From: Lachnospiraceae bacterium
GTDB taxonomy: Bacteria; Bacillota; Clostridia; Lachnospirales; Lachnospiraceae
Length of the DNA: 64,000 nucleotides
Assembly (NCBI GenBank): GCA_910575255.1
Contig: CAJTEM010000009.1
Span: forward strand, 62,001 to 126,000
Reading direction: 5' to 3'
A model generated the notes under the pieces. It searched no databases and was not told the origin of the DNA. It was given only the letters and a program-made list of their open reading frames with translations. Shown piece after piece: positions 1 to 64,000 of the stretch (the stretch's first letter is position 1; every line of letters starts with the position of its first letter). Both the position numbers and the translations under genes were made by a program.

Positions 1-1
1 G

Positions 2-574
2 GCCATGGCTGACGCTGTGTACGCCTGGAAAGGACATATTGATATTTTGATCAACAATGCCGGCGGCGGATCCGGCGCCTCTGAAGGCAACTTTTTCAAA
101 CGGGATCCCCGGGATATCTCCGACATGATCACCGTTAACCTGCTCGGCCCTTTATATTGCTGCCAGTCCGTAGGCCGCTATATGGCCAGACATAACAGCG
201 GCAAGATCATCAATATCGGCTCCATTGCCGGCATCGTCGGCCGGGATCGGGACATGTACCGCCGGAATCATAAGATGGAACAGCCTGTCGATTATGCTGC
301 CTCCAAAGCCGGTATCATCGGTATGACGCGGGATCTGGCCGCTTTCATGGCGCCTTATCAGGTTCAGGTCAACTGTATATCTCCCGGAGGCTTTGACAAG
401 GGAGATCTGCCGCAGGGCTTTGTCAGTGATTATGCCAATGCCACTATGGCGGGGCGCATGGGAACCATGGGGCTGGACATCAAAGGGGCTGCCCTGTTTT
501 TGGCCTCGCCGGCCTCCGATTACGTAACCGGACATAATCTGATGGTGGACGGCGGTTTTTCTGTCTTTAAGTGA
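2..574 (+). CDS. SDR family oxidoreductase, 5'-truncated by window edge
   Basis: This is the C-terminal part of a classical short-chain dehydrogenase/reductase, an NAD(P)-dependent enzyme acting on a hydroxyl or keto group of a small metabolite. Counting from the ATG at 5, the structural NNAG motif is at residues 17-20, the catalytic Ser at about 73 and the YxxxK pair at Tyr97 and Lys101. The frame stays open to base 2 and the N-terminal glycine-rich nucleotide-binding loop is missing, so the true start lies before the window. It sits just upstream of a GntR/LacI-type regulator and a DapA-family aldolase, which suggests sugar-acid catabolism. KduD-like or gluconate 5-dehydrogenase-like activity is possible, but the substrate cannot be read from the sequence. 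Confidence 0.9.
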   Translation, partial: AMADAVYAWKGHIDILINNAGGGSGASEGNFFKRDPRDISDMITVNLLGPLYCCQSVGRYMARHNSGKIINIGSIAGIVGRDRDMYRRNHKMEQPVDYAASKAGIIGMTRDLAAFMAPYQVQVNCISPGGFDKGDLPQGFVSDYANATMAGRMGTMGLDIKGAALFLASPASDYVTGHNLMVDGGFSVFK

Positions 575-621
575 TAACATCAATATTTCGTATATCATTC
601 ATGCAAAAGGAGAATTCACAT

Positions 622-1683
622 ATGCTGCGCTATATGGAGATCAAACAGGCCCTGCTTCAGGAAATCAGCAAATATATGCCCGGAGAGAGGCTTCCCTCCC
701 GTCCGGTTCTCTGCCGGAAGCTGGACACCACCCGCACAACCCTGGATAAAGCGATCCGTGAGCTGGAAGAGGAGGGCTTTCTCGCCTCCCGCAACGGCAG
801 CGGGACTTATGTCGTGGGCCTGACGGACGGAGGCCTGTCACCGGTCGGCACCTGGGGCGTCATCGTCCCCAATGTTATGGACGCCGTTTATCCCGGTCTG
901 GTTCGTGGGGCGGAAAATGTAGCTCAGCGTTACGGGATCAATATTATCATCTGTAATTCGGATAATGATTCTGATAAACAGGAGCAGTATGTAAAGCGCC
1001 TGCTCTGTTCCGGCGTATCCGGCATGATTATTGTACCCGTAGTGTCCAATGATATCCGGGTCAATTTCCGGCTCTATAACCAGCTTGCTTCCGCCAGGAC
1101 TCCTTTTGTCTTCTGTAACCGCAGCGTAGAGGGCATCAACGTGCCCACGGTTACCTCCAATGACTTCTATGGCGGATACATTGCCACCAAGCACCTGATC
1201 CGCCATAACTACCGCAATATCGCCTATCTGGCGCGGTTAAAATATAAAACCAGTATCGACCGCTGTCAGGGTTATATCTCCATGCTGATGGAGGAAGGTA
1301 TTCCCATCAATCGCCGCCTGATCCGCTTTGAGCCGGATATAGCCCAGGCCACCAGAGAACTGCTGCATGGGGAAGATGCTCTGGACGCAGTCTTCTGTTT
1401 CAACGATCAGGTGGCCGAGGAGTGCTGTCAGACCATTCTGAAACATGGCTTAAGCATTTCTGATGATATTGGTATCATCGGCTATGACAACACAGATATC
1501 TGCAATCGCCTTCCGGTCTCTCTCTCCTCTGTATCCTATAAAAATTATGAGATCGGGGAGAAGGCTGCAGAACTTCTCTGGGGAATTTTAAACGAGAAGA
1601 CTCTGCTGGATTTTGAATATTATCTCTTTCAGCCTGGCATTGTAGAACGGGAAAGCTGCAAAGGTCCCCGTCTCCGGATTTGA
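622..1683 (+). CDS. GntR-type HTH / LacI-type sensor transcriptional regulator (AraR-like architecture)
   Basis: This 353-aa regulator has an N-terminal winged helix of GntR type (about residues 1-70, including RLPSRPVLCRKLDTTRTTLD). A periplasmic-binding-protein-like effector domain of LacI type follows (about 80-345; IIPVVS, CFNDQVAEECC and IGIIGYDNT stretches). This arrangement is known from arabinose repressors of Firmicutes. The start at 622 was chosen because AAGGAG ends nine bases upstream; the frame is open back to 571, where it would overlap the preceding stop. It lies between an SDR dehydrogenase and a DapA-like aldolase and probably controls them in response to a sugar or sugar acid. 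The effector is unknown. Confidence 0.9.
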   Translation: MLRYMEIKQALLQEISKYMPGERLPSRPVLCRKLDTTRTTLDKAIRELEEEGFLASRNGSGTYVVGLTDGGLSPVGTWGVIVPNVMDAVYPGLVRGAENVAQRYGINIIICNSDNDSDKQEQYVKRLLCSGVSGMIIVPVVSNDIRVNFRLYNQLASARTPFVFCNRSVEGINVPTVTSNDFYGGYIATKHLIRHNYRNIAYLARLKYKTSIDRCQGYISMLMEEGIPINRRLIRFEPDIAQATRELLHGEDALDAVFCFNDQVAEECCQTILKHGLSISDDIGIIGYDNTDICNRLPVSLSSVSYKNYEIGEKAAELLWGILNEKTLLDFEYYLFQPGIVERESCKGPRLRI

Positions 1684-1770
1684 TCTGCCTCACCCTTCCG
1701 GACAGCCAAAAACCCCGCTGCAGGCAACGGGGTATCAATCATCCATATTCTCTGCAAAGAAAGGATTGTC

Positions 1771-2676
1771 ATGAACAATAAATTAACTTATACCGGCATT
1801 ATTCCCCCCATTGTCACTCCGCTTACTCCACAGGAAGAGCTGGACTCCGATGCCTTACAAAAACTGATTTCTTTCGATATCGAAAACGGAGTCTCCGGAA
1901 TCTTTGTTAATGGTACTTCTGGTGAAGCCTTGCGTCTGCCGGATCACGTCTGGCAGGAAACAATGAGGACCGCCCTGGCCGCATCCTTTGGCCGGATCCC
2001 CGTATTCTGCGGCGCAATCGATACCTCCACCAGCCGCGTTATTGAACGGCTGAAAACAATCGAAGAATGCGGCGGCAAAATCGCTGTCTGCACGCCTCCC
2101 TTTTACCTCACCAGCTTTGGCCAGGATGAGATACTTCGCCACTACGATGCCATCTGCCGTTCCACCGACCTGGAAATTGCAGTTTACAACATCCCCGAAA
2201 CCACCCATGCCAATATTCTGCCGGAAACCATATCCCGGCTGGCGGAATATGATAGTATCGTGGCCTACAAGGACAGTACCGCCGACTGGCAGCAGCTCCA
2301 ACGTGCCATGATCCTCTTAAAAGATAAAGATATTGCCGTTTTAAACGGAGCAGAGGAACTCTGCTGTGTAAGCATGCTCTGGGGCGCCGGGGGCTGTATT
2401 CCCGGCCTGGCCAATTTTGTCCCGGGTCTGTTTGTACAGCTTCAAAATTCCTGCCGGGCAGGCTGTCTTGAGAAGGCACGGCAGCTTCAGGAACAGATCA
2501 ATGCCATACGCAAAGCGATCTTCGTCAGCGGCTGCTGGATGGCCGGTATGAAAGGAATCCTGGAGCTTTTCGGTCTGGGCAGCCGCACGGTTTCCCAACC
2601 GTTACAGGCAGTCACCGAATCGCAGCTTGATGAGATTCGCCGTATTCTCACCTCGGGCGGAGTTTCTCTGGCATAG
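1771..2676 (+). CDS. DapA/NanA-family class I aldolase (dihydrodipicolinate synthase family)
   Basis: This 301-aa protein belongs to the pyruvate-dependent Schiff-base aldolase family that includes DHDPS, N-acetylneuraminate lyase and 2-keto-3-deoxy sugar-acid aldolases. Visible landmarks are GTSGE (48-52, replacing the usual GTTGE), the proton-relay Tyr139 in AVYNIP and the Schiff-base Lys167 in AYKDST. The SDR dehydrogenase and sugar-type regulator upstream argue for a catabolic aldolase or dehydratase rather than lysine biosynthesis. A purine-rich stretch (AAAGAAAGG) precedes the ATG. Family assignment is firm; substrate is inference. Confidence 0.88.
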   Translation: MNNKLTYTGIIPPIVTPLTPQEELDSDALQKLISFDIENGVSGIFVNGTSGEALRLPDHVWQETMRTALAASFGRIPVFCGAIDTSTSRVIERLKTIEECGGKIAVCTPPFYLTSFGQDEILRHYDAICRSTDLEIAVYNIPETTHANILPETISRLAEYDSIVAYKDSTADWQQLQRAMILLKDKDIAVLNGAEELCCVSMLWGAGGCIPGLANFVPGLFVQLQNSCRAGCLEKARQLQEQINAIRKAIFVSGCWMAGMKGILELFGLGSRTVSQPLQAVTESQLDEIRRILTSGGVSLA

Positions 2677-2711
2677 CCTGAAACAGCTTTCTTGCCGGTT
2701 ACGCTATGAAA

Positions 2712-2754
2712 AAGGAGCGGGAAGCTTCTTTCCTGCCTCTTCCCGCTCCTTTTC
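2712..2754. terminator. Bidirectional intrinsic terminator
   Basis: A hairpin with GGAGCGGGAAG pairing to CTTCCCGCTCC is flanked by an A run on the left and TTTT on the right. It lies between the convergent aldolase (+) and signal-peptidase-like gene (-) and could stop transcription from both sides. Confidence 0.8.
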
Positions 2755-2802
2755 CATGGCTGTGGTATCTCTTTATCTCACCAGCCCAAACTCCTGCCAT
2801 GA

Positions 2803-2968
2803 CTAGTATAACCCGTTTTAAATACCTTTCTGTTTCGGCAAGGATACTTTTCCGAGAGTGCAGAGGGAAAAGCGGAGGCGTAGTGGGGCTACGTTGAGCA
2901 TTTTCCCTCTGTGCTATCGGGAAAGCAGACTGGCGAAACGGAAGGTTATTTAAAACGGGTTATACTAG
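2803..2968. repeat. 166-bp imperfect palindrome (REP/MITE-like)
   Basis: The outer arms begin CTAGTATAACCCGTTTTAAA and are mirrored at the other end. The arms continue inwards with imperfect pairing (ACCTTTCTGTTTCGGC against GCGAAACGGAAGGTT, and GCAGAGGGAAAA against TTTTCCCTCTGTGC) to a small inner hairpin, CGTAGTGGGGCTACG. Its right end covers the TAG stop codon of the signal-peptidase-like gene. No transposase is nearby. It could be a miniature inverted-repeat element or a chromosomal palindrome, and it may act as that gene's 3' hairpin. Confidence 0.75.
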
Positions 2969-3429
2969 ACCTTCCAGACCACCTTTCCCACTATCTGCTC
3001 CGCTGATACACACCCCACTGCCACTGCGCGGCTGTCTGCCGATTCCTGACGGTTATCCCCTATGACAAACCAGCTCTCCTCCGGCACCTCATAAAGCATC
3101 CGGATATCGCATTCTCCCAGGCTCAACTCCTTTACATACGGCTCCTCTAACGGCGTCCCGTTGACGGATACCACACCGTTTTCGTCAATCTCCACCCGTT
3201 CCCCCGGTAACACTGTCACCCGTTTCACCAGGATCTTATTGTTATAATAAAATGCCGCAATATCTCCTCTTTGGAAACGTGTGCTCTTTATGGCGACCAC
3301 GGTATCCCCGCTCTCCAGCCCCGGCTCCATACTGTACCCGTAAATCTTCAGGACAGCCACGCTATGGTAACAAACCGGCTGGCTGCCTTTTTCCCGCAGC
3401 TGCTCTCCTGTCTTTCTCCGCCGGCACAC
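2965..3429 (-). CDS. S26 signal peptidase I-like protein lacking a membrane anchor
   Basis: This 154-aa protein has the type I signal peptidase Ser/Lys dyad: Ser33 in GYSMEP and Lys69 in ILVKRV. It also has the downstream GDNRQESADSR box (124-134). Known enzymes of the family act outside the membrane and are held by one or two N-terminal transmembrane helices. Here the first 30 residues are short and charged (MCRRRKTGEQLREKG...) and contain no convincing helix. The GTG start has a perfect AGGAGG six bases upstream, so missing the true start is unlikely. It may be a specialised peptidase or rely on a partner. The stop codon lies inside a 166-bp palindrome. Confidence 0.85.
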   Translation of the reverse strand: MCRRRKTGEQLREKGSQPVCYHSVAVLKIYGYSMEPGLESGDTVVAIKSTRFQRGDIAAFYYNNKILVKRVTVLPGERVEIDENGVVSVNGTPLEEPYVKELSLGECDIRMLYEVPEESWFVIGDNRQESADSRAVAVGCVSAEQIVGKVVWKV

Positions 3430-3609
3430 AAATCACCTCCTGATATCTGTTCTGTGGCAACAGTTCAGATAATCCCTGGACTGCTATGTTCTGTAACATA
3501 ATCTAAATTATAAGAAGACCAGGAAATATACAGGATTCTTCCGATAGAAAAGCGAGATTTTTCAGCAAAATACGAAGGATATTTATTTTAAGATTTTTCC
3601 AGAAATATC

Positions 3610-3638
3610 TTGATTTTTGAAACCAGATGATGCAGAAT
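3610..3638 (+). promoter_or_regulatory. Promoter-like element with conserved spacer (copy 1)
   Basis: TTGATT and CAGAAT are separated by 17 bp. The spacer TTTGAAACCAGATGATG and the bases after it closely match another element at 18144-18172. The shared spacer suggests a common origin rather than chance. No gene follows directly on the + strand. Confidence 0.35.
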
Positions 3639-3679
3639 CATAACAGAAGCATGATTTTGACTTTGCAGAGATTTAGAAG

Positions 3680-3792
3680 TCCTTGAATTTCTGAGTTTTG
3701 CGTTGAAACGAAAATTCACACTGTCTGAGCGGAGCAAGTTTGTGAATTTTCGTTTCGTTCTTAGCAAAAATCAGAAATTTTAGGAATTCTTG
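3680..3792. repeat. Long intergenic inverted repeat
   Basis: In the gene-free stretch 3430-3957, arms with the core CGAAAATTCACA and TGTGAATTTTCG pair around CTGTCTGAGCGGAGCAAGTT. Weaker pairing extends outward (GAATTTCTGA...TCAGAAATT) to about 113 bp. No protein is encoded. The remainder of the gap is AT-rich, apart from a promoter-like element at 3610 and a dispersed-repeat copy from 3796. Confidence 0.7.
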
Positions 3793-3795
3793 ATC

Positions 3796-3952
3796 TCGAA
3801 ACCGGAAAAAGCAGCAAACCCTTTCCGATGGCTGCTCTCCCCATTTCCCTGGCGTACCTTTCAGAAACGCTTAACTTACTGACATTGTTTCACAAGGTTG
3901 GCTCTTTCAATGTCGGAAGGTGTCAGCTCTCGGGACCCAACCTCTGAAAAGT
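3796..3952. repeat. Dispersed GGTACGCC mosaic repeat, copy A
   Basis: Read on the minus strand this begins GGTACGCCAGGGAAATGGGG and continues GAGAGCAGCCATCGGAAAGGG, closely matching the copy at 51592-51851. On the + strand it ends with the shared TTCAGAAACGCTTAACTTACTGACATT block. It lies just downstream of the TPM-domain gene that ends at 3958. Confidence 0.7.
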
Positions 3953-3957
3953 AATGC

Positions 3958-4935
3958 TTAAAATTTACGCCCTCCTCCCCCATGTACCCGGCCGCTTCCC
4001 GATGTATGGGTCGTGCTTCTTACGGAGCTCCTGCCCCCGGCGCTTCTTACGGATGTGGTTCTGGGAATCATCTGACGCGTCACATGGGAATCTTTCAGTT
4101 CGTCCCTCTGATCCCGGAATCGGAAGGCCGCATCCGCACGATAGGAGAGATAATAGCCTGACGCCATTTTCTGTTCCTTCTCCATCCGGTAATCCCGTCT
4201 CACCTTCCGGCACACGCTCCCTGCGCAAAAAGCTGACACTGCAAGGGCCAGCAATGCTTCATACCAGCGGATACTCCGCTTCGGCTTCTCCTGATAATAA
4301 TCGATCTCGCCTGTGTCCCGATCCTGATTGTACTGATTATGCCCGATCCCCTGCTCGTAGTATTCCCGGGTATCCTCAAGCAGTTGCTTTGCGCATCCTA
4401 CAAAGTCTCCTGCACCCAGCCTGGATATTCCCCGATCCAGCATACGATCTATCCGCTCATCTGTCAAAAGCCGAATCGCCTTCAAATAAGTAGAAATATA
4501 CAACTCCCGGTTATCCATATCGATCAGATAGAGAATACCTCCCGAATCCCCATCCGCCCCGAACCCGTTCTCATCGAAGAAGTCATCGGCATACTGTTCT
4601 GCTGTTTTTCCTTGTGCGTCTTCGGTCGTTACCAGGACCACATCCATCCCGGTCTCTTCCCACATGGCAGACAGCTCGCTCTCCAGCTCCTCTTCCTCCG
4701 TATCCGAAAACAGTCCGGCCCGATCGTACACCCGCTGCCTCACATCATCCTTAACGGCTGCCCACACCGGAAGCTCCCCCGTCAACCGTGCAAAAGCTGC
4801 TCCTGCGCCGGGAAATGCTCCGGTAATCAGCGCCAGCAGTCCGGCCGCCAGCAAAACCGCCGCTGCTGCTCTCCAAGCCCAAACCTCTCTGTTTCCTTCC
4901 CTGCCCATGCCTTTTCCTCTAATCACCACACTCAT
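3958..4935 (-). CDS. TPM-domain membrane protein (YdjH-like)
   Basis: This 325-aa protein starts with a cytoplasmic stub and a transmembrane helix (about 18-40). An extracytoplasmic TPM domain follows (about 62-200; DRAGLFSDTEEEELES, GILYLIDMDNRELYIST). A second helix (about 225-242) leads to a basic tail ending in a Gly/His-rich segment. TPM domains occur in photosystem repair proteins and in Bacillus YdjH. The frame is open upstream to 5151, but that would run deep into the preceding gene; ATG 4935 lies 14 bases after its stop. It is the last gene of the eight-gene operon and sits directly after YdjI- and YdjG-like genes, which supports a membrane-stress role. Confidence 0.85.
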   Translation of the reverse strand: MSVVIRGKGMGREGNREVWAWRAAAAVLLAAGLLALITGAFPGAGAAFARLTGELPVWAAVKDDVRQRVYDRAGLFSDTEEEELESELSAMWEETGMDVVLVTTEDAQGKTAEQYADDFFDENGFGADGDSGGILYLIDMDNRELYISTYLKAIRLLTDERIDRMLDRGISRLGAGDFVGCAKQLLEDTREYYEQGIGHNQYNQDRDTGEIDYYQEKPKRSIRWYEALLALAVSAFCAGSVCRKVRRDYRMEKEQKMASGYYLSYRADAAFRFRDQRDELKDSHVTRQMIPRTTSVRSAGGRSSVRSTTHTSGSGRVHGGGGRKF

Positions 4936-4949
4936 CCTGCACCTGCCCG

Positions 4950-6014
4950 CTATATCCAATATCCTATCACCAGCAGAACCGCCAGCAGCGGCAGAAAGCA
5001 TGTCAGAAACAATCCTGCCAGCTTTCCCGGATCTACCGGCAATTCCCCGCAGACCTTTCCTGTCTGTCCGTTGCAGGCAAAATAGTAGATCTTCTCCGTC
5101 TTCGGATCCCGATAGGTCATGGTCCATACCGGCATCAGCACGTACTGCCACTGCGGGCTGACGATTCTGGTCTCCTTTTTATGGTACTGCACAGAATCAT
5201 ATCCTCTGACGCAGCTGCGCAGAGACTGTTCCGCAAACGCACAGACCTCCTCCTGGATCTCTCTGGAAAACAGCTGCTTTTCCCTGTCACGTTTTTCCGC
5301 CAGAAAGCCGGACAGATACCCCATACGAAACGGCTCCATCCGATTTGGCTCAAAAGGCATCACTCCCTCGGCCAGCTTCCCGTTCGTCTTTGAAAGTGCA
5401 TTACGTGCGACGTGACGGATCTCCATGGTTCCGCTGCGATTGACGGCATAGCTCTCAATACGGGCAAAACGCACATTCCCCTGGGTCCAGGACTGCTGCT
5501 TTTTTCCCTCTGCCTCCAGTTCTCCTTCCACCTGGCAGTCGTAAAGCCAGTAAGGAAAATACACCCCTGTCATTTTCTCCAATTGATCCGGAGCATAAAA
5601 GGCCCTGGGCAGATACTTCTTTCCCGCAATCCACTGTTCGAAAATTTCCAGCGCCTTTGTGCGGTCAATCGCAAAGGGAATCACCCCATCCGGCCGATAC
5701 TCCCCCTGCATTCTTCCCGCCAATACTACCGGGTTATGACAGTAATAGCAGAAAGTCGCGGCCGTAGTCTCATCTGTCACGATCTCAGCCCCGCAGCTGG
5801 GGCAGGAATATACCATTGCCGCACCCTCAGCCTGACCGCCGGAATCAGCGTTCTCCTCTTCGGTTCGCGCTCCAAAAGCCCCGTCTTCGGATGCTGCTTC
5901 CATCTGCACCCGGGAGAATTCCGACAGACAATATTCACACTGAAACATCTGCTTTTCAGGAGCAAACCGCAGATCTCCACCGCAATTCGGACATTTGAAT
6001 ATAATCGCTGACAT
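4950..6014 (-). CDS. Double zinc-ribbon protein with C-terminal membrane helix (YdjG-like)
   Basis: This 354-aa protein carries two CxxC/CxxC zinc ribbons: Cys8, 11, 26, 29 (FKCPNCGG...CEYC) and Cys71, 74, 89, 92 (CPSCGAE...CYYC). A large soluble domain follows with WLYDCQVEGE and PQWQYVLMPVWTMTYRD. The last roughly 22 residues are hydrophobic and should form a C-terminal anchor. Bacillus YdjG has a similar plan and works with YdjH and YdjI on the membrane. ATG 6014 was chosen because an AGGAG precedes it and it starts eight bases after the SPFH gene. It is the seventh gene of the operon. Zinc binding follows from the motifs; its partners are inferred from order. Confidence 0.85.
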   Translation of the reverse strand: MSAIIFKCPNCGGDLRFAPEKQMFQCEYCLSEFSRVQMEAASEDGAFGARTEEENADSGGQAEGAAMVYSCPSCGAEIVTDETTAATFCYYCHNPVVLAGRMQGEYRPDGVIPFAIDRTKALEIFEQWIAGKKYLPRAFYAPDQLEKMTGVYFPYWLYDCQVEGELEAEGKKQQSWTQGNVRFARIESYAVNRSGTMEIRHVARNALSKTNGKLAEGVMPFEPNRMEPFRMGYLSGFLAEKRDREKQLFSREIQEEVCAFAEQSLRSCVRGYDSVQYHKKETRIVSPQWQYVLMPVWTMTYRDPKTEKIYYFACNGQTGKVCGELPVDPGKLAGLFLTCFLPLLAVLLVIGYWI

Positions 6015-6022
6015 GTCTGCTC

Positions 6023-7330
6023 CTACTCCTTCGGATTGCCGCACTCACTGCAGAACCTTCCCGTATTCACAGCACCGCACCGACATACCCAGGTAGAATC
6101 GTCTGGTTTCGGACTGCCGCACTCACTGCAGAATTTCCCTGTGTTGTGGGCGCCGCATTTACAGACCCAGGCTTCCTTTTCGGGCCTTGGGCTGCCGCAT
6201 TCACTGCAGAACTTTCCTGTATTGCCGGCCCCGCACCGGCACACCCAGACGCCGCCGGCAGAAGCTCTGCCCATTCTGGTGCCGCCGGATGTATTGCCGC
6301 CCCTGGCCGCGCCGCCGGCATTTCCTCCCAGGCCGGCCTGAGCATTCATCTGCTGCATATTCGCCGCTGATGCCACGCCCATAAAGCCGCCCCCGGCATT
6401 CATCCCGGCTCCCATTCCCATGAACCCTGCCATCGCGCCATTCCTGTTGGAACCTGCCGCCTCAAGTCCACGGGCAATCGCCCCCTGCACATAGCCTTCA
6501 CGCACATTGGGATCTCCCAGCATTGCACCCTGATTGCGCATATTGATCAGCTTCTGGGACTCCGCATCATAAGAAATGCTGGCAAGCCCCACGCTCATCA
6601 CCTCAAAGCCCCGCTCCCGTTTCCATTCCTCATCAAGTACCTCCGACATATGGCGGCTCAGCACCGTTCCCTTGGATACCACGAAGGAAATCCGCTCTCC
6701 CTCTGCTGACATCCGGTTAATAGAAGCCTGCAGCGCCTCCAGAAATTCGTTCATATACTGCTCATTAATGGAACCGATCTCCACATGACTCACATTTTTC
6801 GGAATCACCTGCGCATAAAAGAGCAGGGGATCCGTAATCCGGATCGAATATGTGCCATGTGCACGCAGAAACAACTCGGCATTGTAAAAATTATCAAAAT
6901 AGTTAACCGGATTGCGTGTGCCGAATTTGATCCCCTTAATTTCCTGCAAATTTACATAAAACACCTTCTGGGCAGTCGGTGTTCCGCCGCCAAAGCGGAT
7001 ACGGTTAAAGGATTCCCTCAAGGAGTCTCTGAACTGACCGTTGAACAGAGACGGAAGTGAAGAATTCTTCACCGTATAATATCCCTCTTCCGCCGTATAG
7101 TCCACAACCTTTCCTCCGTCCACAATCATCATAAACTGATTGGGATAGACATGGATCACCGACCCGTCGGATACTGTATTGTCCGTCCCCTTGGTATTGG
7201 ATCCCTTCCGTATTCTTACTCCGCTGGCAAACACGGTCTGATCCCCCATGTTCCCCGGCTCCATCACCTCCAGCCACTGATCTGCCAAAGCGCCGCCGAC
7301 CGCTGTTGCTGCTGCTTTTATAATTCCCAT
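6023..7330 (-). CDS. SPFH/Band-7 protein with three tandem C-terminal zinc ribbons (YdjI-like)
   Basis: This 435-aa protein has an N-terminal SPFH-like domain of the YdjI branch (about 25-290; FMMIVDGGKVVDY, GTYSIRITDPLLFYAQ, EWKRERGFEVMSVGLASIS). A Gly/Ala/Met-rich linker follows. The end carries three near-identical ribbons of about 24 residues, each WVC(R/K)CGAxNTGxFCSECGxP. SPFH proteins oligomerise on membranes; YdjI in Bacillus recruits PspA-type proteins. GAGGAG precedes the ATG, 29 bases after the permease stop, which keeps it in the two-component/ABC operon. The triple ribbon is the unusual part, since single or double ribbons are more typical. Confidence 0.88.
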   Translation of the reverse strand: MGIIKAAATAVGGALADQWLEVMEPGNMGDQTVFASGVRIRKGSNTKGTDNTVSDGSVIHVYPNQFMMIVDGGKVVDYTAEEGYYTVKNSSLPSLFNGQFRDSLRESFNRIRFGGGTPTAQKVFYVNLQEIKGIKFGTRNPVNYFDNFYNAELFLRAHGTYSIRITDPLLFYAQVIPKNVSHVEIGSINEQYMNEFLEALQASINRMSAEGERISFVVSKGTVLSRHMSEVLDEEWKRERGFEVMSVGLASISYDAESQKLINMRNQGAMLGDPNVREGYVQGAIARGLEAAGSNRNGAMAGFMGMGAGMNAGGGFMGVASAANMQQMNAQAGLGGNAGGAARGGNTSGGTRMGRASAGGVWVCRCGAGNTGKFCSECGSPRPEKEAWVCKCGAHNTGKFCSECGSPKPDDSTWVCRCGAVNTGRFCSECGNPKE

Positions 7331-7359
7331 GCTTATACTCCTCCTCTATGATCTTGATC

Positions 7360-8265
7360 TTATTTATGAAATCTTTTCCCCGGCCGAATCGCCCGGACCG
7401 CTACCCAGACCAATGCTGCTGCCATGATAATCTGAATCACCACACTGCTGCTCACCCAGTTCCTGCTCAGAAAGCTCTCCCCATGGGTGCCAAACCATTG
7501 AGTGACTCTTCCCTCAGCCGCCTCTCTTCCAGAAAGCCTCAGCATCGTCATCACAAAGGTGGCTGTCGGATTCAGAAGCAACAGATACAAAAATCCTCCC
7601 GAGCTTCCCTCGCCTGTCCCCATACCGGCTGAGACAAGATATGCTCCCCCGGGCATCCGGCTGAAAAACAATGCCAGCTGATTCACCGCGTACGTCCCGA
7701 TCACAATCCCCCCCAGCACAGCATAAGCAACCACTGTGGACAACGTAGATCTCCGAAAAAGAGCGGAGCAGCACACACCGATACTGCCTGCAAACAGCGC
7801 TGCTGCCCCGTAGCAGAGCAGAAGCATCCCCATATCCTTTATCGTAACCCCGCCATAGACAAATACCAGTGCCAGTATCGGAAAGCTGGAAACAATGAGC
7901 AGAGCCATTGTGCTCATCGAAGCCATCAGCTTTCCCATAACGATCTGCATGGGTGTCATCTTTGTAGAAAGCATCAGATCCAACGTCTGCCGTTCCCTTT
8001 CCCCACTGATGCTGCCCGCCGTGATAGCCGGCATGATAAACACCAGCATCACAAATTCCAGCACCGCCACAAACAGATACAGATCCAGAAAACTGCTATA
8101 CTGGATCTCTGCCGTCACCCGAACCTGTGTCAGCATGGAATACATATTAAGAAGCGCCACCAGGGCCAGAATCCCGTTGAAGATCAGCAGCACCAGAGCC
8201 AGCCTAAAGCTGCGTGAACTGACCCGGATCTCTCTTTTATAAACCGGATTCGTCATCAGCGTCAT
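7360..8265 (-). CDS. ABC-2 type transporter permease
   Basis: This protein of about 301 aa has six likely membrane helices. A conserved cytoplasmic loop (ITAGSISGERERQTLDLML) is typical of ABC-2 exporters of the NatB/GldF type. It overlaps the end of the ATPase gene by about 29 bases, so the two should be translated together. ATG 8265 was preferred to an upstream candidate lying deeper in the ATPase; ATG 8256 is also possible. With the ATPase and the 850-aa protein it probably forms a three-part envelope transporter. The cargo is unknown. Confidence 0.88.
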   Translation of the reverse strand: MTLMTNPVYKREIRVSSRSFRLALVLLIFNGILALVALLNMYSMLTQVRVTAEIQYSSFLDLYLFVAVLEFVMLVFIMPAITAGSISGERERQTLDLMLSTKMTPMQIVMGKLMASMSTMALLIVSSFPILALVFVYGGVTIKDMGMLLLCYGAAALFAGSIGVCCSALFRRSTLSTVVAYAVLGGIVIGTYAVNQLALFFSRMPGGAYLVSAGMGTGEGSSGGFLYLLLLNPTATFVMTMLRLSGREAAEGRVTQWFGTHGESFLSRNWVSSSVVIQIIMAAALVWVAVRAIRPGKRFHK

Positions 8266-9205
8266 AAGACAATACCACCCTTTCCTCTTCACGTCTGGTA
8301 AGCTGCATGAATACCGCCTCCAGGCTTCCCGGCTCCCGCATAAAGCCGCGGACGTGTACCCCTGACTGTACCAGCTCTGTCAAAAGCTGACTTTCCTGCC
8401 TGCCGCTTCCGGAAAACTGCACCAGAATCTCCTGCTCCTTTACGGAGATTGAACGAACCAGCGGATGTTCCTTCAGCAAGCTCAATGCTGTCTGGATGTT
8501 ATCGCAGACCGTGATAACAATCGGCTTGGATGTATGGATCTTCTCGATAATCTCCTCCACGCTTCCGGTCAGCAGCATCCTCCCCCCATCGATGATTCCC
8601 ACATCGGTACACAGCTCCGTCAGATCTGTCAAGAGATGCGAACTCAGCAAGATCGTCATTCCCTGCTGATTCAGCTCCCGTACCGTCTCCCGGAATTCCA
8701 GACGGGTTCTCGGATCCAGCCCTGCGGCCGGTTCGTCCATCACCAGCAGCACCGGCTCATGCAGCAATGCCCGCGCCAGGCTCAGCCGCTGCTTCATCCC
8801 CCGAGAAAGTCCGTCCACATAAAAATCCAGCTTATCTCCAAGCCCCACCTGTTCCAGAAGGGTCTGGGAACGTTTCCTTGCCGTGAGTCCTTCCATGCCA
8901 TAACACGACGCGAAAAATTCCATATATTCCGATACCTTCAGATTGTCATAGACTCCGAAATAGTCCGGGACATAGCCGATCTTTTCCTTCAACCGGTACG
9001 GTTGCGCCAGAGCATCAATACCGTCAATCTCCACGTCTCCGGCATCCGGCATCAGCAACCCGCTGATAATCTTGATCGTCGTCGTCTTGCCTGCTCCGTT
9101 CGGCCCCACAAACCCGTACAAAGCTCCTTCCTCAATCTCCATATCCAGTCCGTCCAGGGCATGGTAATTCCCATACAACTTGCGCAGATTCCGTATCTTC
9201 AGCAT
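8237..9205 (-). CDS. ABC transporter ATP-binding protein
   Basis: This 322-aa ATPase has Walker A GPNGAGKTT (34-42), a signature LSRGMKQR (133-140), Walker B VLLVMDEP (152-159) and an H-loop in LLSSHLLTDL. A C-terminal extension of about 90 residues resembles those of ABC-2 exporters. Its ATG shares bases with the stop of the 850-aa gene (TAATG), a sign of translational coupling. It energises the permease encoded next. Similar ABC-2 pairs export lipids, antibiotics or gliding-machine parts, and nothing here fixes the substrate. Confidence 0.93.
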   Translation of the reverse strand: MLKIRNLRKLYGNYHALDGLDMEIEEGALYGFVGPNGAGKTTTIKIISGLLMPDAGDVEIDGIDALAQPYRLKEKIGYVPDYFGVYDNLKVSEYMEFFASCYGMEGLTARKRSQTLLEQVGLGDKLDFYVDGLSRGMKQRLSLARALLHEPVLLVMDEPAAGLDPRTRLEFRETVRELNQQGMTILLSSHLLTDLTELCTDVGIIDGGRMLLTGSVEEIIEKIHTSKPIVITVCDNIQTALSLLKEHPLVRSISVKEQEILVQFSGSGRQESQLLTELVQSGVHVRGFMREPGSLEAVFMQLTRREEERVVLSYDADDESGL

Positions 9206-11757
9206 TACCGCTCCCTCCCTGCTACCATCGGCATCGGAAGCTGAACTGCCCGATAGCTTCCCGGTCCGTCATAAACATAGCGCACAGTCAATGTATTTCC
9301 CGGTGACAGGTATGGCTGCAGCTGCTCCCTGTGCATGGTCTGTCCGTCCATCTCAATCAGATCAAAGTTACCGCTCCTGTGATTATAAAAGTATACGCTT
9401 CCGCTGAATGCCTCAATATAGCTTCCGCTCCTCTTCCCCAGAAATTCTCCTGACACCGGCTCAAAGGTCAGGCTCTCCACATCAATCTCTGTTCCCATCT
9501 GGTATTCCAGTGTCAAAGGCTCCATCCCGTTCATGGAATTGGAATTCGGAAAATAGTTCCCATTGATCACTCTCGGCGTTTTAATCAATACAGAGCGGTA
9601 CAGCATCCGGTCATGCGAGGTGTTCACCGGCACCTGTGAGGTCAGCATCATATGTCCGTACGTCTCCGGATTTGCCTCCTGCAAAAACAGGCTTTCCTCC
9701 TTCTCTGTGCTGAAGGCAATCACTCTTGCGTCCGCACTGTAATTGCTCATATAATTATCCAGATAAAAGGTCAGGATATTCGAGCGCTCCAAAGCCAGCA
9801 GATAGGCCGTATCCCCGATATCCGCCCGCCTCAGAAGCTCCTCTCCGATAATCTGCTCAGCCACCATATAAGAATTATTCAGAGGAAAACGCAACAGCTC
9901 TAATTCTTCCAGACGGCAGCTTTCTCCCGGCTCAAGGCGCCCTAAAAGCACCATGTTCCCGTAAAGCAAAAAGGTAACATTCTCCAGGGGAAACGGGAAG
10001 CAATTCGTGATGCTCCCGCTTAAATTCCCTTCAAAATAATCTACTGTCCCAGTGATTCCGATCCCATCTATATTATCCGACTTGCGCTCCAGCTGAAAAT
10101 ACCTCGGGGTAAAGGCCGAGATATTCGTCCCCCGGATAGCAAGCCGCTCCTCTCCCCGTTCAATCACCACCTGGTACGGCTCCTGACCGGTAAGGACGGT
10201 TTTGTTCCCGGATCCTTGCTGATAGCTGCGCGTGATCGGCAGCACCGAATACGACGGATTCAGCTCGACCCGGTAGGGACGGTTATAAGGATTGCGGATA
10301 TTCACATATGTGGTATCTGTCACATAATCCCCCGTCACATCCTGAATCGTTGCATACGTATAGAACACAGACCGGAAGCGGGTCGTAGTTCCCATCCAGT
10401 AAACGATGACAGCAAATACCAAAGACAGCACCATCACTCCCCGCCGATACCAGATCTGTGCATCCCGCTTTTTCAAAAACAGGTACATCCCCGGCCCCAG
10501 TACCACCAGATACACGGTCACAACCGTTGCATACAGAGGAAGATTCGGCAGCTTTTCCACATTTCCCGTATTGATCAGGCTTTGCACGGACCAGAATTTC
10601 TCCGAGTTGCCGCTGTAGACCACATCTGCCAGACGATTGATCCGGCTCTCCCCCAGCAGAGAGGAAAAAAAGTGATCCACATATGAAGGATTGTTCTGAC
10701 AAAAGGAACGGATCTCGGCCAGGTCAAACCCGGCCACCCCGATCAGCCCCTGCTCCTTGGCAGCCGCTGTCAGCAGGGGAAATCCCCCGCTGGAAAGGAT
10801 CACATTGCCGCCGTGAAGCGGAATATCCACGCAGGTAAGCTCCATCATCCCGTCACCTGGCTGGCTCAGCGCAAAGTCCTCGCTCAGATTCACCGGCCGC
10901 AGGGCAGGGGTGGCATAAGAATCATCCAGAAGCTCGGGTGCAAATCTTCCCAGGGTATCCCCCACCCGCTCTCCGGTCCCCAGCAGCAGCACCCCGCCAC
11001 TGTGAACCCAGTCCATGATCGCAGAGGTCTGTTCCTCGGACAAATCCCGCAGCTTAAAATTATTCACCACCAGCACATCCAGCAGATCCAGCCCCACCTG
11101 TTCTTTGGGAAACTCCTCCGGATCCAGGCTGAAGGTGCGTGTCCTCACAGCACTGTAATTGATGCCAATCCCGTTTAAATAATCCAGACCGTCCAGATCA
11201 TCCGACAGGACTCCGATGAACAGCTCCGGCACATCCCGGCTGACGTCCAGATCCAGAAGACGGCTGGCCAGCACCTCCCCGCTTTTGTCCTTCAGCTCCA
11301 AAAAAAGCTGGCTGGCATCCGTTCCGATGGGAATATGATACCGCTCTGACTGCTCCCCAAACGGCTCCAGTGCCACATCGTAGTCATAACAGTAAATGCT
11401 CCCATCCGATTCCATGGATTTGATCCGCAGCACCATTTCCTCTTCCAATGACCTCTGGTTCCGAATCGTGACACTCACTGGAATGCACCGCCCGCCTTTG
11501 GCAGAATCCTCATAGCCATAGCTCACAATCAGGCTTACCGGCTGCTGTTCCGGCATCCCTGCACTGGTCTCGCTGTCCTCACTGGCCGCTCCCGACAGCA
11601 AACCGCCCTCACTGCCTGCCGTTGCCGGTAAAGGCGCACACAAAATCAGGCTGCCGGATACCAGAAAAGCCGCCAGCACACGATTCCTTACTTTTCCGAC
11701 TGAAAAATGCCGTCTCACTTGTGATATATTATCCAAAATTCTCTCTCTCAATATCAA
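9205..11757 (-). CDS. Large exported membrane protein of an ABC-2 system, function unknown
   Basis: This protein of about 850 aa has an N-terminal signal-like helix (27-47) and an Ig-like beta domain (about 72-172). An alpha/beta domain like the GATase-like part of GldG/DUF4350 proteins follows (about 178-365; LLDVLVVNNF, VHSGGVLLLGTG). Two membrane helices (406-428, 438-456) and a 390-residue beta-rich C-terminus complete it. It lies between a sensor kinase and an ABC ATPase and overlaps or abuts both. The start is uncertain: the frame opens at a TTG (11757) inside the kinase gene and TTG 11736 is another choice. It probably serves as the periplasm-facing subunit of the exporter or as a stress-sensing partner. 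Confidence 0.75.
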   Translation of the reverse strand: MILRERILDNISQVRRHFSVGKVRNRVLAAFLVSGSLILCAPLPATAGSEGGLLSGAASEDSETSAGMPEQQPVSLIVSYGYEDSAKGGRCIPVSVTIRNQRSLEEEMVLRIKSMESDGSIYCYDYDVALEPFGEQSERYHIPIGTDASQLFLELKDKSGEVLASRLLDLDVSRDVPELFIGVLSDDLDGLDYLNGIGINYSAVRTRTFSLDPEEFPKEQVGLDLLDVLVVNNFKLRDLSEEQTSAIMDWVHSGGVLLLGTGERVGDTLGRFAPELLDDSYATPALRPVNLSEDFALSQPGDGMMELTCVDIPLHGGNVILSSGGFPLLTAAAKEQGLIGVAGFDLAEIRSFCQNNPSYVDHFFSSLLGESRINRLADVVYSGNSEKFWSVQSLINTGNVEKLPNLPLYATVVTVYLVVLGPGMYLFLKKRDAQIWYRRGVMVLSLVFAVIVYWMGTTTRFRSVFYTYATIQDVTGDYVTDTTYVNIRNPYNRPYRVELNPSYSVLPITRSYQQGSGNKTVLTGQEPYQVVIERGEERLAIRGTNISAFTPRYFQLERKSDNIDGIGITGTVDYFEGNLSGSITNCFPFPLENVTFLLYGNMVLLGRLEPGESCRLEELELLRFPLNNSYMVAEQIIGEELLRRADIGDTAYLLALERSNILTFYLDNYMSNYSADARVIAFSTEKEESLFLQEANPETYGHMMLTSQVPVNTSHDRMLYRSVLIKTPRVINGNYFPNSNSMNGMEPLTLEYQMGTEIDVESLTFEPVSGEFLGKRSGSYIEAFSGSVYFYNHRSGNFDLIEMDGQTMHREQLQPYLSPGNTLTVRYVYDGPGSYRAVQLPMPMVAGRER

Positions 11758-12868
11758 AATCCACCTTCAGTGTCACGGTAAATACCGTCCCGTTGAGATC
11801 ACTTTTTACGGTAATATCCCCGCCGTGCATATCTACAATATTTTTTACAATCGCCAGCCCCAGCCCTGTTCCTCCGGTATGCGTGGAGCGGGACTGCTCC
11901 ACCCGGTAAAACTTATCAAAGATCAGCGGCAGCTCCTCCGCCGGAATCACGTACCCATAATTCGTCACGGATACCTGTACCGTCTCCGCAGCTGCATGGA
12001 CCTTCACCAGAATCCGCTTTCCCTCTGCTCCATACTTGATCGCATTGTTAATCAGATTATCAAACAGCCTCGCCAGCAGATTCCCGTCCGCCAGGATCAC
12101 CTTGGCAGGCACATTGCTCTGCAGTTCATAGGACAGGCCCTTATTGGAAAAATTCGGATAAGACTCCTCCAGAAGCTGTCCCAGCAGCTTGATAATATCC
12201 ACCTTTGTCACCCGCATCGAGATCCTGCCGTAATTCAGCTTTGTGAACCCGAACAGATCCTCGATCAGTTTCTCCAGACGCTTCGACTTACTGTACGCGA
12301 TATCAATATACTTTGTCTGCATCTCCGGTGTCAGCGGCGCCGACTTGCCGGAGAGAATCTCCAGATACCCGATAATGGAGGTAAGCGGTGTACGCAGGTC
12401 ATGGGCTACATTTGTGATCAGCTCATTCTTGGTCCGCTCCGCCTCGCGCTCCTTATCCATCAGCTGGCGGATCTCCTCCACCATCTTATTGAGATTCGCC
12501 GCCATAGCCGAGAATTCATCGTCACCGACCACCTCAATCGTCGTGTTTAAATCTCCCTCCGAGATATCCCGGACAGCATCCGATATCTTCCCGATATATG
12601 CCATCGACCGTTCCTGCAGCAGCAGAAAAGTCACAGAGAATACCATGATCCCCAGCATCACATATCCCAGCACAATGACCGTATCCGAATCATAGATCAG
12701 CCCCATCAATGCATTGTTCCACTGCGATTCCCTCGCGTACCGCGCCAGCATCCCCAGATTCGTCACCAGGAATACCTCCACCAGGCAGGACACCAGCGCA
12801 CTGTACAGAATATTGACGATTACCCGGGTGCGGAAACGATACTGCATATCGTTCTTTTTATTTTTCAA
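11729..12868 (-). CDS. Sensor histidine kinase (VanS/BceS-like)
   Basis: This 379-aa kinase has two membrane helices (about 16-40 and 64-86) around a short extracellular loop. A HAMP domain follows (about 88-140), then a HisKA domain with phospho-acceptor His156 in NVAHDLRTPLTS. The catalytic domain has N-box DNLINNAIKYG and G-boxes around FYRVEQSRSTHTGGTGLGLAIV. The tiny loop argues for sensing within the membrane or through a partner such as the adjacent ABC system. It overlaps the response regulator by 11 bases. The VanS-like label is by resemblance; no vancomycin-resistance enzymes are present. Confidence 0.93.
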   Translation of the reverse strand: MKNKKNDMQYRFRTRVIVNILYSALVSCLVEVFLVTNLGMLARYARESQWNNALMGLIYDSDTVIVLGYVMLGIMVFSVTFLLLQERSMAYIGKISDAVRDISEGDLNTTIEVVGDDEFSAMAANLNKMVEEIRQLMDKEREAERTKNELITNVAHDLRTPLTSIIGYLEILSGKSAPLTPEMQTKYIDIAYSKSKRLEKLIEDLFGFTKLNYGRISMRVTKVDIIKLLGQLLEESYPNFSNKGLSYELQSNVPAKVILADGNLLARLFDNLINNAIKYGAEGKRILVKVHAAAETVQVSVTNYGYVIPAEELPLIFDKFYRVEQSRSTHTGGTGLGLAIVKNIVDMHGGDITVKSDLNGTVFTVTLKVDFDIERENFG

Positions 12869-13562
12869 TTTTGTATCCTACCCCCCACACGGTAGTGATA
12901 ATCTTATCCTGACGCTCATCCTCCTTCATCTTACCGCGCAGCCGGCGGATATGTACCATAACCGTATTATTCGCCTCATAGACCTTCTCATTCCACACCT
13001 TCTCGAAAATCTCATCCGTGCTGAACACCTTTCCCGGGTTGGATGCCAGAAGATACAGAATGTCGAATTCAATGGGGGTCAGCTTCACTTCCTCGTCATA
13101 CACCGTAACCTTGTGGTTATCCTTATTGATCGTCAGTCCGCGGATACTGATCTCATTTCTCACATTTTCATGGACATTGCTGTTGGGGTTCAGCTGGGTA
13201 TAGCGCCGCAGCTGTGATTTGACACGGGCCGACACCTCCAGAGGATTGAACGGCTTGGCCACATAGTCATCCGCTCCCGTCCCCAGCCCCAGTATCTTAT
13301 CCAAATCCGTAGACTTGGCGCTGATCATGATAATCGGAATGTTGTTCGTCTCGCGGATCTTCTTACACATCTCCAGCCCGCTCATCCCCGGCATCATAAT
13401 ATCCAGAAGCACCAGGTGAATGTCCTCCTTATCCAGAATATCCAGCCCGTCCTGCGCATTATCCGCCTTAAACACTTTATATCCGTCACTGACCAGGTAG
13501 ATCTCCACCAGATCCGCTATCTCCTGCTCATCATCTACAATCAAAATATTGGTCTCTGCCAT
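12858..13562 (-). CDS. OmpR/PhoB-family response regulator (VanR-like)
   Basis: This 234-aa protein has a receiver domain with acidic residues Asp10-Asp11, phospho-acceptor Asp54 (LLDIMMPGMSG) and the conserved Lys in YVAKPFNP. A winged-helix DNA-binding domain follows (about 133-232; LTPIEFDILYLLASNPGKVF, VMVHIRRLRGK). It heads the eight-gene operon, with AGGAGGAGGCGACC upstream of the ATG. It most likely activates its own operon when the kinase senses envelope damage. No clear sigma-A promoter was found ahead of it, which would fit activator dependence. Confidence 0.93.
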   Translation of the reverse strand: MAETNILIVDDEQEIADLVEIYLVSDGYKVFKADNAQDGLDILDKEDIHLVLLDIMMPGMSGLEMCKKIRETNNIPIIMISAKSTDLDKILGLGTGADDYVAKPFNPLEVSARVKSQLRRYTQLNPNSNVHENVRNEISIRGLTINKDNHKVTVYDEEVKLTPIEFDILYLLASNPGKVFSTDEIFEKVWNEKVYEANNTVMVHIRRLRGKMKEDERQDKIITTVWGVGYKIEK

Positions 13563-13672
13563 AATGGTCGCCTCCTCCTGATATGCTATGATAAGTGTAA
13601 CATAAAATGTCGGTTTGTGCCTTACTTTTTTATTACAAATATTCCACGATTTTCCATGACGGCCTTTGCTGC

Positions 13673-13730
13673 AAAAAGCGGCAGAACCGCCCTTCCAGCT
13701 ATCCGCCGGTACCGGTAAGTTCTGCCGCCT
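13673..13730 (-). terminator. Intrinsic terminator of the surface-protein locus
   Basis: On the minus strand GGCGGCAGAACT pairs with GGTTCTGCCGC, followed by TTTTTGC. It lies downstream of the LPKTG anchor at 13763 and ahead of the two-component operon. Confidence 0.8.
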
Positions 13731-13762
13731 TTTCCCCTTACTATCTGTTAAATTACTGCTTT

Positions 13763-16700
13763 TTAATTCTCTTCCCGTTTCTTCAGCCCGAAAGCTGCTG
13801 CCAGCATCCCGATTCCGGCACCTCCAAACACCAACATCAGGGCTGCCAGATGACGGGCGTCTCCGGTTTTGGGAAGCAGGGAAGCCAATGGCACTTCTTC
13901 CTCAATCAGAATGTTATCCGGATCGATCTCTGTAAAGTTCGTAAGCGGTTCCTTTCTCGGATTGGGCTTCCCCATTGATATAGATTTCCTTTGCCCCGCT
14001 GAGGCTTTCCGAAATCATATAATTCATGGCCCCTGGAATCCCTGTCAGCAGAACAGACTCTCCTGCCGCCAGATCCACCTCTGCCGTTCCGCTGTTTCCG
14101 TTTCCTTTTACAAACGTCAGCTGTTCCTCTTCGGTTGTTCCGTCCCGTTTCGTCCGCACTATCTGAAGTGTCTGATCTCCAATATCGCTTAGCTGAATGG
14201 TAAAATGGAATGTGGAATCCCGCAGATCCCCCGGATCCCGTTCTACCTGTTTTTCCAGCTTCAGGTTATACTGTGGAGTATTCTTAACCTTCCAGGAATA
14301 GCTGGTCCTGATGGTCGCGCCGTCCTGGTATACATTGACAGCCGGCTCGCCAATTTCGCTCAGATAACCGTTTTCAACTTCACGGATGCCATAAATATAG
14401 GTTTCCCCGTTTTGGGATACTTTCGGAAGCCCCTTGACGGATGCTTTCCATCCGTCCTTCTCTGTGAGCCGGACAAAGCCTACCTTCTCCTGATTTGCCG
14501 GTTCCTGGCCTTCAACGCCTCTTAAGATCTCCATGTCTACTTCCGGTTTTTGGTAGTCATAGCTGACTTTTTCCCATATCTTTTCGATATCAATATCAAC
14601 CAGTTCCCCGGTCTCACTGCCGATGATTACATTACCATTGGTGCCGATGCCGCCACCCTGGGTCCAGGCTTCGTTATTTTGAATCTTCACCAGGAAATCA
14701 TCCTCGGAAGCGGTGATATTATTTGCTGTAGCCTCTGTAAACGCGGCCAGCTGATCACCATAAACCAGTTTAATCCCATTTAGCGGAAGTTCCCTGCCGC
14801 TGCTGTCCTTCCAGTGATATGCCCCGCCTCCTAACATGAAGGGAGAGATCTTTATACTGGGATGGCCCTGGTAACTCCCATAATTTCCACTCTTGATATA
14901 GAGATCCGATATTCCCGAACTCTTTACCGGCTTGTTATCATAAATCGCCGCACCGTCCGTAACATGGATTGTTACCTTGGATGTGGGACAGGCAGCAAGC
15001 GCCTTTCCACTTCCTGAACGGGAGGTATTCTCCCGAATCGCCACATTTTTCAGAAACAAAACGCCGTTTTCATAGTTACCTTTCCCTCCATTGACATAGA
15101 TACCGCCGCCGAAGTATCCGCCCTGACTGGTATTCTCCTCAATGGTTCCTCTGTTAATCGTGGCAACACACTTACTCTGAACGAATATTCCGCCGCCGCT
15201 CTCCTCGGAAATATTTCCCCGGATCGCTCCGCCTTCCATGGTGAACTGCGGTTTGTGATTGCTTGAACTGATAAAAGCATTGCTGCCATTGGCAAGGGAA
15301 ATACCGCCGCCATGATATGCCGTATTTCCAGAGACTGTTCCGCCTTCCATGATCATCTGTCCGGTCCTGGCAATCAGAACGCCGCCCCCTGCACTGGGAT
15401 AATGTTTGGCAGAATCCTTACCCGTTGCCGTATTGTTCCTGATTTCTCCGTCGCTGAGAATAAATGTACCGCTGTTGACGAACACACCGCCGCCCACATA
15501 TGCCTGATTGCCGGCAATGGTTCCTCCGTTCATCTGCACGGTGCCTTCGCTGTAAACTGCACCTCCGTAATTCACTGCGCTGCTGAGATTATTCGTGGTG
15601 TTCTTATTGTTCTGTAAAACAGTTCCGTCCTCTATATTGCAGACACCGCCTTTGACTACAACCAACGGTGCAGCAGCAGATATTCCTACACTGTAAGCGC
15701 CGTCTATGGTGATGTTTTTCAGAGTAAGCGCACCCTTTGCGTTTACCTGCACCAACGCCCCGGCGGTATAAGTAGGATAGCGCATCAGTCTCTGGCCTTC
15801 CTTCAGTTCCCATTCCTGTTCATTATCTATGGCAACTGTGCCAACCACATATATCTTGTTCCATCCGTACTCTTCCAGAAGTTCTTTTGCCCGTGCAAAG
15901 GTCTTTACCTTGTTCGCTGACGTCTTTCCGTCCTTTGCATCATTTCCGCTTCCTGCCAGATATACCCCGTCCGTGCTTTCTTTGCGCAGAACAACGTTAT
16001 TCCCCTCTGTCTCAATGACCGCAAAATTCTTTTTATCACTGAAGACAACGGATATATTTTCTTTAACTGTTGCCAGATAGTCGCTGCTCTCGCCCTGGAT
16101 TAAGGTCACGTCTCCCTGGCTTCCTTGCTGTATAGCCACGCTGCTGTACAAGATTTCATCCGCCCGGAAGCCGTCCTTAACTTTGAGGATATGACTGGGT
16201 TTGGATTCCGAGAAGCCATGTATCGTCAATTTCCCCACTTCATTGTGAAGGACATTTTCCTGCATATTCACGGCATAATTTATGCCAAGTTCTTTTATCT
16301 TTCCCTCGGCCTTGAGCGTTCCCTTTTGACGAATCAAAAGCCTATCCAGTTCGGCCTCAGGACTGACCGTAACCGTTCCTTCATTTACAACAGGAATATA
16401 GGCGTCTTGGGTGGTTGCGATATTTTCGGTTTGGACATAAATCCTTACATTGCCGTCTAAGGACAGTTCGGCTCCCTTTAACACCTGAATCCGCCCAAAA
16501 ATATCCCCATCTCCCTTCAGAGTAAGTTTACAGCCTTTACCCACTTTGAACAAACGGTTCAGGTCCGTCGTTGTTTTTATCGACGCCCCATTCATCCGAA
16601 TGGTAATATTTTTGTTGAGAGTTGTCTCCTGCTCCAGCAAAACTGCATTATCCAGACCTTCATATTTCTGGGGAACCAAATCAATCATCCCGCCATTGCC

Positions 16701-17348
16701 TGCCTTTTGCAATGCCTCTTTGAGAGTGGAAAAGCCTTCATCCCCCACTTTTGCTACTATCTCTCTGTCATCATAGACAATCGCTTTATATTTCCCGTCT
16801 GATGACTTCACGCCTTCTAAGCCGCCGGTTTCCACCTTATTGCTGATCTTGGAAACATCGATCCAGCGGTAATCGGCAAAATAACCGGCATCTGTCACTT
16901 CCGGATCGTACATCTGTGCAGCCGGCAGTACTCTGGCTGCTTTGCTTGCTCTAATCAGCAAATCCTGGGCGCTGGTAAATTTATTTTTTTCATCTTCATT
17001 GGTGTTGCCGTACAAAGCGCCGGAATTCAATGCAAAAAGAGCGCCGCTGCTGTATACTCCGCCGGCACTTTCCGAACTTAGCTGCGCCGTTGAGATATTG
17101 CTCTTGATAATCGTATGGTTCAGTTCCATACTGCCCGTATTATAAATTGCACCCGCATAGTCGCTTGTATTTCCCTGAATGACTGTTGCCTTTTGTGCCT
17201 CTTTTGTGCCTGCTTCGGTCTCATCCGATATATTGGCCTTGACCGCGCCTCCGTTCAGAATGGCTCCCGCGCCTCTTGCCCGGTTGTTTTCAATCCTGCC
17301 GCCTTTTATCGTTAAAGACGTCCCCAAATTTACACCAAATCCTGCGTA
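13763..17348 (-). pseudogene. Decayed LPXTG-anchored beta-helix surface protein
   Basis: A 1137-aa frame from TTG 17327 encodes many parallel beta-helix turns of the pattern GGxxxxNxGTFxLxxGxIxxNxA. A Cna-B-like domain (VDIDIEKIWEK...) and a second SpaA-like domain follow. There is no signal peptide, and an in-frame TAA lies at 17351-17349 just before the open stretch, so the N-terminus is lost. At the other end the frame stops at 13914, while the anchor (LPKTG, hydrophobic span, KKREEN) sits in the +1 frame at 13763-13975. Removing one G from the GGGG tract at 13970-13973 would join them. Intact relatives are sortase-anchored adhesins. A sequencing error could explain the frameshift but not the missing signal sequence. 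Confidence 0.8.
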
Positions 17349-17433
17349 TTATTTTTGCTGTTTCCTCTCCGGTTCCCCAAAAATACCAACAACTCCTGTC
17401 CACTGTGAAAGTATACATGCCTCCCGTCTCATG

Positions 17434-17925
17434 CTATCCGCTGACCTCCCCGAATGTCATATCTCTATGAAGCCGCTTTGTCTTTTCCGTAAGTTTTTTC
17501 TTTTTCTGCTGCATCCCCATAAAAAGATACATCAGATCCAGCACACTGCAAAAGTATCGGTACCGTCCCCCTGTCAGCCTGCCCTGAATCCGACCCTGAA
17601 GACTCCTGTGATTTCCTCCGATCACTTCTACACTGACTATCTCCTGAATCTTTTTTCGTTCCGGCTCCTGACAGGCACCTTCACTCCATTGTCCCTCAGG
17701 GATCGTCCCCCGATACTCCTCTGGCAGAACCGTGTCCTCACCGAATAAATATTCCGACGGGTGAAAGGTATTTCTCCCGTCAGTAAGCTTCAGGTACCGG
17801 GCAATCCGGTCAATCGAAATACTCAGCTGAGCCAGGCTCTGATAAGGCACCGGCTGTCTCAGGTTCGGGTGAACAATATCGCCATATGGCTCCTCCCTGT
17901 CTGTTCCCAGAATACGTACCAGCAT
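17434..17925 (-). CDS. Small protein with two WQG/LELV-type repeats, function unknown
   Basis: This protein of about 163 aa is not recognised as a named family. It holds two degenerate copies of a roughly 40-residue module: residues 1-43 (LVRILGTDREEPYGDIVHP...YQSLAQLSISIDRI) and 97-138 (VSVEVIGGNHRSLQGRI...FCSVLDLMYLF). The same module occurs three times in the protein at 28898-29632. The frame is open to 18126, but the upstream residues look non-coding and the module begins at ATG 17925, so that start was taken; its ribosome site is weak. A Lys-rich stretch (QQKKKKLTEKTKR) is near the C-terminus. It lies immediately upstream of the decayed surface-protein gene. Confidence 0.6.
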   Translation of the reverse strand: MLVRILGTDREEPYGDIVHPNLRQPVPYQSLAQLSISIDRIARYLKLTDGRNTFHPSEYLFGEDTVLPEEYRGTIPEGQWSEGACQEPERKKIQEIVSVEVIGGNHRSLQGRIQGRLTGGRYRYFCSVLDLMYLFMGMQQKKKKLTEKTKRLHRDMTFGEVSG

Positions 17926-18143
17926 TACCCTGCTGCAAATCTCCGGACTTCTGCCGGCTTTTCCCGCTCTTTTTGCTGTTCTCCTGTCCTGCTCTGCCAA
18001 CAAATGAACACCCCCCGATACCTGGTTCGCGTTATAATATGGATTATAAAAAGTAGGGAAAAGAAAATCGTCCGAATATGGACAGCGAATAAAAAACAGA
18101 AAAATTTTTGGGGGTTCTTTTTCCAAAAAAACATAAAAGACGC

Positions 18144-18172
18144 TTGCATTTTGAAACCAAATGGTGTATCAT
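18144..18172 (+). promoter_or_regulatory. Sigma-A-like promoter with conserved spacer (copy 2)
   Basis: TTGCAT and TATCAT are separated by 17 bp. The spacer TTTGAAACCAAATGGTG and the following ATCATAAC resemble the element at 3610-3638. A second, extended -10 (TGGTATAAT) is at 18216-18224. Both point into a gene-free stretch ending in a terminator. Confidence 0.45.
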
Positions 18173-18228
18173 CATAACTGAAAGATTCTTTACAAAATCT
18201 GGAAAAATTTTCACTTGGTATAATCCAT

Positions 18229-18340
18229 ATTATAGGAAGTAAGATCAACTTCCTATAATCAGATTTACGGCACAAAGAACATTTCTTTCGAAGCACAAAG
18301 CCTGCCTCTTTTATCCGAATCAGAGGCAGGCTCTTTTTGT
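18229..18340 (+). ncRNA. Candidate small RNA with two hairpins
   Basis: Downstream of two promoter-like elements lies a perfect 12-bp hairpin (18229-18240 with 18248-18259). An unstructured linker follows, then a strong hairpin AGCCTGCCTCT/AGAGGCAGGCT (18299-18332) followed by CTTTTTG. No start codon with a ribosome site was seen. The final hairpin could instead serve the minus-strand gene ending at 18359, but its U tail is better on the + strand. No known RNA family was recognised. Confidence 0.4.
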
Positions 18341-18358
18341 ATAACAAACGCTAAATCC

Positions 18359-19432
18359 TTATTTCACATTCTGGTAATACTCCAGCATCAAATCCACCAT
18401 CCGTCCATAACTCTGCACCCCGTCGCTCTGGTCATTGGCTTTCAGATACACATCGTTCATCTGGTTCGCCACCTCCGCCACCTTCCCTTCATATTTATTC
18501 CAGAAAGCATTGTTTTTCCGCAGATCCTCCTTCGCCTGTTTACAAAGCTGTCCGCGTAATTCCAGATAGCTTTCCAAATCCACCTCTGCTAGGGCATTCC
18601 CTGCATAGACCCACCCGGTCAAAAATCCGCTGTAACGAAACGCCTGCCGTTCAGACTCCACACACGCCAGATATCCGATAAAGTTCGCCTCGTCCTCCCG
18701 CATAAATCCTTTCAAATGAGACAGTTCATGGCACATGGTATGCGGGATATTATAGCTTGGCATGTATTTGTTATAATTCGCCTCTATGGTAAAAGGGGAA
18801 TAGATCCCGCAAAGCTGCTGCACCGAAAGAATCGAGGACATCCTAACCTCTTTCGGCTTCGGATAAAATCCCCCAAGCACCGGAAACTTCTTCCCTGCCC
18901 TGCCCATGGCACGGACACTTTCTTCCCTCCACGCCCACCGGTTGTCCACATAGCGCTCCTCCAAAGCCGTCTCATTCACTCTCTTTGTCAAAAATTTACA
19001 CAGTTCCTTCAGTTCCTCTTTTGAATGCGTCCCTACTTCCAAATCTGCATATTCCGAAAAAGGAACCGCATAATAATTCACCCCGCAATTACAGGTATAT
19101 GAAAAAAACATCATTCCTGCCCAAAAAAACACTCTCGCCAAAACCCGTCTTGGCTCCCGCCAAAAACGCCAAACATAAAGTCCCCCACCCCAAACAAGCA
19201 GATATAATACTTTTTCCACTACAGAAAAGGAAAAAAAGCCGAAAAAGCCCCCAATCACCCTCACCAGCAAGGGATATACATGATGGGCATACCAGGTCGC
19301 CATCCCGGTCACATTCCTTGCCAGCACCTGCAGAAGCACTGCCGCTGCAAACAAACCAGCCCCGCCAACAAAATACTCCTTATCTCCCATTTTCCGCATA
19401 ATATCCCGGATTTTCTCTCTTATCTTCCCCAC
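18359..19432 (-). CDS. DUF3810-family membrane protein with HExxH metallopeptidase motif
   Basis: This 357-aa protein has three membrane helices in its first 115 residues. A large extracytoplasmic domain contains HELSH (about 235-239) and a downstream EANF (about 248-251), the arrangement of a zinc metallopeptidase. DUF3810 proteins share this layout, and the substrate is unknown. GTG 19432 was chosen because AAGGAGG lies seven bases upstream; an in-frame GTG at 19474 lacks such a site. It is a single gene downstream of the ATP synthase operon, separated from it by a terminator. Confidence 0.82.
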   Translation of the reverse strand: MGKIREKIRDIMRKMGDKEYFVGGAGLFAAAVLLQVLARNVTGMATWYAHHVYPLLVRVIGGFFGFFSFSVVEKVLYLLVWGGGLYVWRFWREPRRVLARVFFWAGMMFFSYTCNCGVNYYAVPFSEYADLEVGTHSKEELKELCKFLTKRVNETALEERYVDNRWAWREESVRAMGRAGKKFPVLGGFYPKPKEVRMSSILSVQQLCGIYSPFTIEANYNKYMPSYNIPHTMCHELSHLKGFMREDEANFIGYLACVESERQAFRYSGFLTGWVYAGNALAEVDLESYLELRGQLCKQAKEDLRKNNAFWNKYEGKVAEVANQMNDVYLKANDQSDGVQSYGRMVDLMLEYYQNVK

Positions 19433-19513
19433 CGGATTCCCTCCTTCTCCCACTATTCCTTCTTCCCTCTCCACCCACGGCGCCCCCTGCCATTATTTCC
19501 CATCCTCCCCCTG

Positions 19514-19552
19514 AAACGGAAAACTCCCGGCAGCACATCCCTGCCAGGAGTT
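19514..19552 (-). terminator. Terminator of the atp operon
   Basis: On the minus strand AACTCCTGGCAG pairs with CTGCCGGGAGTT, followed by TTCCGTTT. It lies about 85 bases past the atpC stop. Confidence 0.75.
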
Positions 19553-19635
19553 CCCGCAACTCTTCTCTTATACTCCGCCGCCCGGCAGCCCCGTTCCCCT
19601 AATCCCGGGAAACCAAAAGCCTCCGGCATTTTCTG

Positions 19636-20031
19636 TTATCTCAGTTCAAGCCTCACCAGGGCCCTCTTCAATGCCATCTCCGCACGCAGCGTATCCAGCC
19701 CCGCTTCCCCGGAACTCAGCCGCCGTTCCGCACGCACCCGCGCCTCCTCGGCACGCTTAAAATCAATTTCATCCGGCCACTCCGCCACCTCCGCCATAAT
19801 AGTAACGCTATCCGGCAGAATGGTGATAAATCCAGAGATCAAAGAAGCTTGCTTCTTCTCCCCCTCCTCATGGATCGTCAGCACTCCCGGCGCCACCACT
19901 GCAGTCAGCGGAATATGGTTCGGATAAACACCGATATTTCCCTCCGTGGTCGTCAGTTCCACCATGGTCACATCGCCCTCATAGAACTGCTTCTCCGGAG
20001 TGATCACATTCAGTTTCATCACATCAGCCAT
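19636..20031 (-). CDS. atpC: F1Fo ATP synthase subunit epsilon
   Basis: This 131-aa subunit is the regulatory part of the central rotor stalk. The beta-sandwich N-terminal domain (MKLNVITPEKQFYEGDVTMV, TEGNIGVYPNHIPLTAVVAPG) is followed by the two-helix C-terminal domain that can brake ATP hydrolysis. It is the last gene of the operon, 11 bases after atpD, in the standard order. Confidence 0.96.
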   Translation of the reverse strand: MADVMKLNVITPEKQFYEGDVTMVELTTTEGNIGVYPNHIPLTAVVAPGVLTIHEEGEKKQASLISGFITILPDSVTIMAEVAEWPDEIDFKRAEEARVRAERRLSSGEAGLDTLRAEMALKRALVRLELR

Positions 20032-20042
20032 AGACGTACCCC

Positions 20043-21476
<1,434 letters not shown>

Positions 21477-21517
21477 TCAAAAGCAGCTATTCTGCTGCAC
21501 CATATCAGTCCCTGCCC

Positions 21518-22387
21518 TTAATTGATGGCATTGGCGCCAGCAATGATCTCCGTCAGTTCCTGGGTAATGGATCCCTGACGCGCCCGGTTGAACTGAATCT
21601 CCAGCTTGCCTAACATCTCCTCGGCATTGTTGGTTGCCGAATCCATTGCGTTCATACGGGCGCCGTTCTCACTGGCTACCGCCTCCAGCAGCGCACCATA
21701 GATCAGGCTGCTCATATATTTGGGAATAATCATATCCAGCACTGCCTCGGTACTCGGCTCATAGTTCATCAGCGCCCGCGCTTTCGGCTCATCCCCGGCC
21801 TCGCCAGAGGCAGCCTCCCGGTCAACCGGAAGCAGCTTCACCAGCCTGGGAATATGCACCACCGTATTCTTAAAGGACGTATACGCCAGATAAATCTCAC
21901 TGACCTCTCCCCGCTCAAAAGCCTCCAGAAGTTCATTTGTCAGATCAGAAGCATCCTGGTATAACGGCTCATTGATCACCTCTGAATAATCAGCCGTGAT
22001 CTCATAGCCCTTTCTTGCCAGGCCATCCCGCCCCTTACGGCCAATGGCATAGATCCTGGTGTCCGCCGCCGTAAGGCCGGGAGTTGCCATAATCAGCTTC
22101 ACGATATTGTTATTATATCCGCCTGCCAGGCCGCGGTTAGAGGTGACCGCAATCACTGCCTTCTTCCCCCCTGCACCTGCCTTCAGGTATTTGTGATCCA
22201 TGGCGCCGGATCTTTCCAGCATGGAAGCAATGGTTTCATACATCCGGTTAAAGTAGGGCTTGGAACTTTCGGCTTTCGTTCTGGATCTCTGCAGCTTGAC
22301 CGTAGAAACCAGCTTCATGGCCTTCGTGATCTGGCCTGTGCTCTGGATACTCGCCCTTCTGCGTTTAATATCTCTCATGGATGCCAT
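21518..22387 (-). CDS. atpG: F1Fo ATP synthase subunit gamma
   Basis: This 289-aa central-stalk subunit shows the family's N-terminal helix (MASMRDIKRRRASIQSTGQI) and the C-terminal helix (RMNAMDSATNNAEEML, QGSITQELTEIIAGA) that form the rotating coiled coil. A Rossmann-like middle part includes AVTSNRGLAGGYNNN. It follows atpA with 19 bases between. Confidence 0.97.
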   Translation of the reverse strand: MASMRDIKRRRASIQSTGQITKAMKLVSTVKLQRSRTKAESSKPYFNRMYETIASMLERSGAMDHKYLKAGAGGKKAVIAVTSNRGLAGGYNNNIVKLIMATPGLTAADTRIYAIGRKGRDGLARKGYEITADYSEVINEPLYQDASDLTNELLEAFERGEVSEIYLAYTSFKNTVVHIPRLVKLLPVDREAASGEAGDEPKARALMNYEPSTEAVLDMIIPKYMSSLIYGALLEAVASENGARMNAMDSATNNAEEMLGKLEIQFNRARQGSITQELTEIIAGANAIN

Positions 22388-22406
22388 GATTTACGCTCCT
22401 CCCGTC

Positions 22407-23933
<1,527 letters not shown>

Positions 23934-23983
23934 TTAATTGCGCCCAAATCGCAACAGCTTATATTTCTTTGCTGCCGCCCGAA

Positions 23984-24532
23984 TCAAGCCATCTGCAGCT
24001 GAGAAAGCTCCTTCTTCATCTCATAGAGCCGTGTGCGGATACTGCTGTCAACCACCCGGTCACCGATCCGGATTACCATGCCCCCGATCAGGGCCGGTTC
24101 TACCTGATAATCAGTCTCAAGCATCACATAATCCGTGACTGTCAGCAGCTTTTCCTGAAGGCGGTTCTTCTGATCCTCGCTCAGTTCCACTGCACTGGTC
24201 ACAGATACGGTTCCTATCCGCTTAAACTCCTTTACCCGCTGAATAAAGTAGGAAAAAATAGGCAGCAGGTCATTCTGCCTGTCCTTCTCCACCACCACTG
24301 CCAAAAAGCCCATCAGTTCTTCCTCCACCCGTCCCGCAAAAACCTGGTGGATAATGGAAGCCTTCTCCTCCTTGACAATCCGCGGGTTGTTGAGAAGTGC
24401 CATCAGCTCCGGATTGCCCTCCAGGACAGGAACCAGGGATACGACCTCCTCATAGATCACATCCATACGTTCCTTCTCCATGGCGGTCTCAAACAATGCA
24501 TCCCCGTACACCTTTGACACTAGCTTTGCCAT
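23984..24532 (-). CDS. atpH: F1Fo ATP synthase subunit delta
   Basis: This 182-aa peripheral-stalk subunit joins F1 to the b subunit. Its helical N-terminal domain (AKLVSKVYGDALFETAMEK) and the C-terminal motif (IGGMVIRIGDRVVDSSIRTRLYE, split here) are characteristic. The start overlaps the end of atpF by 13 bases. Confidence 0.95.
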   Translation of the reverse strand: MAKLVSKVYGDALFETAMEKERMDVIYEEVVSLVPVLEGNPELMALLNNPRIVKEEKASIIHQVFAGRVEEELMGFLAVVVEKDRQNDLLPIFSYFIQRVKEFKRIGTVSVTSAVELSEDQKNRLQEKLLTVTDYVMLETDYQVEPALIGGMVIRIGDRVVDSSIRTRLYEMKKELSQLQMA

Positions 24533-25035
24533 GTACTCTCACCCATTTCCTTCAAAGTCTCGTCAATCAGAGCATTCTGAATCGTTATGTCAATCGAGCT
24601 GCCCACTGCCTTCTGTGCCATCAGCGCGGCAATATTCACCACATCCTGCTTCAGGTCATCCATGGCTTTCTTCTTCTCCAGCTCGATCTCCCGGTTGGCA
24701 CGCTCGATGATACGGGACGCCTCCGCCCTCGCCTCGTCCAGGATCTCCGCCTCCCGGTTCTTGGCCTTCTTCCTCGCCGTCTCCAGAATATCCTCTGCTT
24801 CTTTATTCACATTCTTAAGCTTCGCCTCATACTCATCTTTGAGGGCACTGGCACTGGCCATATCGCCGGCAGCGGAAGCGAGCTCATCCGCGATCTTCTT
24901 TTTCCGTTTCTCCAGCACGTCACGCACCGGATTGAAGAGCAGATAGGATAAACAGAAGAACAATATGAAGATATTGATACCGGTCAGCACCGCATCATGC
25001 AGCAGCTGCGGATCAAATTCTATCAGTCTGTCCAA
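24520..25035 (-). CDS. atpF: F1Fo ATP synthase subunit b
   Basis: This 171-aa peripheral stalk subunit has one N-terminal membrane helix (about 14-38) and a long charged helix rich in Ala, Glu, Lys and Arg (RKKKIADELASAAGDMASA...) that forms the stator coiled coil. It lies between atpE and atpH, with the standard overlap onto atpH. Confidence 0.95.
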   Translation of the reverse strand: MDRLIEFDPQLLHDAVLTGINIFILFFCLSYLLFNPVRDVLEKRKKKIADELASAAGDMASASALKDEYEAKLKNVNKEAEDILETARKKAKNREAEILDEARAEASRIIERANREIELEKKKAMDDLKQDVVNIAALMAQKAVGSSIDITIQNALIDETLKEMGESTWQS

Positions 25036-25073
25036 ATCTTAAGCCTCCTTTCGTTCCGATTCCCTCCCGGTCT

Positions 25074-25364
<291 letters not shown>

Positions 25365-25422
25365 TTAATAAAACTACCTTCTTAAGCGCCGGGTATCCCG
25401 GCCTGTGGAGTGTGTCAAAGCA

Positions 25423-26124
25423 TTACTCCATCTTGTCATTGATATAAACCATGGTCAGCATACAGAACACATAGGTCTGTATGGCGCCGGAAAATACGTC
25501 ACAATAAACGTGAAGCGCCGCCGGAATACCGATATTGACAAAAATCGGCATCATCCCATACCAGAGTCCCATGATAATTACGCCTGAAAGCAGGTTCGCG
25601 AACAGACGCAGGGATATGGAAAGCGGATTGGCCAGTTCTCCGATCAGGTTAATCGGGAAGAGAATCGGCGTCGGCTCAAACAGGCTGGTAAAATGTCTCA
25701 GCTTACGATTCTTAATTCCCTGATAGTTGACAATAAAGAATGTAAACATACCCAACAGGAACGTCACACCATAATCCGCGGTAGGTGCACGGAGTCCCAG
25801 AAGTCCGCTTAAATTGCAGAACAGAATAAACAGGAAAATCGTTCCGATATAATTCACGAATTTCTTCGCATTCCCTGCCAGAATCCCGTCCGCCATCTTC
25901 TGAAGCATCTCATACGCATATTCCAGTACATTCTGGAATGTGCCCGGCACATCTCCGGCTTTTTTCAGTGTGCGGTTGGCAAGCACTGCAATCAGCAGAA
26001 TCAGAACCGTGACAATCCACATCCCTATCGTCGTTGTTGTGATCCAAAAATCCTGACCAAACATCTGATACTTTAAAACACCATGTATCATAAAGTCCGG
26101 CTCATGAGCGATCAGCATCCCCAT
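25423..26124 (-). CDS. atpB: F1Fo ATP synthase subunit a
   Basis: This 233-aa subunit forms the stationary ion channel in Fo. It has five or six membrane helices. The essential Arg lies in SLRLFANLLSGVI. The length is typical. It follows the two small accessory genes and precedes atpE. Confidence 0.95.
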   Translation of the reverse strand: MGMLIAHEPDFMIHGVLKYQMFGQDFWITTTTIGMWIVTVLILLIAVLANRTLKKAGDVPGTFQNVLEYAYEMLQKMADGILAGNAKKFVNYIGTIFLFILFCNLSGLLGLRAPTADYGVTFLLGMFTFFIVNYQGIKNRKLRHFTSLFEPTPILFPINLIGELANPLSISLRLFANLLSGVIIMGLWYGMMPIFVNIGIPAALHVYCDVFSGAIQTYVFCMLTMVYINDKME

Positions 26125-26179
26125 ATATTGTCCTCCTTTCTTCTAAAGATAACTGCCTCCGCCGAAATAAGCGGCGGCT

Positions 26180-26638
26180 TCATGGTTCTTCCGTTCTGGA
26201 ATTCTCCCCTCCCACGGTTGTGTGCGGTTCGTCTTCTCTGGCAAAAATCCTGTGAATCAGCGGCTGCAGGTATGCGCCCGCTTTCATGCCCATGGCTCCG
26301 ATCACCATGGCCAGAAGATCCACCCGGAACACTCTCCAGCAGCAAAACAACGCTGCCACCAGCACTACTTTCCGGATCATACTCTGAATAATCGTAGTCC
26401 TGCTGGCATAACTCTCATTCTGGCTTTCCAGTGCCCTCTCTGTCGTCAGCGCCATATGAATCAGCATCAGTATGGCTCCGACCGCTCCTGCCAGGAGTCC
26501 TCCCAATACCGGAAGTACCGGATAGGAAATCCCGGGCAGAAACACCCATGCAAGCACACCCAGCAGCAAATTATACAAGACAATGCCGACGGACATCTCA
26601 AAAAGAAGTTTCCTCGTTGACCTGCTCAGCCATTCCAT
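26180..26638 (-). CDS. AtpI-like ATP synthase accessory membrane protein
   Basis: This 152-aa protein has four predicted membrane helices arranged in two pairs and a polar C-terminal tail. Its position between an AtpZ-like gene and atpB is that of AtpI/UncI proteins, which help assemble the c ring or carry magnesium or calcium. Sequence similarity in this group is low, so the name rests largely on position and topology. Confidence 0.75.
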   Translation of the reverse strand: MEWLSRSTRKLLFEMSVGIVLYNLLLGVLAWVFLPGISYPVLPVLGGLLAGAVGAILMLIHMALTTERALESQNESYASRTTIIQSMIRKVVLVAALFCCWRVFRVDLLAMVIGAMGMKAGAYLQPLIHRIFAREDEPHTTVGGENSRTEEP

Positions 26639-26767
26639 TCCTGCATGCCTCCCTGTTTGCCGCCTGTCTCCCTTTCTTTGCCTGACCTCCGAGCCTCAGA
26701 TCGTGTCTGAAAATCCATTCCAAAGCACAAATCACCTGTTCTTTTGCTTCTTCGGACCCTCCGGACT

Positions 26768-27082
26768 CTATGGCTGATTCCGCCGAATCCGGCTCGGCTG
26801 CTTCGGCCTGCTGCTTCCGGTTCGTTCCTTCTGGCTCTCTCTCTCTTGCAGAATCGCCTCATCCTCTCTGCATTCCTGCATAAGAGTCCGCATTGCCAGA
26901 TGCCAGGCGCTCTTTGCACCTGCCAGCACTCCCAGAATCAGCAGCGGCACCAATGTCTTCATCCCATATCGGGAATCCACCTGATACCCAATGAATATGC
27001 ACAAAAAAATGGGAGCCAGAACACTGATGCCCAGCTGCGTTACCATGGCCAGGTTCCGAAATACGCTTTTTTTATATTTCAC
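26768..27082 (-). CDS. AtpZ/AtpI-family protein, first gene of the atp operon
   Basis: This protein of about 104 aa has two membrane helices (MVTQLGISVLAPIFLCIFIG and a second after a short polar turn, YQVDSRYG) and a charged tail. The pattern is that of AtpZ/AtpQ-type proteins. GTG 27082 was chosen because AAGGAGT lies six bases upstream; the frame is open to 27199, which would pass through the promoter. It heads the operon. Confidence 0.75.
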   Translation of the reverse strand: MKYKKSVFRNLAMVTQLGISVLAPIFLCIFIGYQVDSRYGMKTLVPLLILGVLAGAKSAWHLAMRTLMQECREDEAILQERESQKERTGSSRPKQPSRIRRNQP

Positions 27083-27118
27083 GCGCCCACTCCTTCCTGC
27101 ATTTTGCATGTGTCCTAT

Positions 27119-27147
27119 ATTATAACCAATCTTTTCCGATTTGTCCA
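27119..27147 (-). promoter_or_regulatory. Promoter of the ATP synthase operon
   Basis: On the minus strand TGGACA and TATAAT are separated by exactly 17 bp. The expected start of transcription lies about 25-30 bases ahead of the first gene of the operon. Confidence 0.8.
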
Positions 27148-27199
27148 TGATTGTTGCAAAAGAAACAAGAAATCCTGAAAATCGCAGGTTTCTTTTCAT

Positions 27200-27358
27200 G
27201 GGTCTCTAAAGGTACGCCCTGAAACGGAGGGAGGGTAGCCGGCGGCTACCCTCCCTCCGTTCCAGGGCTGAACGTCCCATTCCCCGCTCTTTCGAGGCTG
27301 GCAAATACCAACTCTGGAAAAAGGGTTCCTTTCGGAACCTCACCCCGCGAAAAGTAAC
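27200..27358. repeat. Dispersed GGTACGCC mosaic repeat, copy B
   Basis: This begins GGTACGCCCTGAAACGGAGG. A nearly perfect 24-bp inverted repeat sits at 27219-27267 (CGGAGGGAGGGTAGCCG / CGGCTACCCTCCCTCCG). It continues with CTCTGGAAAAAGGGTTCC and ends CGCGAAAAGTAAC. It separates the divergent atp operon and BTAD regulator. Confidence 0.75.
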
Positions 27359-27374
27359 AAATCACAATTTCTGC

Positions 27375-27403
27375 TGGACTTCTTTGTTATTATTTACTAT
27401 AAT
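27375..27403 (+). promoter_or_regulatory. Promoter of the BTAD regulator
   Basis: TGGACT and TATAAT are 17 bp apart. The -10 lies inside the palindrome TACTATAATAGTA, which could also be an operator. The 5' leader would be about 130 bases long. Confidence 0.6.
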
Positions 27404-27541
27404 AGTAACATATTTATTTCATATATCACAGGAAATAAGTACAGTAACTCTTTGTTTTTTCACAAAAACAACAATATTCAACCGGTGCTTTGCCCATTTT
27501 TCGGCATTTGCACGGATACTCTGCAAAGAATGGTGGTATTT

Positions 27542-28747
27542 ATGAAGAATTTGACCGCACAGGTTCAGATGCTTGGCGGCTTCTGCCTCACCATCGGAGA
27601 TATCTCCATCACTAATAAAGTCCAGCAGGCCAAGAAGCCCTGGACGATTCTGGAATATCTGGTATATTATCATGATCGGGAAATATCTGCTGATGAGTTA
27701 GTTGACGTCATCTGGTCCGATGACAACAATGTGAATCCAACCAATGCCTTAAAGACATTGATATTCCGCACCCGTAAGCTGTTGGAGCCTTTCAATCTCC
27801 CCACACAGCAGCTGATCTCTCAGAACCGAGGCTCATACTGCTGGAATTCTGAAGTTCAACTTTCTCTGGACTCTTCCGAATTTGAGGATTTATGCGAACT
27901 AAGCAGCCAGTCAGGACTTTCCGAGGTACAACAGCTGGAGACCCTTTTGAAGGCGCTGGATCTGTATAAGGGGGATTTTCTCCCTAAAGCCGCCTGGGAA
28001 CCATGGGTCATCCCGGTCAGCCGCCACTACCACAGTCTGTTTATCCACGCAGCCATGCGGGCGATCAAGCTGCTTCTGGCAGAGGATCGTTGGGACGATA
28101 TCATCGCACTGTGCCGTCATGCCATTACTATAGAAGCTCACAATGAGGATTTCCAGTATCATCTGATCTATGCTCTTTATTGCAGCGGTCATCAACGACA
28201 GGCACTAGAGCAATACCGCATCATGGTGGACTCCTTTTACAACGAATTCGCAATCACCCCTTCCGAGCGTATGACCGATCTGTACAAGATCATACAAGAT
28301 CGCGAGCATGGCGTGAACACAGACCTTTCTCTGATCCAAAAGTCCATGCAGGAGGAACAGGCTCTTCTGGGGGCGTATTCCTGTGAATTTTCCGTGTTCC
28401 GCGATATCTATCAGCTCGAACGAAGGGCAATCACACGAACTGGCGATTCTATCTTTTTGGGTCTGCTCACCCTGTCTCTGGAAGACGGAAGCCTGCCCAA
28501 ATCCTCCGTCCTGACACGGGCCATGGGGCATCTTGGCAATGCCGCCACCAGTTCTCTCCGGCACGGCGATGTCTATACCCGCTACAGCGTCAGCCAGTAC
28601 ATGATTCTGCTTCCCTCCGCCTCCTATGAAAACGGGGAGATGGTAATGCAGCGGATTATACGGAATTACAAAAAGGCATATCTCCGCAAGGATATTGTGG
28701 TTCATTACTCTCTGCTGGCTGTTCCCCCAATCGAGAATGAGGCCTGA
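27542..28747 (+). CDS. SARP/BTAD-like winged-helix transcriptional regulator
   Basis: This 401-aa regulator has an OmpR-like winged helix (about 5-95; KKPWTILEYLVYYHDREISA, LKTLIFRTRKLL). A bacterial transcriptional activation (BTAD) helical-repeat region follows (about 105-265; CRHAITIEAHNEDFQYHLI, QALEQYRIMVDSFYNEF). An uncharacterised C-terminal domain of about 125 residues ends it. SARP proteins of actinobacteria switch on secondary metabolism; in Clostridia such proteins are common but little studied. ATG 27542 was preferred over ATG 27530 because of spacing to GGTGG. It converges on the repeat protein at 28898 across a shared terminator. Confidence 0.85.
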   Translation: MKNLTAQVQMLGGFCLTIGDISITNKVQQAKKPWTILEYLVYYHDREISADELVDVIWSDDNNVNPTNALKTLIFRTRKLLEPFNLPTQQLISQNRGSYCWNSEVQLSLDSSEFEDLCELSSQSGLSEVQQLETLLKALDLYKGDFLPKAAWEPWVIPVSRHYHSLFIHAAMRAIKLLLAEDRWDDIIALCRHAITIEAHNEDFQYHLIYALYCSGHQRQALEQYRIMVDSFYNEFAITPSERMTDLYKIIQDREHGVNTDLSLIQKSMQEEQALLGAYSCEFSVFRDIYQLERRAITRTGDSIFLGLLTLSLEDGSLPKSSVLTRAMGHLGNAATSSLRHGDVYTRYSVSQYMILLPSASYENGEMVMQRIIRNYKKAYLRKDIVVHYSLLAVPPIENEA

Positions 28748-28843
28748 TATTTTTTCAGGCAGAATTTTTCCGGGAGCATAAAAGCCTTCCTCACAGGGCA
28801 CAGACGTACCCGCCAGAGATATGCTCCGCCAGGCGCACTACCC

Positions 28844-28882
28844 CAAAAGCCCCGGCTGCCTTACCGGCCGCCAGGGCTTTTG
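28844..28882. terminator. Bidirectional terminator
   Basis: CAAAAGCCCCGGC pairs with GCCAGGGCTTTTG, leaving one mismatch, and T-rich flanks lie on either side. It separates the convergent BTAD regulator (+) and repeat protein (-). Confidence 0.75.
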
Positions 28883-28897
28883 TTATACTCCTTCTTT

Positions 28898-29632
28898 TTA
28901 AATTGCCTCTTCCTGCTCATCCCAACTGCTTTGATCCCGGACTGCAGAGCCTATCATGCTGACCAGTTCCAGAAAGCTTCGGAAACTCGCCTGCTTGCGG
29001 TGTTCTTTCCAGTATATGGTTCCCTGACAGCTTCCATGCTCATAAAACATCGGACGAATCATAAATGTCTGCCTCCGTCCCTCTCTGCGGAATCGATATA
29101 CCAGTGTATCCGGCAAAATCTTCATAACCTCCGAACTGTTCATCACAATCTGCAGATACTGCTCCACTCGCTGCTGACATTCCTCTCTGCCTTCAGCCTT
29201 CCTCTCCGGGCAACCGCTCAGATCCGACTCCAGATAAGAAACCAGATCCAGAAAACTGCTGAACCGGCTGACCTCACCGGCATGATTCTTCACACTTCCC
29301 TGCCAGCTGGCATTCTGGCGCTGTGTCACCCGAACCGTATACACATTCGCACTGTCGTCTCTTCGTACCGTCTCCGGCGCATCCTCTCTCTGCCCGGCAT
29401 CCTCTCTGTTGCCTCTAAGCTCCCGCATGTCCATCACGGAACGTGGATACTGCAGCTGTGCAAAGCACCGCTCCATCTGCCATGCCAGCTCATAATAACC
29501 GGTAAAACAAACACCTGTCTGCTGATTGCCTTGATACAGAACCCCCTCCAGAGGCTGATCCTTGCACCATTCAACCGCAATGGTAAAAATACGTTCACTA
29601 TCATATAATTTACTTTTATAGGATATCGCCAT
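28898..29632 (-). CDS. Protein with three WQG/LELV repeats, function unknown
   Basis: This 244-aa protein is not a named family that can be recognised. It is built of three copies of a module of about 40 residues: 15-57 (VEWCKDQPLEGVLYQG...), 97-137 (VRVTQRQNASWQGSV...RFSSFLDLVSYLES) and 188-231 (IRPMFYEHGSCQGTI...FRSFLELVSMIGS). The shared plan is a beta pair with a central Q-G, then F-x-SFL-(D/E)-LV in a helix. A charged linker (68-95) separates copies one and two. There is no signal peptide or membrane helix. The protein at 17434-17925 has two copies. It faces the BTAD regulator, so a regulatory link is possible but unproven. Confidence 0.7.
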   Translation of the reverse strand: MAISYKSKLYDSERIFTIAVEWCKDQPLEGVLYQGNQQTGVCFTGYYELAWQMERCFAQLQYPRSVMDMRELRGNREDAGQREDAPETVRRDDSANVYTVRVTQRQNASWQGSVKNHAGEVSRFSSFLDLVSYLESDLSGCPERKAEGREECQQRVEQYLQIVMNSSEVMKILPDTLVYRFRREGRRQTFMIRPMFYEHGSCQGTIYWKEHRKQASFRSFLELVSMIGSAVRDQSSWDEQEEAI

Positions 29633-29792
29633 ATTTCAAAATACCCCCTGTCATCAAAGTTCAAACGCAATCTGGTAATAGATATCATTTATTTTATCAC
29701 AAATCAGAGATTTTTGAAATATGTTTTTTGCAAATTTTCTGCTTCCCATGGGCATATGCTTTGGCTCCATAACTGTACTGGTTACTGTTACT

Positions 29793-30869
29793 CTATGCGG
29801 TTTCCCCCATCTTCGCCAGCTTTGCCGCCTGATCGGCTGCGATCAGGCTGTCAAGCAGCTCCTGAATATCTCCGTTCATAATTGCGTCAATCTTATAGAG
29901 AGTAAGCTTTATCCGATGCTCGGTCACCCGTCCCTGGGGAAAATTGTAGGTGCGGATTTTTTCTGAGCGGTCACCGGTTCCGATCTGGCTGCGCCGTTCT
30001 GCTGCCTCTGCATTCATCTTTTTCTCCATCTCCAGGTCGTACAGCTTGGAGCGCAGCAGCCGGAATGCTTTCTCTTTGTTCTGAAGCTGCGATTTTTCCG
30101 TCTGGCTGTAGATTACAATCCCTGTGGGAATATGCGTCAGACGAACCGCGGAATCCGTAGTGTTGACGCACTGCCCCCCATTCCCGGAAGCACGCATTAC
30201 GTCAATCCGGCAGTCGTTCAAATCCACCTGAACATCCACATCCTCCGCCTCCGGCATAACCGCTACGGTAGCCGTGGAGGTATGGATTCTCCCGCCCGAC
30301 TCAGTCTCCGGAACCCGCTGCACCCGGTGAACTCCGCTCTCATATTTCATACGCGAATAGGCCCCCTTACCGGTGATCATGGCAACCACCTCCTTGAAAC
30401 CGCCGATTCCGCTCTCATTCACACTGATCAACTCCACCTTCCAGTGCTGGCTCTCCGCATAGCTGACATACATCCGGTACAGCTCAGATGCAAATAAAGC
30501 CGCCTCATCGCCACCTGCTCCGGCCCGAATCTCCAGAATAATGTTCTTCTCGTCATTTGGATCCTTTGGCAGCAGAAGGATCTTCAGATCCTGTTCCAGC
30601 TCTCCGACTCTTTTCCGAGCATCTGACAGCTCCTCCTTCGCCAGCTCCCGCATCTCCTCGTCGCTTTCCTCATTCAGAAGCGCCAGGCTGTCTTCGATAT
30701 CCTGCTTCGCCCGCTTATAAGCCTGATAAGCCTCCACCACCGGCGCCAGGTCCGACTGCTCCTTCATCAGCCTGCGGAAGCGCCCCTGATCCTCAGCCAC
30801 TCCCGGTTCATTCAACTCCTGCATAATCTCCTCATAGTGGATCAGCATATCATCCAATCGGTCAAACAT
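29793..30869 (-). CDS. prfA: Peptide chain release factor 1
   Basis: This 358-aa protein ends translation at UAA and UAG. The GGQ loop that triggers peptide release is at 231-233 ([16 protein letters not shown]), and the stop-codon-reading PxT motif is at Pro187-Thr189 (RVPETES). It is full length. It follows prmC, the methylase that modifies its GGQ glutamine, a common pairing. Confidence 0.97.
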
Positions 30870-30935
30870 CTCAATCCCTCCTTATTGTCCGTGAATTTTG
30901 GACATCCTGGTACATCCCATGGGTGTTGCCTCCCC

Positions 30936-31883
30936 TCAAACTAACAAGCAGGCCACCACCACCCTGTCTTTTCCCGAAAGATCCCGATAGATCCGGACGT
31001 CCTGATATCCGTTTGCCTTTAACAGGCTGCTTACCGCCGCTCCCTGATCAAAACCGATCTCCAGATAAATTCTGCCGCCAGGCTTTAAATACCTTCCGGC
31101 ATCAGCGGCAATCCTCCGGTAATAATACAAGCCGTCCTCCGCTCCGTCCAATGCCAGCATCGGCTCATGCTCCCGCACCTCCGGCTCCAGGGTAACAATC
31201 ACTGCTGTCGGAATGTACGGCGGATTCGACGTAATCACATCATACCTTCTTCCATCCTCCGGCAAGGCAGCAAACAGATCGCCCTGCCAGAACTCTGCCG
31301 CTCGTTCTCTGTCCTCCATTCCCTCCTGTCCGCTGCTGTCATCTCCCCTGCACAGCCGCCATCCGGGCAGCAATGCCGCCGCATTGCGCTCTGCCACCTT
31401 CAGGGCCTCCTTTGAAATATCCGTGACCGTCACTCTGTCAAAGGCTCCCTTTACCGCCAGGCTGATGGCAATACATCCCGAACCTGTGCACAGATCCAGC
31501 AGGCTTCTTCCCGCCGCCTGTACCCCTGCCAGATCCTGCGCTGTCATATCCGCCAGTACCAGCTCTGCCAGCGTCTCCGTATCCTGCCGGGGAATCAGCA
31601 CATGGCGATTTACATAAAACTCCAGTCCCATAAATTCCTGACTGCCCAGAATCTGCTGCAAAGGACATCTCCTCCTCCTTCGCTCAATCATCCTTCGGTA
31701 AAGCTCCATCGCTCCCTGATTCCGTTCGTCATCCTCCAGCTCCTGCATCCGGCTCATCAAAAAATGAACCATATCCAGCTGAAACGCTGCCAGCAGAAGC
31801 TGCTGCGCGTCCTGTCTTGCATCCGGGGCGCCGGCCTCTTCCAGTGCACGGGTTCCTTCTGTCAACAGCCGAAACAACGTCAT
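30936..31883 (-). CDS. prmC: Release factor glutamine methyltransferase
   Basis: This 315-aa SAM-dependent enzyme methylates the GGQ glutamine of release factors. The SAM-binding LLDLCTGSGCIAISLA (128-143) and the catalytic NPPY (220-223) are present. A short insertion (about 180-200, DDSSGQEGMEDRERA) lies between them. The start overlaps the DUF1385 stop as ATGA, so translation is coupled. Confidence 0.95.
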   Translation of the reverse strand: MTLFRLLTEGTRALEEAGAPDARQDAQQLLLAAFQLDMVHFLMSRMQELEDDERNQGAMELYRRMIERRRRRCPLQQILGSQEFMGLEFYVNRHVLIPRQDTETLAELVLADMTAQDLAGVQAAGRSLLDLCTGSGCIAISLAVKGAFDRVTVTDISKEALKVAERNAAALLPGWRLCRGDDSSGQEGMEDRERAAEFWQGDLFAALPEDGRRYDVITSNPPYIPTAVIVTLEPEVREHEPMLALDGAEDGLYYYRRIAADAGRYLKPGGRIYLEIGFDQGAAVSSLLKANGYQDVRIYRDLSGKDRVVVACLLV

Positions 31884-32872
31884 AAGACCACCGTCCCGTC
31901 ATTCCCCGGTTTTGTCCCTCCGGGTTCTTCCGGAAGCTCTGTCTCCGGAAAATTCTCCCGCAGATAGTTTCTCCAGTCAAAAACAGCCTCCACTGCTGCA
32001 ATCGCCACCTCAATCATACTGTCGTCCGGCTCACTGGTCGTCAGATTCTGCATCCACATCCCCGGCTTGCTTAAAAGATTCACAATCCAGGAATCACTTC
32101 GCCCGGCCAGTCGCAGAAACTCATAAGAGACTCCGGCAATCACCGGAATCAGAATAATCCGGCTGACAATCCGCAGCCACACTGTATCTACACGAATAAC
32201 CATAAAAAACAGAATACTGATCACCATCACAATAATCAGGAAACTGGTTCCGCAGCGCTTATGCTGCTTAGAACTCTGCCGTACATGCTCCACATTCAAC
32301 GTCAGCCCATGCTCCAGACAGTTGATACATTTATGCTCTGCACCATGGTACATAAAGGTGCGGCGGATATCCTCCATCCGTGAGATCAGCTTGATATAAG
32401 CCACAAAAATCGCAATCCGGATGCATCCCTCCAGGATAGCCATCACCGTTGGCGACGCAATGAATCTCCGGAATACATTAGCGATCAGCAGCGGCAAAAC
32501 CATGAAAATAACAATAGCCATTGCAAAGGAAAACACCATCACTGATGCCATCAGAATCTTCTCCACTTTTTCCCCGAACATCTTATCCAGCCACAATTCA
32601 AAGCCTCCCGGCTCCGAATCCTCATCATCCTCGAAAAAACTGGCTGAAAAGCTTAAGGTGCGCATTCCCAGTACCATGGAATCAATAAAACTGAATACCC
32701 CACGGACAAACGGCAAAGCACACAGCTTCACCTTCTCCGTCATGCTGACGTAGCGATCCTTTTTTACCTCGATCTCTCCGTCCGGCCTGCGTACTGCCGT
32801 AGCATATTCCTGCTTATTCTTCATCATAATTCCTTCTATGACGGCCTGCCCGCCAATCCCGGAATACTTCAT
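31880..32872 (-). CDS. DUF1385 membrane protein (YqhQ-like)
   Basis: This 330-aa protein begins with the hallmark YSGIGGQAVIEGIMMK. It has four or five membrane helices and the motif YHGAEHKCINCLEHG, whose His, Glu and Cys could bind a metal. In Bacillus the relative is YqhQ; its role is unknown. ATG 32872 follows AAAGGAG; the frame is open to 32917 but that part lacks a ribosome site. It lies between rpmE and prmC, an order common in Clostridia. Confidence 0.88.
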   Translation of the reverse strand: MKYSGIGGQAVIEGIMMKNKQEYATAVRRPDGEIEVKKDRYVSMTEKVKLCALPFVRGVFSFIDSMVLGMRTLSFSASFFEDDEDSEPGGFELWLDKMFGEKVEKILMASVMVFSFAMAIVIFMVLPLLIANVFRRFIASPTVMAILEGCIRIAIFVAYIKLISRMEDIRRTFMYHGAEHKCINCLEHGLTLNVEHVRQSSKQHKRCGTSFLIIVMVISILFFMVIRVDTVWLRIVSRIILIPVIAGVSYEFLRLAGRSDSWIVNLLSKPGMWMQNLTTSEPDDSMIEVAIAAVEAVFDWRNYLRENFPETELPEEPGGTKPGNDGTVVL

Positions 32873-32904
32873 GAAAAACTCCTTTCTGTGTTTTAAAAGA
32901 AAAG

Positions 32905-32943
32905 AAGGTTGAGCCAAAGTGTCTCCACTTGAGTCTCAACCTT
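32905..32943 (-). terminator. Hairpin terminator after rpmE
   Basis: On the minus strand AAGGTTGAG pairs with CTCAACCTT around an inner AAGTG/CACTT stem, followed by CTTTTCTTTT. Confidence 0.7.
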
Positions 32944-32963
32944 ACTTCGTGCTCTTACTGCGC

Positions 32964-33167
32964 TTATGCGTTGATGCCGTACTTTCTGTTGAACTTATCG
33001 ATACGGCCGCGGGCGGCTGCCGTCTTCTGCTGACCGGTATAGAAAGCATGGCACTTGGAGCAGATCTCCACGTGAATCTCCTTTTTAGTAGAACCGGTAA
33101 CGAACTCATTGCCGCAGTTGCAGGTTACCTTTGCCTGATAGTAGGCGGGATGGATACCCTCTCTCAT
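32964..33167 (-). CDS. rpmE: 50S ribosomal protein L31, zinc-binding form
   Basis: This 67-aa protein carries the four zinc-ligand cysteines of the C+ form of L31 (Cys16, 18, 36, 39: TCNCGN and CSKCH). [12 protein letters not shown] is a typical start, and AAGAGGTG precedes this ATG. A strong promoter lies at 33267-33295. Confidence 0.95.
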
Positions 33168-33266
33168 GATTTTCACCTCTTTGCTTTTCAATTATATAGT
33201 CCTGTGATCATCTAACAATCTCTCTTGTACTGTTAAAATCACCCCACGTCTATAAACAGCGTTGTA

Positions 33267-33295
33267 AGTATATCATAAAGCTCTGCTATTTGCAA
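33267..33295 (-). promoter_or_regulatory. Promoter of rpmE
   Basis: On the minus strand TTGCAA and TATACT are separated by 17 bp, about 100 bases upstream of the L31 start. Confidence 0.75.
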
Positions 33296-33306
33296 GCCAA
33301 AATTCA

Positions 33307-34719
33307 TCAATAGAAGCGCATTCTCTTGGCATTTTCCACGAATTCCCGGTTGTTTCGGGTCTTGGTAAAGAGATCAAGGATTTTCTCCACAGCCTCCTCC
33401 GGCTTTAAGGTATTGGTAGCTTTCCGGATGATATCCACAGCCTCCGACTCCTCAGAGGTGAGAAGCAAATCATCCCGCCGGGTGCCCGACTTTAAAATGT
33501 CGATGGCCGGGAATATCCTCTTCTCCGACAGCTTGCGATCCAGAACCAGCTCCATGTTGCCGGTGCCCTTGAATTCCTCGTAAATCACATCATCCATACG
33601 GCTTCCGGTATCCACCAGAGCTGTTGCCAGGATTGTCAGACTGCCTCCCTCACGCATATTTCTCGCAGCGCCGAAGAAACGCTTAGGCATATGCAGCGCC
33701 GCAGGATCCAGGCCTCCGGACAAGGTACGCCCGCTGGGCGGCACTACCAGGTTATAGGCTCTCGCCAAACGGGTAATACTGTCTAACAAAATGATCACAT
33801 CCCGCCTGTGCTCCACCAGACGCTTTGCCCGCTCAATGACCATCTCCGATACTCTTTTGTGGCGCTCCGGAAGCTCGTCAAAGGTAGAATAGATGACTTC
33901 CACATTTTCCCCGATTACCGACTCCTTAATATCTGTAACCTCCTCTGGACGCTCATCAATCAGCAAAATGATCAAATGCATATCCGGATGGTTAGTGGTA
34001 ATCGCCTGGGCTACCTGCTTTAACAGGGTTGTCTTACCGGCCTTAGGCGGAGATACAATCATCCCTCTCTGCCCCTTACCGATCGGTGAAAGCAGATCCA
34101 GCACCCGCATTGCCGTAGTCGTCTTGCCTGCAGTTTCCATATGCAAACGCTCATTGGGGAAAATCGGCGTCAGATTCTCAAAATTTGGCCGCTTTTCGAT
34201 CACACTGATCGGATAACCGTTAACATTTTTAATATAAAGAAGCGCCGCGAACTTCTCTGCCGCTGTTTTCACCCGCCGGTTACCCGCAATAATATCACCT
34301 GTCTTCAGGTTAAAACGTCGGATCTGTGAGGGTGCCACATACACATCATTCTCACCTGGAAGAAAATTCTCGCAACGGATAAAGCCAAAGCCATCTGGCA
34401 TAACCTCCAAAATTCCGTTGGCACCGATTCCGCTGTCCAGCTCAGCAACCTCCTGCGGTGTCAGCGTCTCTGCCTGACGGCCTTCCCGCACCGGACGTGC
34501 CTGCGGCTTTCCGGTACTGCGCTCGTCATTCTTTGTCTCTGCCTGCGGCTTGGGTGTGGGAGGAGCTACCGCGGTTTTAATGATCTCTTCTCGCTCCGCA
34601 GCACTGCACAGTATATCGATCAGCTCTGCCTTCCGCATAGTACTTCCGCCTTTAATCTTCTGGGCTTTTGCAAGCTCCCGCAGTTCTGCCAGCGGCAATG
34701 TCTGTAATTTTTCTCTCAT
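33307..34719 (-). CDS. rho: Transcription termination factor Rho
   Basis: This 470-aa RNA-dependent ATPase ends transcription at untranslated RNA. A Rho_N/SAP-like domain (1-45) is followed by a Pro/Lys/Arg-rich linker (about 50-85), the RNA-binding cold-shock fold ([20 protein letters not shown]) and the RecA-like motor with [21 protein letters not shown] and the Q/R loops. It is about 50 residues longer than E. coli Rho because of the linker. It lies between rpmE and rarA. Confidence 0.97.
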
Positions 34720-34860
34720 ATAATGCTCTCCATTTCTAAATATGAAATTTTTATTTCTTTTGCAGGCAAACTATACTTCGCTCACCTGATCAATCACTGC
34801 TTAGGGGTAATAAATGACTCCAGAAAAACCTGATGGATGACAGATTACGGTAGAATGAAT

Positions 34861-34897
34861 CTGGTATAACCGTTATCATGTTCTTATGTTATACCAG
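34861..34897. other. Palindrome in the rarA-rho gap
   Basis: CTGGTATAAC is mirrored by GTTATACCAG within the 239-bp space between the rarA stop and the rho start. It could be the rarA terminator stem, although no U run follows, or an operator for rho. Nothing else was recognised in this gap. Confidence 0.45.
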
Positions 34898-34958
34898 TGA
34901 CATCCCCGTCCCATATAGGGGTATTATATAACGATTTTTCAAAAAAAGGAAGAGGGAT

Positions 34959-36293
34959 TTACAAATCTCCGACACTTCTTTCCAGGAATTCCATGTGTTC
35001 CCGAATCTTTTTCTCATAGCCGATTTCCGCCGGGTGGTAAAAGTTTTGTCCCTCCATCCCGTCGGGAAGATACTGCTGCTTCACATAATGATTCGGATAG
35101 TCATGGGCATATTGATACCCCGTACCACGTCCCAAATCCGCTGAGCCTTTGTAGTGGGCATCCTGCAGATGGGCAGGAACCTGCATCCCCCGCTGATTCT
35201 TCACTGCATCCATCGCTTCACTGATAGCACACACCGCTGCATTGCTCTTGGGCGCTGTCGCTACATAAGTAACTGCCTGAGACAGGATGATCTGTGCCTC
35301 CGGCATCCCGATCCGTTCCACTGCCTGAGCCGCACTGACCGCTACCGTCAGCGCCTGCGGATCCGCATTCCCGACATCCTCCGATGCGCAGATCATGATA
35401 CGCCGGGCAATGAACTTGATATCCTCCCCTGCATACAGCATCCTTGCCAGATAATAAACCGCTGCATCCGGATCCGAACCTCGCATGCTTTTAATAAACG
35501 CGGAGATTGTATCATAATGATTGTCACCATCTTTATCATAGCGAACCGCCCGCTTCTGAATGCATTCCTGTGCTACTTCCAGTGTAATATGAATCCTGTC
35601 GTCCGTCTTATCACGTTCTGTAGTCAGCACACCAAGCTCCAAAGCATTCAATGCAGCACGTGCATCTCCGCCAGCCACATCGGCCAGGAAGTCGGCCGCC
35701 GCCTCATCGATGACAGCCTCATAACTCCCCAGCCCCCGCTCCTTATCGGAAATGGCCCGGCAGATCAGATCCTTCACATCCTCCCGCTCCAATGGCTTCA
35801 GCTCAAAAATCTGCGACCGGGATAAAAGAGCACCATTCACTTCAAAATAAGGATTTTCTGTGGTGGCGCCGATCAGAGTCAGCGTACCATCCTCCACAAA
35901 GGGCAGAAGATAATCTTGCTGGCTCTTATTAAAGCGATGAATCTCATCTACAAATAGAATCGTCTTTTTCCCGTACATCCCCAGAGAATCCTTCGCCGCT
36001 TTCACCACCTCTTCCATATCCTTTTTTCCAGCTACCGTTGCATTGATCTGTCGGAAATTCGCGCTGGTCGTATTGGCAATCACTTTGGCAAGGGTAGTCT
36101 TCCCCGTCCCCGGCGGTCCGTAAAAAATGACAGAACCCAACTTATCTGCACGGATAGCCCGATACAGAAGCTTGTCCTTTCCGATCAGATGTCGCTGTCC
36201 TGCTACCTCATCCAGGGTGCGCGGACGCATTCGGGATGCCAGAGGGGATTCCTTTTCCTGAGTTGTACTTCGCATATAATCAAATAAATCCAT
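34959..36293 (-). CDS. rarA: Replication-associated recombination protein A (RarA/MgsA)
   Basis: This 444-aa AAA+ ATPase acts at stalled replication forks. It has Walker A GPPGTGKT, Walker B LFVDEIHRFNKSQQD, sensor 1 GATTEN and the C-terminal tetramer domain (AICASEDVGNADPQAL-like; MICASEDVGNADPQALTVA). A TTGACA/TATACT promoter lies at 36347-36375. Confidence 0.96.
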   Translation of the reverse strand: MDLFDYMRSTTQEKESPLASRMRPRTLDEVAGQRHLIGKDKLLYRAIRADKLGSVIFYGPPGTGKTTLAKVIANTTSANFRQINATVAGKKDMEEVVKAAKDSLGMYGKKTILFVDEIHRFNKSQQDYLLPFVEDGTLTLIGATTENPYFEVNGALLSRSQIFELKPLEREDVKDLICRAISDKERGLGSYEAVIDEAAADFLADVAGGDARAALNALELGVLTTERDKTDDRIHITLEVAQECIQKRAVRYDKDGDNHYDTISAFIKSMRGSDPDAAVYYLARMLYAGEDIKFIARRIMICASEDVGNADPQALTVAVSAAQAVERIGMPEAQIILSQAVTYVATAPKSNAAVCAISEAMDAVKNQRGMQVPAHLQDAHYKGSADLGRGTGYQYAHDYPNHYVKQQYLPDGMEGQNFYHPAEIGYEKKIREHMEFLERSVGDL

Positions 36294-36346
36294 GGATTAC
36301 CTCTTCTTCTCCAGTCCCAAAATGGCTGGTCATTCTTTTCCTTTTC

Positions 36347-36375
36347 AGTATAGTCTCTGAAATGGAGTATGTCAA
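36347..36375 (-). promoter_or_regulatory. Promoter of rarA
   Basis: On the minus strand TTGACA and TATACT are separated by 17 bp, about 55 bases before the rarA start. Confidence 0.8.
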
Positions 36376-36541
36376 CCAGACTGAAATGGGGTTATACGGC
36401 ATATATATATCAGAGGTTACTATTTACGAGCAATGTCATGATGTTGGAGGCAAAGGTATGCCAAAGAAAAGAGAGAAAAGTAACCAGGATCAGTTCTGAT
36501 AAAGCCAGAGGATCTGAAATCAGGAAGAAGGGAGGATAATA

Positions 36542-37273
36542 ATGCGGAAAAAAAGATGGCAAATGGAGCGGCGTATTTCATTGCTAATGGCTGTCCTGGC
36601 GCTGGACGGATTGCTGTTGGGAACAACTGCCGGTATCATTCGGTATGGGGGGACATATGGTACTGCCTCACCGGCACATCGGATCATGCCGGTCTCAGCC
36701 GCCAGTCAGACCACAGAGGATAAAGTAGTGGCTCTTACCTTTGACGATGGACCTCATGAAACCTATACGCTTGAGCTGCTGAATGGCCTGAAAAAACGCG
36801 ATGTAAAAGTCACTTTTTTTCTCATGGGACAAAATATCAGTGGTAATGAGGAACTGGTTCTTCGGATGCAAAAGGACGGACATCTGATCGGAAATCACAG
36901 CTATCGGCATATCCAGCTGACAAAAGCCGGCGAAGATAATGTCTGCGATGCAGTAGAACAGACCGAAAAGATTATCGAGAATATCACAGGCTGTCGGCCA
37001 AAATATCTGCGCCCTCCTTATGGCGACTGGAACGAGAATCTGGAATGTCGTCTGGATCTTACCACCGTGTTCTGGTCTGTGGATTCACTGGACTGGAAAC
37101 TTCAGAATACAAAACAGATTGTAAACCAGGTGGAAAAAAAGGTTGGTAATGGGGACATCATTCTCATGCATGACATCTTTCCAGAATCCATAACAGCCGC
37201 CTTAGAAATCGTCGATCACCTGAAAGCAAAAGGCTATCAGTTCGTAACGGTTGAAGAACTGCTGATTGATTAA
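36542..37273 (+). CDS. Polysaccharide deacetylase (NodB homology, CE4)
   Basis: This 243-aa protein has an N-terminal membrane or signal helix (about 12-34). The NodB domain carries TFDDGPH (66-72, catalytic base and metal Asp), HSYRH (119-123, metal His pair), RPPYG, SVDSLDW and LMHD near the end. All CE4 motifs are kept, so activity is likely. Such enzymes remove N-acetyl groups from peptidoglycan or other glycans at the cell surface. It is transcribed divergently from rarA with GGGAGG ahead of the ATG. Confidence 0.93.
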   Translation: MRKKRWQMERRISLLMAVLALDGLLLGTTAGIIRYGGTYGTASPAHRIMPVSAASQTTEDKVVALTFDDGPHETYTLELLNGLKKRDVKVTFFLMGQNISGNEELVLRMQKDGHLIGNHSYRHIQLTKAGEDNVCDAVEQTEKIIENITGCRPKYLRPPYGDWNENLECRLDLTTVFWSVDSLDWKLQNTKQIVNQVEKKVGNGDIILMHDIFPESITAALEIVDHLKAKGYQFVTVEELLID

Positions 37274-37314
37274 ATCAAACTTGAGCTTGACCTTGGCTCG
37301 TTACCATCACGTGA

Positions 37315-37365
37315 ATAAAAAGCTTCGGGCAGACTGAAACAACTTGTTTGGCTCCGCCCGAAGCC
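37315..37365. terminator. Terminator between deacetylase and uxaB
   Basis: GCTTCGGGC pairs with GCCCGAAGC. On the minus strand it is followed by TTTTTATTC, so it mainly serves uxaB, and it can also stop the + strand gene. Confidence 0.8.
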
Positions 37366-37424
37366 TTATCTCGAATCTCTTCAGCAATAAGCCGAGTACC
37401 GTGTTCGCACGAACAGTTACTGAC

Positions 37425-38765
37425 TTATTTGGCTGCAAGCACCGCGTCGTATGCCACAGACATGCCATCCGCCTCGATCTTATCATACCACTTCTGAACA
37501 TCTGGCAGCATATCGCTTAAATCATGCCCCCAGTACTCTTCCTTTTTCAGCACAGCCTCCACGGATGCCTCCTTCATAAACGCTACGATATCCTCTCCAT
37601 CATTCGCTGCATCCGTATGATAGAATGCAATCAGCGCCGCCAAAGAGAAGGTCAGCCCCTGCGGATAACTGCCAAACTGCTCCTTGTGCTCCAGGATCGT
37701 CGGCAACACCCTTGCCTTGAATTTCGATACGGAATTCAGCGCAATGGAAAGCAGCAGATGCTTAATGAACGGATTAGAAAAACGCTCCAGAACAGCCTCA
37801 CCAAAGCGGCGGTTATCCTCTGTATCCCCGATGGTAGGAATAATCTCTTCGAAGATACATTTCTTCAGCAGTCCAGATACCTTCTCGTCTTTCAGGCACT
37901 CACCGACCGTCTCCAGTCCGTACAAATGCGCTCCGAGCACCATAGAAGTATGTGCGCCATTCAGAATTCTCACCTTACGTTTCTTGTAAGGATCCACATT
38001 ATCTGTCCAGACCACGTTAAAGCCGGCCTTTTGCAGCGGCAGTTCATCCTCATGCTGTCCCTGGATGACCCACAGATGGAAAATCTCCGCCGTATCCATC
38101 ATATTATCCTGCTCTCCAATTCTTTTGCACAGAGCTTCATGCTCGTCACGCGGGAAACCAGTTACGATCCGGTCCACCAGTGTGGAGCAGAAATCATTCT
38201 CATTCTTCAGCCAGCTCTTGAAATCCTCTCCCAGCTTCCACAGATCCGCATATTGCAGGCAACACTTCTCCAATTCCTCTCCGTTATGATCGATAAGCTC
38301 ACAGGACAGGATAATAAAGCCCTTTAGTCCCAGCTGATATCTTTTATACAAAAGCTGAGTCAGCTTCCCCGGGAAAGTCTTCGCCGGAGCATCCTCAAAT
38401 TTATTATCTGCCACGAATTCAATCCCCGCTTCTGTAGTATTGGAAACAATAAAGCGGAAATCCGGATTCTCAGCCAATGCCATATACTCTGCGCAATCCA
38501 CATACGGGTTCACACATCTGGAAATCACATGGATATGCGTGTGTTCATCCACAACCTCTCCACCATCGATTCCCCGCAAAAACAGATTGTATTCACAGTT
38601 CTGCTTTTGCAGCATCTCGCACATACCGCGCTCAATCGGCTGCACCACTACCACCGATCCGTCAAACAGCCCCTGATCTTGCATCTTCTGGAAAAAATAA
38701 TCCACAAATCCACGCAGGAAACCACCTTCACCAAACTGAATTACTGTCTCTTTCTTATTGCTCAT
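37425..38765 (-). CDS. uxaB: Tagaturonate reductase (altronate oxidoreductase)
   Basis: This 446-aa NAD-dependent enzyme of the mannitol dehydrogenase family interconverts D-tagaturonate and D-altronate in galacturonate (pectin) breakdown. QFGEGGFLRGFVDYFFQKM at the N-terminus is the dinucleotide-binding motif. CELIDHNG and VDRIVTGFP are family landmarks, and Lys in the NGAHTS region is typical of the active site (RILNGAHTSMVLG). Fructuronate reductase is the close alternative, but QPIERG and the overall pattern fit UxaB. It has its own promoter and two operator-like palindromes. No uxaA or uxaC is in the window. Confidence 0.9.
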   Translation of the reverse strand: MSNKKETVIQFGEGGFLRGFVDYFFQKMQDQGLFDGSVVVVQPIERGMCEMLQKQNCEYNLFLRGIDGGEVVDEHTHIHVISRCVNPYVDCAEYMALAENPDFRFIVSNTTEAGIEFVADNKFEDAPAKTFPGKLTQLLYKRYQLGLKGFIILSCELIDHNGEELEKCCLQYADLWKLGEDFKSWLKNENDFCSTLVDRIVTGFPRDEHEALCKRIGEQDNMMDTAEIFHLWVIQGQHEDELPLQKAGFNVVWTDNVDPYKKRKVRILNGAHTSMVLGAHLYGLETVGECLKDEKVSGLLKKCIFEEIIPTIGDTEDNRRFGEAVLERFSNPFIKHLLLSIALNSVSKFKARVLPTILEHKEQFGSYPQGLTFSLAALIAFYHTDAANDGEDIVAFMKEASVEAVLKKEEYWGHDLSDMLPDVQKWYDKIEADGMSVAYDAVLAAK

Positions 38766-38827
38766 CGCCTGTAACCTCCGTTTTTATTTCCCATTGTTAT
38801 GCCTCCTCTGCCTGTCAGGCAGGCCTG

Positions 38828-38845
38828 TTTGTAAGCTCTTACATT
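38828..38845. promoter_or_regulatory. Operator-like palindrome 1 upstream of uxaB
   Basis: TTTGTAAGCTCTTACATT contains the inverted repeat TGTAAG/CTTACA. It would lie shortly downstream of the predicted transcription start of uxaB. It closely resembles the site at 38926. Confidence 0.55.
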
Positions 38846-38880
38846 TTGTCGGACAAAAAAAACAATGGCTTATGTACTTT

Positions 38881-38909
38881 ATCATACACCATCTTTTCTC
38901 ATATTGCAA
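38881..38909 (-). promoter_or_regulatory. Promoter of uxaB
   Basis: On the minus strand TTGCAA and TATGAT are separated by 17 bp. It lies between the two TTTGTAAGC palindromes. Confidence 0.7.
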
Positions 38910-38925
38910 GAGTGTTTCCCTTATC

Positions 38926-38943
38926 TTTGTAAGCATTTACAAA
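38926..38943. promoter_or_regulatory. Operator-like palindrome 2 upstream of uxaB
   Basis: TTTGTAAGCATTTACAAA is a perfect inverted repeat apart from its four-base centre. It lies upstream of the -35 and 98 bp centre-to-centre from the first site. Confidence 0.55.
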
Positions 38944-38956
38944 ATCATGGTTACTT

Positions 38957-39055
38957 TTCTAAGGCAATGTCAGTAAGTTAAGGGATCTCAAAGCACAGCC
39001 AGGGAAACGGGGAGAGAAGCAACAAATCATGTTGCGATAAAGAACCTTCGTCAAA
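38957..39055. repeat. Dispersed GGTACGCC mosaic repeat, copy C (partial)
   Basis: This carries AATGTCAGTAAGTTAAG, then AGGGAAACGGGGAGAGAAGCAAC, matching parts of other copies but without a clear GGTACGCC. It lies between uxaB and the cold-shock gene. Confidence 0.6.
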
Positions 39056-39107
39056 AGTAAAAAGCGGCTGCAAAGCAGGGAGCTCCTTCTCCCGCTCTGC
39101 AGCCGCC
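39056..39107 (-). terminator. Terminator of the cold-shock gene
   Basis: On the minus strand GCGGCTGCAGAGCGGG pairs with CCCTGCTTTGCAGCCGC, followed by TTTTTACTTTT. Confidence 0.85.
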
Positions 39108-39125
39108 TCTTCCCTTTGCCGCACA

Positions 39126-39332
39126 TCAGGCAACTACATGTACATTCACAGCCTGCACACCACGATTACCCTCTGTGGTATCAAAGGTTACCTTCTGTCC
39201 ATCCTCCAGAGTCTTGTAGCCATCAGCCACAATTCCGGAAAAATGTACGAACACCTCTTCGCCAGTTGCATCGTTGGTAATGAATCCGTAGCCTTTTGTT
39301 GCGTTGAACCACTTTACTGTACCGTTATTCAT
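39126..39332 (-). CDS. Cold-shock protein (CspA family)
   Basis: This 68-aa single-stranded nucleic-acid-binding protein acts as an RNA chaperone. [15 protein letters not shown] (RNP1) and EVFVHFSGI (RNP2) are intact. The ATG follows GGAGGTACCC. A long palindrome lies about 50-100 bases upstream and could form a temperature-sensitive 5' leader. Confidence 0.97.
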
Positions 39333-39381
39333 AATGGGTACCTCCTACCATTTATTTTGCATTTCCCCCAGAAACAAAAAA

Positions 39382-39435
39382 TCACATATTTGTGTAAATC
39401 ATGAGGCATACTTCATGACTTACACAAATATGTGA
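39382..39435. other. 54-bp palindrome in the cold-shock gene leader
   Basis: TCACATATTTGTGTAAATCATGA is mirrored by TCATGACTTACACAAATATGTGA around a seven-base centre. It lies 50 bases before the cold-shock ATG. It may be a leader hairpin or a regulator site. The rest of the AT-rich gap up to about 39770 shows no gene. Confidence 0.6.
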
Positions 39436-39775
39436 ATCAATAGCCCATGTGGAAATACGAGCTAATCTTAACACCGTTTTTTCCCTCTGTCAAGAGTTTT
39501 ACGCTATTTTTCGAGCAATTATTATAAAGTTTTTATTAATTTTCTCTTCGGTTCTAAAATCTCCGTCCAAAGTTACATCTAATACAAAAAAACCGCGAAA
39601 ATTCGTGGATTGAAGTTCAATCAATCCTGAGTTTTTCTCGTTCTAAGAACTGAATGTTATACGTTTTTATACAGATATTCAAATTTTTAGATGACATAAA
39701 TCTATGTTAATTTCACTTTTTATGTAGTATTTAAATGTCCTGCCATTCAGAGTATGCACCTGAAAAAGGTACGCA

Positions 39776-39822
39776 ATAAGGCTCTCTGGCTCCTGCGCAA
39801 TGCAGGTGTCAAAGAGCCTCTT
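39776..39822 (-). terminator. Hairpin after rplL
   Basis: On the minus strand AGGCTCTTT pairs with AGAGAGCCT around an inner CCTGC/GCAGG stem. The U tract after it is weak (TTATTG). Confidence 0.6.
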
Positions 39823-39865
39823 AAGTTCTTCCTGCCATCTGGCGGTTACTGTTATCTGCCGTATC

Positions 39866-40240
39866 TTACTTCAGGGTAACCTTCGCACCCTCAGCTTCCA
39901 GCTTAGACTTCAGCTCCTCAGCCTCTTCCTTAGAAGCGCCTTCCTTCACAATCTTCGGAGCACCGTCAACTACGTCCTTCGCCTCTTTCAAGCCCAGACC
40001 GGTAGCCTCACGAACAACCTTGATAACCTTAACCTTGTTCGGACCAACCTCAGTCAGCTCAACGTCGAACTCGGTCTTCTCTTCCTTCTCCTCAGTTGCA
40101 CCAGCAGGACCTGCCATAACCATACCGGCAGCTGCAGATACGCCAAACTCTTCCTCACAAGCCTTTACCAGGTCATTCAGTTCCAGAACGGATAACTCTT
40201 TAATCGCTTCGATAAACTCAGCAGTGGTTAACTTTGCCAT
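39866..40240 (-). CDS. rplL: 50S ribosomal protein L7/L12
   Basis: This 124-aa stalk protein recruits translation factors. The N-terminal dimer domain ([20 protein letters not shown]), Ala/Gly hinge ([13 protein letters not shown]) and C-terminal domain ([20 protein letters not shown]) are canonical. ATG 40240 gives the usual MAKL start with GGAGG upstream; the frame continues to 40255. It is the second gene after rplJ. Confidence 0.97.
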
Positions 40241-40318
40241 TTTCATTTCCTCCATTTAGATTTTATTCAACAAACATTTACTTCTACGTACGTCAGCCCA
40301 AGCGACGCTGTCCCGAGA

Positions 40319-40813
40319 CTATGCGGTCTCGCCCTGCTTCTCGGCAACCTGATTCAGCACACGGGCAAGGTTTGCAATCGGGGACTTCATGCTGCCAAAC
40401 AACCGGCCCAGCAGAACCTCTCTGGACGGAATGCTCGAAATCGCCTGCATCCCTTTGGCATCATAGTAAGTGCCTTCCACAACACCAGCCTTGATCTCCA
40501 ACTTGTCTGCCTTTTTCGCAAACTCAGCCAGAACACGGGCGGGAGCCGTAGCATCATCCTTGGACACTGCGATCGCAGTCGGCCCTTCCAGATGAGGATC
40601 CAGAGCAGCAAAATCTGTGCCCTCCGCAGCACGCCGGATCAGAGTGTTCTTATATACTTTATAAGTAACACCGGCTTCTCTCAGCTGCTTACGAAGCTCT
40701 GTATCCTGAGCAACGGTCAATCCGCGATAGTCTACTGCAACAGCAGACGCGGCACCATTCAGCAGCTCGGAAATCTCAGCTACGATCGGCTGTTTTAACT
40801 CAACTTTTGCCAT
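40319..40813 (-). CDS. rplJ: 50S ribosomal protein L10
   Basis: This 164-aa protein is the base of the ribosomal stalk and binds L7/L12. MAKVELKQPIVAEISELL and DYRGLTVAQDTELRKQLREA are typical. It is known to repress its own operon by binding the leader, which is recognisable at 40893-40984. AGGAGGTAG precedes the ATG. Confidence 0.97.
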   Translation of the reverse strand: MAKVELKQPIVAEISELLNGAASAVAVDYRGLTVAQDTELRKQLREAGVTYKVYKNTLIRRAAEGTDFAALDPHLEGPTAIAVSKDDATAPARVLAEFAKKADKLEIKAGVVEGTYYDAKGMQAISSIPSREVLLGRLFGSMKSPIANLARVLNQVAEKQGETA

Positions 40814-40856
40814 GAATGTCTACCTCCTGTTAGATTCTCTCGACTGCTTTCTTAAT

Positions 40857-40892
40857 GAGAAAAACCTCTCTGCCGCACGAACGACAAAGAGG
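40857..40892 (-). terminator. Attenuator terminator in the rplJL leader
   Basis: On the minus strand CCTCTTTGTCG pairs with CGGCAGAGAGG, followed by TTTTTCTC. It stands between the L10-binding leader and the rplJ start, which fits control by premature termination. Confidence 0.8.
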
Positions 40893-40984
40893 CTCTACAA
40901 AATCATAAAATCGATGGCTTTGTATATTTCCTCGGCAGGCGGCTGTACCTTATGCCTTACGGCACCTGCTGTCTTCGGCAGTCA
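40893..40984 (-). ncRNA. Ribosomal protein L10 leader
   Basis: The transcript begins with CTGCCGAAGACAGCAGGTGC, continues CGTAAGGCATAAGGTACAGC and closes with CGCCTGCCGAGG. This is the kink-turn and stem layout of the L10 leader known from Firmicutes. L10(L12)4 binding to it lowers expression of rplJL. Confidence 0.85.
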
Positions 40985-40994
40985 ATACTAGAGC

Positions 40995-41023
40995 ATAATA
41001 GCATATATCATTTCCCTTGTCAA
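40995..41023 (-). promoter_or_regulatory. Promoter of rplJ-rplL
   Basis: On the minus strand TTGACA and TATTAT are separated by 17 bp. Transcription would start just before the L10 leader. Confidence 0.85.
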
Positions 41024-41044
41024 CTGATTTTCAGAAATTGGCCG

Positions 41045-41232
41045 GTTACTTTTCAACTTACTGTTACTTTTCACCGGATGGGGTGAGGTTCCAGAGGGTA
41101 CGCCTTGAAACAAGGGGAGGGCCGCAGCGGGAAAGGGTTTCCCGGATTGCGTTTGCAGGATGCCTGGAAACCGGGGAATCCTTTTTCCAGAGCGTACCTT
41201 TCGGAATCCCCCCGTGAAAAGCAACACCGGCC
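41045..41232. repeat. Dispersed GGTACGCC mosaic repeat, copy D
   Basis: This contains GGTACGCCTTGAAACAAGGGG, GGGTTTCCCGGATTGCGTTTG, GCAGGATGCCTGGAAACC and CTTTTTCCAGAGCGTACCTTT in that order. Blocks are shared with the copies at 43813 and 51592. Confidence 0.75.
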
Positions 41233-41238
41233 GGTCGA

Positions 41239-41285
41239 TGAAAAAACACCCGGACCTCTCCGCGAAGGAGAACATCCGGGTGTCT
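41239..41285 (-). terminator. Terminator of rplK-rplA
   Basis: On the minus strand ACACCCGGA pairs with TCCGGGTGT (with an inner CTCCTTCGCGGAG stem), followed by TTTTTTC. Confidence 0.9.
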
Positions 41286-41340
41286 CTGTCTAAATTAAAG
41301 GCATATAACGGACTCCTCAAACAAACCTGCCCTGCTGCTC

Positions 41341-42036
41341 TTAAGACATCAGTTTGGTAACATTCAGCTTTACGCCCGGTCCCATGGTAGAGGTCAGGGT
41401 AACGCTCTTAATAAAGGTCCCCTTCAGAACACTGGGCCTTGCTTTGTTGATTGCATCCATAAGCGTCTGGAAGTTGTTCGCTAACTGCTCCTCCGTAAAG
41501 GAAGCTTTACCAACTGGCACATGAATAATATTCGTCTTATCAAGTCTGTACTCGATCTTACCTGCTTTGATATCATTGATCGCCTTAGTCACATCCATGG
41601 TAACCGTGCCTGCCTTCGGGTTGGGCATCAGGCCCTTCGGGCCAAGCACACGACCCAAACGGCCGACTACGCCCATCATATCCGGTGTAGCCACAACCAC
41701 ATCAAAATCCAGCCAGCCATCGTTCTGGATCTTCGGGATCAGCTCCTCTGCGCCCACATAATCTGCTCCCGCTGCCTGTGCCTCATCAGCCTTCACGCCT
41801 TTGGCAAACACCAGGATACGGACCACCTTACCAGTACCATGGGGCAGTACAACCGCGCCGCGGATCTGCTGATCTGCATGACGGCCGTCACAGCCGGTAC
41901 GGATATGGGCTTCCACAGTCTCGTCGAATTTGGCAACCGCGTTCTTCTTCACCAACGCGATCGCATCTGCTGTATCATAAAGTACGGAACGGTCTACATT
42001 CTTAGCCGCCTCAAGATATCTTTTTCCACGTTTCAT
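41341..42036 (-). CDS. rplA: 50S ribosomal protein L1
   Basis: This 231-aa protein forms the L1 stalk of the ribosome and in other bacteria represses its own operon by binding a leader like its rRNA site. [36 protein letters not shown] and [13 protein letters not shown] are typical. A 28-bp element identical to one before rplK sits at 42052-42079, directly ahead of its AGGAGG. Confidence 0.97.
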
Positions 42037-42051
42037 ATCAATGACCTCCTA

Positions 42052-42079
42052 GTGGTATTGTCGGGGATGTCCCTCCCAC
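42052..42079 (-). promoter_or_regulatory. 28-bp leader element before rplA (probable L1-binding site)
   Basis: On the minus strand GTGGGAGGGACATCCC is followed by CGACAATACCAC. It can fold with GTGG/CCAC and GGG/CCC stems. The identical 28 bp occurs at 42591-42618 ahead of rplK. Its place next to the ribosome site and the known self-regulation by L1 make it a likely translational operator. Confidence 0.65.
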
Positions 42080-42145
42080 GTCTTCTATAGAGTGAGCGCC
42101 GCTATCCGGCTGCCTCACCTGTGCCTCGCAATCCTTCGGGCACAA

Positions 42146-42571
42146 TTATTCGCCAACAGTGATACCCATACTCCGTGCAGTACCCGCAATCATGCTCATA
42201 GCCGCTTCCAGACTTGCCGCGTTCAAATCGGGCATCTTGGTCTCGGCAATCTTCTGCAGGTCAGCTTTGGAAATGGTCGCCACCTTGGTCTTATTCGGGG
42301 TTGCGGAACCGGATTTGATCTTGCAGTACTTCTTCAGCAGTACGGCTGCCGGCGGGGTCTTAGTGATAAAGCTGAAGCTTCTGTCCGCATATACGGTAAT
42401 GACTACCGGGATAATCAGATCGCCCTGATCTGCGGTTCTTGCATTAAACTCCTTGGTAAACTGTACAATATTCACACCATGCTGGCCCAGTGCGGGACCA
42501 ACCGGCGGAGCCGGAGTCGCTTTGCCTGCCGGAATCTGTAATTTGATGTAACCAGTTACTTTCTTTGCCAT
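42146..42571 (-). CDS. rplK: 50S ribosomal protein L11
   Basis: This 141-aa protein forms the GTPase-associated centre with 23S r[23 protein letters not shown] and the C-terminal [10 protein letters not shown] are typical and the length is standard. It follows nusG and precedes rplA, in the usual order. The same leader element precedes both ribosomal genes. Confidence 0.97.
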
Positions 42572-42590
42572 AATAATGACCTCCTATATT

Positions 42591-42618
42591 GTGGTATTGT
42601 CGGGGATGTCCCTCCCAC
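42591..42618 (-). promoter_or_regulatory. 28-bp leader element before rplK (probable L1-binding site)
   Basis: This is identical over 28 bp to 42052-42079 and again lies directly ahead of an AGGAGGTCATTA ribosome site. Two copies would let L1 control rplK and rplA separately. Confidence 0.65.
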
Positions 42619-42737
42619 TTTGTTCCCTTGCGGCAATGCACACGGACTTTCTTTCCTGTGCCCTATCGCACCGCATATCTCTTCGTGACAGCTAAAAGGC
42701 AGGAACAGCCGTCCCTGTGAACAGTCCCAATTCTCTG

Positions 42738-43253
42738 TCACATCTTCTTTACTTCTGTGAAGCTCAGTTCAACCGGTGTCTCACGGCCGAACATCTCGAC
42801 ATTGATCGTAAGGGTCTTCTTGCCCTCGTTGATGGACTTGACAGCTCCGATGGTATCCTTCCAGGCGCCGGCGGTTACCACAATGGTATCGCCCTCCTCG
42901 TATTCCACCACCACGTCCTTCCTGGCAAACCCAAGTCCTGCCATCTCCTCGTCACTTAAAGGAACCGGCTTCGAGCCAGGGCCCACAAAGCCTGTGACGC
43001 CGCGTGTATTCCGTACCACATACCAGGTATCATCATTCATCACCATATGAATCAGTACATAGCCCGGAAACATCTTCTTATCCGCCAGCTTTTCCACGCC
43101 GTTCTTCATCTCGGCAACCTCCAGCATGGGGACTGACACCTCCAGAATCTGCTCCTGCAGGTTGCGGTTCTCGATAGTCTTCTCAATGTCCACCTTTACT
43201 TTGTTCTCATAGCCTGAATAGGTATGCACCACATACCATTTCGCATCTGCCAT
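42738..43253 (-). CDS. nusG: Transcription termination/antitermination protein NusG
   Basis: This 171-aa protein couples RNA polymerase to the ribosome or to Rho. The NGN domain (AKWYVVHTYSGYENKVK, FPGYVLIHMVMND, NTRGVTGFVGPGSKPVPL) and the KOW domain (EEGDTIVVTAGAWKDTIGA) are complete. ATG 43253 follows AAAGGTG and gives the standard length. Confidence 0.97.
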   Translation of the reverse strand: MADAKWYVVHTYSGYENKVKVDIEKTIENRNLQEQILEVSVPMLEVAEMKNGVEKLADKKMFPGYVLIHMVMNDDTWYVVRNTRGVTGFVGPGSKPVPLSDEEMAGLGFARKDVVVEYEEGDTIVVTAGAWKDTIGAVKSINEGKKTLTINVEMFGRETPVELSFTEVKKM

Positions 43254-43264
43254 AGATATCACCT

Positions 43265-43495
43265 TTATCCCAAAAACAAAATAATGTCGAGACCTTTCTT
43301 AATGGCAAAATCCAGAAGCGCAATAACTGTGCCCAGCAGAACCGTAACCACTACTACCGTGGCGCTCTGCTTGGCAACCGTCTCCTGATCCGGCCAGACG
43401 ATCTTCCTGAACTCAGCCTTGAGGCCCTTTATAAAGCTCGGCTTGGGAGCTTTTGCAGTATTTGCGGTCTTCGCAGTATTCGTAGTCTCTGCCAT
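43265..43495 (-). CDS. secE: Preprotein translocase subunit SecE
   Basis: This 76-aa subunit clamps SecY. A Thr/Ala/Lys-rich N-terminus leads to FIKGLKAEFRKIVWPDQETV and a single membrane helix (about 44-64), the short Gram-positive form. It is 11 bases before nusG and 12 bases after rpmG. Confidence 0.95.
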   Translation of the reverse strand: MAETTNTAKTANTAKAPKPSFIKGLKAEFRKIVWPDQETVAKQSATVVVVTVLLGTVIALLDFAIKKGLDIILFLG

Positions 43496-43507
43496 AGTTC
43501 ACACTCC

Positions 43508-43657
43508 TTACTTGGTTTCCTTATGCAAGGTATGTGTCTTGCAAAATCTGCAGTACTTCTTGGTTTCCATGCGGTCCGGATGGGTCTTCTTATCCTTCGT
43601 CATGTTGTAATTCCGCTGCTTGCATTCTGTACATGCCAGTGTAATTCTCGTACGCAC
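43508..43657 (-). CDS. rpmG: 50S ribosomal protein L33
   Basis: This 49-aa protein starts with GTG and reads [17 protein letters not shown] and later [17 protein letters not shown]. Its CxxC pairs (Cys9/12 and Cys36/39) mark the zinc-binding form. GGAGGTGG lies nine bases upstream. The rpmG-secE-nusG order is standard in Firmicutes. Confidence 0.95.
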
Positions 43658-43743
43658 AACTTCCACCTCCACTCAAATTTCGTTAAGTTACGGCCTTTTT
43701 TTGAGCATAAAAAAAAGACCTAAGCTCTTCCATTCGCCTTTTT

Positions 43744-43772
43744 ACTATATCACATCAAATGGATGGCGTCAA
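43744..43772 (-). promoter_or_regulatory. Promoter of rpmG-secE-nusG
   Basis: On the minus strand TTGACG and TATAGT are separated by 17 bp, about 85 bases ahead of rpmG. Confidence 0.8.
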
Positions 43773-43812
43773 TGATTTTCTTGCATTTCTTCAGTATAGT
43801 ACTTCTTTGCAG

Positions 43813-43932
43813 GTACTTTTCATGGGGTGGATGGAGATCCTAAAGGTACGCCTTGAAACCAGGGGAAGCATTTTTCCAGAACGTACCTTCTGGATATCTG
43901 TCCGTTCAGAAGTAAGTACTCCATGAAAAACT
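43813..43932. repeat. Dispersed GGTACGCC mosaic repeat, copy E (short)
   Basis: This holds GGTACGCCTTGAAACCAGGGG, then TTTTTCCAGAACGTACCTT, and TTCAGAAGTAAG. TTTTCATGG/CCATGAAAA lie at its two ends. It looks like copy D with the middle deleted. Confidence 0.7.
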
Positions 43933-43963
43933 ACCGTAATCATTGCCTGCTGTTCACACACCA

Positions 43964-44698
43964 TCATTTTCCATCCCCGATGCAGATCGACAGATAGTGG
44001 ATTTCTTTAATTCCCGCCGCCTTAAGCACACGGCTGCATGCCTCGATAGTACTTCCTGTTGTATAAATGTCGTCGATCAATACAACACAATCCGGAAGCT
44101 TTCCGCCGGATACTTCTGGATTCCTGGCATCTGAAAGGAATTCCGGATGAACCCGAAATGCTTCCTGCAGGTTCTTCAAGCGCTCTGTGGGATTTAAGTC
44201 CCGCTGTGGGGTTGTTTTGCGGGCGCGGAAAAGCAGACGGGTACAGACAGGAATATTCCAGGCTTTACCGAGGCGGATTGCCAGCTCTTCTGCCTGGTTA
44301 TAGCCGCGCTGACGGCGGCGGGACGGATGTATGGGTACCGGAATCAGCATATCCGGCTTCCAGTACCGGATTGCCTTCTCAAAACGGTACTGTATGGCAG
44401 TGCCATAAAAATCAAGATATTCCCGACGGTTTTTGTATTTGACCGCCGCCAGGGAATGACGGGCGGCATCATTATAATGAAACAAGGCGGCACCGGAATC
44501 AAAGGTCCTCTTGTGACGTATACAGTCCAGACAGTATTCGTGATGCTGGCCAGGTACCTCCTTGCCGCACTTTCGGCAGGCTGGTTGCCTGACCGGCATC
44601 AGGCATGGGATACACGCCCTGCAGATCAGCTCACCGGATGGAACAACGATTCTGCCGCAAACCGGACACCTCCGTGGGAATAACAGGTTCCAGATGAT
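43964..44698 (-). CDS. comF: ComF-family phosphoribosyltransferase-like protein, probable rare ATC start
   Basis: ComF proteins are needed for DNA uptake in competence and have a PRPP-binding fold. The zinc finger CPVCG...CRAC...CRKCG...CLDC and the PRPP loop VVLIDDIYTTGSTIEA are present. The only ATG (44599) would cut off the first half of the zinc finger. The frame is open back to a TGA at 44749 with no ATG, GTG or TTG. AAAGGAGG lies seven bases before ATC 44698, giving about 244 aa (IIWNLLFPRRCPVCGR...). That start is inferred. It follows recD2. Confidence 0.8.
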   Translation of the reverse strand: MIWNLLFPRRCPVCGRIVVPSGELICRACIPCLMPVRQPACRKCGKEVPGQHHEYCLDCIRHKRTFDSGAALFHYNDAARHSLAAVKYKNRREYLDFYGTAIQYRFEKAIRYWKPDMLIPVPIHPSRRRQRGYNQAEELAIRLGKAWNIPVCTRLLFRARKTTPQRDLNPTERLKNLQEAFRVHPEFLSDARNPEVSGGKLPDCVVLIDDIYTTGSTIEACSRVLKAAGIKEIHYLSICIGDGK

Positions 44699-44754
44699 AA
44701 CGATTCCTCCTTTCTGACCAGTATGGCCCGCGCTAATTAGTGTTTGTCATACTA

Positions 44755-47016
44755 CTAATCCATAACCTCCCGGATCCGGGCCTGCAGGCCGGTATAGCGG
44801 CGCTGCTCTGTCTCATTATCCACCATCTGCTGAAACATCTCCGGAATCCCCACCAGGCAGACACAAATACGGGCTCGGGTAACGGCTGTATAGATCAGAT
44901 TCCTCGTCATGAGCATCCGCGGACCGGAATAAACCGGGATTACCACTGCCGGATATTCACTGCCCTGAGATTTATGTATGGTAATCGCATAGGCAAGCTC
45001 CAGCTCCTCCAGTTGGCGGAAGCTGTACTCTGCCAGTCTGCCCTCATCGAATTCTACTGTGATATTTTCCGCAAAAGTATTAATCTCTCGAATCCTGCCG
45101 ATATCGCCGTTAAACACACCGATTCCGGAATCAGCCACAATCCCGTTTTTGCCGCGGATCTCCCATTCCATCTGGTAGTTGTTCCTGATCTGCATGACCT
45201 TGTCCCCTGTACGGTATAAGATCCCTCCAGCCTCCTTTTCCGCTTTCCCGGCAGACGGAGGGTTCAGGCACTGCTGCAGAATCGTATTCAGACGCTCTAC
45301 CCCCAACGCCCCTTTCCGCATGGGTGTCATAATCTGGATATCAAAGGGATCGGCATGGACATAGCCTGGCAGCTTTTCCGTCACCAGGGCAATCATAGAG
45401 CGGATGATCGCATCCGGCTGCTCGCCCCGGATAAAGAGGAAATCCCGGCTGCGTTTGCCCAGAGAAATCCTCTCTCCGCCGTTAATCCGGTGTGCATTAA
45501 CAATAATGTCGCTTTCAGCCGCCTGACGGAAGATACGATTCAGGCGCACTACCGGAAATGCTCCTGACGCGATGATATCCCGCAGAACATTGCCCGCTCC
45601 GACGCTGGGCAGCTGATTCACATCTCCTACCAGAATCAGTCTGGTTCCTGGAGCTACGGCTTTCAGAAGCGCATGCATCAGATAGATATCCACCATGGAG
45701 GTCTCGTCGATAATAATGGCATCCGCATCCAGCGGATTCTCCTCACCACGCTCGAAATGCATTCCGGAGGTGCCGGCATCGTCGTCAGGAACTCCATTCA
45801 ACTCCAGCAGGCGATGAATGGTTCTCGCCTCATAGCCCGTCGCCTCTGTCATCCTTTTAGCCGCTCTGCCGGTAGGCGCTGCCAGCAGAATCGTCATCTC
45901 CTCCTGTTCAAAATAACGGATAATGGTATTAATTGTCGTTGTTTTTCCGGTTCCCGGACCGCCGGTGATAATCAGCAGGCCGCTGTTGACTGCCTGGATC
46001 ACGGCCTGAATCTGCATCTCGTCAGGCTCGATCTTCTCATCTGTACAGATCTTCTCCAGTCTGTGGCGGATGTCCTCTTCCGGCTCTGTCCCTCTCAGAT
46101 TCAAATCGTGCAGCATCCGGGCCGTGTTCAGTTCCATATAATAGTACTGAGAAGCATAGATATGCCGGCCAAGTCTGCCATCCTCCGTCGCAGCAGTGTC
46201 AGCCGCCTCTCCCTCACCGGTTTTAACTACAATCCTTTTTTCCATCTGCAGATCCATCAGATGCTTCTCCATAGCCGTCGGCTCCACATAGAGAAGTTCG
46301 GACGTATTTCTCAGAAGCTCCTCCTGAGGAAGATAGGTGTGTCCGTTGACAACCGACTGCAAGAGACAATATAAAATGCCGCTGCGGATCCGGTAATCCG
46401 AGTCCATAACGATTCCCACCCTCTGGGCAATCTCATCAGCAATTTTAAATCCGACACCCTGAATGTCATCTGCCAGCTTATAGGGATTCTCCTTTATAAT
46501 GCCATACAGAGACGGACCGTATTCCTGATAAATCTTAAGTGCCAGATTCATCGAAATCCCATACTCCTGCAGAAACATCATTGCCTGACGCATCTCTTTC
46601 TTCTCTTCCATCTGTTCCGCAATGGAACGGGCCAGCTTTTCACTGATTCCCTTCACCTCAGCCAGTCTCTCCGGCTCCTCCTCAACAATGCGAAAGGTGT
46701 CAGCCTTAAAACGGCGCACAATCCTGGCCGCCAGCGCTGCCCCGACTCCCCGGATCGCCCCGGAACCCAGATAGCGCTCCATGGAAACGGTATCCTCCGG
46801 CATTTTAATCTCGTAGCTTTCCACCTGAAGCTGTTCTCCGTAGACAGGGTGCTCCGTCATGCGCCCCTCTGCCTCAATCAGATCCCCTTCGCTGATGCAG
46901 GGAAATGTACCCACCAGCACATAGTCTTCTCCCTCGAATCCCACATCCAGGACAGAATAGCCGTTTTCTTCGTTCCGGTATTTAATTTTCTCTACATATC
47001 CCTTCACTGTCGCCAT
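44755..47016 (-). CDS. recD2: RecD2-type SF1B DNA helicase
   Basis: This 753-aa 5'-3' helicase acts in replication and repair without RecBC. An N-terminal OB-like domain and helix-hairpin-helix region (GAIRGVGAALAARIV, VKGISEKLARSI) lead to the motor with Walker A GGPGTGKTTT, IIDETSMVD, GDVNQLPSVGAG and AYAITIHKSQGSEYP. Size and order are typical of Firmicutes RecD2. It overlaps a small upstream frame by 13 bases and precedes comF. Confidence 0.96.
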   Translation of the reverse strand: MATVKGYVEKIKYRNEENGYSVLDVGFEGEDYVLVGTFPCISEGDLIEAEGRMTEHPVYGEQLQVESYEIKMPEDTVSMERYLGSGAIRGVGAALAARIVRRFKADTFRIVEEEPERLAEVKGISEKLARSIAEQMEEKKEMRQAMMFLQEYGISMNLALKIYQEYGPSLYGIIKENPYKLADDIQGVGFKIADEIAQRVGIVMDSDYRIRSGILYCLLQSVVNGHTYLPQEELLRNTSELLYVEPTAMEKHLMDLQMEKRIVVKTGEGEAADTAATEDGRLGRHIYASQYYYMELNTARMLHDLNLRGTEPEEDIRHRLEKICTDEKIEPDEMQIQAVIQAVNSGLLIITGGPGTGKTTTINTIIRYFEQEEMTILLAAPTGRAAKRMTEATGYEARTIHRLLELNGVPDDDAGTSGMHFERGEENPLDADAIIIDETSMVDIYLMHALLKAVAPGTRLILVGDVNQLPSVGAGNVLRDIIASGAFPVVRLNRIFRQAAESDIIVNAHRINGGERISLGKRSRDFLFIRGEQPDAIIRSMIALVTEKLPGYVHADPFDIQIMTPMRKGALGVERLNTILQQCLNPPSAGKAEKEAGGILYRTGDKVMQIRNNYQMEWEIRGKNGIVADSGIGVFNGDIGRIREINTFAENITVEFDEGRLAEYSFRQLEELELAYAITIHKSQGSEYPAVVIPVYSGPRMLMTRNLIYTAVTRARICVCLVGIPEMFQQMVDNETEQRRYTGLQARIREVMD

Positions 47017-47234
47017 ATCACTGCCATCCCGTTTTTCTTGATTTCCACAAGCAATGAGCCAAGTGCCGTGCTTGCCGCAGGGTTATTGACTCCTTCATCC
47101 AAGGCTTTCCTCCTGGCCTCTGTCCGAAAACCATTTCGAATTTCAATATCCAACACGGTTTTTCCTTCCTCTGTGCGGATCTTTCCAGAGTCTTCCTGGA
47201 GCTCCGCTGACCGTTCCATCATGGATCTGAGCAT
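47004..47234 (-). CDS. Small hypothetical protein between mreB and recD2
   Basis: This 76-aa frame is not recognised. It is charged, with a plausible ordered segment (TVLDIEIRNGFRTEARRKAL, STALGSLLVEIKKNGMAVIW) and no membrane helix. It ends 13 bases inside recD2 and begins about 20 bases after the mreB terminator, so it would share a transcript with recD2. The ribosome site is weak (CGGAAG). Its spacing and amino-acid use suggest a real gene, but it may be a chance frame. Confidence 0.5.
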   Translation of the reverse strand: MLRSMMERSAELQEDSGKIRTEEGKTVLDIEIRNGFRTEARRKALDEGVNNPAASTALGSLLVEIKKNGMAVIWRQ

Positions 47235-47253
47235 CTTCCGAATGCTGTTAAGA

Positions 47254-47316
47254 CAAAAATACCCCGCTGCCTGCTGCGTTGCAAGTTCGATGCGCCGTCA
47301 GCCTGCTGCAGGGTAT
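47254..47316 (-). terminator. Terminator of mreB
   Basis: On the minus strand ATACCCTGC pairs with GCGGGGTAT across a loop with further CAGCAGG pairing, followed by TTTTGTC. Confidence 0.75.
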
Positions 47317-47337
47317 CGGGTATCCGGCGCTGTGAGA

Positions 47338-48342
47338 TCAATACTCATGGCTCCTTACATCCCCATGCTGAAATTCAATATATTTTCCGGTTCCGATCGC
47401 CACTGCTGTCAGCGGATCCTCTGCCACCATGGTGGTAATTCCAGACTTCTCTTCGATCAGCTGATCCAATCCGTTCAGCAATGCCCCGCCGCCGGTCATC
47501 ACGATGCCGCGGTCAAAAATATCTGCCGCAAGCTCCGGCGGAGTACGCTCCAATACGTTATGCACCGCATCCACAATCTGCATCGCCGGCTCGCGCAAAG
47601 CCTCCAGCGTCTCATCTGAGGTCACTACAATCGTCTTAGGCAATCCGGTCACCAGGTTCCGCCCCCTCACCTCCATGGTCAGAACCTCCGGCCGTCGGTA
47701 CGCTGCTCCGATATTAATCTTGATCTCCTCTGCCGTCCGCTCACCGATCAACAGGTTATGCTTTTTTCTCATATAGCGCACCAAGGCTTCATCAAAATCA
47801 TCCCCGGCCACCTTAATCGATGTGCTGACTACCGGCCCTCCCAGAGAAATCACCGCAATATCTGCCGTGCCTCCACCGATATCCACAATCATATTCCCAC
47901 AGGCTTTGGAAATATCGATCCCCGCGCCAATCGCGGCAGCTACCGGCTCCTCAATAATCGCCACATCCCTTGCGCCTGCATTGTAAGTGGCGTCCTCCAC
48001 AGCCTTTCTCTCAACCTCAGTCGCACCGCTGGGAATGCAGACTGCAATCCGCGGCTTGCGCAGGGTCCGCTTACCCACAGCTTTGGTGATAAAATACTTC
48101 AGCATCTTCTCAGTCACGGTGTAATCTGAGATCACCCCCTGCCTCAACGGCCGAATCGCAATAATATTCCCCGGTGTCCGGCCAATCATCAGCCTTGCTT
48201 CCTCACCAATCGCCATAATCTTGCTGGAATCCCGATCTAAAGCCACCACAGACGGCTCCTTCAGCACCACACCTTTTCCCTTTATATATACCAAGATACT
48301 CGCTGTACCTAAATCAATTCCAATGTCATTGGATACCAACAT
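47338..48342 (-). CDS. mreB: Rod shape-determining protein MreB/Mbl
   Basis: This 334-aa bacterial actin guides side-wall synthesis. DIGIDLGTASILVYIKGKG (phosphate 1), DIGGGTADIAVISLGG (phosphate 2) and IVMTGGGALLNGLD (adenosine motif) are intact. No mreC or mreD lies next to it, so it may be the Mbl or MreBH type or a solitary copy. AGGAGG precedes the ATG. Confidence 0.95.
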   Translation of the reverse strand: MLVSNDIGIDLGTASILVYIKGKGVVLKEPSVVALDRDSSKIMAIGEEARLMIGRTPGNIIAIRPLRQGVISDYTVTEKMLKYFITKAVGKRTLRKPRIAVCIPSGATEVERKAVEDATYNAGARDVAIIEEPVAAAIGAGIDISKACGNMIVDIGGGTADIAVISLGGPVVSTSIKVAGDDFDEALVRYMRKKHNLLIGERTAEEIKINIGAAYRRPEVLTMEVRGRNLVTGLPKTIVVTSDETLEALREPAMQIVDAVHNVLERTPPELAADIFDRGIVMTGGGALLNGLDQLIEEKSGITTMVAEDPLTAVAIGTGKYIEFQHGDVRSHEY

Positions 48343-48858
48343 ACGTGCTTTTCCTCCTGTTTGTTCCTTCCGATTCCTTTACCTACAGTATTTACCATAA
48401 TTCAGATATCAATCCAAATTCCGAATGAATTCCTGATGTCATCATCATTTTAAGCCTGTCAACTTCTTTTTATTATATACAAATCCCTCTTATTTTGAAA
48501 GGGTTTTTTTATTTTTTATTTTGTTTATATTTTTTTTATCATGGAGACACATTTTTGACACAAATATTTTTTATACTTTAGTTACATTATCCGAGAGGGT
48601 AATGAGCCTTTGTTTCAAGTTAACACTTGAAATTGTAAAGCTTTTTCATACTCATACCTGCCAGAAGCGATTCTGGCAGGCCCCCCTAAAACCATTTTCT
48701 TTTATTTGTATACCTACCATTCCCAAAAGTAATGCAGGAAACCCACCGACCCCTCGGTGGGTTTCCTGTTCTCTGTCATCAGCCGCCAGACAAAGAAAAC
48801 ACCCGGCAGCTTCCCTCAATATGCTGCCGGGTATCCTCCCATTCTTCTCCGGAAGATC
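48343..48858. other. AT-rich gap upstream of mreB
   Basis: No gene was found. The stretch has T-rich tracts (48500-48540), a palindrome TTTCAAGTTAACACTTGAAA (48613-48632), a CCTGCCAGAA/TTCTGGCAGG hairpin (48658-48681), an ACCCACCGA/TCGGTGGGT hairpin (48740-48763) and the microprotein terminator near 48803. mreB promoter elements were not assignable with confidence. Confidence 0.6.
48795..48832 (-). terminator. Terminator of the microprotein gene
   Basis: CCCGGCAGC pairs with GCTGCCGGG (48803-48832). On the minus strand it is followed by TGTTTTCTTT. It lies 27 bases beyond the stop of the 41-aa gene. Confidence 0.75.
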
Positions 48859-48984
48859 CTAATCCTCTTCGTCTTCCTCTTCCATCGCAATCACTGCTGC
48901 CGTGCTTGCCACAGTAGTCACAGTTGCCACTACCGCAAAAATAATAATCAGAAGCACTCCGCCCATAAAATACATTAACTCCAT
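48859..48984 (-). CDS. 41-aa single-helix membrane microprotein with acidic tail
   Basis: The predicted product starts MELMYFMGG, has one hydrophobic helix (about 8-33, VLLIIIFAVVATV...) and ends in EEEDEED. GAGGAGG is six to seven bases before the ATG, and a terminator follows the stop. It lies 57 bases after the HD-hydrolase gene and may be on its transcript. No known family was recognised; size and topology resemble small regulatory membrane peptides. Confidence 0.65.
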   Translation of the reverse strand: MELMYFMGGVLLIIIFAVVATVTTVASTAAVIAMEEEDEED

Positions 48985-49041
48985 GATGGTTCCTCCTCAC
49001 GCCTGAGTCTCAGTATAACACATCCTGTCCAAAAATTCAAC

Positions 49042-49623
49042 TTACGAATTCATCTCCGCATTAACCCCATCCTCACAGGAACGCATTGCCTCAATCGTCC
49101 TTGCAAACAGCTCATCCATCTCCCAGCCCAGGCGCTCCGCCCCCTGACGGATCACATCACGGGAGCAGCCCGCCGCAAACTTCTTGTCCTTGAATTTCTT
49201 CTTCAGGCTGGATACTTCCATATCCTTCGTACTCTTTGACGGACGCATCCGGGCCGCCGCACCGATCAGGCCAGTCAGCTCATCTGCAGCAAACAGAACC
49301 TTTTCCATCTCATGCTCCGGCTCAACATCGCTGCACAGCCCATAGCCATGAGAACAGATCGCATGAATCATATCCTCCCCCACTCCGCCGGCCAGCAGAA
49401 GCTCCGGGGCCTTTACGCAATGCTGCTCCGGATATTTCTCAAAATCAATATCGTGTAACAGCCCCACCTGCCCCCAATATTCCTCATCCTCCGCATATCC
49501 CAGCTCCTTCGCATACCAGCGCATCACACCCTCTACGGTCAATGCATGCAGAATATGAAACGGCTCCTGATTATATTCTTTTAACAGCGCCAATGCCTCT
49601 TTTCTGGTAATCTGGCTCTTCAT
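49042..49623 (-). CDS. HD-domain hydrolase
   Basis: This 193-aa protein has the HD signature LLHDIDFEKYPEQH (about 54-67), an upstream His (HALTVEGVMR) and a later His (ICSHGYG), which together form the metal site of HD phosphohydrolases. The substrate is unknown; nucleotides or phosphoesters are usual. It has AGGAGG before its ATG, and a membrane microprotein gene follows. Confidence 0.88.
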   Translation of the reverse strand: MKSQITRKEALALLKEYNQEPFHILHALTVEGVMRWYAKELGYAEDEEYWGQVGLLHDIDFEKYPEQHCVKAPELLLAGGVGEDMIHAICSHGYGLCSDVEPEHEMEKVLFAADELTGLIGAAARMRPSKSTKDMEVSSLKKKFKDKKFAAGCSRDVIRQGAERLGWEMDELFARTIEAMRSCEDGVNAEMNS

Positions 49624-49796
49624 CTTATGACTCCTCCTCTGTCAGGCAGCCATCCAGAGACTCCCCGCCCCCTGTGACACACGGATTGTCCCCCCATTTT
49701 ATGCTGCCGCTTCTTTGTATTTGAGATCCTGTCGTTTATTGTATAACATTTTTCCTGTTTTGTTAAGCTTTCTTCTTCTGAAAATGAAAAATAGAC

Positions 49797-49825
49797 TTGA
49801 TTTTTCAGGACTGTTATGTTAGAAT
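49797..49825 (+). promoter_or_regulatory. Promoter of tRNA-Gly(GCC)
   Basis: TTGATT and TAGAAT are separated by 17 bp, about 37 bases before the tRNA. Confidence 0.7.
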
Positions 49826-49861
49826 TATTTTCGTTACAGGAATCAATCAGATTGTGTATAT

Positions 49862-49934
49862 GCGACAGTGGCTCAGTTGGTGGAGTACGACCTTGCCAAG
49901 GTCGGGGTCGCGGGTTCGAGTCCCGTCTGTCGCT
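49862..49934 (+). tRNA. tRNA-Gly (anticodon GCC)
   Basis: A complete cloverleaf is visible: acceptor GCGACAG/CTGTCGC, anticodon stem CGACC/GGTCG with loop TTGCCAA, and T arm GCGGGTTCGAGTCCCGT. CCA is not encoded. Confidence 0.97.
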
Positions 49935-49952
49935 CTTTATTTTAATATTCAT

Positions 49953-49986
49953 GCGGATCTTCTGGAATCAGGAGATCCGCTTTTTC
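49953..49986 (+). terminator. Terminator of tRNA-Gly(GCC)
   Basis: GCGGATCT pairs with AGATCCGC, followed by TTTTTCTTTT. Confidence 0.9.
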
Positions 49987-49994
49987 TTTTGCGA

Positions 49995-50046
49995 AATTCC
50001 GGGAGGTATGCCCCGGTTCCCTCCCCCAAGGCATACCTCCCGAATT
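49995..50046. repeat. Intergenic inverted repeat
   Basis: AATTCCGGGAGGTATGCC is mirrored by GGCATACCTCCCGAATT with a loop rich in C. Its GGTATGCC/GGCATACC core resembles the GGTACGCC motif of the dispersed repeats. It lies between the tRNA and the end of the cell-wall-binding gene. Confidence 0.7.
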
Positions 50047-50136
50047 ACAAAAGCTTGCGTTTACCGCATTCCCCGAACAGCCCCCTTTTCAAGACTGAAT
50101 ATCTCTCTGTCCAGATTAAATGCCTCCCGTCATAAT

Positions 50137-51156
50137 TCACCTGTTAATGTAAATATCTACAATATCATTTTGAGTCAGAGAGTCATATGGAATCCCCACC
50201 TCAACAGAATTTCTGTCAAAATGTACGAGTATATCCCCCTCTTTTCCCCCTAAAGTATATCTCTTTTTCCCATTTACCAGAATATCAAGCCCGATATTCG
50301 TACTTTCATATCTGCCAGAACGCAAAACCGTATAGGTAATAATTAAATTAGGCGCTATCCCATTGAATTCCTGCATACCGACGGAATCATATCGAAGGGT
50401 TGTATACTCCCCGATCTTTCCTCCTCTGTAATGAATTTTACAAGGAATTGTAATAAGACTTTTGCCTTGAAGAAATGACAAAGAATCCTCTTTGACATTT
50501 GTCGTATGATTCAGCGTATAACCCGTCGACGCTCCATCCGCCCCTACATACATCCCATCAGGAGTTACTGTGTCTGTGAGCATCTTTCCGGATTCTGACA
50601 AATAATATTGATTGCCATTTGATTCAATCCATAAATTTTTGAGCATAAAGCCGTACGAATCTAAATAGTACCACGCAGAATCCGAATCATCAAAAAACCA
50701 TCCTGTTTTCAACTCTCCGTCACTATCACGGTACATCCATCGGCCGCTGTCTTCACGATATATCCATTTCCCCTTCTCCTGTTCCAGCCCGGACTCCTCC
50801 ATGCCCCCATCCGGACTCAATTCAACAGTAAGTTTAATGGCCCCGTTTTCCCGGTCTACGGCTGCGGTTATATATTTTGCTCCGTATATTTCAGCTTCTT
50901 TTATGCTTATCGTCGAAAACCGATATCCCTCTTCCGGGAGAATATAAACCGTTAGCTGAGAAGAGTTGAATTCATATGATTTAGATTCAACAAAGCAATG
51001 CGGGGTATACAGATTGATACTTATGTCTTTCGTTTCCGATACCCGGCTGGGATAGAAGAACTCTATTTCCAGATTGCGCAGGCTTTCTGTGGCGTATGAC
51101 CGAAAGCCAAATGTTAGCATCAAAAAACACACAAAAGATACCAATAACCTTTTCAT
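50137..51156 (-). CDS. Secreted protein with cell-wall-binding repeats
   Basis: This 339-aa protein has a signal peptide (MKRLLVSFVCFLMLTFGFRS...). An N-terminal beta domain follows, then choline/glucan-binding type repeats (about 130-205; GRWMYRDSDGELKTGWFF, SAWYYLDSYGFMLKN, NQYYLSESGKML), and a beta-rich C-terminal domain of about 130 residues. Such repeats bind teichoic acid choline or glucans. ATG 51156 follows GAGGAG. The gene is more AT-rich than its neighbours and sits between tRNA genes, which suggests later acquisition. The function of the end domains is unknown. Confidence 0.85.
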   Translation of the reverse strand: MKRLLVSFVCFLMLTFGFRSYATESLRNLEIEFFYPSRVSETKDISINLYTPHCFVESKSYEFNSSQLTVYILPEEGYRFSTISIKEAEIYGAKYITAAVDRENGAIKLTVELSPDGGMEESGLEQEKGKWIYREDSGRWMYRDSDGELKTGWFFDDSDSAWYYLDSYGFMLKNLWIESNGNQYYLSESGKMLTDTVTPDGMYVGADGASTGYTLNHTTNVKEDSLSFLQGKSLITIPCKIHYRGGKIGEYTTLRYDSVGMQEFNGIAPNLIITYTVLRSGRYESTNIGLDILVNGKKRYTLGGKEGDILVHFDRNSVEVGIPYDSLTQNDIVDIYINR

Positions 51157-51277
51157 ATATTTTCTCCTCACGATAATCAATTACCTCTATTGGCGGGCTT
51201 CTTCTAAAAATAGTTATCCTTTACTCCAAACATACATTCCTGCGGTACTTTATTTCATAAGACAAATTTCTCGTAAA

Positions 51278-51304
51278 ACAAAAAGCCCTCAATTCCAAGG
51301 GCTT
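51278..51304 (-). terminator. Terminator of the tRNA-Phe/tRNA-Gly operon
   Basis: On the minus strand AAGCCCT pairs with AGGGCTT, followed by TTTGTTTTA. Confidence 0.85.
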
Positions 51305-51308
51305 CATA

Positions 51309-51379
<71 letters not shown>

Positions 51380-51433
51380 GCACTTTTTCATTATACTATA
51401 AACCAATGAAAATTTCAACTATATTTTTGAAAA

Positions 51434-51506
<73 letters not shown>

Positions 51507-51523
51507 TTCTTACCGCTTTCCAC

Positions 51524-51552
51524 ATCTTACCCCATAATCCGAATTTTGTCAA
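51524..51552 (-). promoter_or_regulatory. Promoter of the tRNA-Phe/tRNA-Gly operon
   Basis: On the minus strand TTGACA and TAAGAT are separated by 17 bp, about 18 bases before the tRNA-Phe 5' end. Confidence 0.8.
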
Positions 51553-51591
51553 TACCCAAACTCACACAGTTTACGGTTTACGGCAAGAGCG

Positions 51592-51851
51592 AGTTACTGT
51601 TCACACCCAATGTCAGAAAGTTAAGTTGTTCCAAAAGGTACGCCAAAGAAACGGGGAGAGCAGCCATTGGAAAGGGATATTCATTTCGAGACCGGTAAAT
51701 TCCAGCTCTGGAAAAAGGGTTCCCCGGCTTGCGTTTGCAGGATGCCTAGAAACTCTTAGCAGATTTCTGCAAGCTTAGAGTTTCTGCATCCGAAACCCGC
51801 AAGCCGGGGAAGCCTTTTTCCAGAGCGTATCTCTTGGAAAAGAGGAAAACA
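51592..51851. repeat. Dispersed GGTACGCC mosaic repeat, copy F (longest)
   Basis: The order is CACCCAATGTCAGAAAGTTAAG, GGTACGCCAAAGAAACGGGG, GAGCAGCCATTGGAAAGGG and then a roughly 120-bp palindrome. Its outer arms are CTCTGGAAAAAGGGTTCCCC and GGGGAAGCCTTTTTCCAGAG; its inner arms are AGAAACTCT and AGAGTTTCT. It fills the gap between tRNA-Phe and the GH13 gene. Confidence 0.8.
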
Positions 51852-51853
51852 CC

Positions 51854-53917
51854 TCACGCCCTCCCCCCAATCGAAAGCAGAATCCCTGCCCCGCCAGGCA
51901 GCTCCAGAGAAATCTTACCGTCCTTCACCTCATAGCTCTCCATCCCGGCATTATAACCATCCGCCCGAGTCAGCATCAGACGTACCATCTTCTGGCCGTC
52001 CGCCACCCCGAGCTCCCAGACCGGCAGCTCCAGCCAGCGCGCCTCATCCGCATTATTCAGAGCTATCGCACACTTATTGGCGCCTCTCATACGTCCATAG
52101 GCAATCAGATGCCTGTCCTGCAAAAGCTGCTTTACGGAACCCCGCCGCAGCGCCGGAAGCGCCTTGTGAAGGGTAATCATATAACGATGGAACTCAATGA
52201 GCTCATAATCCTCCTGCCCCCAGGGATAGGTTCTTCTGCTGTCCGGATCCGTCCAGCCGCACACCCCTGCCTCATCTCCGTAATACAGGGTCGGCGCCCC
52301 CGGCCAGGTCATCTGCACCAGCACCGCTTCCCGCAGCACATGCTTGCGGACTCCCGCATTCGCCATCTCTGCGCCCGCACTGCCGATTCTGCCAACGGTC
52401 CGGTTCGTACGGGTGAGAAATCGGCTGTGGTCATGGTTGGACAGCTGATTCATCGCCACCATCAGGGAGGGAGTCTGCATCCGGCTCATATGGTATTTCA
52501 TCGTCCGGAAGAACCAGTCCCCGTCTCCCAACAGATCGCCATTATACTCATCGCTGTGCTTTTCCATCCCTGTCAAAAACCAGGTCAGCGGCTCCATAAA
52601 CGCATCATAATTCATAACCGTATCCCACTGGTCTCCCTGCAGCCAGCTTCCGGGATCTCCATAATGCTCCGCCAGAATGATCGCTTCCGGATTCGCTTCT
52701 TTCACCTGTCTGCGGAAATCCCGCCAGAACTGATGATTGAACTCACTGCTGCGTCCCAGATCGGCCGCTACATCCAGACGCCAACCATCCACACAATACG
52801 GCGGCAGTACCCATTTACGGGCAATCTCCATGATATACTGATACAGCTTGAGCGAATCCTCATAATTCAGCTTGGGAAGAGTATCATGCCCCCACCATCC
52901 GTCATAATGCGTATTATACGGCCACTCCTCCTCATAGAAACGGAAAAAGGACCGATAAGGGCTGTCCTCTGATTCATAGGCCCCTGGCTCATACTTCCCC
53001 TGACGGGCATAGATCAGCTCTCGATCCAGCCACTTGTTAAAAGATCCGCAATGATTAAATACCCCGTCAATGATCACCTTCATCCCCCGCTTATGAACTT
53101 CTTCCATAAATCGGGCAAAAAAGGCATCGCTGGCCTCCAGATTCTCCTGAGAAGCTGTCCGAATCTGATAACGGGTAGCCTGATCATTATTGGCGGCATC
53201 CTCTGCCACCAACTCTCCGCCATCCTTTACGATCACACCATAATGAGGATCAATGTGGTCATAATCCTGAGTGTCGTATTTGTGGTTAGACGGGGAGACG
53301 AACAGCGGATTAAAATAAATTACCTCTATTCCCAAATCCTGCAGATAATCAAGCTTATCCCATACCCCCTGCAAATCCCCGCCATAAAAGCATCCCACAT
53401 CCATGGTGGATGGATTCCTTCCCCAGTCCTCCACGCGGTAGACCGGACGTCCGATATATACATATTCACAAGACTGTACATCATTCCCGGCATCTCCCCG
53501 ACAAAAACGATCCACAAAAATCTGATATATCACGGCTCCCTTTGCCCACTCCGGGGTATGGAATCCCGGAGTAATACGAAATGCATGGCAATCCTCATGT
53601 GCATCTACCGCACCCAGCCGATTAAAAAAGCAGCTTTCCTCTCCCCTGACTACTTTAAAATGATAGCGCCTCGGCCTCTTATCTGCTACAATCACATATT
53701 CGTAATAATCAAACCTGCCAACGGATGATACCTTGAGCATCCGGGCCTCAAGTTTTCTCTCTTCCTCTACATAGTAGACACGATCTGCATTGTCTCTTTC
53801 TGTCCGGAACCGCAATACTACCCGGTCTCCGGCATCTGGCTCCTCTGGTCTCCGGTAATCCAGTGTCTCGTCTGTAAAAAGTGCACGCCGATTCAATTCT
53901 GTCATTCGCTCGTCCAT
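51854..53917 (-). CDS. GH13 alpha-glucosidase/neopullulanase-type enzyme
   Basis: This protein of about 687 aa hydrolyses alpha-glucans or maltodextrins in the cytoplasm; no signal peptide is seen. An N-terminal beta-sandwich (about 1-115) is followed by the (beta/alpha)8 barrel with all four GH13 regions: GVFNHCG, WRLDVAADLGR (nucleophile Asp), IILAEHYGD (acid Glu) and LSNHDHSRF (stabilising Asp). A C-terminal beta domain ends it. ATG 53917 was chosen over an open TTG at 53941, because it begins the conserved MDERMTELNRRALF. The fold suggests neopullulanase or maltogenic amylase rather than debranching. Confidence 0.92.
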   Translation of the reverse strand: MDERMTELNRRALFTDETLDYRRPEEPDAGDRVVLRFRTERDNADRVYYVEEERKLEARMLKVSSVGRFDYYEYVIVADKRPRRYHFKVVRGEESCFFNRLGAVDAHEDCHAFRITPGFHTPEWAKGAVIYQIFVDRFCRGDAGNDVQSCEYVYIGRPVYRVEDWGRNPSTMDVGCFYGGDLQGVWDKLDYLQDLGIEVIYFNPLFVSPSNHKYDTQDYDHIDPHYGVIVKDGGELVAEDAANNDQATRYQIRTASQENLEASDAFFARFMEEVHKRGMKVIIDGVFNHCGSFNKWLDRELIYARQGKYEPGAYESEDSPYRSFFRFYEEEWPYNTHYDGWWGHDTLPKLNYEDSLKLYQYIMEIARKWVLPPYCVDGWRLDVAADLGRSSEFNHQFWRDFRRQVKEANPEAIILAEHYGDPGSWLQGDQWDTVMNYDAFMEPLTWFLTGMEKHSDEYNGDLLGDGDWFFRTMKYHMSRMQTPSLMVAMNQLSNHDHSRFLTRTNRTVGRIGSAGAEMANAGVRKHVLREAVLVQMTWPGAPTLYYGDEAGVCGWTDPDSRRTYPWGQEDYELIEFHRYMITLHKALPALRRGSVKQLLQDRHLIAYGRMRGANKCAIALNNADEARWLELPVWELGVADGQKMVRLMLTRADGYNAGMESYEVKDGKISLELPGGAGILLSIGGRA

Positions 53918-54028
53918 ATTTAAAAAACATCCTCTCAGCAATGTCTTAACTTCAAAACTCTGGTGTTTTCTATTTTAAATGATCCTGGCCCAAGTTACAA
54001 CCTGTTTCTTCATTTTCTTTTGCAAAGT

Positions 54029-54058
54029 GAAAGAGCCGACGGGGTAGTCGGCTCTTTC
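54029..54058. terminator. Perfect 12-bp hairpin downstream of ftsH
   Basis: GAAAGAGCCGAC pairs perfectly with GTCGGCTCTTTC around GGGGTA. It lies in the 333-bp gap between ftsH and the GH13 gene. A TATAAT on the minus strand near 54128-54133 could drive a short RNA ending here. Nothing else was recognised in the gap. Confidence 0.6.
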
Positions 54059-54250
54059 AGGAGAAGGTATTTCGTTTCTTATGGGGTGTAGCAAAAACTA
54101 TATAATGTATTGGGGGGTTACGTCTATTATAATATCATAACTCAGCAAATAAGTGTGCACAAACATGCACAAATTCAAGAAATTATTTTGTGCAAAATCA
54201 CATTCCATTGAGTTCCTTTTTCTCCGAAACGCAGGATTTTTTCACAACAT

Positions 54251-56068
54251 TCATACCTCTGCCTCAAATAATGCCTCGAATTCCGGCTGTCCGATCTTCT
54301 CCTTCTCAATCAGCAGGTCACAGCATTTATCCAGAACCGAATGGTGTTCCAGTATAATCTCCTTTGCCTTCTGATAGCACTCGTCAATGATTCTCTTTAC
54401 CTCCGCATCGATCATTCCGGCCACGCCCTCTCCGTAGCTTCTCGCATGTGCCAGATCCCGCCCGATAAATACCTCATCACCGTCACTGTCATAATCGATC
54501 ATACCCACAGCCTCCGACATTCCGTACTTTGTCACCATGGCACGGGCAATCTTACTGGCCTGCTTGATATCCTGAGAGGCTCCGGTCGTCACATCCTCAA
54601 AAATGATCTCCTCTGCGATTCTCCCGCCAAGAGAAACCATAATGTTCTGCAGCATCCTGCCCTTGGTATTGAACATCTCATCCTCTCCCGGTAAGGGCAT
54701 GGTATAGCCCGCGGCTCCGATTCCTGTCGGAATAATAGAAACCGTATGCACCGGTCCCACATCCGGCAGCACATGGAACAAAATCGCATGGCCTGCTTCG
54801 TGATAAGCGGTAATCCGTTTCTCTTTATCCGAGATCACCCGGCTTTTTTTCTCTGCTCCGATCCCCACCTTTACAAAAGACTTCTCAATATCTGCCTGCA
54901 CGATAAAAGCCCGGTCACTTTTTGCGGCATTGATGGCCGCCTCATTCATCAGGTTCTCCAGATCCGCCCCTGTAAAACCAGAAGTCGTTCTTGCCACCCG
55001 CGCCAGATCTACATCCTCTGCCAGCGGCTTTTGACGGGAATGAACCTTTAAGATCTCCTCCCGGCCTTTCACATCCGGACGTCCCACAGCCACCTTGCGG
55101 TCAAAACGTCCGGGCCTTAAGATCGCCGGATCCAGAATATCCACCCGGTTGGTTGCCGCCATAACAATAATGCCCTCATTGACACCAAAGCCGTCCATCT
55201 CTACCAGCAGCTGGTTCAGTGTCTGTTCCCTCTCGTCATGTCCTCCGCCCATACCAGTTCCCCGTCGGCGTGCCACGGCATCAATCTCGTCAATAAACAC
55301 AATACAGGGGGCATTCTTCTTCGCATCCTCAAAAAGATCTCTCACCCGGGATGCCCCCACCCCGACGAACATCTCCACAAAATCCGATCCGGAAATGCTG
55401 AAAAAGGGAACTCCCGCCTCTCCGGCCACAGCTTTCGCCAACAAAGTCTTACCGGTTCCCGGAGGGCCGACCAGAATCACCCCCTTGGGAATCCTGGCTC
55501 CCACACTGGTGTATTTCTGAGGATTGCGGAGAAAATCCACCATCTCCTCCAGATCCTCCTTCTCCTCCTGCAATCCAGCCACATTCTTAAAATTCACCCT
55601 GCTGTTATGTGTCATGCGGGCACGGCTCTTGCCGAAATTCATCATCCGGGAATTCGCTCCTCCGCCCGCGCTGGCCCGCATATTCATCATAATGATTAAT
55701 ACCACGGCCATAGCCACGGATAATCCCACTGGCAGAATCACGCTCAGCCAGTAATTACCCTGAGGGACATTATTCATCAGATAGTCAATATTCTTTGACT
55801 CCAGAAGCTCTCTGGCCTCATTGACATCCGAAACATAGACAGTAAATTCCTGGTCATCGAGCTCAAATATCACCTCTCCGGTGGGCGTCTGTTCATTCTG
55901 GTTGATCATCACCCTGCTGATCGTCTCATTCTCCAATACCTGCAGAAAGGACTGATGCGTCAGGCGCTGCTGACTGCCTCCCTGCAGTGCCTGAGTGAAC
56001 CAGAGCATTGCCACCAAAAGCAATGCCACCAGAAGAACTCCGGTCCCTCTAAACGACTGTTGTCTCAC
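54251..56068 (-). CDS. ftsH: ATP-dependent zinc metalloprotease FtsH
   Basis: This 605-aa membrane-bound AAA+ protease degrades misfolded membrane proteins and some regulators. It has two membrane helices (about 8-27 and 106-128) around an external domain, Walker A GPPGTGKT, Walker [10 protein letters not shown], the second region of homology and the zinc motif HEAGH. It ends the tilS-hpt-ftsH run, the usual Firmicutes order, 18 bases after hpt. Confidence 0.97.
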
Positions 56069-56086
56069 TTAAAGTTGCCTCCTCAC

Positions 56087-56611
56087 TTACAGCTCTACCA
56101 CTCCGATATATGGCAGATTCCGGTATTTCTGCGCATAGTCAAGTCCGTAGCCCACCACAAATTCATCCGGAATCGAGAAGCAGGTATAATCCACCTTGAC
56201 CTGTTTCTTCACCCGCCGCTCCGGCTTATCGAGCAATGTGCACAGGCGGATACTGGCCGGCTCCCGCTGCCGCAGCACCTCAATCAGGTAAGAAAGCGTT
56301 CTGCCGGAATCGATAATATCCTCTACAATCAGCACATCCTTATCCTTCAGAGATTCATCCAGATCCTTGACAATGCGGACAACACCGCTTGATTTGGTAT
56401 CGTCCCCATAGCTGGACACAGACATAAAATCCAGACTGACCGGCACGGTCAGACGCTTTGCCAACTCACAAGTAAAAAACACACCGCCCTTTAAAATACA
56501 GATCATATGAATCGCTTTCCCTTCATAATCTCTGCTGATCTGCGCTGCAATCTCACTGATTCTGCGGTTCACTTCTTCTTCTGACAATAATACCCGGATC
56601 TTATCTGCCAT
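56087..56611 (-). CDS. hpt: Hypoxanthine phosphoribosyltransferase
   Basis: This 174-aa purine salvage enzyme makes IMP and GMP from free bases and PRPP. The PRPP loop VLIVEDIIDSGRTLSYL, the early CILKGGVFFTCEL and the base-binding Lys-Val-Asp-Tyr region (VKVDYTCFSIPDEFVVGYG) are present. The start overlaps the tilS stop by 11 bases. Confidence 0.97.
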   Translation of the reverse strand: MADKIRVLLSEEEVNRRISEIAAQISRDYEGKAIHMICILKGGVFFTCELAKRLTVPVSLDFMSVSSYGDDTKSSGVVRIVKDLDESLKDKDVLIVEDIIDSGRTLSYLIEVLRQREPASIRLCTLLDKPERRVKKQVKVDYTCFSIPDEFVVGYGLDYAQKYRNLPYIGVVEL

Positions 56612-58193
56612 ATGCTTTTCCTCCGTAAAAATCTACCTGCAATATCGTGTGTGTCGCTTCTCTAATCTTATAATATTCACTGATCCGATATCCGACCACC
56701 CAAAGCACCTGATTTCCTTCCGTCAGAACGGGAATCCTGTCCCTCTGTTCCCGTAAAATCTTCTCGTCGATCAGAAATCGGTTCAGTCGCTTACGCCCTC
56801 CTCCCGGCAAAATCAGAAAATCTCCTGACTGCCGGCATCGAATTGATAGCGTATCTTTTATTCTATCATAATCAAACCATTTCGTATACTCCTTTTTGGG
56901 AATTTCTGCTCCTTTCTCCCGAAAAAACACCCGAAATTCCCAGTCTCCGAACCGAACCGACTCTTGCCCTGGCATCGGCAGACTCACCGACATCTCTTCC
57001 AGGCACCGTTTTTCCTGATTACACTCCAGGCAAAGATCCTGATAGGTTCTCACCGCCCGAAGATCCCCTGGCAGATCACAGCGCCCTCCGACTGCCCCCT
57101 CGGCCAACCTGCCGATCTGCCGGATATGCTTTGCGGTAATATCCTTTTGCCCAGGGGCTGCCAGTCCCAGCATATGCCGGATCAGATAAGAACGAATCAG
57201 CTGCTCCTGAGCCAGAAACCCCTCCCGGTCAATCATCACGCGCTCCCTCCGACCATCTTCCCGGGCTTCCACACGCCCGTACTGTCTCCACACCATATCC
57301 GCCTGACATTCCAGATATTGATCTGCCTGCCCCAAAAGCTCTCCTGCATGCAGCAGATTCTCCACTGCCCGAACATTGATGTGCTCTGTCATATAGGGAA
57401 TCAGCTCATGGCGAATCCGGTTTCGGGTATACGCGCCAGAGTTATTGCTCGAGTCCTCACACCAGCTCCAGCCAGAATCCCGAAGATATGTCACGATCTC
57501 ACTCCGCCGGACTCCCAAAAGCGGCCGGATCCGGTTTCCCTGCACTGCCTTCATCCCTGACAGCCCCCGCAGCCCGCTCCCTCTCAGCAGATGGTGCAGA
57601 ATCGTCTCCGCATTATCATCCTGATGATGCGCCACAGCAATCCACACCGGTCTGCTCACGCTGCACTTCTCCCGACTCCGTTTTGCCTCCCCTTCTTCAT
57701 CCGCCTTCTCACCTTCTGCCTGCCCTGACTTTCTCTCCGTGTCCTGCCCCGCCCTTCTCCCGGCTTCCTGCTCTGCACTTCTCCCTGCCTCCTGCTCTGC
57801 ACTTCTCTCTGCCTCCTGCTCTCCCCTTCCCTCCGCTTCCTGCTCCCATCGCCCGGCGGCCTCTTCCAGAGCCTCATAGCGCAGAATCCTTCCTGCCTCC
57901 TCCTCCGAAAGCCCCCTCCTGTCCGCATATTCCCGTACATTCCGGTACACCACCTCCAGCGGCACTCCCACCCTTTTACAAATTTCCCTCACAAACTCAG
58001 CATCTTGGTCTGCCTCTCCCCCCCGCAGCCCGTGATGCACATGCACCGCCCTCAGCCTCAAATCGATCTGGTTCTCAGTCAATACCTTCAAAAGACATAC
58101 CGAATCCGCGCCCCCTGACACTGCTATCACAATTCGGTCACCCGCCTGCAGCATCTTCGTCTCTCTGACAAAATCCCACACCTTTGTCCACAT
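56601..58193 (-). CDS. tilS: tRNA(Ile)-lysidine synthetase with a repetitive insertion
   Basis: This 530-aa enzyme converts C34 of the CAU-anticodon tRNA-Ile to lysidine, changing its decoding from AUG to AUA. The PP-loop SGGADS (26-31), HVHHGLRGGEAD and HHQDDNAET (189-197) are intact, as are the C-terminal domains. Between the first and last of these lies an unusual insertion (about 113-180) of eight-residue units such as RSAEQEAG, rich in Glu, Arg, Gln and Ala. The DNA there is a degenerate 24-bp tandem repeat. It lies upstream of hpt as in Bacillus. Confidence 0.95.
   Translation of the reverse strand: MWTKVWDFVRETKMLQAGDRIVIAVSGGADSVCLLKVLTENQIDLRLRAVHVHHGLRGGEADQDAEFVREICKRVGVPLEVVYRNVREYADRRGLSEEEAGRILRYEALEEAAGRWEQEAEGRGEQEAERSAEQEAGRSAEQEAGRRAGQDTERKSGQAEGEKADEEGEAKRSREKCSVSRPVWIAVAHHQDDNAETILHHLLRGSGLRGLSGMKAVQGNRIRPLLGVRRSEIVTYLRDSGWSWCEDSSNNSGAYTRNRIRHELIPYMTEHINVRAVENLLHAGELLGQADQYLECQADMVWRQYGRVEAREDGRRERVMIDREGFLAQEQLIRSYLIRHMLGLAAPGQKDITAKHIRQIGRLAEGAVGGRCDLPGDLRAVRTYQDLCLECNQEKRCLEEMSVSLPMPGQESVRFGDWEFRVFFREKGAEIPKKEYTKWFDYDRIKDTLSIRCRQSGDFLILPGGGRKRLNRFLIDEKILREQRDRIPVLTEGNQVLWVVGYRISEYYKIREATHTILQVDFYGGKAYGR
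57654..57857. repeat. Degenerate 24-bp tandem repeats inside tilS
   Basis: On the + strand units of the form CCTGCTCTGCACTTCTCCCTG recur, clearest at 57765-57840. Each 24-bp unit adds eight residues to the protein and keeps the frame. Confidence 0.7.
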
Positions 58194-58312
58194 CCTCGCT
58201 CTCCCTTCTCCTGTCAGTCCTTTTTCCCATTCCTCCTGCCTACACTATACCCCCATCTCCCGTCTCACGCAAGACTTCCCTAAGATTTTCTTTTCCTTCT
58301 GTGTGGTGTGAG

Positions 58313-58440
58313 ACTCCAAAAAATACGCCAAGAAAACGGGGAGGGAAGCAACCGTAAAAATCCACAGACCATTTCCGGTTGCTTCCCTCCCCGTTTTCTT
58401 GGCGTACCCTTCAGAAACACTTAGCTCAAACTTACTGATA
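58313..58440. repeat. Dispersed GGTACGCC mosaic repeat, copy G (perfect inverted repeat)
   Basis: Two 30-bp arms, 58325-58354 and 58376-58405, are perfect complements (ACGCCAAGAAAACGGGGAGG... against ...TTTTCTTGGCGT). The TTCAGAAACACTTAGC and AAACTTACTGATATTGCC blocks follow, as in copy A. It lies just after the spoIIE stop and may end its transcript. Confidence 0.8.
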
Positions 58441-58457
58441 TTGCCTCGAATCCCTCT

Positions 58458-59864
58458 TTATCTCCTCCAGATCCCCCCCACCATTACCAGCATATCATCG
58501 CGCGGCTCCTCTTCCCGGCACGCAAACTCCAAAAGCTCGTCCGCCATTTCCTGAACGCTGTGCACCTCCATTCCCTCTATGTACTCCCGCAGGCTCCCTT
58601 CCTTATCCTCTCCCGGACATGCCTCCAGCACACCGTCCGTTACCAGGATCACCCGGTCGCCGTCCCATAGCTTTCGTGACAACAGCACCGGCTCCACCGT
58701 TTTCAGCACCCCGGCCGGCACCTCCCCGGCCTCCAGGACCTCCACCCCGTTGCCATTTAAAACAAATGTCGCTGCTGCTCCCAGCTTCATAACCTCTAAA
58801 ACCCCGGTGTGCAGATCCACGCAGCACAGATCCATCGTTGCCGGATGCTGTTCTTTGCCGGTCAGTATCAGCACTGTATTCACCATTTTCAATGCCGACC
58901 TGGCCGAAAAGCCGGTTTCCAAAAGCTGCTGAGCCAGCTCCACCACCCGACGGCTTTCCTCAAATGCCTGCTCTCCGCTCCCCATGCCGTCAGAGATACT
59001 CATAATCACCTGCCCCGGAGCCTCCTCCGAATAGGTAAAGTTATCCCCGGAAAACGTCTCTCCCTCACGAGGCACCCGGGCCAGACCATACATCATCCGG
59101 TACCTCCCGGTCTCTGCAAAATGAATGGTTGCCGTCTGTCTGGTTACCAGCGCCCGCGTATCCTTCGGCGCATACCAGCTTTTGTTTCCCATGGCATGTC
59201 CCAGAAGCTCGGCGGCTTCCCGGGCCGTCACGCAGCGCCCATTGGTTGTTCTTACTGTCAGATAGGCCTCCCTTTTCCGGTCCTCATGCTCCAGGATCAG
59301 CAGATTTTCCACCAGCATATGATACTGCCGGAACGCCCGTTTGACCGCCTCTTCCCGGCTTTCGGTAATATCCGATGCCTGTTCCATCTGGTGGGCAAAC
59401 TCCTCAAGAATCACTGCCAGCTCCCGAAACTGGATCATCACCGTATCCCGGCTTTCCAGGAAACGGTTTTTCCACTCCAGATTCATGGTTGCCCTCCCCA
59501 GATGCCGGTTTAACTGGGCTAAGTACTCCTCCCGCCGACGACATATCTCCAGAAAAAAGCGCGGCATGTCCTCGAACTCCACCTGCCCTTTCTGCTCAAA
59601 GGCACGCAGAAGATAATACAGGTAATAGCTGTCTTCCTTTTCACTGTCACTATAAAGATTACACCGACTGCAGTCCTCACAGACCATGGCCGCTGACATC
59701 TGCATGGCTGCCATGGCATCCTCCCGGCTTAAGCCCCGCTTCCGGTCCATTTCATCCTGGCAGGATCTGGCCAGAATCTCCAGAGAACGCGCCATCTCTC
59801 CCAGACGGCTGGCCGTATATACATTCACATCCGCCATATCCCGGCGTTTTGATCGTCTCCACAC
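58458..59864 (-). CDS. spoIIE: SpoIIE-type PP2C phosphatase lacking the membrane domain
   Basis: This 468-aa protein matches the central and phosphatase parts of SpoIIE, which dephosphorylates SpoIIAA and so activates sigma-F in the forespore. The N-terminal half includes MVCEDCSRCNLY. The PP2C domain has SISDGMGSGEQAFEESR, LGAAATFVL, GDRVILVTDGVLEA and EPRDDMLVMVGGIW with its metal-binding Asp residues. Bacillus SpoIIE is about 820 aa with ten membrane helices at the start; none is encoded here. AGGAGGGG lies five bases before the GTG, so the short form seems real. It lies between divIC and tilS as expected. Confidence 0.9.
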   Translation of the reverse strand: MWRRSKRRDMADVNVYTASRLGEMARSLEILARSCQDEMDRKRGLSREDAMAAMQMSAAMVCEDCSRCNLYSDSEKEDSYYLYYLLRAFEQKGQVEFEDMPRFFLEICRRREEYLAQLNRHLGRATMNLEWKNRFLESRDTVMIQFRELAVILEEFAHQMEQASDITESREEAVKRAFRQYHMLVENLLILEHEDRKREAYLTVRTTNGRCVTAREAAELLGHAMGNKSWYAPKDTRALVTRQTATIHFAETGRYRMMYGLARVPREGETFSGDNFTYSEEAPGQVIMSISDGMGSGEQAFEESRRVVELAQQLLETGFSARSALKMVNTVLILTGKEQHPATMDLCCVDLHTGVLEVMKLGAAATFVLNGNGVEVLEAGEVPAGVLKTVEPVLLSRKLWDGDRVILVTDGVLEACPGEDKEGSLREYIEGMEVHSVQEMADELLEFACREEEPRDDMLVMVGGIWRR

Positions 59865-59917
59865 AAAAATCCCCTCCTAAGGCTCATTATATGCGCCCGG
59901 AAGGGATTGTATTCTTA

Positions 59918-60253
59918 TTAGTTTTTCGGTATCGGCTTCAGCAGTATCTCGTCCGGCTTCACCAGCCCCAGTTTCTGCTTTGCCACCTCTTCTATGTACT
60001 GCTTGGTCTGCACATATACCTCGTACTCCTTCAGCTTCTCTGCCCGGCTGACCTCCTCGTCATACTGGCGCTGCAGCAGTATCTCCCTTTCCTGGTATTC
60101 CAGGTCCCTCTTCTTCATGGATGCGCCTCTGACATTCACAACGACTCCCAGGCTGAACACTACCAGGGTGATTCCGATGATCGTCATCCGGTTCCCCAAA
60201 CGATCCTTTTTATGCTTTTTGTTTCTATGCCCGGCGTTGCCATATATCCTCAT
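59918..60253 (-). CDS. divIC: DivIC/FtsB-family septum protein
   Basis: This 111-aa protein has a basic cytoplasmic tail, one membrane helix (about 21-42) and an external coiled coil (EYQEREILLQRQYDEEVSRA) ending in QKLGLVKPDEILLKP, the usual family tail. It stabilises the division complex with FtsL and DivIB. It lies between yabQ and spoIIE, in the Bacillus order. Confidence 0.9.
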   Translation of the reverse strand: MRIYGNAGHRNKKHKKDRLGNRMTIIGITLVVFSLGVVVNVRGASMKKRDLEYQEREILLQRQYDEEVSRAEKLKEYEVYVQTKQYIEEVAKQKLGLVKPDEILLKPIPKN

Positions 60254-60271
60254 CGTCTCACCCGCCTCTGT

Positions 60272-60616
60272 CTATTTTCTCTTCCGCTTTAATAAACCTA
60301 TTTTAAGGTATCTTCGGATCTTTTTCAACACTTTCCTCAAAATTGTACTGCACAGGCGATCATACACAATCATGGTCAAAAATATAGTACTGATGACATA
60401 CAGCCGCAATGCCCCGTCATTTTCCTCATAAAGCAGGTAAAATACAGCAAGCCCGGCAAAAATCCAGTATAACAGATCTTCCACGCCCACCCAAAGCCAG
60501 CCGTGAGGCACCAGCGCCCGAAACAGCCGCAGCAGATCATAAAGCGCCATCAGGCCGGCGCCCGCAGCCACCCCCAGAATCAGAAGCCTGATCTCAAAAT
60601 GAATTCCGGGACTCAT
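60272..60616 (-). CDS. yabQ: Spore cortex protein YabQ
   Basis: This 114-aa protein has three or four membrane helices, the motif YDLLRLFRALVPH and a basic tail. YabQ is needed for cortex formation during sporulation. It follows yabP by 16 bases, so the two are probably co-transcribed. The assignment rests on motifs and on gene order. Confidence 0.85.
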   Translation of the reverse strand: MSPGIHFEIRLLILGVAAGAGLMALYDLLRLFRALVPHGWLWVGVEDLLYWIFAGLAVFYLLYEENDGALRLYVISTIFLTMIVYDRLCSTILRKVLKKIRRYLKIGLLKRKRK

Positions 60617-60632
60617 CCTCCTGCCCCTTTCC

Positions 60633-60917
60633 TCATTTAAACAGCCTCACAAAAAAGGACTGTCCGGCCTTGCGGTAGGCCTCATTGGAGGAATAGGTCA
60701 TACTGTCCACCGTTCCGGTGACATCCACCTCCCCCTTCTCCACCGAAAGACGGCTTACATGCAGCTCCTTGCCCTTCAGTGTCAAAAGTCCCAGATCTGT
60801 GTCCATAATCACCTGATTCTCATCAAACGATACCACTTCCCGCACTCCCGTCAGATTCGCTGCCGCACGATTCTGCAGAAAACAGGCGTGAGGACGGTTT
60901 CCCGATTTTTCCTCCAT
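60633..60917 (-). CDS. yabP: Sporulation protein YabP
   Basis: This 94-aa protein has the family pattern NRAAANLTGVREVVSFDENQ, VIMDTDLGLLTLKGKEL and VEKGEVDVTGTVDSMTYS. YabP is needed for the spore cortex and forms filaments in a related family. CAGGAGG precedes ATG 60917; the frame is open further to 61043 without a ribosome site. Confidence 0.9.
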   Translation of the reverse strand: MEEKSGNRPHACFLQNRAAANLTGVREVVSFDENQVIMDTDLGLLTLKGKELHVSRLSVEKGEVDVTGTVDSMTYSSNEAYRKAGQSFFVRLFK

Positions 60918-60987
60918 GCAAAAGACCTCCTGCCATACAAAACACCTGGTTTCAGTATATGAGGAGGTCTGTTCTTTTATGATGCTT

Positions 60988-61227
60988 TTACAGGTACCGA
61001 TACAGCTCCTTTGCATCATCCTTGCGGACGGTTTCCTGCACATCCAGTACTTCCACTTTCACAGAGCTGGTGCCGAACTGTATTTCTATAATATCTCCTG
61101 CCTTGACATTCACGGATGCCTTGGCAGGCTTGTCATTCACCAGAACCCGCCCGGCGTCACAAGCTTCATTGGCCACTGTACGGCGCTTGATCAGGCGAGA
61201 TACCTTCAAATATTTATCCAATCTCAT
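60988..61227 (-). CDS. rqcP: S4-domain ribosome quality-control protein RqcP
   Basis: This 79-aa RNA-binding protein (YabO in Bacillus) has the S4 motif MRLDKYLKVSRLIKRRTVAN and GRVLVNDKPAKASVNVKAGD. It works with RqcH to add Ala tails to stalled nascent chains. Its ATG lies three bases after the HU stop. Confidence 0.92.
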   Translation of the reverse strand: MRLDKYLKVSRLIKRRTVANEACDAGRVLVNDKPAKASVNVKAGDIIEIQFGTSSVKVEVLDVQETVRKDDAKELYRYL

Positions 61228-61230
61228 AGA

Positions 61231-61506
61231 TTATTCGTTTACCATATCCTTTAATGCTTTACCCGGTTTGAACTTAGGACTCTTGCAGGCCTTGATCGGC
61301 ATGGTCTCTCCGGTACGCGGATTCCTGCCCTCTCTTGCCGCTCTCTCAGAAACCTCAAAAGTTCCGAATCCTACCAGCTGTACCTTATCGCCGTTCTTCA
61401 GCGCGGCAGAAACAACATCAGCAAATGCTTTCAGGGCCGCCTCTGCATCTCTCCTGGAGATATCTGCCTGCTCTGCAATCGCTGCAACTAATTCTGTTTT
61501 ATTCAT
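61231..61506 (-). CDS. hup: HU-type DNA-binding protein
   Basis: This 91-aa nucleoid protein has [20 protein letters not shown], the core [18 protein letters not shown] and the DNA-wrapping arm [23 protein letters not shown] 61506 was preferred to 61512, since GGAGGA lies seven bases before it. It has its own promoter at 61574-61602. Confidence 0.96.
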
Positions 61507-61530
61507 GTTCATTTCCTCCTAAAATCGTCT

Positions 61531-61549
61531 GGTATCGCTTATCGATACC
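61531..61549. other. Leader hairpin before hup
   Basis: GGTATCG pairs with CGATACC around five bases in the HU leader. It is not followed by a U run, so it is more likely a stabiliser than a terminator. Confidence 0.4.
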
Positions 61550-61573
61550 CCCTGAATATTGTGTACTCTACAA

Positions 61574-61602
61574 TTTATATATGTTTTGCCTCTGTTTGTC
61601 AA
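61574..61602 (-). promoter_or_regulatory. Promoter of hup
   Basis: On the minus strand TTGACA and TATAAA are separated by 17 bp. The -35 overlaps the mazG stop codon. Confidence 0.75.
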
Positions 61603-61979
61603 GGTTTTTTAGCTTTTTCCTGTTTTTTAATCTCATTCCACAAATTCAGACTTTCTTCCGGCGTCAGAGGGCCCTGATTGCCAAAGACATGCGGATGACG
61701 GCGGATCATCTTTTCACAGATTCCGTCCACCACATCCTCGAGCCGGAAATACCCCTGTTCCCTGGCTATCTGACTGTAAATCAACACATGGAAGAGCAGA
61801 TCTCCCAGCTCCTCACACAAGTTTTCCATATCCTGATGATCGATCGCCTCCAGAACCTCTCTGGTCTCCTCCTGCAGACATGACTTTAAACTTTCCATCG
61901 TCTGCTTTCGATCCCACGGACATCCCTGCTCGGAGCGCAGCTTCTCCACCACGGATACCAGTTCCTCAAATGTATGCAT
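61599..61979 (-). CDS. mazG: MazG-family nucleoside triphosphate pyrophosphohydrolase
   Basis: This 126-aa enzyme removes abnormal NTPs. The motif CPWDRKQTMESLKSCLQEE and the Glu-rich metal site EELGDLLFHV are present. Only one MazG domain is encoded; Bacillus YabN also has a methylase half, absent here. ATG 61979 overlaps the GlgX-like gene by 14 bases, and AGGAAG lies upstream. Confidence 0.92.
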   Translation of the reverse strand: MHTFEELVSVVEKLRSEQGCPWDRKQTMESLKSCLQEETREVLEAIDHQDMENLCEELGDLLFHVLIYSQIAREQGYFRLEDVVDGICEKMIRRHPHVFGNQGPLTPEESLNLWNEIKKQEKAKKP

Positions 61980-63906
61980 TCTTTGCTTCCTCTCTTCCTG
62001 GCTCCGGCTGCTTCTGCAATGCTCCCGTCCTGTTCTCTTCTTTCGTCTTCTCTTCATTCACTGTCGCCGGCTTGCCTATCAGCACCGTAATGCTCCGGGG
62101 CGACGCCATCATGCGCTTCTGATCCGCACGCTCCGGCTCCTGTCCCGGTTCATAGAAACCGTTGTTTTTGCTGTCTGCAGTATCAAAGGCTACATGCCAC
62201 CTCAGTCCTCCGGGCAGATGCGGCAGAGCAAATTCATGCGGCTCCCAATGCATATTATAAGCCACGAAAAAACTGTCATCCTTTGTTCCGTCCGCTTTTT
62301 TGCCATATTCACCACAGTAAAGGATTCCCAGATGGCGGCGAAAATGGTCGAATTCCGGAACCCATGCCTTCCCTCCATGGTAGGATACATCCGGCAGCCC
62401 GCAGGCCTGATAATCCATCAACCGCGGCTCTCTGCTGCCGTGAAACACCGGATGTTCCCTGCGGAACCTGATGATATATCTGACAAATTCCAACAGATCC
62501 CGGTTGGTCCTCTGCTGATTCCAGTTGAGCCAGGATATCTCATTGTCCTGACAATAGGCATTATTATTGCCGCCCTGAGAGTTGCCGAACTCATCTCCGG
62601 CCATTAAAAGCGGGGTTCCCTGACTTAAAAACAGCAAAAGCAGGGCATTGCGCAACTGCTGCCTGCGCAGTGACAGAATCTTTTTTTTGCGGTTCGGCCC
62701 CTCTGTCCCGCAGTTCCAGGTATAATTGTAGCTGGTTCCATCCCGGTTTTGTTCGCCGTTTTCCTCATTGTGCTTCTGTTCATAGCAGACCATATCCATC
62801 AGTGTAAATCCATTGGTATTGGCCATATAGTGAATCACACCGCGGTCCGCCGGATTGTGCCTGCTGCAAAATGCCAACTGCTTCATCCGGTCCTCGTCGC
62901 CTCTTAAAACCCGGCGCATGTCAATCAAAAAACCGTCATTGTACTCTGCCAGATGCTTCTCTGAAGAGGAGTCCGCCACATCCCCCCAGGAATCTGCCCA
63001 CAGCTTTGTATGTGCCAGATAAGGATCGCCGGCCAGCAAATCAGTTCTTACCTTTCCCACCAGATGGATCCCATCCAGATGATATTCTCTCACCCAGCGT
63101 CGTACCATATCCAGCACAAAAGAGGGCGTTTCCTCCCCGGTAAAGAAAAGCTCTGTCACCAGCTCAATCCCCGCCTGATGCAACTCCTTCACCAGCTGCT
63201 TCAGCTCCTCATCCGGCTGATGTCTCTTTCCTGCATAAGATGCCTTGGGTGCTCCGTTTAAGGCCGGGCCATACCCCCAGTAATTCAGCTTTCCGGAGGC
63301 TTCCCTGTGCTCTGTCGGGCCACCCTGATACACGGTCACCATAACCTCAGAAAACTCTGTAAACGGCATCAGCTCCAGCGTCGTGACTCCCAGCTCCTTC
63401 AGATAGGGAATCTTCTCGGCAATTCCCCGAAAGGTCCCCTTATTCTTCACCTTGGATGAGGGATGCCGGGTAAACCCCCGCACATGGGCACGGTAAATCA
63501 CACAGTCCTCATAAGGTATCTGCAGCGGCTTATCCCCCGCCCAGTCAAATTCCTCCCGATGGATTGGACTATGCAATAGAGTGTCAAGCTGTTCTGTCCC
63601 GCCCCAGTCCTCCTGTCCGGTAAACGTATGTCCGTAAGGATCCGGAAAACACTTTCCGTCTGCCTCAAAGGCATATTCATAACGATCCAGATCCCCGCCC
63701 AGCACTGTCATTTCCCATACATTACCGATCCTTCCGCCCTCTGGAAAGGGAATCCGGATCGGATCCCGCTTCGATGACGGCAGAAACAAAAGCAGGCTGC
63801 AGGTTGCTGCCGGAACTGCCACCGAGACATGAATCCCCCCTTCTACAATCGTGAGCCCAAATGGATATGCTTTCCTGTCACTGTTGTCGATCTTATACTG
63901 TCGCAC
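61966..63906 (-). CDS. GlgX-like GH13 protein with all catalytic residues replaced (probable pseudoenzyme)
   Basis: This 646-aa protein follows glycogen debranching enzyme GlgX from end to end, with a CBM48-like N-terminus (about 1-120) and the GH13 barrel. Region I, normally DVVxNHT, reads ELFFTGE (252-258). Region II, normally DGFRFD, is DGIHLV (278-283), so the nucleophile is Val. Region III, normally KLIAEPW, is KLWADSW (301-307). Region IV, normally AHDGFTL, is ANTNGFTL (362-369). The surrounding VCYEQKHNEENGEQNRDGT stays conserved, as do GNSQGGNNNAYCQDN and other structural stretches. The frame is intact, so it is not a decayed gene; a glycan-binding or regulatory role is inferred. It overlaps mazG. 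Confidence 0.88.
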   Translation of the reverse strand: MRQYKIDNSDRKAYPFGLTIVEGGIHVSVAVPAATCSLLLFLPSSKRDPIRIPFPEGGRIGNVWEMTVLGGDLDRYEYAFEADGKCFPDPYGHTFTGQEDWGGTEQLDTLLHSPIHREEFDWAGDKPLQIPYEDCVIYRAHVRGFTRHPSSKVKNKGTFRGIAEKIPYLKELGVTTLELMPFTEFSEVMVTVYQGGPTEHREASGKLNYWGYGPALNGAPKASYAGKRHQPDEELKQLVKELHQAGIELVTELFFTGEETPSFVLDMVRRWVREYHLDGIHLVGKVRTDLLAGDPYLAHTKLWADSWGDVADSSSEKHLAEYNDGFLIDMRRVLRGDEDRMKQLAFCSRHNPADRGVIHYMANTNGFTLMDMVCYEQKHNEENGEQNRDGTSYNYTWNCGTEGPNRKKKILSLRRQQLRNALLLLFLSQGTPLLMAGDEFGNSQGGNNNAYCQDNEISWLNWNQQRTNRDLLEFVRYIIRFRREHPVFHGSREPRLMDYQACGLPDVSYHGGKAWVPEFDHFRRHLGILYCGEYGKKADGTKDDSFFVAYNMHWEPHEFALPHLPGGLRWHVAFDTADSKNNGFYEPGQEPERADQKRMMASPRSITVLIGKPATVNEEKTKEENRTGALQKQPEPGREEAKNAYI

Positions 63907-63946
63907 TCTCCAGCCACCTTTCTTTGTCTTATGTCACCCTCTGCCG

Positions 63947-64000
63947 CTAAAATAACCTCTCCTTATATACGCCCTGTTCGATCAGCCTGCGGATGGCCTC
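63947..64000 (-). CDS. C-terminal fragment of an unidentified protein
   Basis: The minus strand is open from the window edge and ends EAIRRLIEQGVYKERLF followed by TAG, 40 bases before the GlgX-like start. The residues look coding, but the fragment is too short to name. In Bacillus this position upstream of mazG holds yabM or spoVT. Confidence 0.35.
   Translation of the reverse strand, partial: EAIRRLIEQGVYKERLF

What the first reader, a model, noticed from the sequence alone, without database searches (positions are those of the whole stretch)
3958..13562. Eight-gene operon joining a two-component system, an ABC exporter and a YdjGHI-like membrane-stress trio
All eight genes run on the minus strand with overlaps or gaps of at most 29 bases: response regulator, kinase, 850-aa envelope protein, ATPase, permease, SPFH, double zinc ribbon, TPM. 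In Bacillus the YdjG/H/I set works with PspA, but no PspA is seen here. Placing that set under its own VanRS-like system with an ABC exporter suggests a self-contained envelope-damage sensing and repair module. The kinase has almost no extracellular loop, so the exporter or the 850-aa protein may do the sensing.
Basis: partly seen in the sequence, partly recalled or inferred. Interest (0 to 1): 0.72.

Follow-up and report, generated by a model that had tools for sequence, protein, structure and literature searches.

The report
Envelope transporter operon with accessory trio
A gut bacterium carries one block of eight genes that joins a sensor pair, a three-part membrane transporter complex and three membrane-maintenance proteins; relatives suggest that sensor and transporter form a steady unit with its own predicted switch, while the three extra proteins are a frequent but removable add-on that usually lives without its usual partner PspA.

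Summary
The eight genes are real, co-directional and tightly packed (window 3958-13562, minus strand). They are two pieces.

(1) A steady core, RR-HK-E850-ATPase-permease: E850 is in 24 of 24 genus genomes, the five genes in 22 of 23 genus relatives read (the other is cut by a contig edge). A predicted VanR/PhoB-like direct-repeat box (13618-13639) precedes RR, recurs before RR in relatives and has one exact copy in the genome.

(2) The SPFH/zinc-ribbon/TPM trio is an appendage. SPFH follows the core in 46 of 53 named loci (biased sample) and 10 of 21 genus relatives; four genus genomes carry it elsewhere without the box.

PspA is absent. Over 150 genomes of the family, YdjI-type SPFH and PspA tend to avoid each other (7 of 62 against 36 of 88).

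Outside the family E850-ATPase-permease is followed by MoxR in 17 of 18 loci read, with no two-component system in view.

Best reading: a GldAFG-like envelope complex with its own sensor pair and an optional PspA-free Ydj trio. Function, signal and RR binding are untested.

The parts
13673..13733 (-). intrinsic-terminator-like hairpin between the upstream adhesin gene and the operon (ends approximate)
   Evidence: fold of 13640-13790: z -4.28, 0 of 200 shuffles as stable; sequence
13618..13639 (-). predicted RR-binding box TTTGTAATAAAAAAGTAAGGCA, two half-sites 11 bp apart near the -35 position
   Evidence: 1 match, 0 expected in the window; the only 0-mismatch site in the own genome; recurs before RR in relatives
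13594..13599 (-). -10-like element TACACT preceded by TATGT (extended -10 type)
   Evidence: similar element at similar spacing after the box in relatives; sequence
12858..13562 (-). OmpR/PhoB-type response regulator, VanR-like
   Evidence: Pfam PF00072, PF00486; NCBIfam best vanR_ACDEGLN 318 bits, cut-off 350
11729..12868 (-). histidine kinase, two TM helices, about 29-residue external loop, HAMP, VanS-like
   Evidence: Pfam; NCBIfam VanS 289.5 bits, cut-off 400; hydropathy and loop conservation
9205..11757 (-). E850: predicted signal peptide, outside N-terminal part with DUF4350-like stretch, two TM helices near 405-458, outside C-terminal half (topology from hydropathy)
   Evidence: no family for the window protein at 0.01; DUF4350 in 37 of 42 homologues at E up to 1, best 1.5e-5, window protein 0.057; hydropathy
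8237..9205 (-). ABC ATPase, DrrA/GldA-like
   Evidence: PF00005; TIGR01188 drrA 3.8e-73 and TIGR03522 GldA 1.8e-63, both under cut-off
7360..8292 (-). ABC-2 permease, GldF-like
   Evidence: PF12698/PF12679 over cut-off; TIGR03518 GldF 5.1e-8, under cut-off
6023..7330 (-). YdjI-type SPFH protein with three C-terminal CxC..CxxC zinc ribbons, no TM helix
   Evidence: PF13421; ribbon count and hydropathy
4950..6044 (-). YdjG-like: two N-terminal zinc ribbons, one C-terminal TM helix (342-360)
   Evidence: sub-cut-off zinc-ribbon matches; cysteine pairs in the translation; TM
3958..4935 (-). YdjH-like TPM protein (start inferred at ATG 4935; the longest ORF starts at 5151)
   Evidence: PF04536 8.9e-27; only TPM domain found in the genome; start sequence

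Best explanation
The operon is a GldAFG-like ABC-2 envelope complex (ATPase, permease, membrane-anchored E850) with its own two-component system and, in this lineage, a PspA-free YdjGHI-like trio. Proposed working: E850 and the permease form the outside-facing part. The kinase, with a short unconserved external loop, reads the state of the transporter/E850 complex through the membrane, as BceS is proposed to read BceAB. The phosphorylated RR binds the direct-repeat box near -35 and raises its own operon, a closed loop that matches the complex to demand. Read-through also raises the SPFH, zinc-ribbon and TPM proteins, which form a membrane-associated chaperone-like scaffold, possibly doing the job that MoxR-DUF58-BatA does for the same ABC/E850 set in other Clostridia. 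Shown here by sequence: gene order, recurrence of the box, its rarity in the genome, steadiness of the core, optional trio, MoxR context of relatives outside the family. Inferred: binding of RR to the box, signal path, complex formation, stress function, substitution for MoxR and its direction.
For: E850 in 24 of 24 genus genomes; in 23 of 23 genus relatives read HK, ATPase and permease adjoin E850, and RR is present in 22, the other being cut by a contig edge. In 57 named loci RR 57, HK 57, permease 55, ATPase 54. RR-HK overlap is exactly 11 nt in 55 of 55 named, 20 of 22 genus and 13 of 17 family-sample pairs. Box before RR with score at least 18: 50 of 55 named, 22 of 22 genus, 9 of 17 family-sample loci. 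In the own genome one exact site; all sites with up to 3 mismatches are 8 against 13 for the reversed control. The Lacrimispora half-site fits the published VanR consensus (T/C)CGTANGAAA(T/A)T (PMC4405338, passages seen) at 11 of 12 positions, the window's at 9 of 12. Outside the family, of 18 loci with downstream sequence: ATPase and permease 18, a ~540-aa membrane protein 18, MoxR 17, BatA 13, DUF58 12 (Pfam identification on one locus); RR/HK 0 of 19 among the up to six upstream genes in view. One branch (SH-aLRT 100, quick tree) separates the 67 family rows with a kinase from the 19 rows from outside the family. No DUF58 in the own genome.
Against: No fold could be predicted, and E850 against PF09822 (GldG-like) proteins gave only 13% probability. 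Two of nine further family loci read with short flanks (L025, L026) have other ORFs instead of a kinase before E850, so the pair is not universal in the family. The box is weak or not found in 8 of 17 family-sample loci. Two weaker box-like sites exist in the own genome (scores 28.3 and 21.9 against 36.8); no genome-wide profile scan was run. The box is missing before relocated trios, so control of the trio by this RR is not essential. 17 of 49 linked loci have a promoter-like site before SPFH. No expression data. The ABC-2 permease is not of the BceB kind, so the Bce analogy is functional only. The tree label 'MoxR' was given to all 19 outside rows, including L219 (contig ends) and L235 (MoxR not detected).
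Confidence: 0.5

Rival explanations
1. The trio is a passenger: an independent PspA-free Ydj cassette that lies behind the core because of an old insertion, with its own promoter and no functional tie to the ABC/E850 complex.
For: Not beside the core in 11 of 21 genus loci with downstream sequence. Promoter-like sites before SPFH in 17 of 49 linked loci, mononucleotide-shuffle mean 3.8. SPFH of any kind and E850 do not co-occur more than chance in 150 family genomes (22 of 62 against 29 of 88). Nine close SPFH loci without the core keep the trio.
Against: The high-identity SPFH subfamily does co-occur with E850 (12 of 17 against 39 of 133). Linkage is seen in many diverged lineages, also with an inserted nfo-like gene (nfo-like gene after the permease in 23 of 53). 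The window has a 29-nt gap without promoter- or terminator-like site.
Confidence: 0.35
2. A Bce-like antimicrobial sensing and detoxification module: the transporter removes a wall-active peptide and signals to the kinase.
For: Short-loop kinase, adjacent ABC transporter, VanRS-like pair, predicted autoregulatory box; flux sensing is the proposed mechanism of BceAB-S (PMC10314905, passages seen).
Against: The permease is ABC2/GldF-like, not BceB-like (recalled family difference); outside the family the same transporter stands with MoxR-DUF58-BatA and no kinase in view.
Confidence: 0.2
3. A secretion or surface-assembly system in the sense of the predicted archaeal arCOG01314/DUF4350-MoxR-vWA complex, with the two-component system adjusting its level; not a stress response.
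For: DUF4350 signal in 37 of 42 E850 homologues; MoxR and vWA context in relatives; that archaeal complex is predicted to be a secretion system and DUF4350 to be GldG-like (PMC5898192, section 3.2 read).
Against: No cargo gene stands out as constantly linked in the neighbourhoods printed; YdjGHI in Bacillus serves PspA recruitment and membrane fluidity (PMC8581546, abstract and passages seen).
Confidence: 0.25
4. A phosphate or polyphosphate regulated unit: the RR is of PhoB type and ppx-ppk stand upstream in many relatives.
For: ppk upstream in 39 of 50 named loci with enough sequence; identities confirmed by Pfam on one locus.
Against: In the window's genome ppk lies on another contig without a strong box (best 10.2); the best RR match is VanR, PhoB scores lower.
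Confidence: 0.08

Closest known systems
Bacillus subtilis pspA-ydjGHI operon
   Same: Same three domain types: Band-7/SPFH with C-terminal zinc ribbon, two zinc ribbons plus TM, TPM domain (domain description in PMC11237479, passages seen)
   Different: No PspA; order SPFH-zinc ribbon-TPM instead of G-H-I (order from PMC8581546, passages); placed behind a two-component system and ABC complex. Sigma-W control was not tested
MoxR-DUF58-BatA(vWA) operons led by E850-ATPase-permease in other Clostridia
   Same: Same three leading genes in the same order, mostly with short overlaps
   Different: Here a two-component system precedes and a Ydj trio follows; MoxR, DUF58 and BatA are not in the operon, and DUF58 is not in the genome (MoxR and BatA were not searched genome-wide)
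GldA-GldF-GldG gliding/secretion ABC complex and archaeal arCOG01314 (DUF4350) systems
   Same: ATPase scores well to GldA (after DrrA) and the permease best to GldF; E850 homologues have a weak DUF4350 match and an anchored outside-facing layout
   Different: All scores under the curated cut-offs; E850 has two TM helices mid-protein and a large C-terminal half; gliding genes were not searched
Bce modules (BceRS-BceAB)
   Same: Short-loop kinase and adjacent ABC transporter under predicted autoregulation
   Different: ABC-2 permease rather than BceB type; about 29-residue loop; extra anchored subunit E850
VanRS vancomycin regulators
   Same: Best NCBIfam match of both RR and HK; half-site resembles the VanR consensus
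   Different: Both under the curated cut-offs; no van resistance gene in the operon

Membership tests
YdjGHI-type trio | SPFH (Band_7_1) with C-terminal zinc ribbon | tested here: met
   PF13421 4.7e-14; three CxC..CxxC ribbons
YdjGHI-type trio | TPM-domain membrane protein adjacent | tested here: met
   PF04536 8.9e-27, two TM stretches
YdjGHI-type trio | two zinc ribbons plus TM | tested here: inconclusive
   zinc-ribbon models only under cut-off; cysteine pairs and one TM visible
YdjGHI-type trio | PspA in operon or genome | tested here: not met
   0 PspA in G000
YdjGHI-type trio | direct sequence orthology to Bacillus YdjG/H/I | not tested
   Bacillus sequences were not fetched
Bce module | intramembrane-sensing kinase with short loop | tested here: inconclusive
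   loop about 29 residues; identity 0.23-0.46 over residues 41-70 in 55 rows
Bce module | BceB-type permease with large extracellular domain | tested here: not met
   ABC-2 permease of 310 aa, PF12698/PF12679; the BceB definition is recalled and from the start of the PMC3023708 abstract
VanRS | score over curated VanR/VanS cut-offs | tested here: not met
   318 against 350 and 289.5 against 400 bits
VanRS | direct-repeat RR sites of VanR type before its promoter | tested here: inconclusive
   9 of 12 (window) and 11 of 12 (Lacrimispora) matches to the published consensus; no binding data
GldAFG-like ABC complex | GldG/ABC_transp_aux (PF09822) subunit | tested here: not met
   PF09822 not among the matches of the window protein; own genome has no PF09822 match; hhalign probability 13% with 7 such proteins, expected region aligned
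DUF4350 family | score over the Pfam cut-off | tested here: not met
   window protein 14.1 bits against 30.4; 37 of 42 homologues match at E up to 1, best 1.5e-5
MoxR-DUF58-BatA operon | MoxR, DUF58 and BatA downstream of the ABC genes | tested here: not met
   not in the window operon; no DUF58 in the genome; present in relatives outside the family

The most novel reading that the evidence does not exclude
E850-ATPase-permease is a conserved clostridial envelope machine, related to the predicted archaeal DUF4350-MoxR-vWA complex, whose partner has been exchanged: MoxR-DUF58-BatA in other Clostridia, a two-component system plus a PspA-independent SPFH-zinc-ribbon-TPM scaffold in one Lachnospiraceae lineage. 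If so, this is a third type of kinase-coupled ABC envelope-stress module beside Bce and Lia, and SPFH/TPM can replace both PspA and MoxR.
Probability: 0.3. Interest if true: 0.72.

Novelty: new variant of a known kind. Interest (0 to 1): 0.5.

Why it matters
It ties three poorly understood envelope systems together by gene order: GldG/DUF4350-type ABC complexes, MoxR-vWA systems and the PspA partner set YdjGHI. It gives a predicted promoter and regulator that can be tested in culturable species such as Lacrimispora. The avoidance of PspA and YdjI-type SPFH in this family suggests that the trio has a function of its own, not only as PspA's membrane anchor.

Tried and rejected
Rejected: (a) that the linkage is a chance neighbourhood of this genome: it recurs in many genera. 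(b) That the box marks a wide regulon: sites with up to 3 mismatches in the own genome are no commoner than the reversed control. Of those 8 sites, the best beside the operon's own scores 28.3 (C2) and lies inside an ORF of the other strand (L166); another fetched stretch holds a 21.9 site (L165) that was not followed. The rest of the genome was not scanned with the profile. (c) That relocated trios keep the box: best scores 6.4-8.4 in L273-L276 against 36.8 for the window's site. Among the 11 distant SPFH loci L147-L157 the best scores are 18.5 and 15.2, not placed directly before SPFH. (d) A PDB relative of E850: only chance-level hits (E 0.54 and 1.3). (e) A terminator right after TPM: the fold of 3830-3965 is no better than shuffles, so the 3' end of the transcript is open. 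(f) NCBIfam for E850: only chance-level hits.

Caveats: the 57 named loci were found with a query alignment in which 4 of 5 sequences were trio-linked, so 46 of 53 is biased upward. Less biased: SPFH beside the core in 7 of 20 family loci read (9 of 20 if loci with the zinc-ribbon gene but no SPFH count; two of the 20 end at the contig edge), and in 10 of 21 genus loci (up to three genes between in one). Of 50 other E850-positive family genomes, 20 were read at full neighbourhood and 9 with short flanks (6 of these 9 show a kinase before E850, two show other ORFs, one shows none in view). Outside the family, 19 of 38 positive genomes were read, from 8 of 11 families. The box profile was built from 15 distinct sites of the first loci, so scores on these are partly circular; the genus loci are a fairer but close test. 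L072 counts as a box failure although one search shows a 36.9 site upstream of its RR. Gene order was called by longest ORFs and BLAST to the window proteins, so starts and some gaps are approximate; the box value printed for L265 is left over from the previous row and was not used. The Fisher tests ignore phylogeny, though each genome is a different genus; for the close SPFH subfamily alone the avoidance of PspA is not significant (2 of 17 against 41 of 133, p = 0.15), and E850 genomes have PspA rather more often than others (20 of 51 against 23 of 99, p = 0.056). The family name Lachnospiraceae is inferred from named records among the matches. The literature searches listed no paper that I recognised as describing this operon; the library holds open-licence papers only, and of PMC11237479, which treats PspA-free contexts, I saw passages only.
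Full report
What is there. The minus strand of the window holds eight co-directional genes at 3958-13562: response regulator, histidine kinase, an 850-aa protein (here E850), ABC ATPase, ABC-2 permease, SPFH, zinc ribbon, TPM. Pfam confirms six of them above cut-off; the zinc ribbons match only under cut-off, and E850 matches no family at 0.01. The longest TPM ORF starts inside its neighbour; the ATG at 4935 is the likelier start (sequence). By hydropathy E850 has an N-terminal signal stretch and two helices near 405-458, so both its large halves should lie outside; the kinase has two helices and an external loop of about 29 residues that is poorly conserved in 55 rows.

Promoter. Just before RR lies TTTGTAATAAAAAAGTAAGGCA (13618-13639), two half-sites 11 bp apart, followed by a -10-like TATGTTACACT. 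The pattern with up to 3 mismatches occurs once in the window with none expected. In the own genome it is the only exact site; 8 sites with up to 3 mismatches against 13 for the reversed control suggests that the others are noise, though one of them scores 28.3 with the profile against 36.8 for the operon's own. A similar arrangement stands before RR in relatives: score at least 18 in 50 of 55 named loci and 22 of 22 genus loci with enough sequence, but only in 9 of 17 loci of the more diverse family sample. The half-site resembles the published VanR consensus (PMC4405338, passages; comparison). Upstream, a strong hairpin separates the adhesin gene. So the operon probably starts here and the RR probably feeds back on it; binding itself is inferred.

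The core is steady. E850 is found in 51 of 150 sampled genera of the family, the window's genome included, and in 24 of 24 genomes of the window's genus. In 23 of 23 genus relatives HK, ATPase and permease adjoin it; RR is seen in 22, the other being a contig edge. In 57 named loci RR and HK are present in 57, permease in 55, ATPase in 54, with an 11-nt RR/HK overlap in 55 of 55 pairs. In these loci RR is 84-100% identical to the window's while E850 is 38-70%. Not every family member fits: L025 and L026, read with short flanks, have other ORFs before E850.

The trio is optional. SPFH follows the core in 46 of 53 named loci with enough sequence (45 with all three genes; biased query, see caveats), in 7 of 20 family loci and in 10 of 21 genus loci. 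The closest relative of all, L249 (E850 78%), has it; the closest named ones, L051 and L103, do not have it there. In the genus, 14 of 23 relatives have a close SPFH (75-87% identity): 10 beside the core, 4 on another contig, two of these four being the genomes of L051 and L103; the four have no box. Nine other close SPFH loci without the core all carry SPFH, zinc ribbon and TPM together, and none has a box scoring over 11. On the E850 tree the trio label needs 9 changes inside the kinase-bearing clade, with deep rows lacking it: one gain and several losses is the simplest story, but is not shown. In 17 of 49 distinct linked loci a promoter-like site lies directly before SPFH (mononucleotide-shuffle mean 3.8, largest 10); none was called there in the window. 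In 23 of 53 named loci an AP-endonuclease-like gene follows the permease, before SPFH where that is present (Pfam on one).

PspA. The own genome has none. Of 150 family genomes 43 have PspA over cut-off. Of the 62 with a YdjI-type SPFH at E up to 1e-30 7 have PspA, against 36 of the 88 without (Fisher p = 9e-5; phylogeny ignored); in those 7 the two genes lie on different contigs or, in G046, megabases apart. For the close subfamily alone the trend is not significant (2 of 17 against 41 of 133). Of the 8 sampled genomes with a linked trio one (G046) has PspA over cut-off, and G019 has a match under it. In Bacillus, YdjI with YdjG/H is required to bring PspA to the membrane (PMC8581546, abstract and passages). 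Here the trio is kept without that client, so it probably has another role.

Where the core comes from. With a profile of E850, 40 of 291 class genomes match, in eleven families besides the own. Of the 38 from outside the family 19 were read; none of the 19 shows a kinase or regulator among the up to six upstream genes in view. In the 18 with downstream sequence ATPase and permease follow in 18, then a ~540-aa membrane protein in 18, MoxR in 17, BatA in 13, DUF58 in 12 (Pfam identification on L226). One branch (SH-aLRT 100, quick tree, long branches present) separates these rows from the kinase-bearing family rows. The own genome has no DUF58. E850 homologues match DUF4350 weakly (37 of 42 at E up to 1, best 1.5e-5). 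Makarova and colleagues (authors' names recalled) described DUF4350 proteins as GldG-like and, with MoxR-type and vWA genes, as a predicted archaeal secretion or membrane-remodelling complex (PMC5898192, section 3.2). A direct profile comparison with 7 PF09822 proteins aligned the expected stretch but at 13% probability, so GldG kinship is a lead, not a result.

How it most likely works. The nearest mechanistic model is the Bce module, in which a kinase without a sensing domain is proposed to read the cycling of its ABC transporter and to raise its expression (PMC10314905, passages). Kinase topology, steady adjacency and the self-box fit this. The permease type does not, so the system may work like a Bce module but is not a member. 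The trio would be co-induced by read-through as a membrane scaffold. Stress type, substrate and signal are unknown.

Verdict. It is a new variant of known kinds, with the MoxR-against-two-component contexts and the PspA-free trio as the most interesting parts.

Noticed in passing
window 13914-17327 (-): 1137-aa repetitive surface protein with Cna_B and DUF7601 domains immediately upstream, where many relatives have ppx-ppk.
   Followed up: partly
L032 1607-5347; L277 (own genome contig C38): Exopolyphosphatase and polyphosphate kinase: ppk stands upstream of the RR in 39 of 50 named loci; in the window's genome ppk lies on another contig, next to ppx.
   Followed up: partly
L032 11945-12853 and others: An AP-endonuclease-family (nfo-like) gene follows the permease, before SPFH where that is present, in 23 of 53 named loci (Pfam on one).
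   Followed up: partly
window 3668-3797: Nested imperfect palindrome (34-nt arms, 82%, enclosing 16-nt perfect arms) in the gap after TPM; may be a small repeat element.
   Followed up: no
window 2965-3429 (-): Signal peptidase I-like gene 528 nt downstream of TPM on the same strand.
   Followed up: no
150 genomes of the window's family: YdjI-type SPFH and PspA avoid each other (7 of 62 against 36 of 88).
   Followed up: partly
L268: One genus relative shows a MoxR-like ORF (37% to L226's) shortly after SPFH and the zinc ribbon.
   Followed up: no
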